Shown one piece after another: positions 1-64,000 of a DNA stretch of 64,000 bases. Origin of the DNA: Malus domestica (lineage: Eukaryota > Streptophyta > Magnoliopsida > Rosales > Rosaceae). A model generated the notes under the pieces. It searched no databases. It saw only the letters and a program-made list of their open reading frames with translations, and was not told where the DNA came from. The stretch's first letter is position 1; every line of letters begins with the position of its first letter. The translations under genes were made by a program, and so were the position numbers. The stretch covers positions 4,662,501 to 4,726,500 of the forward strand of contig NC_091675.1 in NCBI RefSeq assembly GCF_042453785.1, written 5' to 3'.

Positions 1-99
1 GGCTTGTTCTTTTGCTATTTATTTTTTTTTCATTTTTTCCTTATACATCACATTTGAGATATCTGACTCATATTACTGTTTTCTTTTTAATCTCCGCAG

Positions 100-815
100 C
101 TTTCAACCTTGATTTCTTCACAGATGTAGAGGATTTATCTTATCTTCAGTACAAGATTGATCAGGATCCTCGTTCGGCTAAGTACAGGTTTGATTATATA
201 TGATCTTATGGGAAAAGACTATGAAAATCTTGCCTTGGCTTTTTTTTTAATTTTTATTAATAACGAAAATGTTTCTTGTTTATATTGCAGAAAGCTTACT
301 AAGGAGCTTTGTGAAGTAGTTGAAGATTACAGTCTTGTCAATTTTGCAACCTTAGATATCCAGGCATGCCAGTCCCTATCCACTTTACTCCCGACCTCTT
401 GAATTTTTTATGCCTTGTGTTCTCACATGCTACTTTTCAGGATAAAGAGAGTGTAGGGAATCTAGTTAAACTGATAGACAAGAGCAATGGGTACATTTTT
501 GCTGGTATAGACGCGAGTGCCGTAGAATTCAGCAAGATTGCAGTCGGTCCTGTTGATTGGGATTATTACAGATATCCTTTTTATTTTGATTCTACAATAA
601 AAAGTTTGCGGGTAGCTCCTTATCTTGTCAAGATACTTGTGAATTATACTACAAAGTATTTGGAATTGTCCTTTAGCCACATCAGTATCTGCATTATCAA
701 GAAACGACATTTTCTGTTTCGCTTAACAAAGTAGCTCACAGTTGCAGCAGTGCAAGAGAAGTACATGAAGGATGACGAAACTTTTGACGACGACAATGAA
801 CAGCTGAGAGACTGA
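100..815 (+). CDS. QQT1: GPN-loop GTPase QQT1/GPN2-like, C-terminal part
   Basis: Only the 3' end is in the window. Visible exons are about 100-187, 291-363, 441-571 and 740-815 (TGA 813-815). They read continuously as NLDFFTDVEDLSYLQ, then KLTKELCEVVEDYSLVNF, DKESVGNLVKLIDKSNGYIF and a short acidic tail ending EQLRD. This matches my recollection of the C-terminus of plant QQT1, a GPN2-type GTPase. GPN proteins are SIMIBI-class GTPases implicated in RNA polymerase II assembly and nuclear import, and Arabidopsis QQT1 is needed for early embryo division. The nucleotide-binding motifs lie upstream, outside the window. Frame phases agree at every junction: phase 2 at 187/291, 0 at 363/441, 2 at 571/740. 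Two of the three introns have non-GT donors and are described separately. The left exon edge at 100 is inferred from the CAG acceptor. Confidence 0.85.
364..440 (+). other. GC-AG intron in the QQT1-like gene
   Basis: The exon ends ...GATATCCAG and the intron begins GCATGCC and ends CTACTTTTCAG. Removing 364-440 joins LDIQ to DKESVGN with frame kept, as expected for the family. No GT donor gives the same join. It is 77 bases long, close to the minimum plant intron size. Confidence 0.75.
572..739 (+). other. U12-type AT-AC intron in the QQT1-like gene
   Basis: The donor ATATCCTTT at 572-580 is an exact match to the U12 AT-AC consensus. A branch-site-like TCGCTTAAC lies at 719-727 (7 of 9 to TTCCTTAAC), with the branch A 13-14 bases before the terminal AC at 738-739. 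Removing 572-739 joins DWDYY to RVAAVQEKYMKDD in frame and leads to a TGA. Reading through instead gives an unrelated tail. No GT-AG pair restores this tail. Confidence 0.85.
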
Positions 816-2680
816 TAATATGTATGTATAAGAGAATGATGCTTGTCTAGTACAGCTTAGTTTGTTGGTCGCATGCTTCAGAAGTCCATGACTGTTCCCT
901 CACTGACTTCAGATCGGAAGAATTCTCAACGTCATGGATACTTTATGCCGACAAGATCAGGCAACTCCCGCTAAAGTGACAATTTTTGTATGATGTATAT
1001 ACCTTTTAGTCATGCCGGATTATTTATACAAATATGTTACTTGCATAGAACTGTTTCCCAAAGAGATTGAGCATATGATGATGTGGGTTTTATAACAAAA
1101 CTGTGGTTTAACGGCGTAGATTAAGTTTTTATGTCGATGATCTGTTTAAGAACTCAATAATTATGCTCGCTTCTGTATACGTATAGTATAGTAGTCAGTG
1201 GATATCAAGTTTGTTTATGTAAAAGTCGCGGGAGCACACGCAGGCAGTCTGCTTGTGTGAAGTGAAGAAAATGCCTTCACTTCTGTAGATGTTGAAGGCT
1301 TCTGGAAGCCCTTAACATGGTTTAAGTGTTGTTGACATAAATGTCTGAGGGTGACGAAGTTGGGGCCCCCTTTTTCAAGTGGAAAAACTGCCCCGCTCCA
1401 AAATGAAGACTTGGGTGGGTGTAGGGACACTTGGTGAGTAGGTTGGATGTCAGAGTTTTTGTTCTAGATGGAATGAGACGGGAATGATTATCTGTATGAA
1501 TCGCGCAGATGATGATATATTTTATAATTAAATTCAAACAAATATTGTATAAAACCAGAATCATATTCGAATTAAGCAGCAATGTGACCAAATTTTCCGA
1601 CATAAGATATTTTCTTCTAAAAAAAATAATTATGATATATATTTGAATTTAGCTTATCCTATTGTAACGTAATGACTTGGCAGTTGGCCAGGATATTTAA
1701 AAAAAAATTATATTTATTTATTATTTCGGACAATGATGTCTATAAAAAGACATATTTAATTATTGAATTCATTGAAAAGATATATCGTATTAGATTTATG
1801 CAAGTCGAAGTATTTTAAATATCCTTCAATAGTTCAACCAACTAAACGCAACTATCACGAGAGCAAATACTAATTTCATTGCCTCTCGTTTTTTCAACAA
1901 TAAGATTGAGGGTTATCCTATTAGTACTAACAAACATGATTAAGACGTATTACATTTGAAATATCTCACCCATCACAATAATCTTGAGATTTCACTTCAA
2001 ATAATATTGCGTGCTTCACAAGTTGTGCTTTCACAAATTATAATATTGATTTATGGTCTTTCTTCAGGGATCTTAGATTTGGTATTAGCATGGAATGGAC
2101 CAGCAGTGACGAATCATTTAAATTAGTTATTTGCTAATATCGTATTACTTACTAAAATAACTGCAATTATTGCTTTGCTCCTACTCCATTGCTCTAAAAC
2201 GTAATCAAATACGTCAAGGCATACATGATGTTCTATTTAATCTTTGTCATCCACAAGTTATTGAAAAATGGCCGGGAAATTAAATATGCAATTATGGATA
2301 AACATCCATACAAAATTTGCATACATTAGATTTTTTTTTTTTTTCACTTTTGTGACTAACAAAATTATACAATTAATACAAGATTTAAAATCGTTTGACG
2401 TCTAATGTTTGTTCCCATTTTCGTCCTCATATACATGAAAATTAGATTCATGTGTTTCATCATTAGAGCTATAAATGGGAGGGGAAATTGAATTCATGGC
2501 AAGTTTACTTAACGTGAGTTGGATAAGTAAGAATTGTAGAGCTTAAAAAGTAAAAGATGAGGCAAGATGAACTAGTCGTGTAATTTGAATTCTAATTTTC
2601 AAGTATACACTGTAGATTTTAAGGGTGTTTCTTTTTCGATTCCATATGCGTTAGTAAACATAGGAAAAACTAGGATTAAA

Positions 2681-2719
<39 letters not shown>

Positions 2720-3400
2720 TGACAAACGATATTATCTACATTAAGGGAGGTGTTTAGTTTCACAATGAGCTAGTAATAATGTGGTTCAAATTCGCCTTTG
2801 GCGAAAATCGAATCTAAAGCTTCTCACTTACAAATAAACAAAAATATTATTAGTCCGTAGTATTAAGTGACATAAATTAAAATTATTTAAATATACTGAA
2901 TTTAATTCTCATTCTCTGTAAATTAAAATATCAATGACACATATAATAAAGGTAAATACTCTTATGCCATACACGCCAAACTTCCATGGCATTTTCAACT
3001 AATAGTTCATGGTCCTAGTGGGCCAAGTGCTCCTTCTAGAAGACATTATCTTACTCGTTTATGATTTTCACAATTACATGCGCCGCTCAATATTTTATGA
3101 CTAAAAATGTTTTTCTGTAAATTTGGACCAATTCAAATTTCAACCCACTTCCCCAAGCAAAGCATCAAGACCAAACCATGTAATTAACTAAATTTTATAT
3201 AATATTTTCTTACCATTTTCTCTGTCCAGACTCCAGACATCCAGAGTCTGCGTATTTGCAAAAGAATAATCTCAGACGTGCATATATGGCATTATTTCCT
3301 TCCCCTCCAAGAAGTCAAACCCACCCCAAAATCCATATGGGTAGCAGAAGCTTCCGTGGCATTTTGCTTTTGTCAAACCATTCCTTTGACTGGAGGCTCG
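816..3400. other. Intergenic region with 3' UTR of QQT1 and AT-rich DNA
   Basis: The first 200-400 bases are the likely 3' UTR of the GTPase gene. The rest is AT-rich and contains an (ATT)13 microsatellite and a degenerate SINE-like or MITE-like stretch near 2740-2840, which resembles 58730-58830. I see no supported coding region. Confidence 0.5.
2681..2719. repeat. (ATT)13 microsatellite
   Basis: Uninterrupted ATT units run from 2681 to 2719 in intergenic DNA. Such arrays usually vary in length between individuals. Confidence 0.95.
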
Positions 3401-3453
3401 TTTTGGATCTCTCTTCTCAGCAGATCACATCAAATCACAGCAAAACAACCCCT

Positions 3454-3469
3454 TATATATATATATATA
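3454..3469 (+). promoter_or_regulatory. Probable TATA box of the ZCF37-like gene
   Basis: A TATATATATATATATA run starts 127 bases before the ATG at 3581. That places a start site near 3485-3500 and leaves a short 5' UTR. Confidence 0.5.
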
Positions 3470-3580
3470 ATCTCTCTTTGCTTCCAATCAAACCAAATCA
3501 CTCTATACTCAAATACCAAAACTCAAAAACTCAGGCTCGTTTGACAATCATTTCATTTTTAGTCCGTTGAATTTGTTGAA

Positions 3581-4381
3581 ATGTTAAGCCCTTTCAGCTG
3601 CGGATTCTTCCACTCGGAAGACGTTCAAGATGAACCCATAAACGTTTCGAGTCCTTGCTCCACGCCGAGAAGATCAAAGAGAAGCAGCAAGGACAGCAAG
3701 AACCCCTATTCGAGTCGGGGTCTCGACAAGTTCTCTGCGCTCTTAGCCGATCTCGAAGAGAAGCGGCAGAAGATTTACGCGCAAACGCCTCCGCAAGACA
3801 TATCCTTCGTCCGCTTCGTGTTCAAGGACTCGAAGGAGGACGCCCCTCCTATCCCGATCGTGATCAAGTTGAAGGACAACAAGAAAGAAGACCACAAAGA
3901 GAAAACCAAAACTCAGCTGGTGAAAGAAAAGCATGCAACGCGTAATTCGGGAAGTTTGGATAAGTTTACCGTTGAGCCCTCCACGCCCACAAAAGAAGTA
4001 GCAGCTCAGCAACCACCAAAGAATGATAAGAGGGTGCGTTCGTCATTGAACTTAAAGGGAATGAACTTGGGCATGTGGAGAAGGCCCTCTTACTATTTGC
4101 CGGTGGTTGTGGTGTTCATTTTGGTGCTGCTGGCAGTGTTCGGGCGGTCGTTTGCAATTCTGTGCACGTCTATCGGCTGGTACGCATTGCCGACGTTGAA
4201 AGAAAGCAATTCCGAGACAAAAAGAGCATCAAAGAAGAAAGACCATGGTAGAAGATTGAGTGACAATAATAATAATAATACTAATAATAATCATGGATCA
4301 TTGTCTTCTCCAAAGAGTAACAACACGGCGGCCGACAGTACGCCCCGATCGCAACAACACGGTCACCGGAAAAGTTGGTGA
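3581..4381 (+). CDS. ZCF37-like protein, one membrane segment
   Basis: A single-exon gene of 266 codons. Near the N-terminus a basic, serine-rich stretch (residues 23-45) leads into GLDKFSALLADLEEKRQKIY (47-66), followed by VRFVFK (77-82) and IPIVIKLKD (91-99). This arrangement is what I recall for Arabidopsis ZCF37 and its paralogue, a plant-specific family of unknown function. Residues 172-198 form a hydrophobic segment preceded by arginines (WRRPSYYLP), so one C-terminal membrane span is likely. The tail is basic with an asparagine run encoded by AAT repeats (near 4266-4292). The start is chosen because it is the first ATG after the TATA box and precedes the conserved region. No biochemical role can be given. 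Confidence 0.8.
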   Translation: MLSPFSCGFFHSEDVQDEPINVSSPCSTPRRSKRSSKDSKNPYSSRGLDKFSALLADLEEKRQKIYAQTPPQDISFVRFVFKDSKEDAPPIPIVIKLKDNKKEDHKEKTKTQLVKEKHATRNSGSLDKFTVEPSTPTKEVAAQQPPKNDKRVRSSLNLKGMNLGMWRRPSYYLPVVVVFILVLLAVFGRSFAILCTSIGWYALPTLKESNSETKRASKKKDHGRRLSDNNNNNTNNNHGSLSSPKSNNTAADSTPRSQQHGHRKSW

Positions 4382-6589
4382 CCGCGGTGATGCTATTGAC
4401 TTGTGAATTTTCTCCGTATATTCCTTGGTTCTTTCTTTCATATTTCCTCTTTTTTTTTTTTTTTCTCGGTCAAGTTTTGGCTGCCCTGTACGTCCAGACA
4501 AGGTTCTGTTTTTGGTTACGTGTACCAACTTGGGTTGAAACCTAAAAATTCAAGCCCTGTATTTTGACTGTTTCTAAATGTAAATTATGATGATTAGTAC
4601 GAGATTAGTCTGGAGATGTCATGTTGTAAGATGTGATTAATGAAGTTTGTCTTGTAATTCCACGATATATGTGGTTAAGTACATGTTTTGGTCTTGAGAT
4701 TTTTGGTTTGATGCTCAAGTCATTCACCACAATTTTCTCAGAACAAAAGCTAAATCAAGGATTAAGGGTTGGTTTGGTGGCTCGGTCCGGACTGAAATGA
4801 ACTTAAAATATTGAAACTGAACTTATGAAATTGGATAAAAACTAACATCTTACAAGTCCCATCCGATCAGATGCAAGACTAAAATTGGGTCGTTAGACTT
4901 AATTCCAATCACATCCAGTCTCAAATTCCAATGTAAACGTGTGGTGTTAGCTCTATCCTAAAAAAATAAATGTTAAAGAATTAGCGAATGAGTTGTTGTT
5001 AGGGGTCAAATGTCACTAGAAACGTAGAATTAGCTAGTTCTCTAATTCGTTATGGCGCAGTAGTTGACTAGACATCTAGAAATAAAGCACGTTCAACAAT
5101 TTGAGTGATAGGATAACCTACAAACAAATTTAATACATAATCCTTGAAAAGATCTGGTACCCCGGCCTAATATACTACCTAAAAATCAATATTTCTCTGT
5201 AGTTTTTGCTGACACTAAACCAACAATTTGCGCAATTTGTACAAAACAGATAAGTCCAGCACAACATTTAGCATTTCCATCAAGTAGAAACGGCGAAAAA
5301 ACGATGCTTACTTGGTTTCCATGAAATGCAATAAACCTAGAGATGCAAGATCAGATCACGTAGTTTCGATTTAAAAGGAAAAAGAACGAAAGTCAGGTCA
5401 TAGCAGTACACATTTTACACCGGCGGGGACTTTGTCTTGAAGCTTTTTACGGCCTATTTCCCGGCCTGACTCTAGCTAATAATGGTGTCCATTGAAACCA
5501 ACGGTTTTTTGTCACTAATCCAAAAATGTTTCTTATCATAGGGGGTTAAGACCATTCGCTAAAGACTCTGCACACAGCAGGATAATGCTTGTGACACTAC
5601 TGGTATGTCCACCACTTATGATTAACGTTTATCGTCCGAACATCATAATCGGTATCTACATATCATATCTGTAAAAAATAAAAAATAAAAAAAAAATTTA
5701 TTGGAGATGTTTTAGTCATCCATACGTGTTACACCAATTAGCTGTTTCAATAATAAGTAACATCCTCATTGAACTGTTCATTTGTTTTATACATATGAGT
5801 GGCTCAAATATTTCAAAATTGAATAATTTTTTTGCATATATAATCTTTAGAATAATAATTTTTTGAATAATTTTTTTCATATATAACCTTTAGAGTATGA
5901 TGTTTAAACTGCAAAAATTCGTTACTCGTAAGTGGGACAAGTCAGTCGTCCATGTGAAAAACAATTATCCACAGTGACTTGGAAATGGGCTTGGGTAATA
6001 AATAAATATTAATTGATCAAAATATGGGCCGTATGCCTTATGGGGCTATTGGGCTGCAATGATGTGTATAACATTAACGTTTTTGGGTTAAGTCCGAATA
6101 ACAACCAAATTTCTAGAGGTGATTCTAAATTGGTCAACAGATACTCGTTAGGTCACTGGTATTAAGTGTTGACCTTACAAGTGTTAATTGACGATGTTCA
6201 TTAATTTTAAGTGATACTATAGACAAATATTGAATTTTTTTTACTAAGAAGTCATTTAGAGTTCTGGATCCTCAAGACCTCTTTTAGCCAAGTTCAACGT
6301 TAACTTTATCTAGTTAAAAGGGATATGTATGGAGATTTAGAGCTTTATAAATGACATGAGTGTGATATGTCACTTCAATACTTGTCAAGGTCTTCACTTA
6401 ACGCTAGTGACCTAACAAAAGTCAATCCCACTCTAGCAGAGAACTAACTTGCCCCCCACTTATAATTAACATATCTTCACCGTACAAGCATCATAATCGA
6501 AACTATTTAGCTTTTTTTTAATATTAATTTAACAGAAATGTGTGAAAATGTATGACGAATATATATATAAATATATATATATATTAGAA
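4382..6589. other. Intergenic region without supported genes
   Basis: The first part (to about 4690) is the likely 3' UTR and polyadenylation region of the ZCF37-like gene. The rest is AT-rich with a (TA)n run near 6561-6584. No ORF with family resemblance was found on either strand. Confidence 0.5.
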
Positions 6590-7470
6590 AACCTCGACGG
6601 TACAAGGAGAATTTTATTGATATAAAAAAAAAATGATGCACCTAGTCAGGGGGGACATAAACCTAACCTCTCATAATACTAGAAAAAAATGATTAAAAAA
6701 TACATGAAAAGAAGGGGGATATAAACCTTACCCTTCTAGAAGCAAAAACAACAAAGATACAAGGAAAAGAGGGAGGGGTGGGAAATGAAACCTAACCCTT
6801 CTAAAGTCGAACCTAAAATCTAAACCTGCAAAATAGAGCCAGAAACATCACAAGGTTAAGAAGAAAAAAAACAAGAACGTGAGACAAACTTGTATGCCGA
6901 GATGCACATTAATTTGAGAAGCGGAAGCCAAGAAAGCAAACATAGTCTAAAAATAAAGCGACATAAATTGCCATCAGAGGGGAATCATGTCATATCAAAG
7001 TTGGAGAAGACAAGCCCATGTTAGCAAAATTGTTCGCAACTACATTTCCTTCGTGATATATGTGAGAGGCATAGAAAGTCATCTTGTGAATGCAATCCAA
7101 ACAAATAGACCATTGTGTACGAAAAGGCCAAGGAGGATCAAAATCAGTCGATAGAGAGCAGAAATAACACTAAAATAGTCACTTTCTAGCCAAAGACAAT
7201 GCCAACCCTACCGATATGCAAACTCTACACCAATAATAAATGCTGATAATTTTGCATAAAAAGAGTTGTGATGACCAATCCCTTAGTAGAAACCACAAGA
7301 AACTGACCATGACAATAGCGTCAAAACCCTGAGAATTTCCAAGAATAAACATCCCACCATGAACGATCCCAGAATTGATAGACATGCAAAGATGATAAAA
7401 ATAGACTAGACGACCCTAAAAAATAAACTTATTTTGAACTTTCTAAATAGCTAAAATAGTAGAAAGACCC
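6590..7470 (-). mobile_element. LINE remnant with RNase H-like tail (minus strand)
   Basis: Read on the minus strand, 7020-7140 encodes QWSICLDCIHKMTFYASHIY followed by HEGNVVANNFANMGL. This matches the SHIxREGNxxADxLAN signature at the end of the plant RNase H domain that closes L1-type LINE ORFs. Upstream (7179-7385) is weaker RNase H-like sequence. On the minus strand the element ends in an A/T-rich tail near 6590-6640. It is 5'-truncated and its frame is broken, so it is a dead fragment. No target duplication was identified. An RNase H-bearing host gene fragment is an alternative. Confidence 0.55.
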
Positions 7471-8477
7471 GTAAAAATTCAGAAATTATGCAAAAATTAG
7501 AATAAGTATAGCCTCCTTAACAACTCATTTTCGTCAAACACTAGAGAAACACTTACTATATTTCTTCTTATTATTATATTTCGGAGGATTCCCAAAAGCA
7601 AGAAAAAACCAACTCTGTCTCGTGTCCAAGTTTGCCAAGTGGTTAGCAGTTTATTCTTCTTTCTGTAAATTAATGTGACAAATCCAATCCCTATCAAAAA
7701 AGTCTTTAGGCTAAACAAGGTCCTTGTCAAATAATATTTCTTGCAATATTATATGTCTCTTCAACAGAAATGGTTATGTCTCCTGCTGGTATGCAAACTG
7801 ATTTATTCCCTCAAATGCTTCTAAGTTCATGAATCAAAGGTTTGACTCGTACAGTTTGGTGGTTAACAAGCACGCATGGTGGTTAAGTCATTCTTCAGGT
7901 TTATGAATTAAGAACTTCAACTTATATGGTCCAGTGTCTAAAACTGAACTAAAAACGTTTGGTTGATACATCAATTAATTAGACAAGAAAGCTAGAAACC
8001 TCCTTATTTAAACATTCTGATTCTAATTTTCGCCACTCTTTCTCATTTTGCAATTTTACACGATGATTTGAATTGTTTATTTTTAGTTCCAACATTTTAT
8101 GATCAATCCTGCCGAAAATCAAACAAATTTAAAATAGTTTAGCAATGAAGCTGTGAAGTAGAAATATGACTCATTGAATTAATAAATAACAATAGTTACA
8201 ATCTATATAGGGTTTGACATAAGAAATCCTAAATAAATACTACAATTAAAAAATGAAAACTGTTATTGACACTCCAATAATCTAATTGTACACTTCATAT
8301 AAGAGTATTTTCTTTCTAAATATAGAAAGTTCAGAGTGCACCATTAGAATTAGTACCAATGACAATTCTCTTAGAAATTATAGAAACCAGAAATTATATC
8401 TTGTAGAAGAAACGAAGAAGAAATGATATCTTGTAGAAGACGAAATGAAGAATTGTAACAGAGAGAAATAAAGAGAC
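7471..8477. other. Intergenic region without supported genes
   Basis: AT-rich sequence with only short chance ORFs. It ends at the 5-bp target duplication of the Copia element. Confidence 0.4.
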
Positions 8478-8482
8478 AAATG

Positions 8483-8834
8483 TGTTGTAGAAATGGATGT
8501 CCACTCAAATAATGGGCAAGTTGCCCTTCCACTATTTAGCATGTGATTTACTTGTATAAAAACAAGCCTTATGAAACACAACAAAGGGATAGATAGATGT
8601 GAAGAGTTCACGGGAAAGAAAGAGAGGAAGGAAGGAAGAGGAAGAGAGAGAATAGAGGAAGATGAGAGGAGATAATAGAGAGAGTTATCTTTGTACTCCT
8701 ATTATTTCAAATTATAATGAAAGCGCCGCTGCTGCCCCGATGACGTACTCCAGTCACACTGACTGTAGAGGAACCTCGTAAATTTTGTGTCTTGTTTCAT
8801 TTATTCCACTGCACCCACAGTCGATTTTACAACA
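8483..8834 (+). repeat. 5' LTR of the Copia element
   Basis: 352 bp, TG...CA ends, containing purine-rich GAAGGAAG runs and an AATAATGAAA-like region. Differs from the 3' LTR at one visible position. Confidence 0.95.
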
Positions 8835-9689
8835 CGTTATCAGCACGAGAAGCTCTTATGTCAGTGGAAAGCACAACGCCACAAATCATGTTCACCTCCT
8901 TCAACTGGAATCTCACAGATAAGAAACAATTTTCATTTAATCTTCAAATCTCAGTACAATTGATTTTCTTGAAGCAACTATATATATTGTTGTATGACTG
9001 TATATCATCCTTTGCAGAAGCAAAAGAGTACATACTCAAAATTCGTAAAGAATTTGACAGCAATGTAAACAGCCTCTGAACTCCAACTTGCGGACCTCGG
9101 ATTAAAATACTTTCTTCTTGAAAGTTGTTCGTCCACTCAATATCTACAACATATCAAAATTTCAGAAAACTTTAACGGTGCGATCGTTGCAGATGTCTGA
9201 AATACTAAACCAGTTTCCAATTTCCGCAGAAAACTGGACAGCCACCTTATGAGTACCATAACTCTATTTCTGTAGCTCAAATCGAAATTGTTTCTTCACG
9301 AAAGTTGTTTGGTATCCTCTTATCCATATCATACTAAAATTTGAACTAAATCTAACGGTTTGATCTTCTCATAAGTTGCAGACACTCTTGACTCCAAAAC
9401 TTATGGGAACCGTTTCGACTTTTTCGAAACTCACCGGAGGAGGAACACCAATTGGAACTTATTGTTACTTTTACTTCCTGAGTAACTAAAAGGACTTGTT
9501 GTTGTGAAATGAAAACATTAATAAAATAAGGACAATTTGGATGGGTGCCCCGACAGAAGTGAAGGGAAGAAATAATAAAAAATAATAATAAAGTTGATAG
9601 TGGGAAGTTGATGAGACCATCACCATTATGAAAAGAAATAATAAAATTATATATTTATTTATGTGCATGGTGTTGGTTTAAAGCCCATG

Positions 9690-10260
9690 TCACAAGTTCT
9701 ATTTATTTAAAGCAATTTATTTATAGTGGGTAGAATTATTACCCTTTGCTTTAAAGCTTTGATATTTATGTGAATGGTGCTGAATCAAAGTCCTTGTCAC
9801 AAGCTTTATTTACTTTAAAGCAATTTATTTACCATGGACGGTTTTACCGCCTATTGCTTTAAGTTTTGATGGTGCTGAATTAAAGCCCTTGTCACAAGCT
9901 TTATTTACTTAAATGCAATTTTTATTCATTATGGCTGGAATTACCGTCTATTGCTTTAATTTATTTATTGTACTTATCTTTTGTTACAATGAGTATAACA
10001 AGGACCCAGAGTTCCTTGATTAGATCAGAACCTGCAGTTTCTTGATCCTCATCACATAAAATGATAGGACCCGAAGTTCCATCATACAAAAAGATCAGGC
10101 ATGAAGTCCTTTGATCCTGAAGATCAGGACATGAAATTCCTTGATGAGTACCGTAAGTTTAAAGTGCCGCAGTGCCTCAACTTAACCATAATAAAGGACA
10201 TAAGAGTCTCGGTTCACAGACTATTAAACAAGGACCAGAAGTTCCTTATGTCCATACTTA
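9690..10260 (+). repeat. Degenerate internal repeats of the Copia element
   Basis: Two repeat sets are visible. In 9680-9960 a unit of about 100-130 bp with CTTGTCACAAGCTTTATTTA recurs about three times. In 10000-10250 a unit with GAAGTTCCTTGAT-like cores recurs five or more times. They lie in the leader-side region of the element and are probably non-coding. Confidence 0.6.
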
Positions 10261-12299
10261 AAATGGTTTAGTAGAAACATTTATTAAGTGGGTGAAATTG
10301 ATTACCAACGCTCTGCTCAAAAAAACAAAATTGCCAATTTTCTACATGGGAACATGTAAACTTTACATAATGCATTATTAATTCGGTTGAGACATATTAT
10401 CAACCATCAATACTTCTCAGTACAACTCGTGTTTGGGAACTAGCCAAACATTATACATTTACGAGTTTTTGGTTGTGTTATCTATGTGCATGTAAGACTG
10501 CCACAACGTACTGAAATGAGGCATCATCGTAGATTAGGCATTGATGTTGAACATCATCTATCATTCAATATTTGGAACCCTTGACTAGGGATATGTCTAC
10601 CGCATGATTTGCGGACTATGATTTTGATAAGACAGTTTTCCTGCCATTAGGGGGAGAAAATAACATCGTTCCAGAAGAACGATGAGAAAATATCATTCCA
10701 GAAGAATGATGAGAAAAGACCGTTCCAGAAGAACGAAGAGAATTTGTCTTATTTTGATTCACGAAACAAACAATGAGAAAATGAAATTGAAATAATTGAA
10801 TGATGCAACGAAAGTGATGAAATCACATATACTTACTGCAAATGTGCCTACAAGAATTGATGTCCCTGTTGGACAAAATAATGAGACAGTAAATGATTTA
10901 TCTATTGCACGCCTGAAGCGTGGCAGATTTTTAGACTCAAAAGGTTCAGTTATTCGAAAGAAGAATAATATGGCACTACTGAACTATTGCATTCCCGAAG
11001 CATAACTGTTGCATGCCAGAAGCATGACAGTCGCCGCATGGATACACGTCCCAGATAGGACAATCCACAGACATGGGAATGTTGATGTCTCATACATGAA
11101 GCATAATAGACATATAGGTTCCAATGACTCAACTCCCGGAAGTGGAGATTAAAATCCAAGCTCTATAACGCTCAAGAGGAGGTTATGATCCACATTCTCT
11201 CAATTATGACTATCCTGGAAGAGATAGCGTCATGCCCTTGAAGAGGCAATGGATATCCAAAGAAATGAAAAGTTTTTATGCATGCGCGTGCACATGAGAG
11301 TATGGGATCACGGATTGATGATAACCAATGGTAATTTTGGTTTTTACAAGTAGCTACTAAATTCATCAATAAGCTGTGTTAATATTAAGTCACGTTCTTT
11401 TGTTCGTCGACAAAAGAAAAATTATTGGCCAAAAATGGAGAAAGGCAATTCCATTACAAATTTTGTAAGAACGTGGGCAAATGAACCTATATATATTTGA
11501 ATACAATACAAATAGCCAAATGATGTTAAACCAAGGAGGTTATATATGGGCATTTGTAATATAGTGTAATACACTTACATGATATGACACAAGGTTGTAA
11601 ACGAGTTCATATGAATGGAGAATTATATACGAAGGGTTGTGAGTCGCTCACATTATATCTCCATAAGTAAATCCCTCAAGTACACATGGGAGCAAATTGC
11701 TCTGTATAAATTCCAAAGGAAAATGTGTCATGAAGTGTAGAAAACCCTTGAAGGATTCAAATTGCTTGAAGTAAGCCTCTGAAGGGTAAAACATAAAATA
11801 TGTACTCAATACCAATGGATGATATAAATTGCCTTAGTGAGTACTATCATTATGATATTGTTGCAACATACTAAAATCTCTTGCAAGAGTCAATGACATT
11901 AAATTATAACTCTTGAAGAGTTGATGATATTAAATTGGGACTCCTGAAGAGTCTAGAAAAATTATAAAGTGTTGAAGGAATTATTGTCTCGAGCTGCAGA
12001 TCGAACAATCTACCAACACGAATCTTATCCATGATATTTATGATATTAAAAGAATCATATGGATTGAAGATTATGAGTTGAATACTCATATGATGAAGAC
12101 ACTAAGAATAATCATTTATCTTCGTGAGGGTAAAGATAAATTAATATTTGGTCCAGAAGTACCACATCTTAGTGAAGTATATGCTTTATTGTATTTGGCA
12201 CAATACATTGAATGAAATAAAGCTTATTTATTAATATCTCCAAGAAATTACAGATATATACATACACATGAGTTAAAACAAACAAACAGGATGGAGCCT

Positions 12300-12917
12300 T
12301 CACAAAGGTTGCTCATGTGAAGCCTCAGTACTCGGAAGTACCCCAGAAGGGGGAGGCACTGGAGATTGATCATGTGGCACCCCAGTACTTAACAAAACAC
12401 CAGAAGGGGAAGGCATCAGTTGCTTTCGGAATCTAGCAACGAACCTCTGGTGATCACTTTGAATCCGACTTTCGGATTCCTGCAGTTGGACGAGCTTTCT
12501 TTTCATGCTCGTAGAGTAACTATTTGCAAGCACGTGTAACACCCTATTCTCGTGCTTGAGCCCTCTGATCTCTTGTTTAAGACTTGCCACCTCCGCCATC
12601 AATGATTCAACTTGGCGAGTTTGAGCAAGTAGGCGTTGGCCCATATTGGACACAGAGCCAGCACACTGAACACTGAGAGCCAAGGAGTCTTGAATGGCCG
12701 ACTCTTCAGACCGTTCTGAAAGGATCTTGTTATCCCTTGGAGTGAGAAGATTCCTAGCTACCACAGTAGCGGTTATGTTATTCTTCATCACAGAGTCCCC
12801 AACCGTAAGAGGACCATTAGAAGATAAGAAGGACGGGCGCCATATATTATCCTGACGCTGCTCGTCTGTATCACTCATAAGACTCAAATCTAAGCAAATG
12901 TTAGATGGGCAAGTCAT
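12300..12917 (-). CDS. Antisense 205-aa ORF inside the Copia element, coiled-coil protein
   Basis: A complete ORF from ATG (12917) to stop (12300) runs opposite to the element. Its middle, roughly residues 100-170, is a heptad-like leucine-rich helix (VESLMAEVASLKQEIRGLKH, then RKLVQLQESESRIQ), so a coiled coil is likely. The C-terminus has two imperfect copies of a PSPSGVLLSTG / PPPSGVLPSTE motif. I recognise no enzymatic domain. I have a vague memory of similar predicted proteins being frequent in Rosaceae genomes, which would fit a repeat-borne gene. It could be an extra ORF carried by the family, a captured host sequence, or a fortuitous ORF. Its length and clear structure in an otherwise decayed element argue mildly against chance. 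Function unknown. Confidence 0.45.
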   Translation of the reverse strand: MTCPSNICLDLSLMSDTDEQRQDNIWRPSFLSSNGPLTVGDSVMKNNITATVVARNLLTPRDNKILSERSEESAIQDSLALSVQCAGSVSNMGQRLLAQTRQVESLMAEVASLKQEIRGLKHENRVLHVLANSYSTSMKRKLVQLQESESRIQSDHQRFVARFRKQLMPSPSGVLLSTGVPHDQSPVPPPSGVLPSTEASHEQPL

Positions 12918-14293
12918 TTTTCAGAAATGATGAAGGAAAAACAGAGGTCAAATAAAATTTCAGAAGTGCAAGAAGGTGGAAATTTCTCAGGCAGCAACTT
13001 TCTGAGCATACTCTTGAACGCAATTGATGTCTCTATAAAAGAAGAGGCAACAGAGCCGCTTGTTCAAAGATCGAAGCGACACGGCTCTCCGAATTTCAAA
13101 AAGCCAGATTTTCCTGAATAAAGTTCGTTGGCATTTTTCAGACGTAATCCCAGCTTTTCAGATGTCGCGTGCAATTTTGTCAAAGATCTCTGACAAAGTT
13201 GAAAACGCGTAAATCTTACTGTTCTATTTACACCACAGTTGCTGACAAGAGTAAAAGCACAGCACCACCACTTGCTATTGAGAAATCTCTATATATGTCG
13301 ACCTCTGTTCTCCATAACAAGGCAGACCTGCAACACTGCAAGAATACCTAACTCTTCCTCATCTCCGAGAATGCATCTTCAACATAGCATCTCGAAATAC
13401 TCAGTTTTCTTCCTCTCCGAGAATACCTCTTCAAACATGTCACACCAGAGCAAGATTATCACATATCTTCAGGGACCAGAGCAAGATTATCTCATATCAT
13501 GCAATCTCCCTGTCCTTTCCTTTGTCCATGTTCTTGCCTGCAAAGACAAGGATAAGGAAAGCAATATGTCGGAACCTCCACTCAAACTCCCGGTAAGGAA
13601 CCGATTGCCTGGAACCTTTCCTGATTGCTTACCTAGTATTGCTCTCGAGTAGTCATCTTCAACGGTTGGAGTTGGGTCTCCAGTCACCAAGAAGTGATGA
13701 ACCATCCAAATGCAAGGGTTTGCATTCCACTTCTGCACCAGGGGACAAATCCTACAAGAGAAGATGCCACATATGCATGGGGGGAAAAGCAGTGAAAATA
13801 CGACTTAAGCAAGGGGAGCAAGTAAGGAAAGTGAAAATGATACATTGAAGCATGTGGAGACAAACGCAACAAACGCGTGCTGATTCATCCCTGACAAAAC
13901 TGAAGATCACTTGCCACATGAAGCTCCTCATGGTCCAATTTCATTCAAGATCAAGCCTCGAAGGTCCTTAAAGAAATCACAAGTCCGATTCAAGATCAAG
14001 TGTTCACTACTCTTGAATCAAATTCCGCTCCAGATAAAAGGAGTAAATTCAGACCTTTGGATGCTAGTCTAGCAGAAAGTCCTACAACCCAGTTCAAGAA
14101 AAAACCTGTGGAAAGTTAACAACAAGTAAAGCAACTCTTTTAGCAACTCTTCTTACTAAGAGACTAAAGCAGAACGATCAACGATCAACCTAAATGATTT
14201 GAAATCTGGGGGAGATACTCATCAGGGGGAGCATTCAAAACAAATCAAGATTTTAACGAGTCAATCGAAGACTTGTGGCCATCCAAGGGGGAG

Positions 14294-14645
14294 TGTTGTA
14301 GAAATGGATGTCCACTCAAATAATGGGCAAGTTGCCCTTCCACTATTTAGCATGTGATTTACTTGTATAAAAACAAGCCTTATGAAACACAACAAAGGGA
14401 TAGATAGATGTGAAGAGTTCACGGGAAAGAAAGAGAGGAAGGAAGGAAGAGGAAGAGAGAGAATAGAGGAAGATGAGAGGAGATAATAGAGAGAGTTATC
14501 TTTGTACTCCTATTATTTCAAATTATAATGAAAGCGCCGCTGCTGCCCCGAGGACGTACTCCAGTCACACTGACTGTAGAGGAACCTCGTAAATTTTGTG
14601 TCTTGTTTCATTTATTCCACTGCACCCACAGTCGATTTTACAACA
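14294..14645 (+). repeat. 3' LTR of the Copia element
   Basis: 352 bp, same ends as the 5' LTR, preceded by the polypurine tract and followed by the AAATG duplication. Confidence 0.95.
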
Positions 14646-15304
14646 AAATGAAGAATTTGGAACTTTGTTATTTTTACTGAATAATTACAATGAGTAGTAC
14701 ATTCTGTACATATAGCTCAGAGAGCTTTCGTAAATACTAAACAAAAGCTTATTAACAAACTAACTTATAACCATTGCCCCTGACTATATACTGTTATAAC
14801 AGACTTCTAAGAAATTAACTATGCTGAGATGGCATATGAGCTGACAGTCAACTATAGTCAACAGGTAGTTTTTACTTGCCCGTAAGTACGTTGAAAAATA
14901 AAAATGAAGATCAATCGAAAAAGATGGCGATCAAATCGTATAATAGATATATTTGACTGCAAGAAATATTATGCACATTAGTAAAAAAGTGGATAACATG
15001 TTTACTTAACATAAATAAGAAAATATAAGGGATTATTTCTTACAAGTTGTAACTAAGACGTAATCTGATGATATCATTCGTCCAATAAATATTTATCACG
15101 TGTTCAAAAAGTAAATCACTCGACATCCATTAAATAATTGTCGCATGATATCTTTATTTATAAAAGAGTATCTCCTAACTAAAAGAATCAATGGCAAAGA
15201 GAAAAAGCTCACGAAAACGTGATTAATGACAGTGTAGATATCAGCATGGCTGTTTATGCCAAAAGCTTCTTTCTTTTTGCATGTGTATTATTCAAGCTTT
15301 TGCT

Positions 15305-15412
15305 TCTGGATGTTCAGGTCCTTTATTTATTTATTTTTTTTTTTGGAAAATGGGATGTTCAGGTCCTTTATTTATTTATTTATTTGAAAAATGGGATGTT
15401 CAGGTCCTTTGT
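15305..15412. repeat. Three-unit tandem repeat, about 50 bp
   Basis: The core GGATGTTCAGGTCCTTTATT followed by TTTATTTATT recurs three times with small length differences. The last unit is partial. Confidence 0.8.
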
Positions 15413-15713
15413 TAAAGTGAAATAAATGGGAATGGAAACTGTGCTGGCCCATCCTTCAGCGGCTCAGCCTTCAGGTCCCAGATTAGATAATCTAATTAAA
15501 AGTAAGAATATGATTAAAATAAATTAAACGAGGGATTTATTTGTAGGATAATGCTATTCACACATTCAATTTTACCTTCATATATCGTTGTTAATGTTTT
15601 GATATTGATCTTCTCCAATTTATTTAATTTAATGATTGAAAATTGAGAATGATGTATGAAAAGTAAAAACGGATGCGTGGATAAACTTGTAGGGACGTTT
15701 GACCAAAATAGTA

Positions 15714-15861
15714 TAGGGATGTGTTATCCATATACCTTTTTTTACTTCTCACACACACCTTGTTAATTTATGTCATTTGATATTCTTTAATTTAGTCGAT
15801 CCGACGACCGCAAATGAAGAGGGTGTGTATGAAGTAAAAAGAAGTGTGTGAATAACACATC

Positions 15862-15862
<1 letters not shown>
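15714..15862. mobile_element. Short MITE-like inverted repeat, about 150 bp
   Basis: The left end GGGATGTGTTATCCATA and a following TTTTTACTTC...CACACACC are mirrored on the right as GGTGTGTATGAAGTAAAAAG and GTGTGTGAATAACACATCC. The unit is therefore a terminal inverted repeat of about 40 bp per arm around a short spacer. No coding capacity. The target duplication is unclear because both ends lie in TA-rich sequence. Confidence 0.6.
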
Positions 15863-15892
<30 letters not shown>

Positions 15893-16463
15893 TTAATGGA
15901 ATAGATGCTAGAGAGACAATATCTTAAAACTATATTTGTAGACCGTTTAATGTGACAATATAATGTGACGGTTGATGATTTATTTTTATTTTTTGAGTAC
16001 ATCAATATTTTTACATTAAGGGCAAAAGAATTCGGCTAAGTCACACACTGGGCAGCCTAATTGTAACAAATTTCTCATCCATGAGATTCAAACTTAAAAC
16101 TTCCAAGTGAAGATGAATACCATCGGACCGTAATACTAAGATTCAACAATTAAAAAAGAAATTCAACCATCAATCACCACATATAAAATATGATCTAAAA
16201 AGATAGTCTCCCTATTATTTTTCTAATATATAAACCTGTCGCCCTATTAACTTCCCCAAACATACAAACATGAATGACGCTAGCGAGACCAAATTTTCAG
16301 ACTAAATTTGCAAACCATAATGATGTGTCACCAATAAGAAATGAGTACATTTATTGACACTTAAGTAATAATTCAATCATCAATTTTCATGTCATTTAGT
16401 TTACAATTTATATATTAATTAGTGTTTCTTCCGATGAAAATTAGTATCAATCTTTATTTATTT

Positions 16464-19214
16464 TGTTTGTACCATACTTGACCATTCCCGAAACTACTGA
16501 GCACCGGTCAACGTTATACCGTCAAGGACCCAGAAGAGTTTCCCTCCAACCAGGAGGCCAATCACAGCACGACACGTGTCAACATCAGAAGCCAATCATA
16601 GCGCGACACTGATAGGAGCATATTTATGCGACTTAGTTGGCTTGTTCTTGCGCATTTATGTCGTGTTTCCTTAGTTATTTTAATGTTTAAAGTCATTTTC
16701 GTGTGTTTTCAGATTTTATGGACAAAGTAGGCAAGAAGATGCATTTTGGAGCATTTTGGAGCAAAATGGAGCTTGGAATGCATGTCACATATTTGGGCCA
16801 AAGTGGATGGACGAATTTGAGAACTAAAGAGGCCAATAATGTGAAGAATTATGGTCCAAAAGATGAAGAACTCAGCCCAAAAATTTGTCACCCCAACTTG
16901 CCTTCATTGCCATGCAAAACAACATAGAATTCCCTTTGGATTCCCATGCCATGCTTGATCACTCTTGTCCCCTACATAATTTCTGATTTCATGCTTCAAT
17001 TCATTTAATTATTACACTTAATTGCTTGATACCTCTTGTTCCCTTCACCCACAAAATTTTATACAACTTTCACAACCATAACATGCACCAATTGATGCTC
17101 CATCATTCACATTTGGAATCCCATGCCTTGTGTACCACATGTTGCTGCACCTTTGACCCATTTATTGACACATTGTCACCTCCCTTTCCATCTCTATGCA
17201 ATGTACACAATCATTCATGCCCCCTAGCTACAAGACCACTCCATTTTACCCTTCACACTTTGCATCATCACTTCATTTTCACCCTTGGACCATTGCACAC
17301 CACATACACTCTTTGCCGTGCATTCTCCCTAGCCTAACCTGATTCTCTAAGGTTTTTGGAGCCTATATATACATGTTTACACCCCTTGGCAAAGGGTTCA
17401 CACTCTCATATTCACCATTCATCACAGAAATTCGTCCATACTCACCCTAGGTAGCAAAACACCCCAAAAACACCATTCTAGTGCCTAGAAAACATAACAG
17501 CCACTCCACATTCTTCCACCCTCTTTGCCTAGCTCTCCACCACCCTCCAACCCTCAAACACTCCTCCACACTTACCCTAAACCTTTCCATACCATTCCCC
17601 ATCCATTCTACATCATAAAACTACCCAAAAATCCGTCCACAAAGCAATCTGCCGCAAGCAAGCAAAGGAGAATTCTTGGATGCACTTGCTACCCAAGTTG
17701 GAGCATTTTAGATGTTTTCTTTCCTTTGATTTTAATGTCTAATTTTATGTATCTTTGCTTTGTGAGTATGAGGAACTAAACCCCTCTTAGTTAGGGGGTG
17801 ATTCGAAACCATGTTCATATTTGCAATATGATTTGATTACATCCAATTGTGATTCATACGTTGTGAATTCAATTTACTTATCCGATCGTATAAGAAATGA
17901 TTTGTGTATGTTGGTTGAGAGTGCACGCTTAATTTTCATGCATGAATTTAACGCTAGAATATAAGGGAGTTTCACCTAATCGTTATGAACTTATATTCAC
18001 AAGTAGTGAAGGTTGCTAGTCACAATCACGTTAAGTAAATTCTTGGCATAAGTTTCATGCAAATCATAGTAACGAGTGTCTCGTCAATGCTTATGTTTTT
18101 CATCGAACTTAATGATTTTTGCTTGTATCTCTATTATGCAATTCATGTAGGGAACTTGTAGGGAATGTTTTGGGTTGTCATATGCAATCATCTAACCCAA
18201 TAACTTGTGGAAAAACTGAGGGTTAATTAGTGCAATTCACAGTTAATTTGGGGCGTTGAGTATTCATAGCTTATCGAAAAGCAACTGGAAATCGTTTTGT
18301 ATGCAAGTGTGACATGTGTGGAGAAGAACCTCCTAGCTAGCCTTCCATCCATAAGTTTCATTCAAATTCATTTTACAATCTATTTTGATTCACTTAAATT
18401 TGTCTAAGAATTTGTTTACTTTGTTCTTGTCTTAATTTAATTATTTTCGTCCAAAATCAACCCCATCTTATTTCTTTGAGTCATATTAATTAGAACTTGT
18501 CTTAGATTATGTTTTTAAGTGTTTTAGTTTATTAGAAAACCAAAATTCGTCCAAGTTTGTGTTAGAGTCCCAAAACTGCCCAGATTGTGTGTTTAAGGTA
18601 GTTTTGAGTGTTTAGGGGCTGTTTTGAGTCTTTTGGTTTGTTTTAGTGTTTTAAAGTATAGTTTTGCATTCTTTGAGTCTAGTTAGTGTTTTAAACTTTG
18701 TTTTTACGTTTTCAAGTCAGTTTCCAAGTGATTTAGCAATCCCTCCTAATCCCCGGCCTAGAACGATCCCTACTTATATACTTTACTACAATTGATAAAA
18801 AGAGGGTTTAATTTTGTGTGTTAACTTATTTTTCACATCAGACACGTGTCAACATCAGAAGCCAATCACAACACGACACGTGTCAATGTCAGAATGAAAC
18901 TAGAAACTCTCTTCTATAAATAGAGATCATTCTCTCACAATATTTCCTAATGTCATTTGTACTAAATCATTCACTAGTACTCACAAAATGAGAGCTTGAA
19001 CCTATGTACTTGTGTAAACCCTTCACAATTAATGAGAACTTATCTACTCTGTGGACGTAGCCAATCTTGGTGAACCACGTATATCTTATGTTTGCTTTCA
19101 TGTCTCTATTCATTTACATACTTATCCACACTAGTGATCGGAGCAATCTAGCGAAGGTCACAAACTTAACACTTTCTGTTGTACCAAAGTCCTCACTGAA
19201 TTTGTGCATCAACA
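16464..19214 (+). mobile_element. Solo LTR (515 bp family) interrupted by a nested solo LTR
   Basis: The outer element begins TGTTTGTACC and ends GTGCATCAACA. It has a perfect 5-bp target duplication TATTT (16459-16463 and 19215-19219). Its own sequence is 16464-16609 plus 18846-19214, after subtracting the inner insertion and its target copy. A second copy of the same family is at 57695-58208, which confirms the boundaries. No internal region or second LTR is attached, so it is the product of LTR-LTR recombination. The TATA-like CTATAAATAG near 18914 fits an LTR promoter. Confidence 0.85.
16610..18840 (+). mobile_element. Nested long solo LTR (2231 bp), probably Ty3/Gypsy
   Basis: Begins TGATAGGAGC and ends TTTTTCACATCA, with the 5-bp target duplication GACAC (16605-16609 and 18841-18845). 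It interrupts the 515-bp LTR family. A TATA box (GCCTATATATACATG near 17363) is followed by AAGGGTTCACACTC, typical of a long LTR. The length suggests a Gypsy family with large LTRs; family assignment is inference. No long ORF is present. It is younger than the outer solo LTR. Confidence 0.8.
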
Positions 19215-19219
19215 TATTT

Positions 19220-20285
19220 ATTTTCCAAAGTATCAATCTTTATGTAAAAAAAATATTATTTTTTTGGTATTGATTTAGGTATTGGGAGGAATAACCTAAT
19301 AAAAGCAGCTCCAATTAACAAAAGAATAACGTAAAATGAAGAAAAAAAATAGTGGGAGTTGTTATAAGCACTCTAAAAATTTAAGAGTAATGCCACATCA
19401 TTATGTTTTTCACACTATATTTGTTGATAGAGTTAAGACCTACAAACACATGTGTGTTATATCTGTATTAGAGAAGTGTTACGAGTAAAATTTTTGTTTT
19501 TTTTTTCTTTCTTAGGGTTTACTTAAAACTTGTTTAAGGAATTGAGTTTAGATCTAAGGGTGATGCTAGAGAGATCATCTACTTGAATTATATTTTGTGA
19601 ATCACATAATGTGGCGGTTGATGGTTGGACTCTTCTCTAAATCATTGAAGAAAGAATTTAATCATCAATATCCACATCATATGATCAAGAAAATATGACC
19701 TAAAAAATAAAGCCATATGACATGTGACAAATGTTTAGGTGTATGATAAACATACACCAAAATTTAAGGTGATGAGAAAAATTCTCCCCCCAAAAAAGTA
19801 ATCATAGGTTCATTATTCTGGATGGTCTACTTCTATACATTGCATCACTCTACTTAATTGCCCTCATCACTAAGCTCACTCCAGTGGCTTCTAGCCAGCT
19901 TGATTAGCTAGCTAGCATTCTAACTGTGAAATATCAGATTAATTATGTTAAAAGCGCGCTTCAACTACAACAATCCTTATCGCTTACCGGTCACCTTGTC
20001 GGTCCCACGCGATTATAATACATGTGTGTAGCTCAAACCCTAATATTTAAAGAGGTCCAGGTTGAGAGTTGAAGCAGATCACTCACATAGCGTTGAAGCA
20101 CAAATTAAGAGATTCAAACCCTTCCATCTCTCCAATGATTGTTTTGCCGGGGTTTTCTTTGTATTGTTTTTTGTTTTTCACCCTGCTCGGTTGCTTTTTC
20201 CGGGCAAGGATGTGTTTTGAATGAAGTTATTTTCTGACCCAGGAAAATTAAGAGCTTCAAAATACTAAAAAAACACGAGAAAAAA
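19220..20285. other. Intergenic region upstream of the oxidase pseudogene
   Basis: AT-rich, with a MITE-like stretch near 19560-19740 (GATGCTAGAGAGATCA, related to the one at 15905). 19900-20285 is the former promoter and 5' UTR of the pseudogene. No other gene seen. Confidence 0.4.
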
Positions 20286-21896
20286 ATGAAGCCAATTAGT
20301 ATAGTTTCTGATCTTATGATTTTGTCATTAGTTCTCTTGTTATTTCAATTCTCCCCACTACTCACGTTGCTGGTGGGAAATGGCAGCTCTTGCAGGAAAG
20401 CGTCGGCATTTCCGCCATGCACATGCAACTCCTCCGCAACGACCGCGTCATCATGTTCGACCGCACCGACTTCGGCAAATCCAACTTGTCCCTAGCGAAC
20501 GGTTCATGTGACCGAAACGACTGCACAGCCCACTCTGCAGAGTACGACTTCCAAACCAACACCCTCCGCCCCCTCACGGTTCAATCCGATGTTTGTTGTT
20601 CCTCCGGCTCGGTAGCTCCCAACGGCAACTTGATCCAAACCGGGGGCTTCAACGACGGAGAGCATCGCGTTAGCGTTTTCTAGCCCTGCAAGGGTTGTGA
20701 TTGGAAGGAGTACTAGAATACCTTATTAGGCGTGCGCCGTTGGTACGCCACCAATCATATTCTGCCAGACGGACGGCAGATCATCATCGGCGGAAGGCGG
20801 GAGTTCAACTATGAGTTTTATCCAAAGACCGAGTCTTTGAGCAATGTCCACAGCTTGCCTTTCCTTGTGCAGACTGACGACCCCAACGAAGAAAACAATC
20901 TTTACCCTTATGTTTTCCTCAACGTCGATGGGAATTTATTTATTTTCACAAATAATCGAGCTATTTTGTTTGATTATGCGAAGAACAACGTGGTTAACCT
21001 ACCCGCAAATACCCGGCGGCGACCCAAGGTCGTACCCTAGCACCGGGTCAGCCGTTTTTCTGCCGTTAAGGAACTTGACGGCTCCATCTATTGAGGCTGA
21101 GGCTTTGGTCTGCTGTGGAGCTCCGAAAGGGTCTTATATTCAGGCAACAAAGGGTATTTTTGTGGAAGCTCTAAACACATGCGATCGGATATCAAAATAA
21201 ACGACCCGAACCCGCAGTGGGTTGTGGAGACTATGCCTCAAGCTAGAGTCATGCGTGACATGCTATTGCTCCCGGATGGCACCGTTGTGATCATCAACGG
21301 AGCATCTTTTGGGAGTGCAGGTTGGGAACTCAGACAGAATCCTGTGCTGGAACCACTTGTGTACCGACCAGATAAAGCTGTTTGAAAAGCAAAACCCTGC
21401 TACCATACCGTGAATGTACCATTCCACCACGGTATTATTACGTGATGGTAGGGTACTCGTTGGAGATAGTAACCCTCATGAAAATTACGAGTTAGCCGAC
21501 GAGCTATTCCCAACAGAATTGAGATTAGAGGCATTTAGTCCTGATTATTTGGATGCCAAGAACTCGAAGTTGCGTCCGAGAATCATTGATCCCAAATCAC
21601 AAGCTAAAATCAGTTATGGAAGAAAACTATTCATTCGGTTTTCATTGACGGGAAACGTAGCAACGAATTTGGTGTCGGTGACGATGGTGGCGCCGTCATT
21701 TAATACACATTCGTTCTCAATGAATCAGAGGCTGCTGGTTCTTGCAGCGGAGACCGTCAGAAAGGTATGGGAAATGACGTACCAAGTGCAGGTGACGACG
21801 CCGGCTTCCGGTAATCTTGCGCCTTCCGGATATTATCTTCTATATGTGGTGCATCAGCAAATTCCAAGTGAAGGCATCTGGGTCCAAATTTTGTGA
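20286..21896 (+). pseudogene. Glyoxal/galactose oxidase-like (aldehyde oxidase GLOX) pseudogene
   Basis: The intact relatives are secreted copper-radical oxidases of about 540-590 aa (plant GLOX1 type), active at the cell wall. Here the hydrophobic signal peptide (20286-20370) and the mature protein are in different frames. In-frame stops follow at 20681 (after HRVSVF) and 20714. Frame changes occur near 21005 (before GGDPRSYPSTGS) and near 21190 (between NTCDR and INDPNPQW). Further stops occur near 21382 and just before MYHST (21411-21413). Despite this the catalytic landmarks persist: RRWYATNH (radical-ligand Tyr), MYHSTTVLL (Tyr-His copper ligands) and NTHSFSMNQR (His). The order and spacing are those of the full gene, and no introns are evident. 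The lesions are numerous and spread out, so it is a dead gene rather than a sequencing artefact. Confidence 0.9.
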
Positions 21897-22205
21897 TGAC
21901 ATGAAAGGTATATTATACAGTTTGTATATTGCTCTCTCCTCTTCTTTTTTTAATTTTAAAATAAAAGAGCATGATTAATTGTGAGTTAAAAAAATAAAAA
22001 TGTTCATAGACAGAACAACTTGATTCCACTTTGCAAGTTGTATTCGTACTTCTTTTTATATTTGTAACTTTACTAAAGTTCTAATTTTTTTCTTTAGTTC
22101 TGATGAATAAAGTTGTATTTAATTTCCATCGAACTTTTTTGGCTCAAGTTTTGGATACAAGAGTGACTTATAATGCGCTTTGTTTCAACACGTTTGTAAT
22201 TCAAG
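21897..22205. other. Spacer after the oxidase pseudogene
   Basis: AT-rich former 3' UTR; nothing else seen. Confidence 0.4.
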
Positions 22206-22208
22206 TAA

Positions 22209-22380
22209 AGAGTAATGTTACGGAAATTAAATTTATAGATTAAAATTGTAAACTAAATGATGTATCACTAATAAGAAATGAGCACGTTTATCAGTTTAAG
22301 TAATAATTTAATCATCAACTTCTATGTTATTTAGTTTACAAAACTTAGTTTACAAATTTAATCTTCCTAGCATTACTCTT
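22209..22380. mobile_element. MITE, about 170 bp
   Basis: The left end AGAGTAATGTTACGGAA and the right end CTTCCTAGCATTACTCT are inverted copies. The inner arms both carry AGTTTACA/TGTAAACT. The flanks are TAA and TAG. Related degraded pieces occur at 16270-16435 and 29215-29355. Confidence 0.65.
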
Positions 22381-22428
22381 AGGGAAATTGTTGATATCAG
22401 ACTTTTCTGACTGATTAATTTAAAATTA

Positions 22429-23818
22429 GAGTAAATTACATAGTAGCCCCTCAGGTTTGAGGTCAATTACAACCCCATACAACAACTTTAAAACATTTCA
22501 CTTTCATACATCCAGTACCATTTTATTTCAAAATAACACCTCCGTTAGATTTTCCATCCATTAATCTGTTAAATGCTGACGTGGCTGCCACATTTGTGCC
22601 ACGTGGCTGCCAAATGTGTGCCACGTGGAAAAAAATAATTTTTTATTACCCTATTGAACAAAAAAAAAAAAAAAAACCAGATCTCCTTCCCCAGAATCCC
22701 CACCCGTGCCCACCCTCGCACCCCCCAACACCCACCCCTTCCCCCATCCCCCATCACCCGCAACCATTTCCCTCCCCACTGCGCCTCCAAAAACATTCCC
22801 CGTCCAAACGACCATCGCCCCCTCCCCCGCACGGCTGCTGTGTGGTTTTCTACCATCTTTCCCCACCCTAAATCCAAATTTCTAAAGCCCAACAAGCAAA
22901 ACCCTTTTGCCTTGGCTTTGGCAGCTGCTGTATCTTCCTTCACTTTTTCTTTTTGCAGGCGCAGAGGCATATATGGACTCCTCAAAGCTTTCTGTCCATC
23001 CTTACCCGAAAGCAAATGGGAGGGCGGCGGCAATGTATAATGCCGAGTCCCTGCACTATTCCTCCCGTCAAGCGCAAACCCACCATCCTCTGCCGCAAAA
23101 CCCAGAAAAGGAAGAGAGAATTGATTAAAAAAAAAAAACCTAGAAGACGAAGAGAGAGAAGATTGAAATTTGAAGTGGGTTTTTGGTTTTTGAAATTGTG
23201 AGGTTCTACAATTCCTTGAAACTATTGGATTCTGGGGTGGGTTAGGAGAGGCTTTGGTTTTGGATTGAGATAAAATGGGTGGGTGGGTGGCTGCATCTGT
23301 TCGAGTGGTGAAGTGGGGGTGGCTCTTGTCTTTTGGGTTGATGAAATGAATAATGGCAGTGGCTTGGGTAAGAGAGAGAGAGAGGGGGTGTGGTGAAAAA
23401 TGGCGGTTTGGGGAGCTTGGGAGTGGATAATCGGGATGAGATTCTCGTGGTGGTTGAAGGTCGAGAACTGGGAATTTTGGATCTGGGAATTTTGGGTTTT
23501 GGATCTGGGGATTTTGGGGGGTATGGGGTTCGAGAGAGAGAGAGTGGGGAAGACGAACATGGTTTCGTTTTTTTTTTTTTTTTTTGTTCAATAGGGTAAT
23601 AAAAAATTATTATTTTTTCCACGTGGCGCACATTTGGCAGCCACGTGGCACAAATGTGGCAGCCACGTCAGCATTTAACAGACTAATGGATGGAAAATCT
23701 AACGGAGGTGTTATTTTGAAATAAAATGGTACTGGATGTATGAAAGTGAAATGTTTTAAAGTTGTTGTATGAGGTTGTAATTGACCTCAAACCTGAAGGG
23801 CTACTATGTAATTTACTC
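22429..23818. mobile_element. Non-autonomous Mutator-like element with long TIRs
   Basis: The terminal inverted repeats are about 250 bp each (22429-22677 and 23566-23818), beginning GAGTAAATTACATAGTAGCC. They are flanked by a perfect 9-bp target duplication TTAAAATTA (22420-22428 and 23819-23827), diagnostic of MULEs. Each arm carries several CACGTGG and TGCCACGTGGC motifs. The interior (22680-23560) has no transposase and is pyrimidine-rich on the plus strand. It includes a stretch (22900-23130) that looks like a former splice acceptor followed by coding sequence (MDSSKLSVHPYPKANGRAAA), so it may hold captured host DNA (a Pack-MULE). The arms are very similar, suggesting recent activity. 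Confidence 0.9.
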
Positions 23819-23827
23819 TTAAAATTA

Positions 23828-25204
23828 ATTGAAGCTTTTTGGAAATTAAGAAAATCAGTATTGGAATATTAGAATATTTGGTGAATATAAAAATCAAATA
23901 AAATTTTGTTGCCACACAAAATCAACACACCTTATGATGCGCGATTTGATAGATGTGCCCTATGAACTGTTTTATATGGCTTCATTTGTATTTTAAATTG
24001 TATCAACAAGTCTTAGTTTTGTGTATTTAAAGAACATCACCCTTACAAAATGGGCTATAATGTATTAAATAGATGTGTTACTTTCTCGACCGAAAAAGAT
24101 GTTTTATTAATAGTAAAGAAAATTAAGAAGTTGAGAATTCAAGCTAAGTCACATATATATATATAATGGGTCATTAATAATAATTTAGTATTGAAGCTAA
24201 CCATCTAAGAAAGACACCAAAAACTCCCACTTACAGTATGATACTAGTGTTTAGAGTGGTTTAATTGATAAACATTTAGACATGATAATGCAATTTAATT
24301 TCTATCTCATCTTTATAGGCATAATACCGTCAAGATTCCTTGCCCTCAAATCCACTAGTACAATGCTAAGTAATTTGACCAAGTTGGCCATTTATGTTTT
24401 GTTAAAGTTTATTTGGATTGAAGAGCTTTGGGATGTTATTTCGAATGTCCTCACCGTTTCGTCTCAAAAGAAAAAGATAGCGTTTAGGATTGCTACGGAC
24501 CATATCTCAACAAAGAACAACAAAATATTTAGACACAAAATTGATACACTTGAATTAGCATCACCCTTAAAACAAGGAAAAAAAATCATCCAAATTCATC
24601 AATTTAAACCATGGAAATGAGAAATTTCATGTCTCTTATGTGATACTAAAGTCTAGAGTCTTTTGATGACTAAACTGAAATATTTAGACAATATAATGTC
24701 AAAGAAGAGGTTATACCTTTTTACTGCTTGAGCAGTGGCACCCTAACAAATCCAAAGAAGCTATTCCTTCGGGTTCCGCTTCAGCAGAAAAATTAGAGGC
24801 ATGAGAGAAATCCTAGAAAATTCTCACAAAGCTGCCTCTCAAAAGCTTGGCACGGTTTACGGTAGTTTCCAAGAAGTGGAATGCAATACTATATGGCCCT
24901 AAGATCAGAAATTAAGCTGGTTTTTGGATGGTTGCCATATTTTTCACAAAGTCACTGTGAAATTTCATGGCATCCCGCATATCACCTCGCTCGCGCTTGT
25001 GATAACTATTTCCTACAGTTTCGACAACCATATCTCATACATAAATCTTCCAAGGGCTAGCTACCTTACAAGAAGGAATGTGATCAGCTTCAGAATCTTC
25101 ATTAATTCCATGCAACTCAATGACAGAAAGCACAAGCACGAATGCCTTACTGCCAACATTAACAGTGGTTATATTCTTGTGAGGAAAATCGTGCACATAT
25201 AAGA
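23828..25204. other. Intergenic region, possible decayed gene fragment near 24.7-25.2 kb
   Basis: No intact gene. On the minus strand 25070-25195 reads KAFVLVLSVIELHGINEDSE and DHIPSCK, followed by a GTAGCT donor-like site. It looks like a former exon, but I do not recognise the family. The remainder is AT-rich. Confidence 0.35.
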
Positions 25205-25440
25205 AACCAGATATTAAGTCCCCGCCCTCCTCGTCTGCATCCTTACCTAGACCATTGTCTTCAGCAACAATAAAGATTACTATGCAGTTACACATTTTCA
25301 GCTCAATTATCAGAATATTGATTAAGCAAACATTTGAAACTAAATTACACATGATCATTTTTTGAAGACGATAAGAAATCGACTTAGAAAAAAATGACTT
25401 TGACATGCCTGATCTTCCCAAATGTAGGAAATACACAATG
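25205..25440 (-). pseudogene. Fragment of the AKAP17A-like gene (exon 2 end, intron 2, exon 3 start)
   Basis: Minus-strand sequence matches the nearby gene at 30611-32255. 25415-25440 corresponds to the end of exon 2 (TACATTTGGGAAGAT, then CAG and a GCATGTC donor). 25300-25415 is a shortened intron 2, and 25205-25295 corresponds to VAEDNGLGKDADEEGGDLIS of exon 3. Because the intron is included, the copy arose by DNA duplication, not from mRNA. After LISG the similarity stops. Confidence 0.7.
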
Positions 25441-25496
25441 GTTATTTTTTAACAATGTTACAAAAATATGACATCCCAAAATTCAATACAAACATA

Positions 25497-28768
<3,272 letters not shown>

Positions 28769-30610
28769 GTTTGGTTTTGGAAAACCTAAGATTTTCTCGG
28801 ATGTTTAAGATGCAAGTTTGATGATCGAAGTTTGATTGATAGTCTCTGTTTTAATCCTTTTCCTTTTGGAAATGGGATTCCTCGCGCGGGAGAATGTAGC
28901 TAGACCCACCAAGATATTAGTCGCTGTTCTTTTCCATTTCGGTTTGGGATTCTTTTTTTGTTTTAGTACTTCCATCGAACATGTTACGTGCATGCCAACA
29001 GAAACACCCCATCCCACTGTCTCTTTCTCCCTCACCTCCCCACGCCACCCCCTCCGACATCCCCTACTCCATCCATACCGTCACACACTTCACCGGAAAA
29101 AACGATAGAGCAGGTTGAGCTTAATTAACTGGCCTGCTGGAGTTGATGAGACTCCATAGAATCGGAAGTGGGTTGAACCCAACAATTTTATCTTTAATCA
29201 TTAAAAAATAGATAATGCGTTGACCAAATTTTAAACCAAATTTACAAAGTAACGTTAATTAACACTTAACTAATAAGTTTATATCAATAATCACATCTTT
29301 TGGTCTTACAAATTTAATTTAAATAATTTAGTCTACCTAATATTATCTTTAAAAAATATGTATATTGATGGTTTGGGTGTGTTTTGAAAGATTGTAAATT
29401 TTCCCTTTGACACGAATTCTAATTTTTTTTCTTTTTAATTTAAAAGATAAAGTCAGATTTAAAAAAATAATAATATAACTGTTACGGAAAAATATTAAAT
29501 TTGACAAAAACTCAAACTCTATCCATTTAGATTTTGACATAAAACTCAAATTCTATAAATGTTTACATGAGTATTAAAACATATAGACTCCCACCCTCTT
29601 AGTGTGGATAATATCGTTTGTTCAAAAAAAAAAAAAAACTTATGACAAGGCCAAAAATTTAAATATGATACTAATAATATAATAATCAAGAGACGGAAAA
29701 TTTGAGTCTCTCTCTGACAGCGAAACATCTCCAAACCCTAGAAATCACAAATCTCAAGTCTCTTGAGAATTCAAGTGTATTCAATTAAAATTTTTAAGGG
29801 ATTTATAACATTTTAATTATGAAACGACTTTAAAAGTTAAAGAATTCAAGAGAATTAGAGATGTTTAGTACTGCACCATAAGCATTCACAAATCCCACCT
29901 CATCCTTTGAGAATTTGAGAGAACTCAACCAAAAGTTTACATGAAATCTCTAAAAATCAATGCTCCATCAAAATCCATAGATGTATAAGTTTATTAATAC
30001 CCCTCAAAATTCCACTTGAATACACCTCATGGTGTCATGTATGCGGACGAAGTAAATTTCAAAAGATTGCTCTTTTAGACAAATGAAGAATAACAAAATA
30101 TATTTATATTTCAGTTTTTTTTTTAATAATGGGAAGTTAGACATGGAATTTAACTTTTGAGGAAACACTTCAAAAAATAAAAAATAAAAACTGTTTGAAC
30201 TTGCGCAGTAAAACAAGTAGAGCTGCTGCATAATAAGTATAATTCGGTGACAAACGAAGATGAGTGAAGATTAGAAGAAAAAAGCACAAAAATATTGGGG
30301 CCGGTAGTGTTAAAACACCCCCGACGATATATGGAGGAACGAACAAGAATTTGGGGCTGAAAAGTAATTGAGGAATTTGCAATAGGCTAATACATCTTTG
30401 AAAAGTAAGAGTGCTTCAGTCGTTTCTTTCGTAATTATACCAAGTTAACACACTCCCAGCTCCAGCTCCAGAAAAAATATTCAGATTAATTTGCCCTATT
30501 CCTGTATACATACAGAAACGTTTATGTCTTCATTTGGAGGGAACGCGATTAAAAACTTGAAAAAGGAAAAATAAAAATCACCAAATGGTTTTACTTGTTC
30601 ATTAAGGTAC
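28769..30610. other. Intergenic region without supported genes
   Basis: 28769-29100 is the former promoter of the helicase copy. 29215-29355 resembles the MITE family at 22209. The rest is AT-rich. The minus-strand gene's 3' UTR probably occupies the last 200-300 bases. Confidence 0.4.
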
Positions 30611-32255
30611 TTAATTTCTAACCTTAAACCTCTTTCGGGGAGCCTGGTCCGCACTGAATTGAGAAACGCGTTGCTGATGCCGGGGAGCTTCACTTCTCTG
30701 ATTTGTCGTCGTCATTTCTCGTAGCCTACTACTGTTTTGCTCCGGTTGATTTCTTGAGAATCGGAAGAATCCGTCCTTGTCCCATGTAACCTCATAATCA
30801 GCCCTCAATTTAGATCCTTCCTGCTCCATAGAAAGGCACATTAAACAGCTGATCAATAATTCCAAACAAAAAAATCACTAAAGCTTCTTTTAGACTCAGC
30901 TAACTCTATCGTAGCACCAAAATATCTCAATGCTTGAAATCTAGCATTTCGACAAGCTTGATCGACAATACTAGCTATTATAACAACAATATAACGAACA
31001 AAAACCAACTGCGTACCTTCTGCAATGAGCGGCCGCATAACACCTTGAAGGCATTATAGAAGTCCTGGTATGTCTCAAACTGAACCACAATCTTACAGTG
31101 GAGACCAGAAATTAAGTCATCGCCATCCTCATTTGCATCCTTACCTAGACCATCGTCCTCAGCAACATTAAGATTCCTAAAGATTGTAGTTAAAAACAGG
31201 CACCAACATGAATGATGTATGATTAGCTACAGCCGCTCCATTACACCATGGACTCTAATGACAACACACACGAGCTTAAGGCCATTCAAACACATTATAG
31301 TGCTTGGAAAATTGAAGATTTCTATGTAGTTTCACATGTTCAGCTCAGTTCTAACAACTATGTTTAGGCAAACATTTGGAACAAAATTACAATACACGAA
31401 AAGCTAAGCAGTTCAAAAAGTAGATTAGATTAGAACAAATACATCGCAATTTCTAGACGACAACGAGAAATAGAGTTTTAAAACAAAGACATTGACATGC
31501 CTTATCTTCCCAAATGTAGAAAATATGGTATGGGTAACCAGCACTGAAAACTTGGAGGAAGAAACCCGCGGCTCTGCGAACCAGCGTGACGGAACACCCC
31601 TCACTATTATCGTATCCGGCTCTTGCTTCCCCCTCGAAAACCCTGCAACCAAAAATCAATCAAACTTTATCAAACCAAATTCGCAGCCATCAATTCCAAT
31701 AAAAAAATCCAACCCCAATCACTACAAACCCCGATTTCCGAAGGCGTAGAACTCCTCCCAAGCCTTCTTGGTGCCCTCGAAATCATCCGAATCTGGAACA
31801 ACAACATTCAGCTTGTACTTAACCCCTTCGATGTTGAGCTCAATCCCGTCCATTTTCTCAACAATGTACTTTCTCCATTCCAGAAACTTCCTCTCCAACT
31901 CCTTCGCATCCTCTTCTTCTTCCACGTCACTTCGCTTCCCGCCCTTTTTCAGAAACCCTAGGTCGCGAATCACGAGAACGCCGAAAGCCACGGGGTCGTC
32001 GCGCTTCCGCTTCTTGAGGTCCCTGAGCCGCCGGATCTGGAGGTCGTCTTCGGGGACGGTGATGGGGACGGAAAGCGAGTTCTTGAGGAAGTCGATGAGC
32101 GTCCGCTTCATCTTCCACTCGTCGACGGGTTTCGTCACGACTCCGGTCGACGAGTAAACCGTGAGATTGAGCCTCACGCGCGGCACCAGCGAAAGCCCAT
32201 TCTCTATCTCTAGGGTTTCGGTCGGAGGCAGCGAATCCAACGGCTTGGCGCTCAT
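30611..32255 (-). CDS. AKAP17A (XE7)-like RNA-binding/splicing-associated protein
   Basis: Four coding exons on the minus strand: 31730-32255, 31501-31642, 31017-31176 and 30611-30820. They total 1038 bases, or 345 aa plus stop, with consistent phases. Human AKAP17A is an SR-related splicing factor that anchors PKA, and its plant relatives are uncharacterised. Matching features are an N-terminal GLSLVPRVRLNLTVY segment, KKAWEEFYAFGN, then PDTIIVRGVPSRWFA and FSTFGKIRNLNV. The last two belong to an RRM-like fold and parallel the human DTIHLEGLPCKWFA...FGEIRNVDI. The C-terminus is basic (RKRFKVRN). Intron 2 uses a GC donor (AAG|GCATGT at 31500); GT alternatives break the frame. The gene is divergent from the SVIP-like gene with 307 bases between start codons. 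The start ATG at 32255 is the first in a long open exon. Confidence 0.8.
31177..31500 (-). other. GC-AG intron in the AKAP17A-like gene
   Basis: The minus-strand donor is AAGATAAG|GCATGTC and the acceptor ATCTTTAG. Joining gives FGKI-R-NLNVAEDD in frame, and the downstream exon then fits to the stop. The duplicate fragment at 25.4 kb keeps the same GCATGTC. Confidence 0.7.
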
Positions 32256-32562
32256 CGCTGTTTAAACTTAGGGTTTTGCTTCTGCAACAATCAGAGTCTT
32301 AGGGCGAGCAGAACAAGGAGCCACAACCAGTAAAACGCCACGTTTAGTCTCACCATGCGTAACACGACGTCTTGTAAGGCAGACCAAATGACGAGACTGT
32401 CCTCACTTTATGACGTGGCACGCGGCAAATGAACCATACAGGTGGGAAGTATAAGTAAATTTACCACCAAAAGAAAAATGTATCAGAATTTAGAAGTCAA
32501 TCGGAGCAGAAGTCCCAGATTGAGGAGAGAGACGGCGAGAGAGACAGAGAGAGGGGAGAGAG
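32256..32562. promoter_or_regulatory. Divergent promoter between AKAP17A-like and SVIP-like genes
   Basis: 307 bases separate the two ATGs. The interval holds GACGTGGCACGCGGC near 32412 (G-box/ABRE-like core ACGTGGC) and CGCCACGTTT near 32337. Both genes would share it. There is no clear TATA box. Confidence 0.55.
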
Positions 32563-33926
32563 ATGGGGCTGCTGTGTTGTTTCGATGGAGGCAACAGTGC
32601 ACAGAGAAAGGAAGAAGAAAGGGTAGCCTCCGCGGAAGCTCTTGCCAAAGCTGCCGAAGCCGCCCAGAGAAGGTATAATCAGTTTTCTATTCTTCTTTTT
32701 TTTAATTCGATCATTTTTCAATTTGTGAAATCGGAAATTTGAATTCGTTTTTGTGCATCGTCGATTGTATATCAGTTGCAACCAATTTTTATGTAAAGAT
32801 GTGATTTTGGATTGATTTATAATTGTCGTGATAAAGTTCGGATTTTTTTTTTCTTTTAATTTGAAAAGGGATAGCGAATCAGATGTGGGTTAGGCAGTTC
32901 GCCGTTGATTGGCACCCGATTTTAAATTCCGCTCCTCTAAGATTAGAGTAGTTTGGAAATGGGATAGGGATAAAAATAGGATGGCACTGGCAGTGATGAT
33001 CAGAATTCGGAATTCAGAGTTGACCTTGTTAGAGAGGAGAATGCATTACCATAGTTAATTCTTAGGAAAACTAATGAAAAATGCTTGAAAACTTTGAGGT
33101 TTAACGATAAAGGCAAAACTTTGAGGGTTAACGATAAAGGCAAAATAAAGGGCAAAGTGAATAGGACATGATTGATTTTTTAGTGTAAAAATTTGGTATT
33201 TCGTTAAAGTGAACAGTATCGAAAGCTTTTCGTTAAAGTTTTCTTAGTTCTTTGCAACTTACAATGCTATCGGATTGTCTGCTTGCAAAATTTCAATTTT
33301 CTGGTTGTGCAATTTGCTTTGTTTCGATAATAATAATAAAAATAAAAAATGTGCTGGCATTATGCTGTAATTATGAGGACTGGCAATCTTGCAAGCAAAA
33401 CCCAAGTATAGAGTGTGAATGCTGATCATAACACCTGCCAACGGTCGTATTTGCATTTCGTTAGGCAGATATCGCACAGTATTTGCATTTCGTGGTTGCA
33501 TTACTTCCGTGCCCACATGATGGTTTCGTTTCTTTCTTAGCTATTTACGTAAACTTATGTACTGCAACCAAAATTGCAGGCAAGAAGAATTTGAAAAGTC
33601 TGCAGCAGGGAGAGCTGCACGTGCACAGCAACAGCAACAAGCAGCTGCAAAGCAAGCTGCCAGCTCTAACAAAGGCGAACCAGTATTAAAGGTATGAGTC
33701 GTATGACTGACTGAATTTCCAAGTATTCAATAATACCATAGGACTGGCGGAATCTCTGTCGCTTATTTGCTAATTATGCATGATGCTGTGAAAGTACGGG
33801 CTATGAAGGCACTCTACGATGCAGCTTATTCATATGGTGTGCTGGGGTTTTGATTTGCCACCTTGTATAGTTCATATATTTGATTGTTTTTTGTTGATCT
33901 TGTGGATGCAGTGGTCAATGGGTTGA
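32563..33926 (+). CDS. SVIP-like small p97/CDC48-interacting protein, 78 aa
   Basis: Three exons: 32563-32672, 33580-33691 and 33912-33926 (110+112+15 bases; phases agree). The product starts MGLLCC, a classic N-myristoylation and palmitoylation signal, so it should sit on membranes. EALAKAAEAAQRRQEEF (residues 24-40) closely matches the VCP-interacting motif of animal SVIP (AKLAEAAERRQKE). The C-terminal KWSMG parallels SVIP's RWTVS end. Animal SVIP (76-77 aa) binds p97 and restrains ER-associated degradation, and a similar role with plant CDC48 is an inference. A glutamine-rich ARAQQQQQAAAKQ stretch lies in exon 2. Intron 1 carries a MITE. No long ORF marks this gene, so length-based gene finders may miss it. 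Confidence 0.8.
33065..33243. mobile_element. Tourist-like MITE in intron 1 of the SVIP-like gene
   Basis: It begins GGAAAACTAATGAAAA and ends TTTTCGTTAAAGTTTTC (imperfect inverted ends), with a 3-bp duplication TTA on both sides (33062-33064, 33244-33246). A 19-20 bp internal stretch (TTTGAGG...AAGGCAAAA) is tandemly duplicated. A second copy is at 38896-39048. Confidence 0.75.
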
Positions 33927-34576
33927 GGCCTTTTGTCTGTCTCTCCATCAACTCCCAACTGTAAGTCAATGAACGTTCCACCTAGTAAAACACATTAAGT
34001 TCTGCGTAAACTATAATCTTGTGATGGTTTCAACTTTTTGCATATAAGTTCATTTCAATTCCAATAGACGGATTATCTGTATGTGTTGTAGCGTATTGGT
34101 TGAGATGAAATCTCATATAGTTCCACAAGTTTTTGTTTTCGTTTTTCTCGCATTTAATCTTCACTGTCTGCAGTGTTTATACAGATACAATATGTTTCGT
34201 GGATTGCCAATTCCTCTTGTGCCGAGAACAATACTCCAGATCTCCGAAGAAAGTTGCTGTTATCGGTCGTCATTCATTTCGTCATTATTTTTGCATATGG
34301 AATGTCAAGAAAATAATAACAGTTGCAAAATTCGTGCTTTTGTGCGTATCTTAATAATTCAATCCGGGCCGTTCATTTTTTGGTGCTACAAATTTATATT
34401 TTGATATTTCAGTTTTTGTTCATGGTTTGCCCCCATCAAGTGGCTAATACAGATTGGATTTTAACTAATAGTGAATAGATATGTACATTCCAATCATAAG
34501 AATCTGATACCAAGCAATGGTCAGTGGAACAAGTAATCACCTCTAATCTTACGAATAATTAGGAATCCACTAACTA
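33927..34576. other. Convergent 3' region between SVIP-like and NPGR1
   Basis: Contains the 3' UTRs of both genes; no further gene seen. Confidence 0.5.
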
Positions 34577-37252
34577 TTACAGAAAGCTTCGAACTGGAGC
34601 TGAAAGCTGAAGCTCGTGCGCAGCTTGAAAAAAGTCTGCTGCTTCTTGTAACAATCCTTCCTTCTTTGAAATCAATCCGAGGTTCAACCACGCCTCGTGG
34701 TTTGTCGGTTCTAATCGCAGCGCGTTCATTAGAAAGCTTCTTGCTATAGGGAGTGACTGGCTACCGAGTTTCATCAACACTTCTGCAGTCGAAACGATGC
34801 TTGGAACATAATCTGGCTCTATCGACAATGAGACCGAGAAGGAAATCAGGGCTTCCTTGTATTGCGATTGAGCTTCAAATAACTTACCTGCCGACAAATT
34901 GGACAAAAACATGAACATATTTTGCATCTTAATGCTCTAGGAAAACATTTCACGAGGGGAAAAATCGTACCTGTCGTATGCCAACTATGGGGTGAATAGA
35001 ATTCAATCAACTTGGCTTTGTTGGCGCATATTTCTGCATCAGTCCACAAACCAAGTTTTGTATAAACGGTTGCCAAGTCCCGCCAGGCTTCCTTTTCCAA
35101 ATTTCTTTCCACAAATGCCTGCAGAGCAAAGAAGAGCAAGATGTTTACAGAGAAGCAAAAGCATACCGACTTTCAACTATGTATATTGCAAAGGGTTTAG
35201 AATTAAAGAATACAAACCTCAGAATCAAAGGGTTTCTCTTGCTCGGAGTTTTTCGCTTTTTGATCCCTTTGTGCTTGGACAACAGTTAGCAACATTCTGT
35301 AGGTTTCTATTGCTTGCTTAGGATGTTCCTGAGCAACTTGAAGCACAGCTTTCAGTCTGAGCAGTTCTAACTGATCCACTCTTCCGGCTTCGTCCAAAGC
35401 AAAATCAACTATTGTTTCAGCATCCTTGAACTGCTGCTCTGCGGAAACTATAAGCGCCAATAGCTTCCAACCTTGTCCTGAGCTGCCAGCCACCATATCT
35501 GAGTACTTCATTGCGTTACTGAAAGCTGCATCCAGATTTCTTTGCACTGCATTTTCGAGGCCCAGACTAAACACCACCTCGGGATCCTCCTTCCCGTTAA
35601 GAGCAGCAAGGTTTAGAGAGTTCAAGGATTCACTTTGAAAAGACACTCTTTCAGAATCCGACAGAGAAGCTCTTGCTGCACCGCCATAGCAAACACCAAG
35701 ATATTTATGGCATTGACCCATGAAATGCTCGCATTGATGATTCACCAAGTCAATAGCTTTATGCGAAAATTCTATCCCTTCGCGAGCATGAATTGGATCT
35801 TGTGAGCACAATTTTGCTCCCAACAGAAAAGAAGGGAAGTGAGGCTTGTTCTTTGCTTCCAAACAGCCTGCAACCTTTTTCAAAAGGTTCAAGGCTACTT
35901 CATTTTTTCCACAGGCACTATAACAAAGAGCAAGAAAGTACCATCTCTCCGCTCGTCTATATAATCCCGGAAGAGCCTGCTCCACATGATCTGCTAATAA
36001 TTCATACAATCCGGTAAGAGAAAGAGCATAAGTCAGATGATCCATGATTTCTGGATCCCACTTTATCTCTCGCAAAGCCACCTTTTTCATAAGAATTACC
36101 AACAACAGAATTGCTTCTTCTGTATTATTTTTAGGCATAGTTATGCCCCATATTTGTGAATGAGGGGGAAGGTTTGCTTCAACACCGCCGTAGAGTAATG
36201 TGCAAGCTAAGCTTTTCTGAATAGCAGCTAACCTCTCCGGATCCAAATTCCATGGCTTGATTAGAGCCCGGCGATATGCAGTAATAGCCTCATCAAGATA
36301 GCCTGCCTTTGTCCATAAATTGGGGAGCAGCTCGAGCGCTTTGTGAAACATGTCTGGCAATTTGCAGTCCTCGCCAATGTCTTGAAGCATTCCATTAGGT
36401 AAAGCTGATTCAACCGTATCAAGAATAACTTTGCACTCCTTTGCAGCATCTGATGAATAAGAAGAAAGCACAAAAACATGCAAACTAATCAATACTAATC
36501 AAAATCTCATCATAATAATCTGATTGCAATCTAATTTACTGGGAAGTTCTTGCTCGATGCAATATATACCAATCTCGATCCAATGCTGAATTATACTACA
36601 ACACGAAAGCGTAAGCAAATACCTATATATCTTCCAAGTTCTCCCAATGATATTGCCTTGAGTAATATTGCTTCAATAAGTAGGCTCACAGAGTGCATTG
36701 ACATTACACTGGGAAGAACCACAGTATCTCCTTTCGTGCGCGGCTTTCTTTGCCTAGTTCTCTCCACGATAGCCTTGGCCATCCGCGGGGTTAAATTTCT
36801 AATTTCAATACCTTGAAACACCTGAAGTGCAGCATCAAAATTCCCCCTTTGGAATTCAAGCCTCCCCAACAAAGCTCTAGCTTCCTAAAAGCCCATAAGA
36901 AAAGGATATTAAACATTAGTAAAAGTAGAGCAAGGAAACCAATTAATCATCAATCGACAATCTTAGGGCCCGTTTGATAACCATTTCGGTGTTTAGCTTT
37001 CGGGTTTTAGTTTTTAGTATTCTTAACATGAACTTCAATTAATGAAACACACACACTAACCTCATAATTCAAAGATAGAGCTTCTTTAAGAGTGGATTCA
37101 GCTTCATCCACTTGAATGTCTTCAAATTTGGACTCCCAGTCGCCGGTCCTAGACGAAAGGCAACTCGCCGAGAAGTCCCTCGTGGCAAGGGACTCCGGGG
37201 ACTGCGGCGGCTCCTCGAATTTGAATTGCTCTCCTGAACAAGCACACAACAT
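34577..37252 (-). CDS. NPGR1: NPGR1, TPR calmodulin-binding protein
   Basis: Five coding exons on the minus strand: 37061-37252, 36623-36884, 35218-36449, 34971-35118 and 34577-34887. They total 2145 bases, or 714 aa, with all phases consistent. The N-terminus MLCACSGEQFKFEEPPQSPE and SSRTGDWESKFED are hallmarks of NO POLLEN GERMINATION RELATED 1. ALSLNYEEARALLGRLEFQR begins the tetratricopeptide array, which continues through the protein (for example NLWTKAGYLDEAITAYRRAL, WRDLATVYTKLGLWTDAEIC, EAWLNLGLISKKEGLLQEAA). NPG-family proteins bind calmodulin and work with pectate-lyase-like and phosphoinositide pathways; NPG1 itself is required for pollen germination. Length is normal for the family. 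A (TC)n tract lies about 505 bases upstream of the ATG. Confidence 0.9.
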
Positions 37253-37755
37253 CTTCTCCACAAATCTTGGACCCCTGTGATTCGATTCACACACAATCTT
37301 GGGGCAAAAAAATTCACTTCTATGTGATTTGTTTCAATTGTGCACACACCTGGAAATAGTAAAACATCAAAACATGTCAACATGTCACCGTCATTGAAGA
37401 AACAAAAACAAGTGCAAGCAACAAAATTATGAGTCGTACGGATTTTGCTATGAAAAAATGGTCGGAAACAGAAAGCAACAACGTAGATCCCCACAGCAGC
37501 ATAGGCAATACCGAACAAGAAACAACATTTGCAAACAAAACCCAGCAAATCCGAGTTTTTTAATATTAAAAATAAAAACCAATAAAAATACTGGAAATTA
37601 AAGGGCATAGATTTGGAGGCAAAGACCGAGTCTTTGAAAAGAACATTGAGGAAGTTGAAAAGGGCGAGACAAACGATGAGGGACAGGGTTTTTTGAAATT
37701 ACCCCAGAAAGAAAATCACAACGTGATTTGTAGCAGTCGTGGAAGATGTGAAAGC

Positions 37756-37756
<1 letters not shown>

Positions 37757-37801
<45 letters not shown>
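37757..37801. repeat. (TC)n microsatellite upstream of NPGR1
   Basis: About 22 CT units, probably in the 5' UTR or proximal promoter of NPGR1. On the transcribed strand it reads as (GA)n, a common plant core-promoter feature. Confidence 0.9.
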
Positions 37802-37802
<1 letters not shown>

Positions 37803-39384
37803 ACGCTCTCTCTAGTCTGATTTTTAAGGGTTTTTTTTCTTTCAGAAATTCGGAATCTTTTTGTATTTTTCAGGTTCAAAGGAACCCAATGAAAATGGTG
37901 TGACGATGGAGGGAAAAACAAATATTACGAGGTGGGATGAGTAGATGGTCAGATTTTTTTCATGGTTGGGTTGTCTTTTTCTATCTGCTGACTTTGTTTA
38001 GTCCAGAAAGGATAATAAAATTTTGCCTGCCTAGGCAAAAGTTGTTGCAGGCTTGTAGGCCTCACACATTAGCATTTGCAATCTAAAAATGTTCATGGTA
38101 AACTACATGATTAGCTAATCTAGTTATGTTCTTGCATCAGTGTGGTTATGCAAATGAGATTCGTTGATTAAAAATTAATTATCGTTATATCATTGATAAT
38201 GTGTTGATATTAACGGACATCCTTTCTTAAAAAAATTGAGTTTTGATGTGTTATTCATATCATAAAAGCTAACATAATGTACTAACATGTTAACAATTTG
38301 CGTGCATTATGTAATCAGAGAGAGGTTTTGTTGCTTGGATTACTATTGAATCTAAATGGGAGGGAAATCTTGTTGAATGAATTAAATCCAAAATTCCACA
38401 GCATGTTGAATTCAAGGTATATAGCTGGGGGTAGCTGCCCCCTTGAAGGAGAAGAGCATGTGCTGTGAATGTAGGTTGCTGACTTGGCTGCCTGGTTGGC
38501 CTTTTTATTCAGGGAAATTTTTAGTTGTGACGGGAACACGGATTGTACACCACGTGTTTTTATGCAAGTAATGGAAAATTTTAATTTTTAGGTCATTAAC
38601 ATTTTAACACACATAACCCACAATTTCTATAGAAACACGTGGCATACTACCTAATGTGACGGTCACATTGAAAAATCTTTCATTTATTTGTTTAGTTCAA
38701 CTAACATGAATCATTGTGAATCATGATACCATGCCCAAAGGCAACGAGGGGATGAGTACAAACTACTCACTCCAACGCCATTGCCATCATTTGTGTTTTA
38801 GCATTAGATAGATCTCTTTACCCTTTTTACTTACTTGATTTACTTTTAGGGTTGTTAAAATTTGCTTTGTAATGTGTAGTTTGGTTATTTTTTAAGGAAA
38901 ATTAATAAAAAATGTTTGAAAATTTTGAGTTTTAACGATAAAGACAAAATAAAGGGTAAAATGAATAGTACCATGATTGACTTTTCAGTGTAAAAATATG
39001 ATTTTTCGTTAAAGTGAACAGTATCATGAGTTTTTCGTTAAAGTTTTCTATTTTTTATCAGAATAATGTTATTCAGACTTTTTTAAAAACAAGTTTAAAT
39101 ATAAGTAATATCTGTTTATCCGCATGTACTATAATGAGCATAAAATACAATGTAAATTTTAATACAAATACTACAAGGGTCAGCAAATTTCACTTGAATT
39201 TTTTTTTAAAGAGTGTGATTTGAAGTCTAATAATCACGTGTATGAATTAAGGTATTATTTGTGCGTGGATTAATTATTATTATTATTATTTTAAATAAAA
39301 AATTTGACAACTAGTGATAAGTTACGGTTATTCACTTATTTGTTGTCTGAAAAAACTATTTATAATTTCATCATATTCATAATC
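37802..39384. other. Intergenic region upstream of NPGR1
   Basis: Holds the NPGR1 promoter and a second Tourist-like MITE; no gene seen. Confidence 0.45.
38896..39048. mobile_element. Tourist-like MITE, second copy
   Basis: Same family as 33065-33243 (GGAAAATTAATAAAAAATG ... TTTTCGTTAAAGTTTTC). Target duplication weak (TAA / TAT). Confidence 0.65.
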
Positions 39385-40690
39385 ACAGTCAGTTCGGAAC
39401 ATCTAACTCCGAACCTCACACATTTTTATTTATTTATTGAAAAGTCTTAATTCGCGTCCTTACCACTAGTTGCATGGATTAATTTATTGGATGCGAACCT
39501 CAATGGCATATATTAAGCAAAAGCAGGACATCATGGTACCAATATTTAGATAATAATTATCCTTTTGCCTTCTCCCAGAATCACACCAGCACGTTGCTCA
39601 AGAAGAACAAACATACACACCCAATGATCGCATTAAGTCCACTATTCCAATATATAAACACACCCTGCAACGAGATTGGCGCATCATATTCTTGCTTAAT
39701 TATCGCATTAACAAATTACGAGCCAAAATAGAAGTGATTTTTCTCAGCGTGTAACAATTGTAATGCTCGTGTATCAATCACTTACGTATGTGTAATATTA
39801 TACTTCAAATTATACTGGTGTTATTTGTATTATACTACTTATTACGCGTGAGTTTGTGACAGTACTCCAACATTTCTTGTAAAGTACAAACCAAATTCTT
39901 GAAGCTTGTGAAATTTGTGATAACGTTTTGAATAAAGAAAACAATTTTCTTTAGTAGTACCTAACACCAAGTAGTATAAAAAATGAATGAATACGATTGA
40001 AAGTAAAAGATCTAATAATTGTTAAAGTCAAATCTAACAACTAAAACACTCATAGCATTGAGTATTTAATAACATTAAAGTCGCAATATTAAAGTCACGG
40101 ACTAAGATTATCTCCTCTCATTTTTCCATCTCATCTTCTCACATTTTCTATTTTGTCATTTTTTTTTATAAAAAATTAATATAAGATGTTGACGTGATTT
40201 AACCGTGACCGTTCAAATAGGAGAAAAGAAAAAGAAAAAAAAAAGGGAGATAATCCTATTCCTAAAGTCACACCCAAGCAAATTATAAAAAAAAAAGTGA
40301 CATTGAGTACTGCAAATCACATATTTATTTTTTTCATTTTATCTTTGTTAAAAATAAGAAGAAAAAAAACCCACGTGATGTGTCTTCTTTTTTCTCTGAG
40401 ATGTCACGTACCAGGGATTGTGGTAGTGTGATCGGAACCATAGCACGGGGAGGAAAGGTGAAGTTTTGATGTCGTTTTGTAACTTTTCTGTAAATGGTTT
40501 CTGACACTTTGATCTGAGAGCCTGAGAGTCTCCTCCCTTTCCAGTTCTCCCCCTCTGCAGCTTTCTTTCTGGGAGTCCCACCCCCACCTTCTCGTGTCTA
40601 TCCCTCTAAATTTTGGATGAAATGCCTTCGGTTATTGTTTTGTTTACTAGCTAGATGCTCAACAGGCAAATTTAGAAGTTGGTTTCTTAA
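39385..40690. repeat. Segmental duplication A, copy 1
   Basis: Similar over its length to 53925-54925, for example GCAAAAGCAGGACATCATGG, CCCTGCAACGAGATTGGCGC and CTAGCTAGATGCTCAACA in both. Copy 1 has about 310 extra bases near 39965-40295. The unit includes ACGTGATGTG, a stretch ending TTCTTTCTGGGAGT and other 5'-UTR-like sequence, but no conserved ORF, so it is probably a duplicated promoter region. Confidence 0.8.
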
Positions 40691-42054
40691 CCATAAATAA
40701 TAATTCGTAGTTGGTTTGCTAAAGTTAATTAAACCTTAATGGTTGACTAAAAAATTTAAAAACTCCAACTTACTACTTGGCATGCATCATCATCTTCATA
40801 AAACAAGATAAGTAGTTGGTTACACCTACATGTTTTAAAAGATTTTTTTAGTATACTGCAGGGAATATGATACACCGAAACATAATAAAAAAATTATTTT
40901 AAATATCAATGCATATATGAATTGTGGTGGTTGCTTGAAGCAGGTCGGTATGGGGGGTTATTTATGAAATGTCATCAGGCCAGCTGAAAATCTTGGGTTC
41001 TTTGAATTGGTTTGATAAGAATGTTAATGGATATGGGTCAACTCATGTTAGGCTAGTAGGACTCGGTCCAAACCAGTCATATTGGGCTGAATCAAAACCA
41101 TAATATTCGTTTCTCCATGGCTCTGATTTTTCTGTTTTTTATCGGGCATGAAAACTTGGATCGATCAGGTTATTAGTAAGACGTAATTTATACAAACATA
41201 ATATTTCTCTGTATTTTGGTTTTATTTGACTTAATGTTGGCTGCGCATCATGTGAAAGTGTTTAATAAATTTAAAAGTAATCTTAACCAGTTTGTAATCA
41301 TGTTTACCTTAGCTCATCAACGCTTGAACCTTAAGAAAGTCACATGAACCTTACGGGCTCATGTGGTGACCGAGACCAGATAAGATTGGAAATGAGTCAA
41401 AGTGCAATCCTATGCAGACCCATTCTTATAGCTTGTAAGACAACATATATTTGATTATTTTCAAAATACGACTTGTTAAACTGACGGCTAGAAAAATCAA
41501 GCACGAACACAACCTATTCAACTAACAGAGTTAGCACAAAACGCAACTCATTAATTAGTTAACGGGTCCAACCGCTATCAACATGGCTCACTAATATTAT
41601 CTATCCCACGATTTGAACGATGGTTTCAATTATTGTTACTAAATACAAGAAGCAAACTTACTAATTAGCTTTGTCTTCCAAAGATGAAGTCTCCAATCTC
41701 CACATGATCCAAAAGAGACAAAGCTAGGTCATTTAATCTTCTTCTTTGGCTTCATTTTGCTTTGTTTTTTGTTCTGTTTTAATTAAAGAACATTATTTCT
41801 ATATAATTCTTAGAGAGAATTGCCCTAGTGAAAGCAGGATCCAAATCTCGTCGTATACCAAAAAAAGATTTAGTTATCTGAAAAAAGAGTCTCAAATGAT
41901 CCAAATTAGCGAAGTGCTTTTTTATTTATTAATTGAGCGAAGTATATATAATTTTACTTGTGGTTTAGTGCTTGTTTGATAACCATTTTCTTTTTACACA
42001 AATTTACTTGGAAGACTTGATATTTGCAAGCACATTTCACTGTGATTCACCCTC
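40691..42054. other. Intergenic region without supported genes
   Basis: AT-rich; only short chance ORFs. Confidence 0.4.
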
Positions 42055-42304
42055 TCAGACCATCTCCAACCCTTGGCCTAAAATCTAAAATTTTTAACCC
42101 AGAAAAGCTTTTATGCTCCAACCCGTCTGGCCTAAAATTGTAGCCCCATATTATTAAAGAATGAATTTAGGCTAATTTTTTTCTTAAAGTAACTTTTTAA
42201 AAATAAAAAATTATGTAGACTATCATAATTTAATTTTATGAACATTTTAACCTAAAAATATTTAGATTCTGATAAATACTGAAAAATCACTAACCGACAC
42301 TATG

Positions 42305-42962
42305 TGTCACATCCCCGCCTGGGCCCTCACCACATTCCGTGCTCAACTCCGCCATAGCACGATATTGTCCGCCTTAGGCCCCGACCACGCTCTCACGGTT
42401 TTGTTTCTGGGAACTCACACGAGAACTTCCCAGTGGGTCACCCATCCTGAATTGCTCTCGTGCGAACTCACTTAACTTTGAAGTTCTAAAAGAATCCGAG
42501 GCCAGTGAGCTCCCAAAAGACCTCATGCTAGGTAAAAATGAAAATATACATATAAGGCTTACATGATTAACTCCCCTGGGCGATGTGGGATGTTACAATC
42601 CACCCCCCTTAGGGGCCTAACGTCCTCGTCGGCACACTTTCGCCTAGAGATTGGCTTTGATACCAAATTGTCACATCTCGCCCCAGGCCCCCACCACATC
42701 CCGGACTTGACTCAGCCGTAGCACGATATTGTTTGCTTTGGGTCCCGACTACACCCTCACGGTTTTGTTTATGGGAACTCACATGAGAACTTCCTAGTGG
42801 GTCACCCATCCTGGGATTGCTCTCGCACGAACTTGCTTAACTTCGGAGTTCCGATGGAACCCGAAGTCAGTGAGCTCCCAAAAGGCCTCGTGCTAGGTAG
42901 AGATGAGAATATACATATAAGGTTTACAAGATCCACTCCCCTGGGGGATGTGGGATGTTACA
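42305..42962 (-). mobile_element. Cassandra TRIM element, two LTRs (minus orientation)
   Basis: The LTRs at 42305-42597 and 42669-42962 (about 293 bp) flank a 71-bp interior with the Met-tRNA primer site (TTTGATACCA side) and a polypurine tract (read on minus, AAGGGGGGTGGAT). Each LTR contains a 5S-rRNA-like segment (GAACTCCGAAGTTAAG-type and GGATGGGTGACCCACT-type), the defining mark of Cassandra. The flanks CTATG and CCATG are a near-match target duplication. A 54-bp piece of the LTR end is repeated at 42963-43016. The element is non-coding, non-autonomous and old enough for its LTRs to differ at many sites. Confidence 0.9.
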
Positions 42963-43280
42963 CCATACATATAAGGTTTACAAGATCCACTCCCATGGGG
43001 GATGTGGGATGTTACACCATGAAACTTGTTAAATACTATGAAAAAATATGAAACAAATGAAAGATTTTTTTAATTACTTTAGCCGTTAGATTTAAATTTG
43101 AATGGTTAATTTTATTTTTATTTTTACCGTTGAATTTCATCAAATTACATATTAACCGTTGGATTCAATGTATTTATAAATATAAAACTAAACAAAATAT
43201 ACATATATGGTGGGCCAACCCCACTAATTATGGGCTAAATTTGGCTTCCATTTAAGTTTTAGGTTTTATGTCACATTTTA

Positions 43281-43711
43281 GGTAGAAATGAAAATATACA
43301 TATAAGGCTTACATGATTAACTCCCCTGGACGATGTGGGATGTTACAATCCACCCCCCTTAGGGGCCTAACGTCCTCGTCGACACACTTTCGCTTAGAGA
43401 TTGGCTCTGATACCAAATTGTCACATCTCATCCCCGGCCCCCACCACATCCGGACTTGACTCAGTCGTAGCACGATATTATTTGCTTTGGGTCCCGACTA
43501 CACCCTCACGGTTTTGTTTATGGGAACTCACATGAGAACTTCCTAGTGGGTCACCCATCCTGGGATTGCTCTCGCACGAACTCGCTTAACTTCGGAGTTC
43601 CGATGAAACCCGAAGTCAGTGAGCTCCCAAAAGGCCTCGTGCTAGGTAGATATGAGAATATACATATAAGGTTTACAAGATCCACTCCCCTGGGAGATGT
43701 GGGATGTTACA
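43281..43711 (-). mobile_element. Cassandra TRIM, second truncated copy made by tandem duplication
   Basis: A partial LTR (43281-43347), interior, and complete LTR (43419-43711) followed by the same flank as the first copy. It arose by duplication of a segment of about 0.7 kb (42531-43280 and 43281-43973), not by a new insertion. Confidence 0.85.
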
Positions 43712-44602
43712 CCATGAAACTTGTTAAATACTATGAAAAAATATGAAACAAATGAAAGATTTTTTTAATTACTTTAGCCGTTAGATTTAAATTTGAATGG
43801 TTAATTTTTTTTTTTTTTACCGTTGAATTTCATCAAATTACATATTAACCGTTGGATTCAATGTATTTATAAATATAAAACTAAACAAAATATACATATA
43901 TGGTGGGCCAAACCCACTAATTATGGGCTAAATTTGGCTTCCATTTAAGTTTTAGGTTTTATGTCACATTTTAGCATTGGGTTGGGTTGAGTGTTTTTTT
44001 TTGGGGGGGGGGGGGAAATAGAAATGGAAAATTTGAGTTTAGCCTATGGTTGGAGAAGGTCTCATAGAGAACAGAGAGGGAGTTCACCCTAACGTAAGGG
44101 CATTTTCGGCCAAATACCATCATTTGTTAGCACAAAACACGGGGTTTTAAGATTTTAGGACTTTTTTTTTGGTGTTTTAAGACTTTTGGATGTTTTCGGT
44201 ATTTTGTTAATTCTTTAATTAAAGTGCTATGGTTCATCATTCAATAATAAATTTTGAAGTCTATCAATTCCGGATGATTCCACTTTGCTAGTGGATTTTA
44301 GGGTAAGGCTATTTTCGGTTTTTTATGTTCAATATATCGTGTTTCGTCATAATGGATTAGTCATAATTGAGAAAGTTGAACCTCCAACCTCCTAATTGTT
44401 AATTTTGGATAGAGTTACGATGTGGTTTTGCTTACGCTGCGATGTTCGATGTTCGATGTTCAGCGCGGGAAATATTAACTGCAGTATACAGTTAGCAGCA
44501 ATAATTGTTTGTCCAAAAACAAAAAAAACAAAAAGTTAGCACCAATAATTAAGTGTGGTTCCCACTTTGTACCGTTCACTCAGACATTTACAGTTGTATA
44601 AG

Positions 44603-44628
44603 TCTTGGTCTTGGTCTTGGTCTTGGTG
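44603..44628. repeat. Hexanucleotide (GTCTTG)4 repeat
   Basis: Four tandem GTCTTG units. Confidence 0.85.
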
Positions 44629-45609
44629 AGATAATAAGTGGATCAGACATTCTTGTACCATTCACTCGGATATCCAGCTCATTCGCAAACAGAGTAGAGA
44701 ATGCGGTACGTCTTTCAGATTTATTTTTAATTTGCTCCATTTTCTTGTCCCGTTTTATCTGTTTCATTAATTATTATTTTTTTGTTTATTTAATTAACCT
44801 CATCCCACTCCAAACAAGTTATTTATTAACTAGGATTCTTTCTACCTTTGATCTCTTTGATTTGTTGTTTGTATCACAAACAAGATATTACCAACAGAAA
44901 ATTTAATTCCTAGATGTTCCAAACGGCAGAAATATTCCCAGATGTTCAAACAGTGGTGAACTAGTACACCAAAAAGTTTATTTTCGAACGGATCAAAGAA
45001 ACAAAGTTTTCAATTTCTATTCCAAATTTCAGAATTGGAGAGGATCACAATTTTTGAATTTAGAATTTTCGGAATGTTTAGGGTTGGAGTAATCTCGAAA
45101 TTTTCATGACATAACTTGAAAGTTCATATATTTTACAAGGTTTTTTAATATTCTTGAAATTTTTTCATATATGCAATTTATTGTTATATCTTGATATTTG
45201 GTATATGCTTATTTATAAATTTATTTAATTTTGTGGAATATACTTGATTTTCCTGTTTAATACATAAATATATGGTTAATATAAAAAACAATGAACAAAA
45301 TGTTTCCAAAACTAACAATAAAATACAAAAGTTGATAACAAAATACATAATTTTAGTAAATAACTTTTAAAAATTAGCATATTTCAAAAAAAAAAAAACG
45401 AAAAATTTCAAATCGGTAGTTAGAAAATTTCAGATTCTCTAAATGCATTCTAACTTTCAAAAATAATCAGATTCAGATTTTAGAATTTTAATTTCAAAGT
45501 CAGAAAAGACTATTCCAACTAGCACCCTAAGTACACCACCCACTAGGTTTCTCTCTTCTATTGAGTAACGTGCTAGAAGCAACAATGATAAAGAGTTAAA
45601 GCTAGAACC

Positions 45610-45790
45610 ATCAAGGGGTGGCTTAGTGGTTGAGGATAATTTTCAAGCCCATATTTCGCACGGTACGTTTTAAGTTCGATTCTTGATATTGGTGAATCAC
45701 TCGATGATGACTAGAGGAGTCTTTCCGACTCCCAGAAGAATGGACTATTGTGACAAAGCCATCAGTTGATCCCTTTTTCTTATTTTAAAG
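45610..45790 (+). mobile_element. tRNA-derived SINE-like sequence
   Basis: GGGGTGGCTTAGTGGTTGAG resembles a Pol III A box and AAGTTCGATTCTTG a B box, about 50 bases apart. A T-rich stretch follows. No clear target duplication. Confidence 0.45.
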
Positions 45791-46112
45791 ATAAAGATGT
45801 AAACATCGAAATTTCAGTAAAATAAATGTTCACCAACACATTAAAGTTTTGACATGCCAAGGCTTACGTGACATGCGACATGTGTTTTACAAATCGTACA
45901 TGTGGATGCGACTCATCAAAATCAGATGAGCCATCAAGAAGTACACGTGTCAACACTTGACGGAAAGGAATTATTTGATTTTAATTTAATTAAGTCAAAT
46001 ATTAATTGATGGAGCCAAATCACGAACCGGCTCACAAATTGAGTCCTGGTTCTTTTTTTTCAATTAATCAAGCCCACAATCAAGGCCAAATCTGACACAC
46101 CCCAACCAAAAA

Positions 46113-46773
46113 TGTCCACTAAGATCCCACATCGCCCAGGGGTGAAGATCCTGTAAGCCATATGTATATTCTCATTTCTACGTAGCACGAGGCCTTTTGG
46201 GAGCTCATTGGCTTCGAGTTCCATCGGAACTCCGAAGTTAAGCTAGTTCGCGCGAGAGCAATCCCATGATGGGTGACCCACTGAGAAGTTCTCTTGTGAG
46301 TTCCCATAAACAAAACTGTGAGGGCATGGTCGAGGCCCAAAACGGACAATATCATGCTACAGCGGAGTCGAGCTTGGGTTGCGGTAGGGGCTTAGCCGAG
46401 ATGTAACAATTTGGTATCAGAGCCAATCCTTGGCTGGAAGTGTGCCGACGAGAACATCGGGCCCCTAAGGGGGGTGGATTGTAAGATCCCACATCACCCA
46501 TGGGTGAGGATCCTGTAAGCCTTATATGTATATTCTCATCTCTACCTAGCACGAAGTCTTTTGGGAGCTAACTGGCTTCGGGTTCCATCGGAATTCCGAA
46601 GTTAAGTGAGTTCGCGCAAGAGCAATCCCATGATGGGTGACCCACTGGGAAGTTCTTGTGTGAGTTCCCAGAAACAAAACTGTGATGGCGTGATCGGGGC
46701 CCAAAACGGACAATATAGTGCTACGGTGGAGTCGAGCCTGAGATGTGGTGGAGGCCAGGGTCGGGATGTGACA
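46113..46773 (+). mobile_element. Cassandra TRIM element, plus orientation
   Basis: LTR 46113-46408, primer site TGGTATCAGAGC at 46412-46423, polypurine tract CTAAGGGGGGTGGAT, LTR 46480-46773. The 5S-like block GGAACTCCGAAGTTAAG ... GATGGGTGACCCACT occurs in each LTR in the sense direction. No coding capacity. The LTRs differ at a number of sites, so it is not recent. Confidence 0.9.
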
Positions 46774-47200
46774 AAATCTATTCGTAGGCAAAGCTTTGAG
46801 GGTCAATAAATATAAGGCTCCAAGAAAAAGAAAGGTCCATAAAATCATTCACGCCCAGACGCTGAAGCTTTGAAACTCTGAAACTCTCAAGCACTCAAAC
46901 CCCTCTCATACACTTAAACACTCAAGAAAACTCGGAAAACCCTACGCGTTCTTCATCAACCTCGTGAAGAACCACCAAGCACCCCTACACGTGCTGGTTC
47001 CTCAGTTGCCAAGACTACACACCTTACATTAATCAGAGGACCAAGTTGTAAAGAGATTGTAACCCTACATTCAAATTAATACAATACAATTATTTTGTAC
47101 ATGTGTCCTTATTTCATTTGTTACAGGATTTTCTTGTTTACAAAAGAGTTAAATCTAGTTTTAATGAAATCCTAGAAATGATAAAGTTTTCAAAATTTAT

Positions 47201-47368
47201 CCATACTAAGGTTGAAATGTTCTTACTAATTAAGAGAGTTTTAATTATTCATTTAAGAAAATAAGGATAGTATTGTAATTTTACCCATACTAAGGTTGAA
47301 ATGTCCTTACTAATTAAGAGAGTTTTAATTATTCATTTAAGAAAATAAGGATAGTATTGTAATTTTAC
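47201..47368. repeat. 84-bp tandem duplication upstream of the resistance gene
   Basis: Two nearly identical 84-bp units (47201-47284, 47285-47368) beginning CCATACTAAGGTTGAAATGT, about 340 bases before the start codon. Confidence 0.9.
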
Positions 47369-47705
47369 CACATCTAAAATTTCCTACTTATAAGCATTTT
47401 CTCACACGTATTCTCTCCTACACTAACACTCTATGCGTGTGTTGATAATGATGTACAGAACCTAAATTTAGGTTTTTATTTATATTTTTCGGTCAAGATG
47501 GTATTTTACATCTCTCGATCGGAGAGTTTTTTGGCCAATCAAAACTGCATCATGCACGTAAAGCATGTACGTATAGTTTCAACTTTCAATATGTCTAAGA
47601 AGCTAGTAGATTTGGATATATCTAAGAAGCTAGTGCTGGCTAGCTAACACCAAACAATATTGTATCATGTTTACCAATTTCTTGATTTGTATATGTTCGA
47701 CAGGC

Positions 47706-50700
47706 ATGGAGATTGTTACTGGAATTGTTGGAAAAGTTGCCGAGTATGCAATTGAACCAGCTATACACCGAGTGGGCTACCTTACTCATTGCAGAAGCAG
47801 CCTTCAGAATCTACAAACTCAAGTGAATGAATTAACTTCTGCTAGAGAGGGGGTGGAGCATAAGGTTGATGAAGCTGAAAGACAAGGTAAACGAATCGAA
47901 AGCGAGGTACAGAACTGGCTGAAACAAGTGGAAGAGATCACCGGAAAGGCAGGCGAATTGTGGAAAGATGAAGTCCAAGCAAAGATGAACTGTCTCCATG
48001 GGTTTTGTCCTAATCTTATTCTTCGTTACCAGCTAAGCAGAAAGTCAAAAAAATTGGAACAGGTTGCTGTTAAACTCTATGAAAAAAGAGACTTCACCAA
48101 TTTTTCATATGATGCTCGTCCACAAGAGGTATGTGCCGTGTCTACCAAATACTACGAAGCCTTTGATTCAAGGATTTCAACTCTAAAGAACATAATGGAT
48201 GAATTGAGAGCTCCCAGTACCGATCTGATTGTGGTGTATGGAATTGGCGGTGTGGGAAAAACCACACTTGTGGAAGAAGTCCTTAGGCAAGCTGTAGCAG
48301 AAAAGTTATTCACTGATGCAGTTATGGTTCGTGATGTGAAAAATCCAGACCTACAAGGAATTCAAAAAGAAATTACCAAGAAATTAGGCATGGAAGTTGG
48401 TGAAAACGAGATTATGGCTGAAAGAGCACGTCATTTATGCAGCAGGATAAAAGACAAGAAGGTTCTTGTAATTTTAGATAATATTTGGGAAAAAATCGAT
48501 TTGGAGACTGTGGGACTGCCATGTCTGTCTAATTGCAAAATATTGTTGACCTCCAGAAATCTAAAATTTTTATCGTCAGAGATGCGACCCCAAAAAGAGT
48601 TTCGGCTTGAAGTTTTAAACGAAAAGGAAACTTGGAGTTTATTTGAGAAGAAGGCAGGCGACGTTGTTAAAGATCATGCTATACGGAATATAGCAATCCA
48701 AGTATCTGAAAAATGTAGAGGTTTGCCTGTTTTAGTTGTCATAGTTGCAAGCGCTTTAAAAAGTAGAAGTACTTTGTATGCATGGAATGATGCCTTGAGA
48801 TGCCTAAAAGCGTTTGACGGTGAAGAGTCAACAGAAGAAGCATATTCGGCTCTGGAGTGGAGTTTCAATCAATTGGACAGTAAACTTAAGCCATTGTTCT
48901 TGCTTTGTGGAATCGTCATTGGCGTAGCCTCAGACAACTCTGCCCATTTGTCAGACGCCCGTTTGTCCGACTTGTTTAAATATGCAATGGGTTTGGGTTT
49001 GTTTAAGAACTGTCATTCATTGGAACAAGCAAGCAATGCATTGCATTCGTGGATCGAACAGCTTAAAGACTCTTGTCTATTATTAGACAATGTGGGTGAT
49101 GAATTTATCAGAATGCATGATCTTGTACACAATGTTGCGATCACGATTGCATCCAAAGATCAATGCACTTTGTTTAGAACATCTGGAGGTGAGCTGAAAG
49201 AATGGCCTAATGATAGGGATTTTTTAGAAAAGTGCACAACTATCTCTTTGGCTCACTGCAATATCCCCAGACTTCCTGAAGTGTTCGAATGCCAAGAATT
49301 AGAGATGTTTATTTTGGGCTCTAATGGTGGTGACCCAATGGAAATCCCAGACACCTTTTTTAAAGGGATGATAAAACTAAAAGTTTTGGATTTAACTAAA
49401 CTGGATATTGGATCACTGCCTTCATCTCTTCAGCTCCTAGAAAATCTTTGGACATTGTGCTTGGGTAGGTGCGTGTTGGGAGACATAGCTCTAGTTGGGC
49501 AGCTGACAAGATTAGAAATTCTTAGCTTTTTCCGTTCTGATCTTAAGGAGTTGCCTAAAAAAATTGGGAAATTAACTCATCTTCGGTTGTTGGATTTGAG
49601 AGGTTGCTATCAGCTTGAAGTGATTTCACCAAATGTATTATCAAGCTTGAAAAGTCTAGAAGACTTGAGAATGCACAACAGCTTCCACCGATGGGTGGCT
49701 GAAGGAGTCACCGGAGAAACTTTTGGAGCTAAGGGACTTGCCTCATCTAGCGGCATTAGCTGTACACATTCCGGATGCTAGAATTATCCCAAGGGGCTTG
49801 TTCTCTGACAAGTTGAAAAGATATGATTTATCAATTGGTGATACTCTTTACACTTATTTTCTCACAGCAAACTTCAAAGGCACCCATAGATGTGGAATAC
49901 GGGACAGTATGGATGGAACCCTCAACACATTAAAGCTCAAGCTCACCACCAGGCAAGAATTGGACGATGGTCTAAAAATGCTATTGAAGAGATCTGAAGC
50001 TTTGTACTTGCCTGGGTTGGAGAACGACTTCCAATTCCAATCAGATAGTGAAGATTTTCAGCAATTGAAACACCTCTACGTTCAAAACATTGCTAAATTT
50101 ACATACATCATAAATGAGAAGGTACATCGCTGGTTTCATGTTAATATTTTTTCTGTCTTTGCACTATAATTATCATCCAGAATTTTACAGAATGTGCAGT
50201 TCTGCATTTCATTATTTTTTTCCTGTCATCCTTCTATAAGTTTAAGAGGTCGCACTTGGTGCGATGGCAAGTGCCTTCGCCCATGAGCGGTAGGTCTCGG
50301 GTTCGAGACTTGGGAGCAGCCTCTCCATAAATGGGGGTAAGGCTAGCCGACATTCACCTCTCCCAGACCCTGCGTAAAGCGGGAACCTTATGCACTGGGT
50401 ACGACTTTTTTTTTTATCCTTCTATAAGTTTAGAACATCGAAGTGATTAAAATAAGTCAACCAAGGAAGATAGTAACCAACATTTATGCTATTCGAAGAG
50501 TTTTCTTATATAAATATCAAAGCAAAAAAGCATTGTTTGATCTAGTGGTGTTCCCAATGTTGAAAGACATTCGATATACAAATTATTCCTTCCTCATAAA
50601 GAGAACTTTATTAGGTTAGGTATGAAATTCATCTTCAACCATATTATGGTAACTGAATTATAGGAATTTGATCTCTAAAGTTTTGGAATGCATATGACTA

Positions 50701-52686
50701 GTAACATTAATTGTCTTCTTCTAAACCCGAAGTGTGTACTGCAGGTTGGGTTGCCAAACTTAACGAGGTTGATTGTGTATGAATGTGGCTCAAGATTCTT
50801 ATTTTCATCTTCCACGGCTAGAAGTCTAGTACAACTCAAATATCTTGAGGTAAAAAACTGCTACATGATGGAAGAGATAGTTTTAATACAAGAATATGGT
50901 GAAGAAAATGCAGCTGGCATGTTTTGTAAGCTACAACGTTTGAAGCTAACAAATCTTCAAATCCTCTCTAGATTCTGCTCAGGAAGTTATATCGAGTTTC
51001 CATCTTTGGAAAGTTTGGCAATAGTGAATTGTAATGTACTGGAGACATTCATTTGTGAACCTGGGAGTAAAAGCATTACAGTTCACAGAGAAACTAAAGA
51101 GGACTTGAAGAAGACGGTTGTACAATACTTTCTTTTTGACGACAAGGTGAAATATTGTACTATCATTTCTCTTTCATCATTATGTTTGTCTAATATATTC
51201 ACTTGAATGAAAAAAGATCTAACAATTCCATAAGATGAATGTAGGTTGGGTTTCCAAAGTTGGAGAGACTCTTCATCTGTGGCTTAAATAAGTTGAAGGC
51301 AATATGGCACAACCAACATGTTCCAGGCTCTTTGTGCGGAGGAGATTATACTAAGGAAAAACATGAAGCATCTGCTCAAAATCTAGTCAAGGCAGTCATA
51401 CGGAAGTGCAGCAATTTGCAATATATATTGTATTGTCCTGGAATTGAGGAAATCATTGCCGAGGTAGAGGGAGTAGAAACAACGCCCGAGTTTGTGTTCC
51501 CAAAAGTAGTATCTTTTAGATTAGAAGAGCTGCCCCAACTTAAGAGATTCTATCCGGGAATACATGCTTCCAAGTGGCCGTTACTTGAAGAATTGATAGT
51601 GCGCGGATGTGATCAATTGGACATTTTTTCTGTGGAACTTCCAAGTTTCCAGAAACATGTTCTGGGTGGTGTATCTGCTCCAATTAAACAACCTCTCTTT
51701 TTAATTGAGAAGGTAATAAAAGTACTTTCGAAGAATTTATTCAAGCAAATATGAAATTCCTCTCTTGAAAAAAAAAAAAGTAACTGGACAACCAATCTCT
51801 TACTCATTATGTTGTTTAATGTTCATTGTTGATCCATCCATAATATATGTCAGGATTCATTCCCCAAGTTAGAGAAGTTGGTCTTGGATGGCACTATGGA
51901 GATTTGTGGCGACCTACTCCCAGCTGAGGTCTTTCGCAAACTCAAATCTGTCAAGTTTCGTGCTCCATACTCTATAGTGGAGACTTCACATGAGCAAGGT
52001 AGACCTGCAGAAATTACCTTGGAAGATGTAAGTGCTCAGAAGATTCAAGGATCGGGCGGGCTAAGGCATCTTTGGAAAGAGAATTCTCCGTCGGCATGCC
52101 CGGTTTTTCCGAGCTTGGAAATTCTAAGAGTGTTGGGTTGTATCAGATTACAGGATCTAGTGACATCTGAAATATCCTTCCAGAATTTAACAACTTTGGA
52201 AGTGGTTGGTTGTCATAGATTGAAGTCATTAACAAACTATTCGGTTGCTAAAACGTTAATGCAACTGAGAGAAATGACTCTTGTGAATTGTAAAAGAATG
52301 ATAAAAATAGTGGAAACGTCAGACGGAGAAGATGCAGCAGGAAATGAGATTGCTTTTAGCCGGTTGCTACATTTGAAACTTTCAAGTCTTCCGAGTTTGA
52401 AAGACTTTTGCTCTGGAAATTGCATTGTCAAATTCCCACAATTAAAAACTTTCTCTGTAAGAAATTGCCCTAAGTTGAAGATTTCCTCGGAACTGGAAAG
52501 AATACCACAACAGGAGCAATTTTATAGGTATTTTGATTTTGTTTATAGCCACATTGTTGATGGTGATGACGATGTTGAAATGGTAAGTTTTTGTTCCCAA
52601 TCTTCCATTTTTTAAATTTCTTGACATGAATATTGAAATGCACGTTGTATTTTTCTTTGTGATAGGTCCCCGAAAATTCCATTTGA
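47706..52686 (+). CDS. CC-NB-ARC-LRR disease-resistance protein (frame interrupted once)
   Basis: Intracellular immune receptor of the At4g27190/RPS2-like CNL class. The exons are 47706-50121, 50745-51146, 51245-51712, 51854-52582 and 52666-52686. From MEIVTGIVGK come a coiled-coil domain (about 25-130), P-loop GIGGVGKTT (179-187), kinase-2 LVILDNIW (254-261), LTSRN, CRGLPVLVV (GLPL-like) and MHD (470-472). LRRs follow. Kinase-2 has Asn where LDD is usual. Near 49710-49720 the frame shifts: MHNSFHRWVAEGVTGE stops agreeing and LELRDLPHLAALAVHIPDAR continues in the next frame. A single indel, real or a sequencing error, therefore breaks the product after about 690 residues. LRR exons 2-4 are all phase 0 (402, 468 and 729 bases), and exons 2 and 3 both begin VG(L/F)P. 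The ATG at 47706, just after a CAG acceptor-like site, is preferred to one 13 codons upstream. Confidence 0.85.
50245..50415 (+). mobile_element. tRNA-derived SINE in intron 1 of the CNL gene
   Basis: 171 bp with A-box-like TGGTGCGATGGCAAG, B-box GGTTCGAGACT and a T-rich 3' end. It is bounded by a perfect 17-bp target duplication ATCCTTCTATAAGTTTA (50228-50244 and 50416-50432). The intact duplication indicates a fairly recent insertion. Confidence 0.9.
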
Positions 52687-53263
52687 TGTTTCCAGAGGAG
52701 CACATTTCACCGCAAGGATGTATATGGTGAGTACCATCTAAATACTCTTATTATGGTTGTTGGAGAATGGAGAATAGAGTCTCACACTGAAGCTGTAACA
52801 AGATAATGTTCACTACTAATATCACTTGCTAATATGCGGTGCGCTATATTGAGCCTAAAAAGTTTTATCAATTGTGTTACTCATATTTTCCAATTTTTGT
52901 CTGTCCAGGACATTCTTTGTTGCACCTTAAACTTTTTGTGATCGCCGTTGTTGCTTTGTCTTAATTGAGAAGAAGCTTGCAGAAGGCTTCTGCCGGTCGG
53001 GAAATGCTTGTGTGATATTCGTGAAAGCAGCAGCCTCTCCGTTCGATATTGTCCAGGTCTCCGTTTTCTGGTTTTTCCAAACTTCGAATCTGTTTGTTTT
53101 CCCGGTTTCAAACCTTGATAGCTTTGCTTGTCTGGGGAATAAGTTGTTTCACGTCTTCCTTACATTTATGCATTACATACATAATACACTGTGCTTTTAG
53201 TCAGATTCAAGCCGTTCGATTTGACCATGGATTTAAAGGAAGCACATCGACAATGTGTGCAAT
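52687..53263. other. 3' region of the CNL gene
   Basis: Probable 3' UTR, possibly with further spliced untranslated exons; no other gene seen. Confidence 0.4.
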
Positions 53264-53864
53264 ACATTAGTGTAATATTGTTGAATTTTTATTATGGGAG
53301 TGTTTGTGGCTAGAATTAATCTTAGCAAGCCTAAAGTTATTATGGTGTATTGGTGTGTATGACTGCCAACGAACTCGGCCTACTAAAGTCTATGATATAA
53401 ATGTGATTTAATATTACAGTTTAGTGGTATTCTTCTTCATTTGTAAGTGAGAGATTTTAGGTTTGAATTTTGAGAACAGTGAGTTCGCAACCAATCTACT
53501 CTCACTTCTTTAGTTGTATTCTTTTTCACTTGTAAGGATTAAGAAACAATCGAATAGACGTAAAATCGACAGTAAGGCACGAACATTGTAGATTTGGGCT
53601 TAGTGTGCGATTTGGGTCTTCGCTTGGAAGGATATAAGAACAGTTGAAAAGATGAAAAATGGGCAACAAGGCCTAAAGATTATAAATTTAGGCAAATGTC
53701 CAATTTCCACCCATGATTCGCCATTTCAATGAGAACAATGAAGTGAACAAGACGTGGAGTTCACCTCAACGTAGGGGCATTTTTGTTTGTTGAATTCCAT
53801 CATTTATTAGTCTAAAACGGAACTTTAAAATTTAGGACCTTTTCGATATTGTGTTGTTTGTTTA
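53264..53864. repeat. Segmental duplication B, copy 1 (unoccupied)
   Basis: Matches 57421-58503 apart from the solo LTR in copy 2 and a 37-bp length difference. It includes a SINE-like piece with GGTTTGAATTTTGAG (near 53460). It shows the undisturbed target site CTTGTAAGGATTAAG of the solo LTR in copy 2. Confidence 0.85.
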
Positions 53865-53924
53865 AATCACAGTTATACACCTATTTTTTGGTCGAGAGAG
53901 ACTGTGAAGAATTTCACCATGTTC

Positions 53925-54925
53925 GTGGTCACAGTCAAGCCGACTCATTAGCTCGGAGCATCTAACTCTAAACGTCCCATATTTTTTTTGTTTATTGGAG
54001 AGCCTCAGTTCGCGTTTCTTACCACTGAGTCATTTGCTATGGTTGTGTGGATTAATTTATTGGATGCGAACCTCAGTGGCATAGACTAAGCAAAAGCAGG
54101 ACATCATGGTACCAATATTTAGATAATAATTATCCTTTTGCCTTTCTCCCAGAATCACACCAACACGTTGCTCAAGAAGAACATACACACCCACACCCCA
54201 ATGATCGCATTAAGTCCAATATTCCAATATATAAACACACCCTGCAACGAGATTGGCGCATCGTATTCTTGCTTAATCATCGCATTAACAAATTACGAAC
54301 CAAAATAGAAGTGATTTTTCTCAGCGTATAACAGTTGCAATGCTCGTGTATCAATCACTTACGTACGTGTAATATTATACTTTTATGATATATCAATTAT
54401 ACTAGTGTTATTTGTATTATACTACTTATTACGCGTGAGTCTGTAATAGTACTCCAACATTTCTTGTCAAGTACAAACCAAATTCTTGAAGCTTGTGAAA
54501 TTTGTGACAACGTTTTGAGCAAAGAAAACAATTTTCTTTAATAATAATTAACACCAAATTCTTGAGTACTGCAAAATCACTTTTTTTTTTTTTTTTTTCA
54601 TTTTATCTTTGTTAGAAATAAGAAGAAAAAAACTCACGTGATGTGCTTTTTTCGCTCATAATGTCACGGTACCAGGGATTCCCGTGGTGTGATTGGAACC
54701 AGTGATGGTTTTGATGTCGTTTTGTAACTTTTCTGCAAATGGTTTCTGACACTTTGATCTGAGAGCCTGAGAGTCTCCGCCCTTTCCAGTTCTCCCCCTT
54801 TGCAGCTTTCTTTCTGGGAGTTCTCACTTCCACCTTCTCTATCCCTATAATTTTTGGATGAAATGCCTTCAATTATTGTTTTGTTTACTAGCTAGATGCT
54901 CAACAAACAAATTTAGAAGTTGGTT
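53925..54925. repeat. Segmental duplication A, copy 2
   Basis: See 39385-40690. Here the unit lies directly upstream of the 9-bp repeat array and the small gene at 55435 and may contribute its upstream region. Confidence 0.8.
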
Positions 54926-54969
54926 TGTTAGTAGTGGAAAAGTGGGAGTATTGGATGGCTAGTGGTTTA

Positions 54970-55230
54970 GGCTAGTCAACTTTCTTTGTGTAAGTTAGAC
55001 AAGTTATGCAAGTTACGCAAGTTAGGCTAGTGGTTTAGGCTAGTCAACTTTCTTTGTGTAAGTTAGGCAAGTTAGGTAAGTTAGGCAAGTTAGACTTTTG
55101 TCTTTTTTAAGTTACGTAAGTTAGGCAAGTTAGGTAAGTTAGGCAAGTTAGGCTTTTGTCTTTTTTAAGTTAGGCCAGTTAGGCAAGTTACGTAAGTTAA
55201 GCAAGTTATGCAAGTTACGTAAGTTAGGGT
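54970..55230. repeat. 9-bp minisatellite array
   Basis: Variants of AAGTTAGGC (AAGTTAGGT, AAGTTACGT, AAGTTATGC) repeat many times. They are broken by two longer units with TAGTGGTTTAGGCTAGTCAA and two with CTTTTGTCTTTTTT, which suggests higher-order duplication. Confidence 0.9.
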
Positions 55231-55248
55231 TATGTCTTCTTTCTTTCC

Positions 55249-55258
55249 CTATATATAT
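55249..55258 (+). promoter_or_regulatory. TATA box of the small membrane-protein gene
   Basis: CTATATATAT about 180 bases before the ATG at 55435, just after the 9-bp array. Confidence 0.5.
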
Positions 55259-55434
55259 GTTTCATCTTGTAATTGTTTCTTCATGGAATACACATCAAAA
55301 ATTCTACAGTTGGGGTTTAGTATGTATAATAAATAAATATTGAGCGACCCCATCATCATTTCTCCTATACAGGAGGCACCCCACCACCTCTCATTTTCCT
55401 GTAAACCGTTTCAATAACATGTCCTGGGAGGAGA

Positions 55435-56821
55435 ATGGCCACCGCGTGGTGCGCACCCTTCATCTTGTTGTTCATGGCGTTCATTGCCTTCATGGTGTCC
55501 ATAAACTTGGTCATTTCGTACAAGCTGTTTCCACCGCTCCCTCCCAATTTCCTGTTTATCGCCGGTGATTGGAGGAAGGAGGGCTCGGTGAGTCCAGTCA
55601 AAGACTATTTATTTAATTTTTTTTTTTTTGTTAATACGAAAATAATTCTGGTTTTATTTGTTTGTTAATGATTAATCATTGATGTTTGTCTTGTTGCGTG
55701 TTCATAATCCGTTTAGACTTTTGGGTTTGCTTGATGATAGAGCAAAGGTGTGTGATTAGGGAGTCGTTGACTTTGCTAATCTGATTGTTTGTTGCTTAAG
55801 CAAAGGTGTTTAACCTAAATCAACCTTCGACTGTTCACTTAAAACAGCTGATGGTCGCTGATAATTTCGTAATCCAAAGTTTCAGGCATAGATTTTGCAG
55901 TTTCCATGTTTCCAGGAGTTACCTTGTATTTTGAGACCACACATGTGAACATAATTCCAATTTTTTGTGTTGTAAAAATGAAAAATGGATAAAAATATCT
56001 TCCTATTTTCGTGGTAGGAAAAAGAACAGGTAAAAATATCTGACAAGAATCTCAGCTCCATTGAAGTAAAAGGGTCCTCTTATCAGGCTCTCTTTGTAAT
56101 TCATTGGCTTTTGATATAAATTATCCGAAAAAGTAGATAGTTTTGAATTCAACTAGTACTCAATTGGACCAGCGTATCATAATTATCGGAGAAATAATTA
56201 GTTGATGCATTTGCTCTAACCTTACCATGTGTCCCTGGCAAGTGATTTGTAGGTTCAGATACTGTCATGACCAAATATTTGCATATGAATTATGTTAATT
56301 TACTCTTGGAATAATTTTGAGGGGTAATCGGTTGAGTCTCTGATTGTATTTCGTTTGTCGCCCGTTAAGTCATGTTACATTGTTTTGCTTTCGTGTTGAA
56401 ACAGAGCAAGGGCAATCCTAAGAGCAACTCCACCGGGAACAAAATGTCCCAGCCCTCAGTCCAAAAAACAAGCCAGCCCTCAGTGAATTTGCTCCAGCCC
56501 ACAAAATGTCCCAGCCCCCAGCCCATGCCAGGCAACAGGCCAGCCCATTTCGGACAGACCCAGAGGCCGGCCTATTGGCTGGCGCGTGCAGCAGAATCGC
56601 GCATGTGCGCGAGTAGCAGACAGGGTTGCAGGCGGCGGGGCCCGCTTGTCAGCCCACTTGTGTTCACCCGGAATAGGGCTACGTGGCCCTCCTCAGTGCC
56701 GTTGGATTTCCAACGGCTATTTTTTGTAGACCGTTGGATTTCCAACAGTAAAAAAAATTTAAATTTGACTTTTAAAAAGGACCGTCCGATCACAGATCAA
56801 CGGTCCACGTTAATGAACTAA
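55435..56821 (+). CDS. Small one-pass membrane protein gene; exon 2 split by a MITE
   Basis: Exon 1 (55435-55587) encodes 51 aa: MATAWCAPF, a hydrophobic span (about 7-28), then KLFPPLPPNFLFIAGDWRKE and a GTGAGT donor in phase 0. An acceptor TGAAACAG precedes exon 2 at 56405, reading SKGNP before the MITE at 56422. Without the MITE and one TAA, exon 2 would be SKGNPNERKE plus stop at 57202, an apparent ancestral product of 61 aa. With the MITE present the ORF runs to 56821 and adds over 130 residues of transposon-encoded sequence. I do not recognise the family. The frame agreement across intron and MITE is the main support; expression is unknown. Confidence 0.5.
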
Positions 56822-57183
56822 ATTAAAATTTATTAAAAAATACAGAAAAATTATTAAAAAATACAGAAAAGTTTTAAAAAAAAGAAAAAAATTCTATAAA
56901 TACCTAACCCTCATCTTCCACCTTACACCACATTTCAATATTTTCTACACTTTCTACCAAAGCTTTCATATACTTTTTGTGTGAAAAAAAATACCAAAAA
57001 GCTTGTGGTTGAAGAATAAAGTGTATTTGATGAGTTTATGTAATTTCATTTTAGTGTGTTTTTTTTTATAGTTTATTTGATGAGTATGTAATTTTATTAC
57101 TATTCACTCCAGTCTATTACTGTTCACTTGAGTGGATAAATGCGCTGGGTGCTGGCGCAAAGTCCTTAGGGGTGGAATTGCTC
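56422..57183. mobile_element. Tourist/PIF-like MITE in exon 2 of the small gene
   Basis: 762 bp with inverted ends GAGCAACTCCACC and GGTGGAATTGCTC and the 3-bp duplication TAA (56419-56421, 57184-57186). It is GC-rich at its left end and AT-rich to the right, with ATTTAAATTT and a repeated TTATTAAAAAATACAGAAAA. No transposase. Confidence 0.8.
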
Positions 57184-57199
57184 TAATGAGAGGAAGGAG

Positions 57200-57400
57200 T
57201 AGTGGAGGTCTGTATTACATCGCAAATAGTCGAATAAGCAGCATGGTGTTTCTAATCCAAAAGCATTTCTTGGGCAAATCATGAAGGCTTTCTTGTGGCA
57301 CCACAGATTAGGACATCGCAGAAATGCTATGTTACATAGAATGTTGTCTCATTCTAAAGTTGTGTATAAATCAGATATAAAAGAAACACCATTAGTGTAA
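57200..57400 (+). mobile_element. Short Copia-like remnant
   Basis: Contains sequence reading LWHHRLGH, like the pre-integrase motif of Copia polyproteins. A degraded fragment without LTRs. Confidence 0.45.
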
Positions 57401-57420
57401 TGTTGTCTCATTCTAAAGTT

Positions 57421-58503
57421 ACATTAGTGTAATGTTGTTGAATTTTTATTATGGGAGTATTTGTGGCTAGAATTAATCTTAGCAAGCCTAAAGTTATTAT
57501 GGTGTATTGGTGTGTATGACTGCCAATGAACTCGGCCTACTAAAGTTTATGATATAAATGTGATTTAATATTATAGTTTAATGATATTCTTCTTTATTTG
57601 TAAGTAAAAGATTTTATATTTGAATTTTAAGAATTGTAAGTTCGCAACCAATCTACTCTTACTTCTTTAGTGGTATTCTTTTTCACTTGTAAGGTGTTTG
57701 TACCATACTTGACCAATCTCGAAATTACTGAGCACCGGTTAACGTTATACCGTTAAGGACTCAGAAGAGTTTCCTTCCAACAGAAGGCTAATCATAGCGC
57801 GACACGTGTCGACATCAGAAGCCAATCATAGCGCGATACGTGTTAACATCAGAAGCTAATCACAATACGATACGTGTCAATGTCAGAATGAAACTAGAAA
57901 CTCTCTTTTATAAATAGAGATTATTCTCTCACAATATTTCTTAATGTCATTTGTACTAAATCATTTATTAGTACTCACAAACAGAGAGCTTGAATCTATG
58001 TACTTGTGTAAACCCTTCACAATTAATGAGAACTTCTTTACTCCGTGGACGTAGTCAATCTAGGTGAACCATGTACATCTTGTGTTTGTTTCCCTATCTC
58101 TATTCATTTACATACTTATCCACATTAATGACCGGAGTAATCTAGCGAAGGTCACAAATTTAACACTTTTTGTTGCACCAAAATCCTTACTGATTTTGTG
58201 CATCAATACAAGGATTAAAGAACAATTGAATAAATGTGAAATCGACAGCAATGCTCGAACATCGTAGATTTGGGCTTAGTGTGCGATTTGGGAAAATGGG
58301 CAATAAGGCCTAAAGATTATAAATTTGGGCAAATGTCCAATTTGCACCCATGATTCGCCATTTCAATGAGAACAATGAAGTGAACAAGACTTGGAGTTCA
58401 CCTCGACGTAGGAGCATTTTTGTTGTTGTTGAATTCCATAATTTATTAGTCTAAAACGGAACTTCAAAATTTAGGACCTTTTCGATATTGTGTTGTTTGT
58501 TTA
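57421..58503. repeat. Segmental duplication B, copy 2, containing a solo LTR
   Basis: See 53264-53864. The two copies differ by many substitutions, so the duplication is not recent. Confidence 0.85.
57695..58208 (+). mobile_element. Solo LTR (514 bp), same family as 16464-19214
   Basis: Begins TGTTTGTACC and ends GTGCATCAATA, flanked by TAAGG (57690-57694) and CAAGG (58209-58213). The empty site in copy 1 (53545) verifies both ends. Its many differences from the copy at 16.5 kb suggest an older insertion. Confidence 0.9.
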
Positions 58504-59357
58504 ATTCATCTCCTATAATTGTATTCCTAAAATGTATAGAGCTAAGAGGCACACCAAAGCGCCCTCAGAAGTGCTAAGAATGTTATCTTATAAGTTTATA
58601 ACATCATTCAATAATAATAAACTTTAAAGTAACATACAACGTTTTATAAATAATTCAAAATGAGTTAATCATAGAGCTAGTTTAGGAGTTTTTTTTCCTT
58701 TGGTTTTCTTGAACAAACGATAATCTATACTAAGGATGGGGTGAGCCAACCCTCATAATATGATTCAAACTCATATTTGGCGATGATCGAATCTAAAATC
58801 TTTCACTTATAAGTAAAAAAAAAAAACGTTAAATTGTAGGGATCCTCTTGAATTTTAAAAGCACAATTGAATTAACAACCTAAAGTTGGACAAGGATCCT
58901 CTCTGGGATCAATCAATCATTGTTTGTTTAACTTACATCGTACGATCAATTTTCGTTAGTTACTATTTATATTTAATTTAAAATTTAAAATGATTTTGAA
59001 CTACGATGAACGGACACGATTGATTGATTCCGAATTCCTAATTCCTGGAAAGAGGATCCTACTCGCCTAAAGTTGTTAATTTTGGATAGACTCTGACGTA
59101 CACCGTCGTAATGCGGAGGTGTCACCTTGTGAAATTGTATACCCCGAACCCGCTGAATAATCAATCCCGGTCGACCGGGAGGAAACTCAAAGCGAAGCAG
59201 AGAGGAAGAAGAACAGAAAACGAAGGGGTGAGAGAACAAAACCTGTTCCGGTTTGAAAATTCGGAGTGAGAGAGGCAACACTGCAATACGACACCGTTGC
59301 GTTGTGAACCTCTGCTTTGCTTTGCATCTGGCAGAAGAAGAAGAAGATGCTCCGAAA
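58504..59357. other. Intergenic region and CSA promoter
   Basis: AT-rich sequence with a SINE-like stretch at 58730-58830, then the 5' UTR of the CSA gene from roughly 59160. No TATA box stands out. Confidence 0.45.
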
Positions 59358-62231
59358 ATGTGGCGGCAAATCGGAGACAGAGAAGCGGGCAAGCTCCGCC
59401 CAAATTCGTTCTCGAATCGAATCAAGTCCACCCGGATCCAAACGCTCCAACTCTCCAATCACAAAGACTTCATCTCCCCTCATCGCGGCTCCGTCAACAC
59501 TCTTCAGCTGGATTTGACGGAGGCCCGGTACCTGTTATCCGGCGCCTCCGATGCTTCCGCTGCCGTGTTCGATGTCCAGCGCGGGACCGATTACGGAGGC
59601 GGCGGAGCTATCACGAGGCACAAGTGCTTGTTTGTGGTGGATAAGCAGCACGAGCACGGGCATAAGTATGCGGTGTCCTCCGCCGTGTGGTATCCGGTCG
59701 ACACCGGACTGTTTGTGACGGGTTCGTACGATCATCACATCAATGTTTGGGATACGAATACGACGCAGGTAGTGATGGACTTCAAGATGCCGGGGAAGGT
59801 GTACCGGACTGCAATGTCCCCGCTGGCAACTTCTCACATGCTCATTGCTGCCGGTACCGAAGATGTTCAAGTTCGCCTCTGTGATATTGCTTCTGGGGCT
59901 TTTGCTCACACCTTGTCTGGCCACCGCGGTATGTCCCGAAATTTGCAGAATTAAACGTTTGATGCACATTTGATACATACAGAGTTAGAAAAATCAAAAC
60001 TTGATATCATGAGTGAACACATGAAACATTGGGGATGACAGTATTGAGGGTATAAGTAAGGATTTTGTTTGAAATTTGGGGTGGATGATCACGAATATTG
60101 CGAAAATCACTTCTTTAAATAACCTGGCCTACTCGGTTTTCTCAGCATTCTGTAAATTTGTATCATTTCTGGTTGAACCCTGTAATCGTATAGTAGGCTC
60201 AAGGCTGGCCTGGCATTTGTGGACAGCAAGAATTTACGATACACCGTGTTGTATTTTTCATGATGGCAGATGGTGTGATGACTGTGGAGTGGTCTACTTC
60301 TAGCGAGTGGGTATTGCTTACAGGTGGATGTGATGGTGCAATACGTTTTTGGGACATTAGACGTGCCGGATGTTTTCGTGTTTTGGATCAATCTCAGTCT
60401 CAGCTTGGGAGGCGTCCACCCATCCTGGAACGCTCTGCCACAATTAAGGTTTTCTTATTTGCTTTGCTGAGCCAAAAGCGTTTGTTTTTAAATTACTGAT
60501 TGCGTTCAGTTTTTATGATTATATTATTTGCTTCACAGTTAGTTAGCCTGTTTCACCAGCAAATCTGAAATGGTTCTATATATGCACTGTCTATTTGCTT
60601 GCATTATTAGTAATGTTTGTCATTGAAGCTTGTAGTTAGTAGGAGAATCTAGTTTTAACTGGAGAAAATTATTATGTTGAACTTTCCCTTGTACTGATAA
60701 TATTTGATTTTATGTCCGGTCAGGGTTCAACAGTTAAGCCCTCGTCATCAAGTCAAAGCACATCTGCAAAAGCTCGGGCACCACAAAGGAAACTTTCTAA
60801 TGGGAGTGGTGCAAAGCACTCACCCATTGGTAAAAGTCCAGCAAAGGGATCTATGAAGCAAAGATTACATCCAGGGATGCTGTCTAGTCAGGATCGTGCC
60901 ACTGCCCATTATGGTGCTGTTACTGGATTAAAAGTCACTGAAGACGGCATGTACCTCTTGAGTGCAGGTTGGGTTATTTCATTTTGGACGTTTGTTATAC
61001 TTAAGAAGGAAATCCATTTTGAATAGTCTATACATATTTTGAATCCCTTTAACGGAGTTAATATTTATAATAATCACAGCGGTTTAGGTTTACTCTTTAT
61101 TTATTTTTATTTTTATCCATTAGTTTATACTTTATACTACCATACTACTGCAGGTCACTGACAAGTGACAGTTACAACTTAAAACCTTGATCTATATTAC
61201 AAATTAACAAATACATTTTAATCTGACAAAGAAATGAAGAATACACTTTAAATCTGGTGAGGTGATCAAATACTCACAGAATCAGTGCAGTTTAACCCGA
61301 TTTGCTGGTGTTGTACAGTATGGATCACGCTGACCTCCAACAGAAAATAAAAATAAAAAGAGAAATCATGCACGGGGGCCCTCACCTTAGTTTCCTATTA
61401 AATATATAAATTATTCCTTTCGTGCAAAAGTCAGCTGATTGGGTTTTTCACTCGTTCCTCACTGCCTATGTCATTGATCAAGGTTTTACATTTCAGGTTC
61501 CGATTCAAGATTGAGGTTGTGGGATGTAGAATCTGGCTGCAATACTTTGGTGAACTTTGAAACTGTGCGTATGCAAACCAGCAGGCCCATACAGTTAGCT
61601 ACAAGTCAGAATTCGGAGCTTGTTTTTGTTCCCTGCATGACAGCTGTGAAGGTAATGCCTTTTTTTGTAGGTTTTATTCTTTCTGAATTTTACATGTGGA
61701 TTAAAATTCAACCATTTCCATAAAACTTCAAAGTTTGACATACAGATTTGTTTTTTCAGGCATTCAATATGTGGTCGGGTAAAACATCCCTGAAATTTCG
61801 CGGTCACTATGAACATGTAAACTGTTGCTGGTTTAGTTCACAGGATCAGGTACTCTTCAAAAAATTTAGGATTTATCTATAGGCCTTCTCCAATCAACAC
61901 TTTATAAACTAAAATGGCAAGTTAATATTCCAGTCAGTTGTTCCGACTTCTATGTCAATTAATAGGAGCTGTAAACCTTTTTCTAACTGTCCTAGTGAAG
62001 TTTGTCCTCATGAATTGTAATTCATATCTCACATTGCAGGAATTGTACACTGGTGGCAATGATAGACAAATTCTAGTTTGGTCGCCGCCCAGATTGGTTT
62101 CTGATGAGGTGGTACACCTGATGGTTTTTTGTAACTAACCGTATTAGTTGCTTAGCGGCCTTGTATCTTATACATTTTTGGAAATGCAGGATGAAGGACC
62201 CTCTAAGGACGAGGATAATTGGAGCGACTAG
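59358..62231 (+). CDS. CSA: CSA/ERCC8-like WD40 protein of transcription-coupled repair
   Basis: Seven exons: 59358-59928, 60270-60448, 60724-60967, 61497-61651, 61760-61849, 62040-62108 and 62190-62231. They total 1350 bases, 449 aa. ERCC8/CSA is the substrate receptor of a CUL4-DDB1 ubiquitin ligase that acts on stalled RNA polymerase II after UV damage. Arabidopsis CSA-1 starts MWKDIRDRESGK and ends DKDNWSD; this protein starts MWRQIGDREAGK and ends DEDNWSD. WD repeats are visible: SGASDASAAVFDV, TGSYDHHINVWDT, AGTEDVQVRLCDI, TGGCDGAIRFWDI, SAGSDSRLRLWDV and TGGNDRQILVWSP. A serine/lysine-rich insert (encoded by exon 3) separates the fourth and fifth, as in plant relatives. Upstream ATGs at 59253 and 59347 were not chosen because homologues begin at MW. 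Converges with the PHD gene. Confidence 0.92.
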
Positions 62232-62579
62232 CATCTGCTGTGCTTACGATCCTCATTTCTGCTAGGTAGAGTGCATTGGTCTTTCTCTGTCGTTTTCTGT
62301 TTTGCTTTTAGATCTAAGATGCTGTATTTGATAGGCACAATCATTAGTACAGAGTTTGTTTTTTTTTTTTTTTTTTTTGGCGTGTATATATGTAAATTTA
62401 AACTCATTCTTAAGTAGAATCAAGGGACAAATTCATGGAAAAAATTGTGCGCTGATGAATTAAAAGAGAAAAACTGAGTCAGTTCCAAATGAAAAACGAA
62501 AGTTGACGATTGATATTTAGTTGAAGAACACATTAAAAAATTGTGCATAATTACCAGATGTGTCTGTCAAATATATCTC
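62232..62579. other. Convergent 3' UTRs of CSA and the PHD-GNAT gene
   Basis: 348 bases between stop codons, with a poly-T run at 62358-62379. Confidence 0.6.
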
Positions 62580-64000
62580 TCAATAATCTGTTTGGCGATT
62601 CTGTACAGTTACACCCTTACAAGATTCTGGAATCAACCTAAAGTTCTGTTCGTTGTACCATGCCAAGAAACTAGGTTCGTTGTTGTCCAACAGCATGCAA
62701 TCAACATCGTCAATAAAAAACTTGTGACCGGAGCCAATATTCCCCAATTCTTGATCTAAAGCTCCATTCTCCGGCTGATTGTCTTCCGCCTGAGTTACTG
62801 TAGAGATGGCACCAGGCAATTTATCAAATTTGGTACTTCCCTCAAACGGTATGACTGCTTGCGTCGCAGAGTTGGTTTGTTTCAATACTTTATGGCACAT
62901 GATGGTGCCCTGGAAATCCATGAAAGTATAATTCAGAAACTGCATTCTCTCATCAGCTGTCATCTTTGAAAACCCAAATGAAGTGCTAGTCCATGTATCC
63001 AGGGTACTAGATGCAGAAGGCAAAATCAGTCTCTCAACTCCCAAGTTGGCGAGCTGGTTTTCGAGCTCGTCCATCAGAACACGACACATTCCTTGTCTAC
63101 GATAATGGAACCTAGTTGCCACCAGAGGCACTTCCACCACCTCACTGTAGATCCTTACACAAGCGACGGTAATCACTTCCTCATCTCTCTCCAAAAGCAG
63201 TGTGTAAAACCTTCTGAAGTTCAACCGGCTCAGGTCCGACTCTCTGTTGAAAATAATGTCCTCAACAATGTCTCGTTTCGTGTAAGGATCCTGAGAAGGC
63301 TCGAAACACTCGTGCATCACACTCAGAGCCAAATTGAGCTTGCTGTAGGTTTCTGTCAAGTCCTCCATATCAGAATCAGATGGAGGAGAAGGCCTCAACA
63401 GTGTCCAGGTCAGATTGTCAGTACCCACCAGAATTCGTTTCCCCACAATCTTGTTGATACCCAGATATATGCCTTCACATTTTCTGCTGCAAAACCAGTT
63501 TCCTTTGGAATCCCTTTCCAATTCCTCAACCCCTTCATTCCTAAGGCACCCATAGTGGTATTTTTTATCACATTGGCCACATATCACAAAACTATTATTT
63601 CTATCCTCCTTAGGGTTTCCTTTACCACACTTTACACAGCAACACGATGGGCAGAACCAATCGCCTTCCGACACATCCTTCAAACCAAGGCAACTAGTGT
63701 GGAATGCAGCGGGACACCGATCACAGAGAATCAGATCGCCTCCAAAGTGACACACAGTGCATATATCATCGTTCTGATCACGAGGAGGATGATGATCTTG
63801 ATGCACATTGCCAGTCGTCGCTACTTCATTTGACCTCGTGACGGTGTTGGCGCTTCCTTTCCGACTCTTCATCGTTTGCCTCTGACAATCGTTGAGAGTC
63901 CTGCCATCTTCCAATATAATGTGGGCGCTTGGTCGATGGTTTGTGCTACCAGCGTGCGTTTCAAACCCAGTGAGGGTAAACACCTTAAAACAACAGTCAC
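62580..64000 (-). CDS. PHD-finger/GNAT acetyltransferase-like protein (IDM1 class), C-terminal part
   Basis: The gene enters from the right edge and its 5' part is missing. The visible exon is open to the window edge. Reading on minus, FETHAGSTNHRPSAHIILED is the segment that precedes the PHD finger in IDM1-type proteins. The PHD finger is CTVCHFGGDLILCDRCPAAF...CLGL...WFCPSC (C4HC3). A second, divergent zinc-finger module follows (CVKCGKGN...VICGQCDKKYHYGCL...WFCSRKC). A GNAT fold has VACVRIYSEVVEVPLVATRF and the acetyl-CoA loop RRQGMCRVLM. The C-terminal tail is poorly conserved. Arabidopsis IDM1/ROS4 acetylates histone H3 to guide active DNA demethylation; many paralogues exist, so the exact orthologue is not assigned. 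Stop codon at 62580-62582. Confidence 0.85.
   Translation of the reverse strand, partial: DCCFKVFTLTGFETHAGSTNHRPSAHIILEDGRTLNDCQRQTMKSRKGSANTVTRSNEVATTGNVHQDHHPPRDQNDDICTVCHFGGDLILCDRCPAAFHTSCLGLKDVSEGDWFCPSCCCVKCGKGNPKEDRNNSFVICGQCDKKYHYGCLRNEGVEELERDSKGNWFCSRKCEGIYLGINKIVGKRILVGTDNLTWTLLRPSPPSDSDMEDLTETYSKLNLALSVMHECFEPSQDPYTKRDIVEDIIFNRESDLSRLNFRRFYTLLLERDEEVITVACVRIYSEVVEVPLVATRFHYRRQGMCRVLMDELENQLANLGVERLILPSASSTLDTWTSTSFGFSKMTADERMQFLNYTFMDFQGTIMCHKVLKQTNSATQAVIPFEGSTKFDKLPGAISTVTQAEDNQPENGALDQELGNIGSGHKFFIDDVDCMLLDNNEPSFLAWYNEQNFRLIPESCKGVTVQNRQTDY

Follow-up and report, generated by a model that had tools for sequence, protein, structure and literature searches.

The GPN-loop GTPases are a family in which, according to a review, 100% of the genes contain minor introns (PMC6865273). 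Arabidopsis has three GPNs, of which GPN2 is At5g22370 (PMC6748027), or QQT1. QQT1 is described as a U12-intron gene that is mis-spliced in 31k mutants, whose phenotype is rescued by QQT1 expression (PMC5853960). It is also listed among the 31K-dependent genes (PMC3422263). QQT1 splicing is defective in both U11/U12-31K and U11-48K mutants (PMC5853960; PMC4892727); in u11-48k plants it fails (PMC4892727). The initial annotation of the apple locus described here called AT-AC introns very rare; this holds for Araport11 as a whole, where they make up 81 of 119,097 introns or 0.1% (PMC5716242), and does not hold within the U12-type class of Arabidopsis, where their share is 26% (PMC7367187 Table 2).

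We analyzed a window of 64,000 nucleotides (contig C15, positions 4662501-4726500) from a 651-Mb apple genome of 19 contigs; all features given below by window position lie on the forward strand. The last intron of a gene at the start of this window, intron 9, resembles the Arabidopsis QQT1 intron in its GPN gene, assigned by elimination, and in its U12 class, a likeness that covers gene and class. Because the apple gene holds a second U12 candidate, intron 2, either of the two could match the published QQT1 intron. The likeness to GPN-loop GTPase minor introns in general is one of family level (PMC6865273). Compared with the plant AT-AC U12 subtype, intron 9 is the same in terminal bases, donor, branch motif and spacing, and the only difference found is in two branch-region bases that depart from the consensus. 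It looks like an ordinary AT-AC U12 intron in a gene already known for a U12 intron. Among the papers listed for Malus together with the minor spliceosome or AT-AC U12-type introns, none is listed as reporting it, and a search for GPN2 with minor introns returned no papers.

Gene identity and exon-intron layout

The gene model, built from the window plus 4.4 kb fetched from the genome, predicts a protein of 306 residues from ten exons separated by nine introns, with the start codon about 2.04 kb upstream of the window. Within the window the gene model places exon 7 at 100..187, supported by the PF03029 match, intron 7 at 188..290, exon 8 at 291..363, intron 8 at 364..440 and exon 9 at 441..571, followed by intron 9 (572..739, 168 nt) and exon 10 (740..815). 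A second copy of the gene lies on another contig of the same genome, at C8:6308797-6311592. The three neighboring introns 7, 8 and 9 end in GT-AG, GC-AG and AT-AC, respectively; the C8 copy likewise has GT-AG at intron 7, and it shares the GC donor of intron 8 (CAG|GCATGC ... TTTTCAG). Outside the window, a tRNA-Pro gene with anticodon TGG sits roughly 175 bases 5' of the start codon (L010:714-785; C15:4660213-4660284). An Rfam scan of window positions 1-3000 gave no matches.

The encoded protein matches PF03029, the GPN-loop GTPase profile, at 269.6 bits (cut-off 27). Among proteins of solved structure it comes closest to a GPN-loop GTPase 3 chain (E 1.7e-56); of the five PDB sequences that it matches within an E of 0.001, none is named GPN2. 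Two further gene pairs of the same genome were examined. A peptide of a gene on C17 scored 147.7 bits against GPN3, where the corresponding part of the window gene scored 99.1; a stretch of a gene on C16 scored 134.8 and 133.6 bits against GPN1 chains. Since Arabidopsis has three GPNs, the C17 gene is GPN3-like and the C16 gene is GPN1-like, the window gene would by elimination be GPN2/QQT1.

The GPN3-like gene pair (L041:1109-1311; L042:1050 onward) carries a U12-like intron of its own, which reads GTATCCTTTTT ... TCCTTAATC ... TAG in the C17 copy. The C9 copy has GG where the C17 copy has the AG of TAG, and splicing of this intron may be impaired or non-canonical there. For this gene (L041), an AT-AC intron whose donor is shifted was considered and dropped; the C17 copy (L042) has a plain GT-AG end, TAG|ACAC.

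Splice signals and reading frame at the last intron

U12-type introns carry the 5' splice site consensus ATATCCTT and the branch consensus TTCCTTRAY. Exon 9 closes with TACAG at position 571, and the donor ATATCCTTT follows immediately at 572..580, in agreement with the consensus and identical in the C8 copy. The motif CTTAAC lies at 722..727, with candidate branch adenosines at 725 and 726. These precede the final base of the intron by 14 and 13 nt, respectively, and the intron terminates in CAC at 739 (3' splice site AC, 738..739). Scored by eye, the branch stretch of the window copy, TCGCTTAAC, fits 7 of the 9 bases of TTCCTTRAY, and that of the C8 copy, TTGCTTAAC, fits 8. Both copies hold CTTAAC near the 3' end with an A at 13 or 14 nt; the optimum distance from branch to 3' end is given as 11-13 nt for U12-type introns (PMC3584512).

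Exon 9 ends in ...DWDYY plus two bases of the next codon, in phase 2. Joining 571 to 740 restores the frame, giving ...DWDYYR|VAAVQEKYMKDD..., and exon 10 then reads VAAVQEKYMKDDETFDDDNEQLRD up to a TGA stop at 813-815. The C8 copy has the same AT...AC ends and its frame is restored as well.

How often would such signals arise by chance? The donor ATATCCTTT occurs twice in the window, where 1.09 occurrences would be expected; two or more are seen in 27 of 100 shuffles. The strict composite of ATATCCTTT, CTTAAC and AC at U12 spacing is found once, and 12 of 200 dinucleotide shuffles contain one or more. A relaxed AT-AC composite has four donors in the window, and 53 of 200 shuffles have that many; the relaxed composite for both subtypes has five, a count reached in 112 of 200. 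By itself, the motif is unremarkable and lends weak support. Intron 9 stands above chance because it begins at the end of a coding exon, lies in phase 2, restores the frame and is kept in the duplicate gene.

The initial annotation had placed an AT-AC U12-type intron at 572..739 in a QQT1/GPN2-like gene, and class and coordinates hold, with the gene name following by elimination. It read the donor correctly, its CTTAAC 13-14 bases before the terminal AC is the motif found here, and the in-frame conserved tail that it predicted upon intron removal is retained in the C8 copy. The observation is confirmed, and by its sequence intron 9 looks like the genuine U12-type AT-AC intron that was described.

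Intron 2, outside the window at C15:4660694-4660786 (L010:1195-1287; C8 copy L009:49-156), starts with GTATCCTTT and ends with CCTTTACGTGAATATAG in the C15 copy. In C8 the nine-base donor is identical and the end nearly so, and both copies contain CCTTTAC, whose A precedes the end of the intron by about 11 nt. Its branch stretch, AGCCTTTAC, agrees with TTCCTTRAY at only 6 of the 9 bases. Intron 2 is probably another U12 intron, belonging to the GT-AG subtype. Pieces of the 5' part of QQT1, together with introns, are also dispersed in the genome (L030-L038 and L040, on C2, C3, C5, C8, C10, C15 and C17), and several of these pieces retain the intron 2 donor. All ten places examined, chosen from 59 listed, match QQT1 DNA across at least one intron, and two are 99% alike. 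The pattern resembles capture and amplification by a putative transposable element.

The duplicate gene and other readings of the C-terminus

The C15 and C8 genes have equal lengths in each of the nine exons compared (exons 2 to 10), and 45 of 276 codons differ, 36 of them synonymously. Exon 9 differs at 9 of 131 bases and exon 10 at 6 of 76. Intron 9 of the C8 copy, also AT-AC, is 141 nt long, 27 nt shorter than in the window. It shares the first 10 of 10 bases (ATATCCTTTT) and the last 19, including the branch motif and the AC end (GCTTAACAAAGTAGCTCAC). When the first 10 and the last 30 columns of the alignment are set aside, 72 of 101 positions are identical and a further 27 columns are gaps. 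Other introns compared between the two copies keep 15 to 20 of their last 20 bases, so the conserved ends of intron 9 are what would be expected of any intron and are not special. The joined tail VAAVQEKYMKDDETFDDDNE is common to both copies.

If splicing did not occur at 572, either always or in a used isoform, the protein would end in the read-through tail YPFYFDSTIK...RLTK. The frame is indeed open from 572 onward, until a stop codon at 732-734, and the initial annotation, which gave YPFYFDSTIK... as the false C-terminus that a standard gene finder would produce, was right as a reading of the C15 letters. However, the C8 copy continues past the same point as YPFHLILQ-stop, which speaks against the tail being under selection, and exon 10 is kept in frame and length in both copies. 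We consider read-through very improbable.

Alternative splice pairs were enumerated from all GT-AG, GC-AG and AT-AC combinations at least 60 nt apart, with donors at 541-699 and acceptors up to 759; pairs were judged by frame. In the window copy, sixteen pairs leave the tail in frame, namely five with donors upstream of 572, ten with donors downstream, and AT-AC 572/739. Fourteen of the 15 others are GT-AG or GC-AG, for example 604/741, and could in principle let the major spliceosome remove the intron through nearby ends; the remaining one is a second AT-AC pair, 665/739. The five upstream donors, however, delete part of the exon end, and the ten downstream pairs have no counterpart among the five found in a similar trial of the C8 copy. 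Those five are the AT-AC pair and four with upstream donors, which cut into the exon end ...VGPVDWDYYR. AT-AC 572/739 is the sole frame-keeping pair that spares the exon end in both copies, and removal through GT-AG or GC-AG ends seems scarcely credible.

The major spliceosome might instead handle the AT-AC intron itself. U2-type AT-AC introns do exist (PMC6717393), amounting to 0.01% of the U2-type introns of Arabidopsis (PMC7367187 Table 2). A full ATATCCTT donor together with CTTAAC at 13-14 nt, as seen here, are instead the signals described as defining the U12 type (PMC3584512), and we give this reading almost no weight.

The minor spliceosome and the probable splicing of intron 9

Finally, we asked what the genome itself offers in minor-spliceosome RNAs. 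It holds two U11 loci over the cut-off, two U12 loci over and one under it, and nine U6atac loci over it. The search of the genome for U4atac detected none; the same search gave U4atac in 0 of 14 controls, so this is uninformative as an absence, and the controls also gave 0 of 14 for U11, U12 and U6atac, though all three were found in this genome. Complementarity was tested with the best two loci each of U11, U12 and U6atac, allowing G-U pairs. The 5' regions of U11 and U6atac are complementary to the splice site at 572..580: U11 nucleotides 2-9 to ATCCTTTT, and U6atac nucleotides 8-16 to TCCTTTTTA. U12 contains GTAAGGA, and by eye CTTAC and GTAAG pair with one branch A bulged; the longest computed U12 match for intron 9 is a different stretch of 6 bp and is likely irrelevant.

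In the favored reading, ATATCCTTT would be recognized first by U11 and then by U6atac, and CTTAAC would pair with U12, leaving the branch A bulged 13-14 nt before the end of the intron. Exons 9 and 10 would then meet in phase 2 and encode DWDYYR|VAAVQEKYM. The sequence shows the motifs, the restored frame, their retention in the duplicate gene and snRNA genes complementary to the donor; we infer the U12 pairing and the splicing in the plant. With the published U12 intron of Arabidopsis QQT1, mis-spliced in minor-spliceosome mutants, also in favor, it is highly probable that the minor (U12-dependent) spliceosome excises the final intron of this GPN2/QQT1 gene. No processed copy with the exons joined at 571/740 was found in a search of the genome (0 matches).

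A more far-reaching proposal is that one gene needs both spliceosomes for its U12 GT-AG (2), GC-AG (8) and U12 AT-AC (9) introns, so that the output of GPN2 would report sensitively on how active the minor spliceosome is, and that regulated retention of intron 9 would give the C15 gene, and it alone, a copy-specific C-terminus. This is speculative, and we think it very unlikely.

For annotation, non-canonical introns are reported to be missed by ab initio gene finders (PMC5716242), and a gene finder limited to GT-AG introns would be expected to give this conserved gene an incorrect C-terminus; the gene also contains one GC-AG intron and probably a second intron of U12 type. An intron of this kind in apple agrees with the published picture of QQT1 as a main target by which minor-spliceosome defects disturb plant development (PMC5853960).
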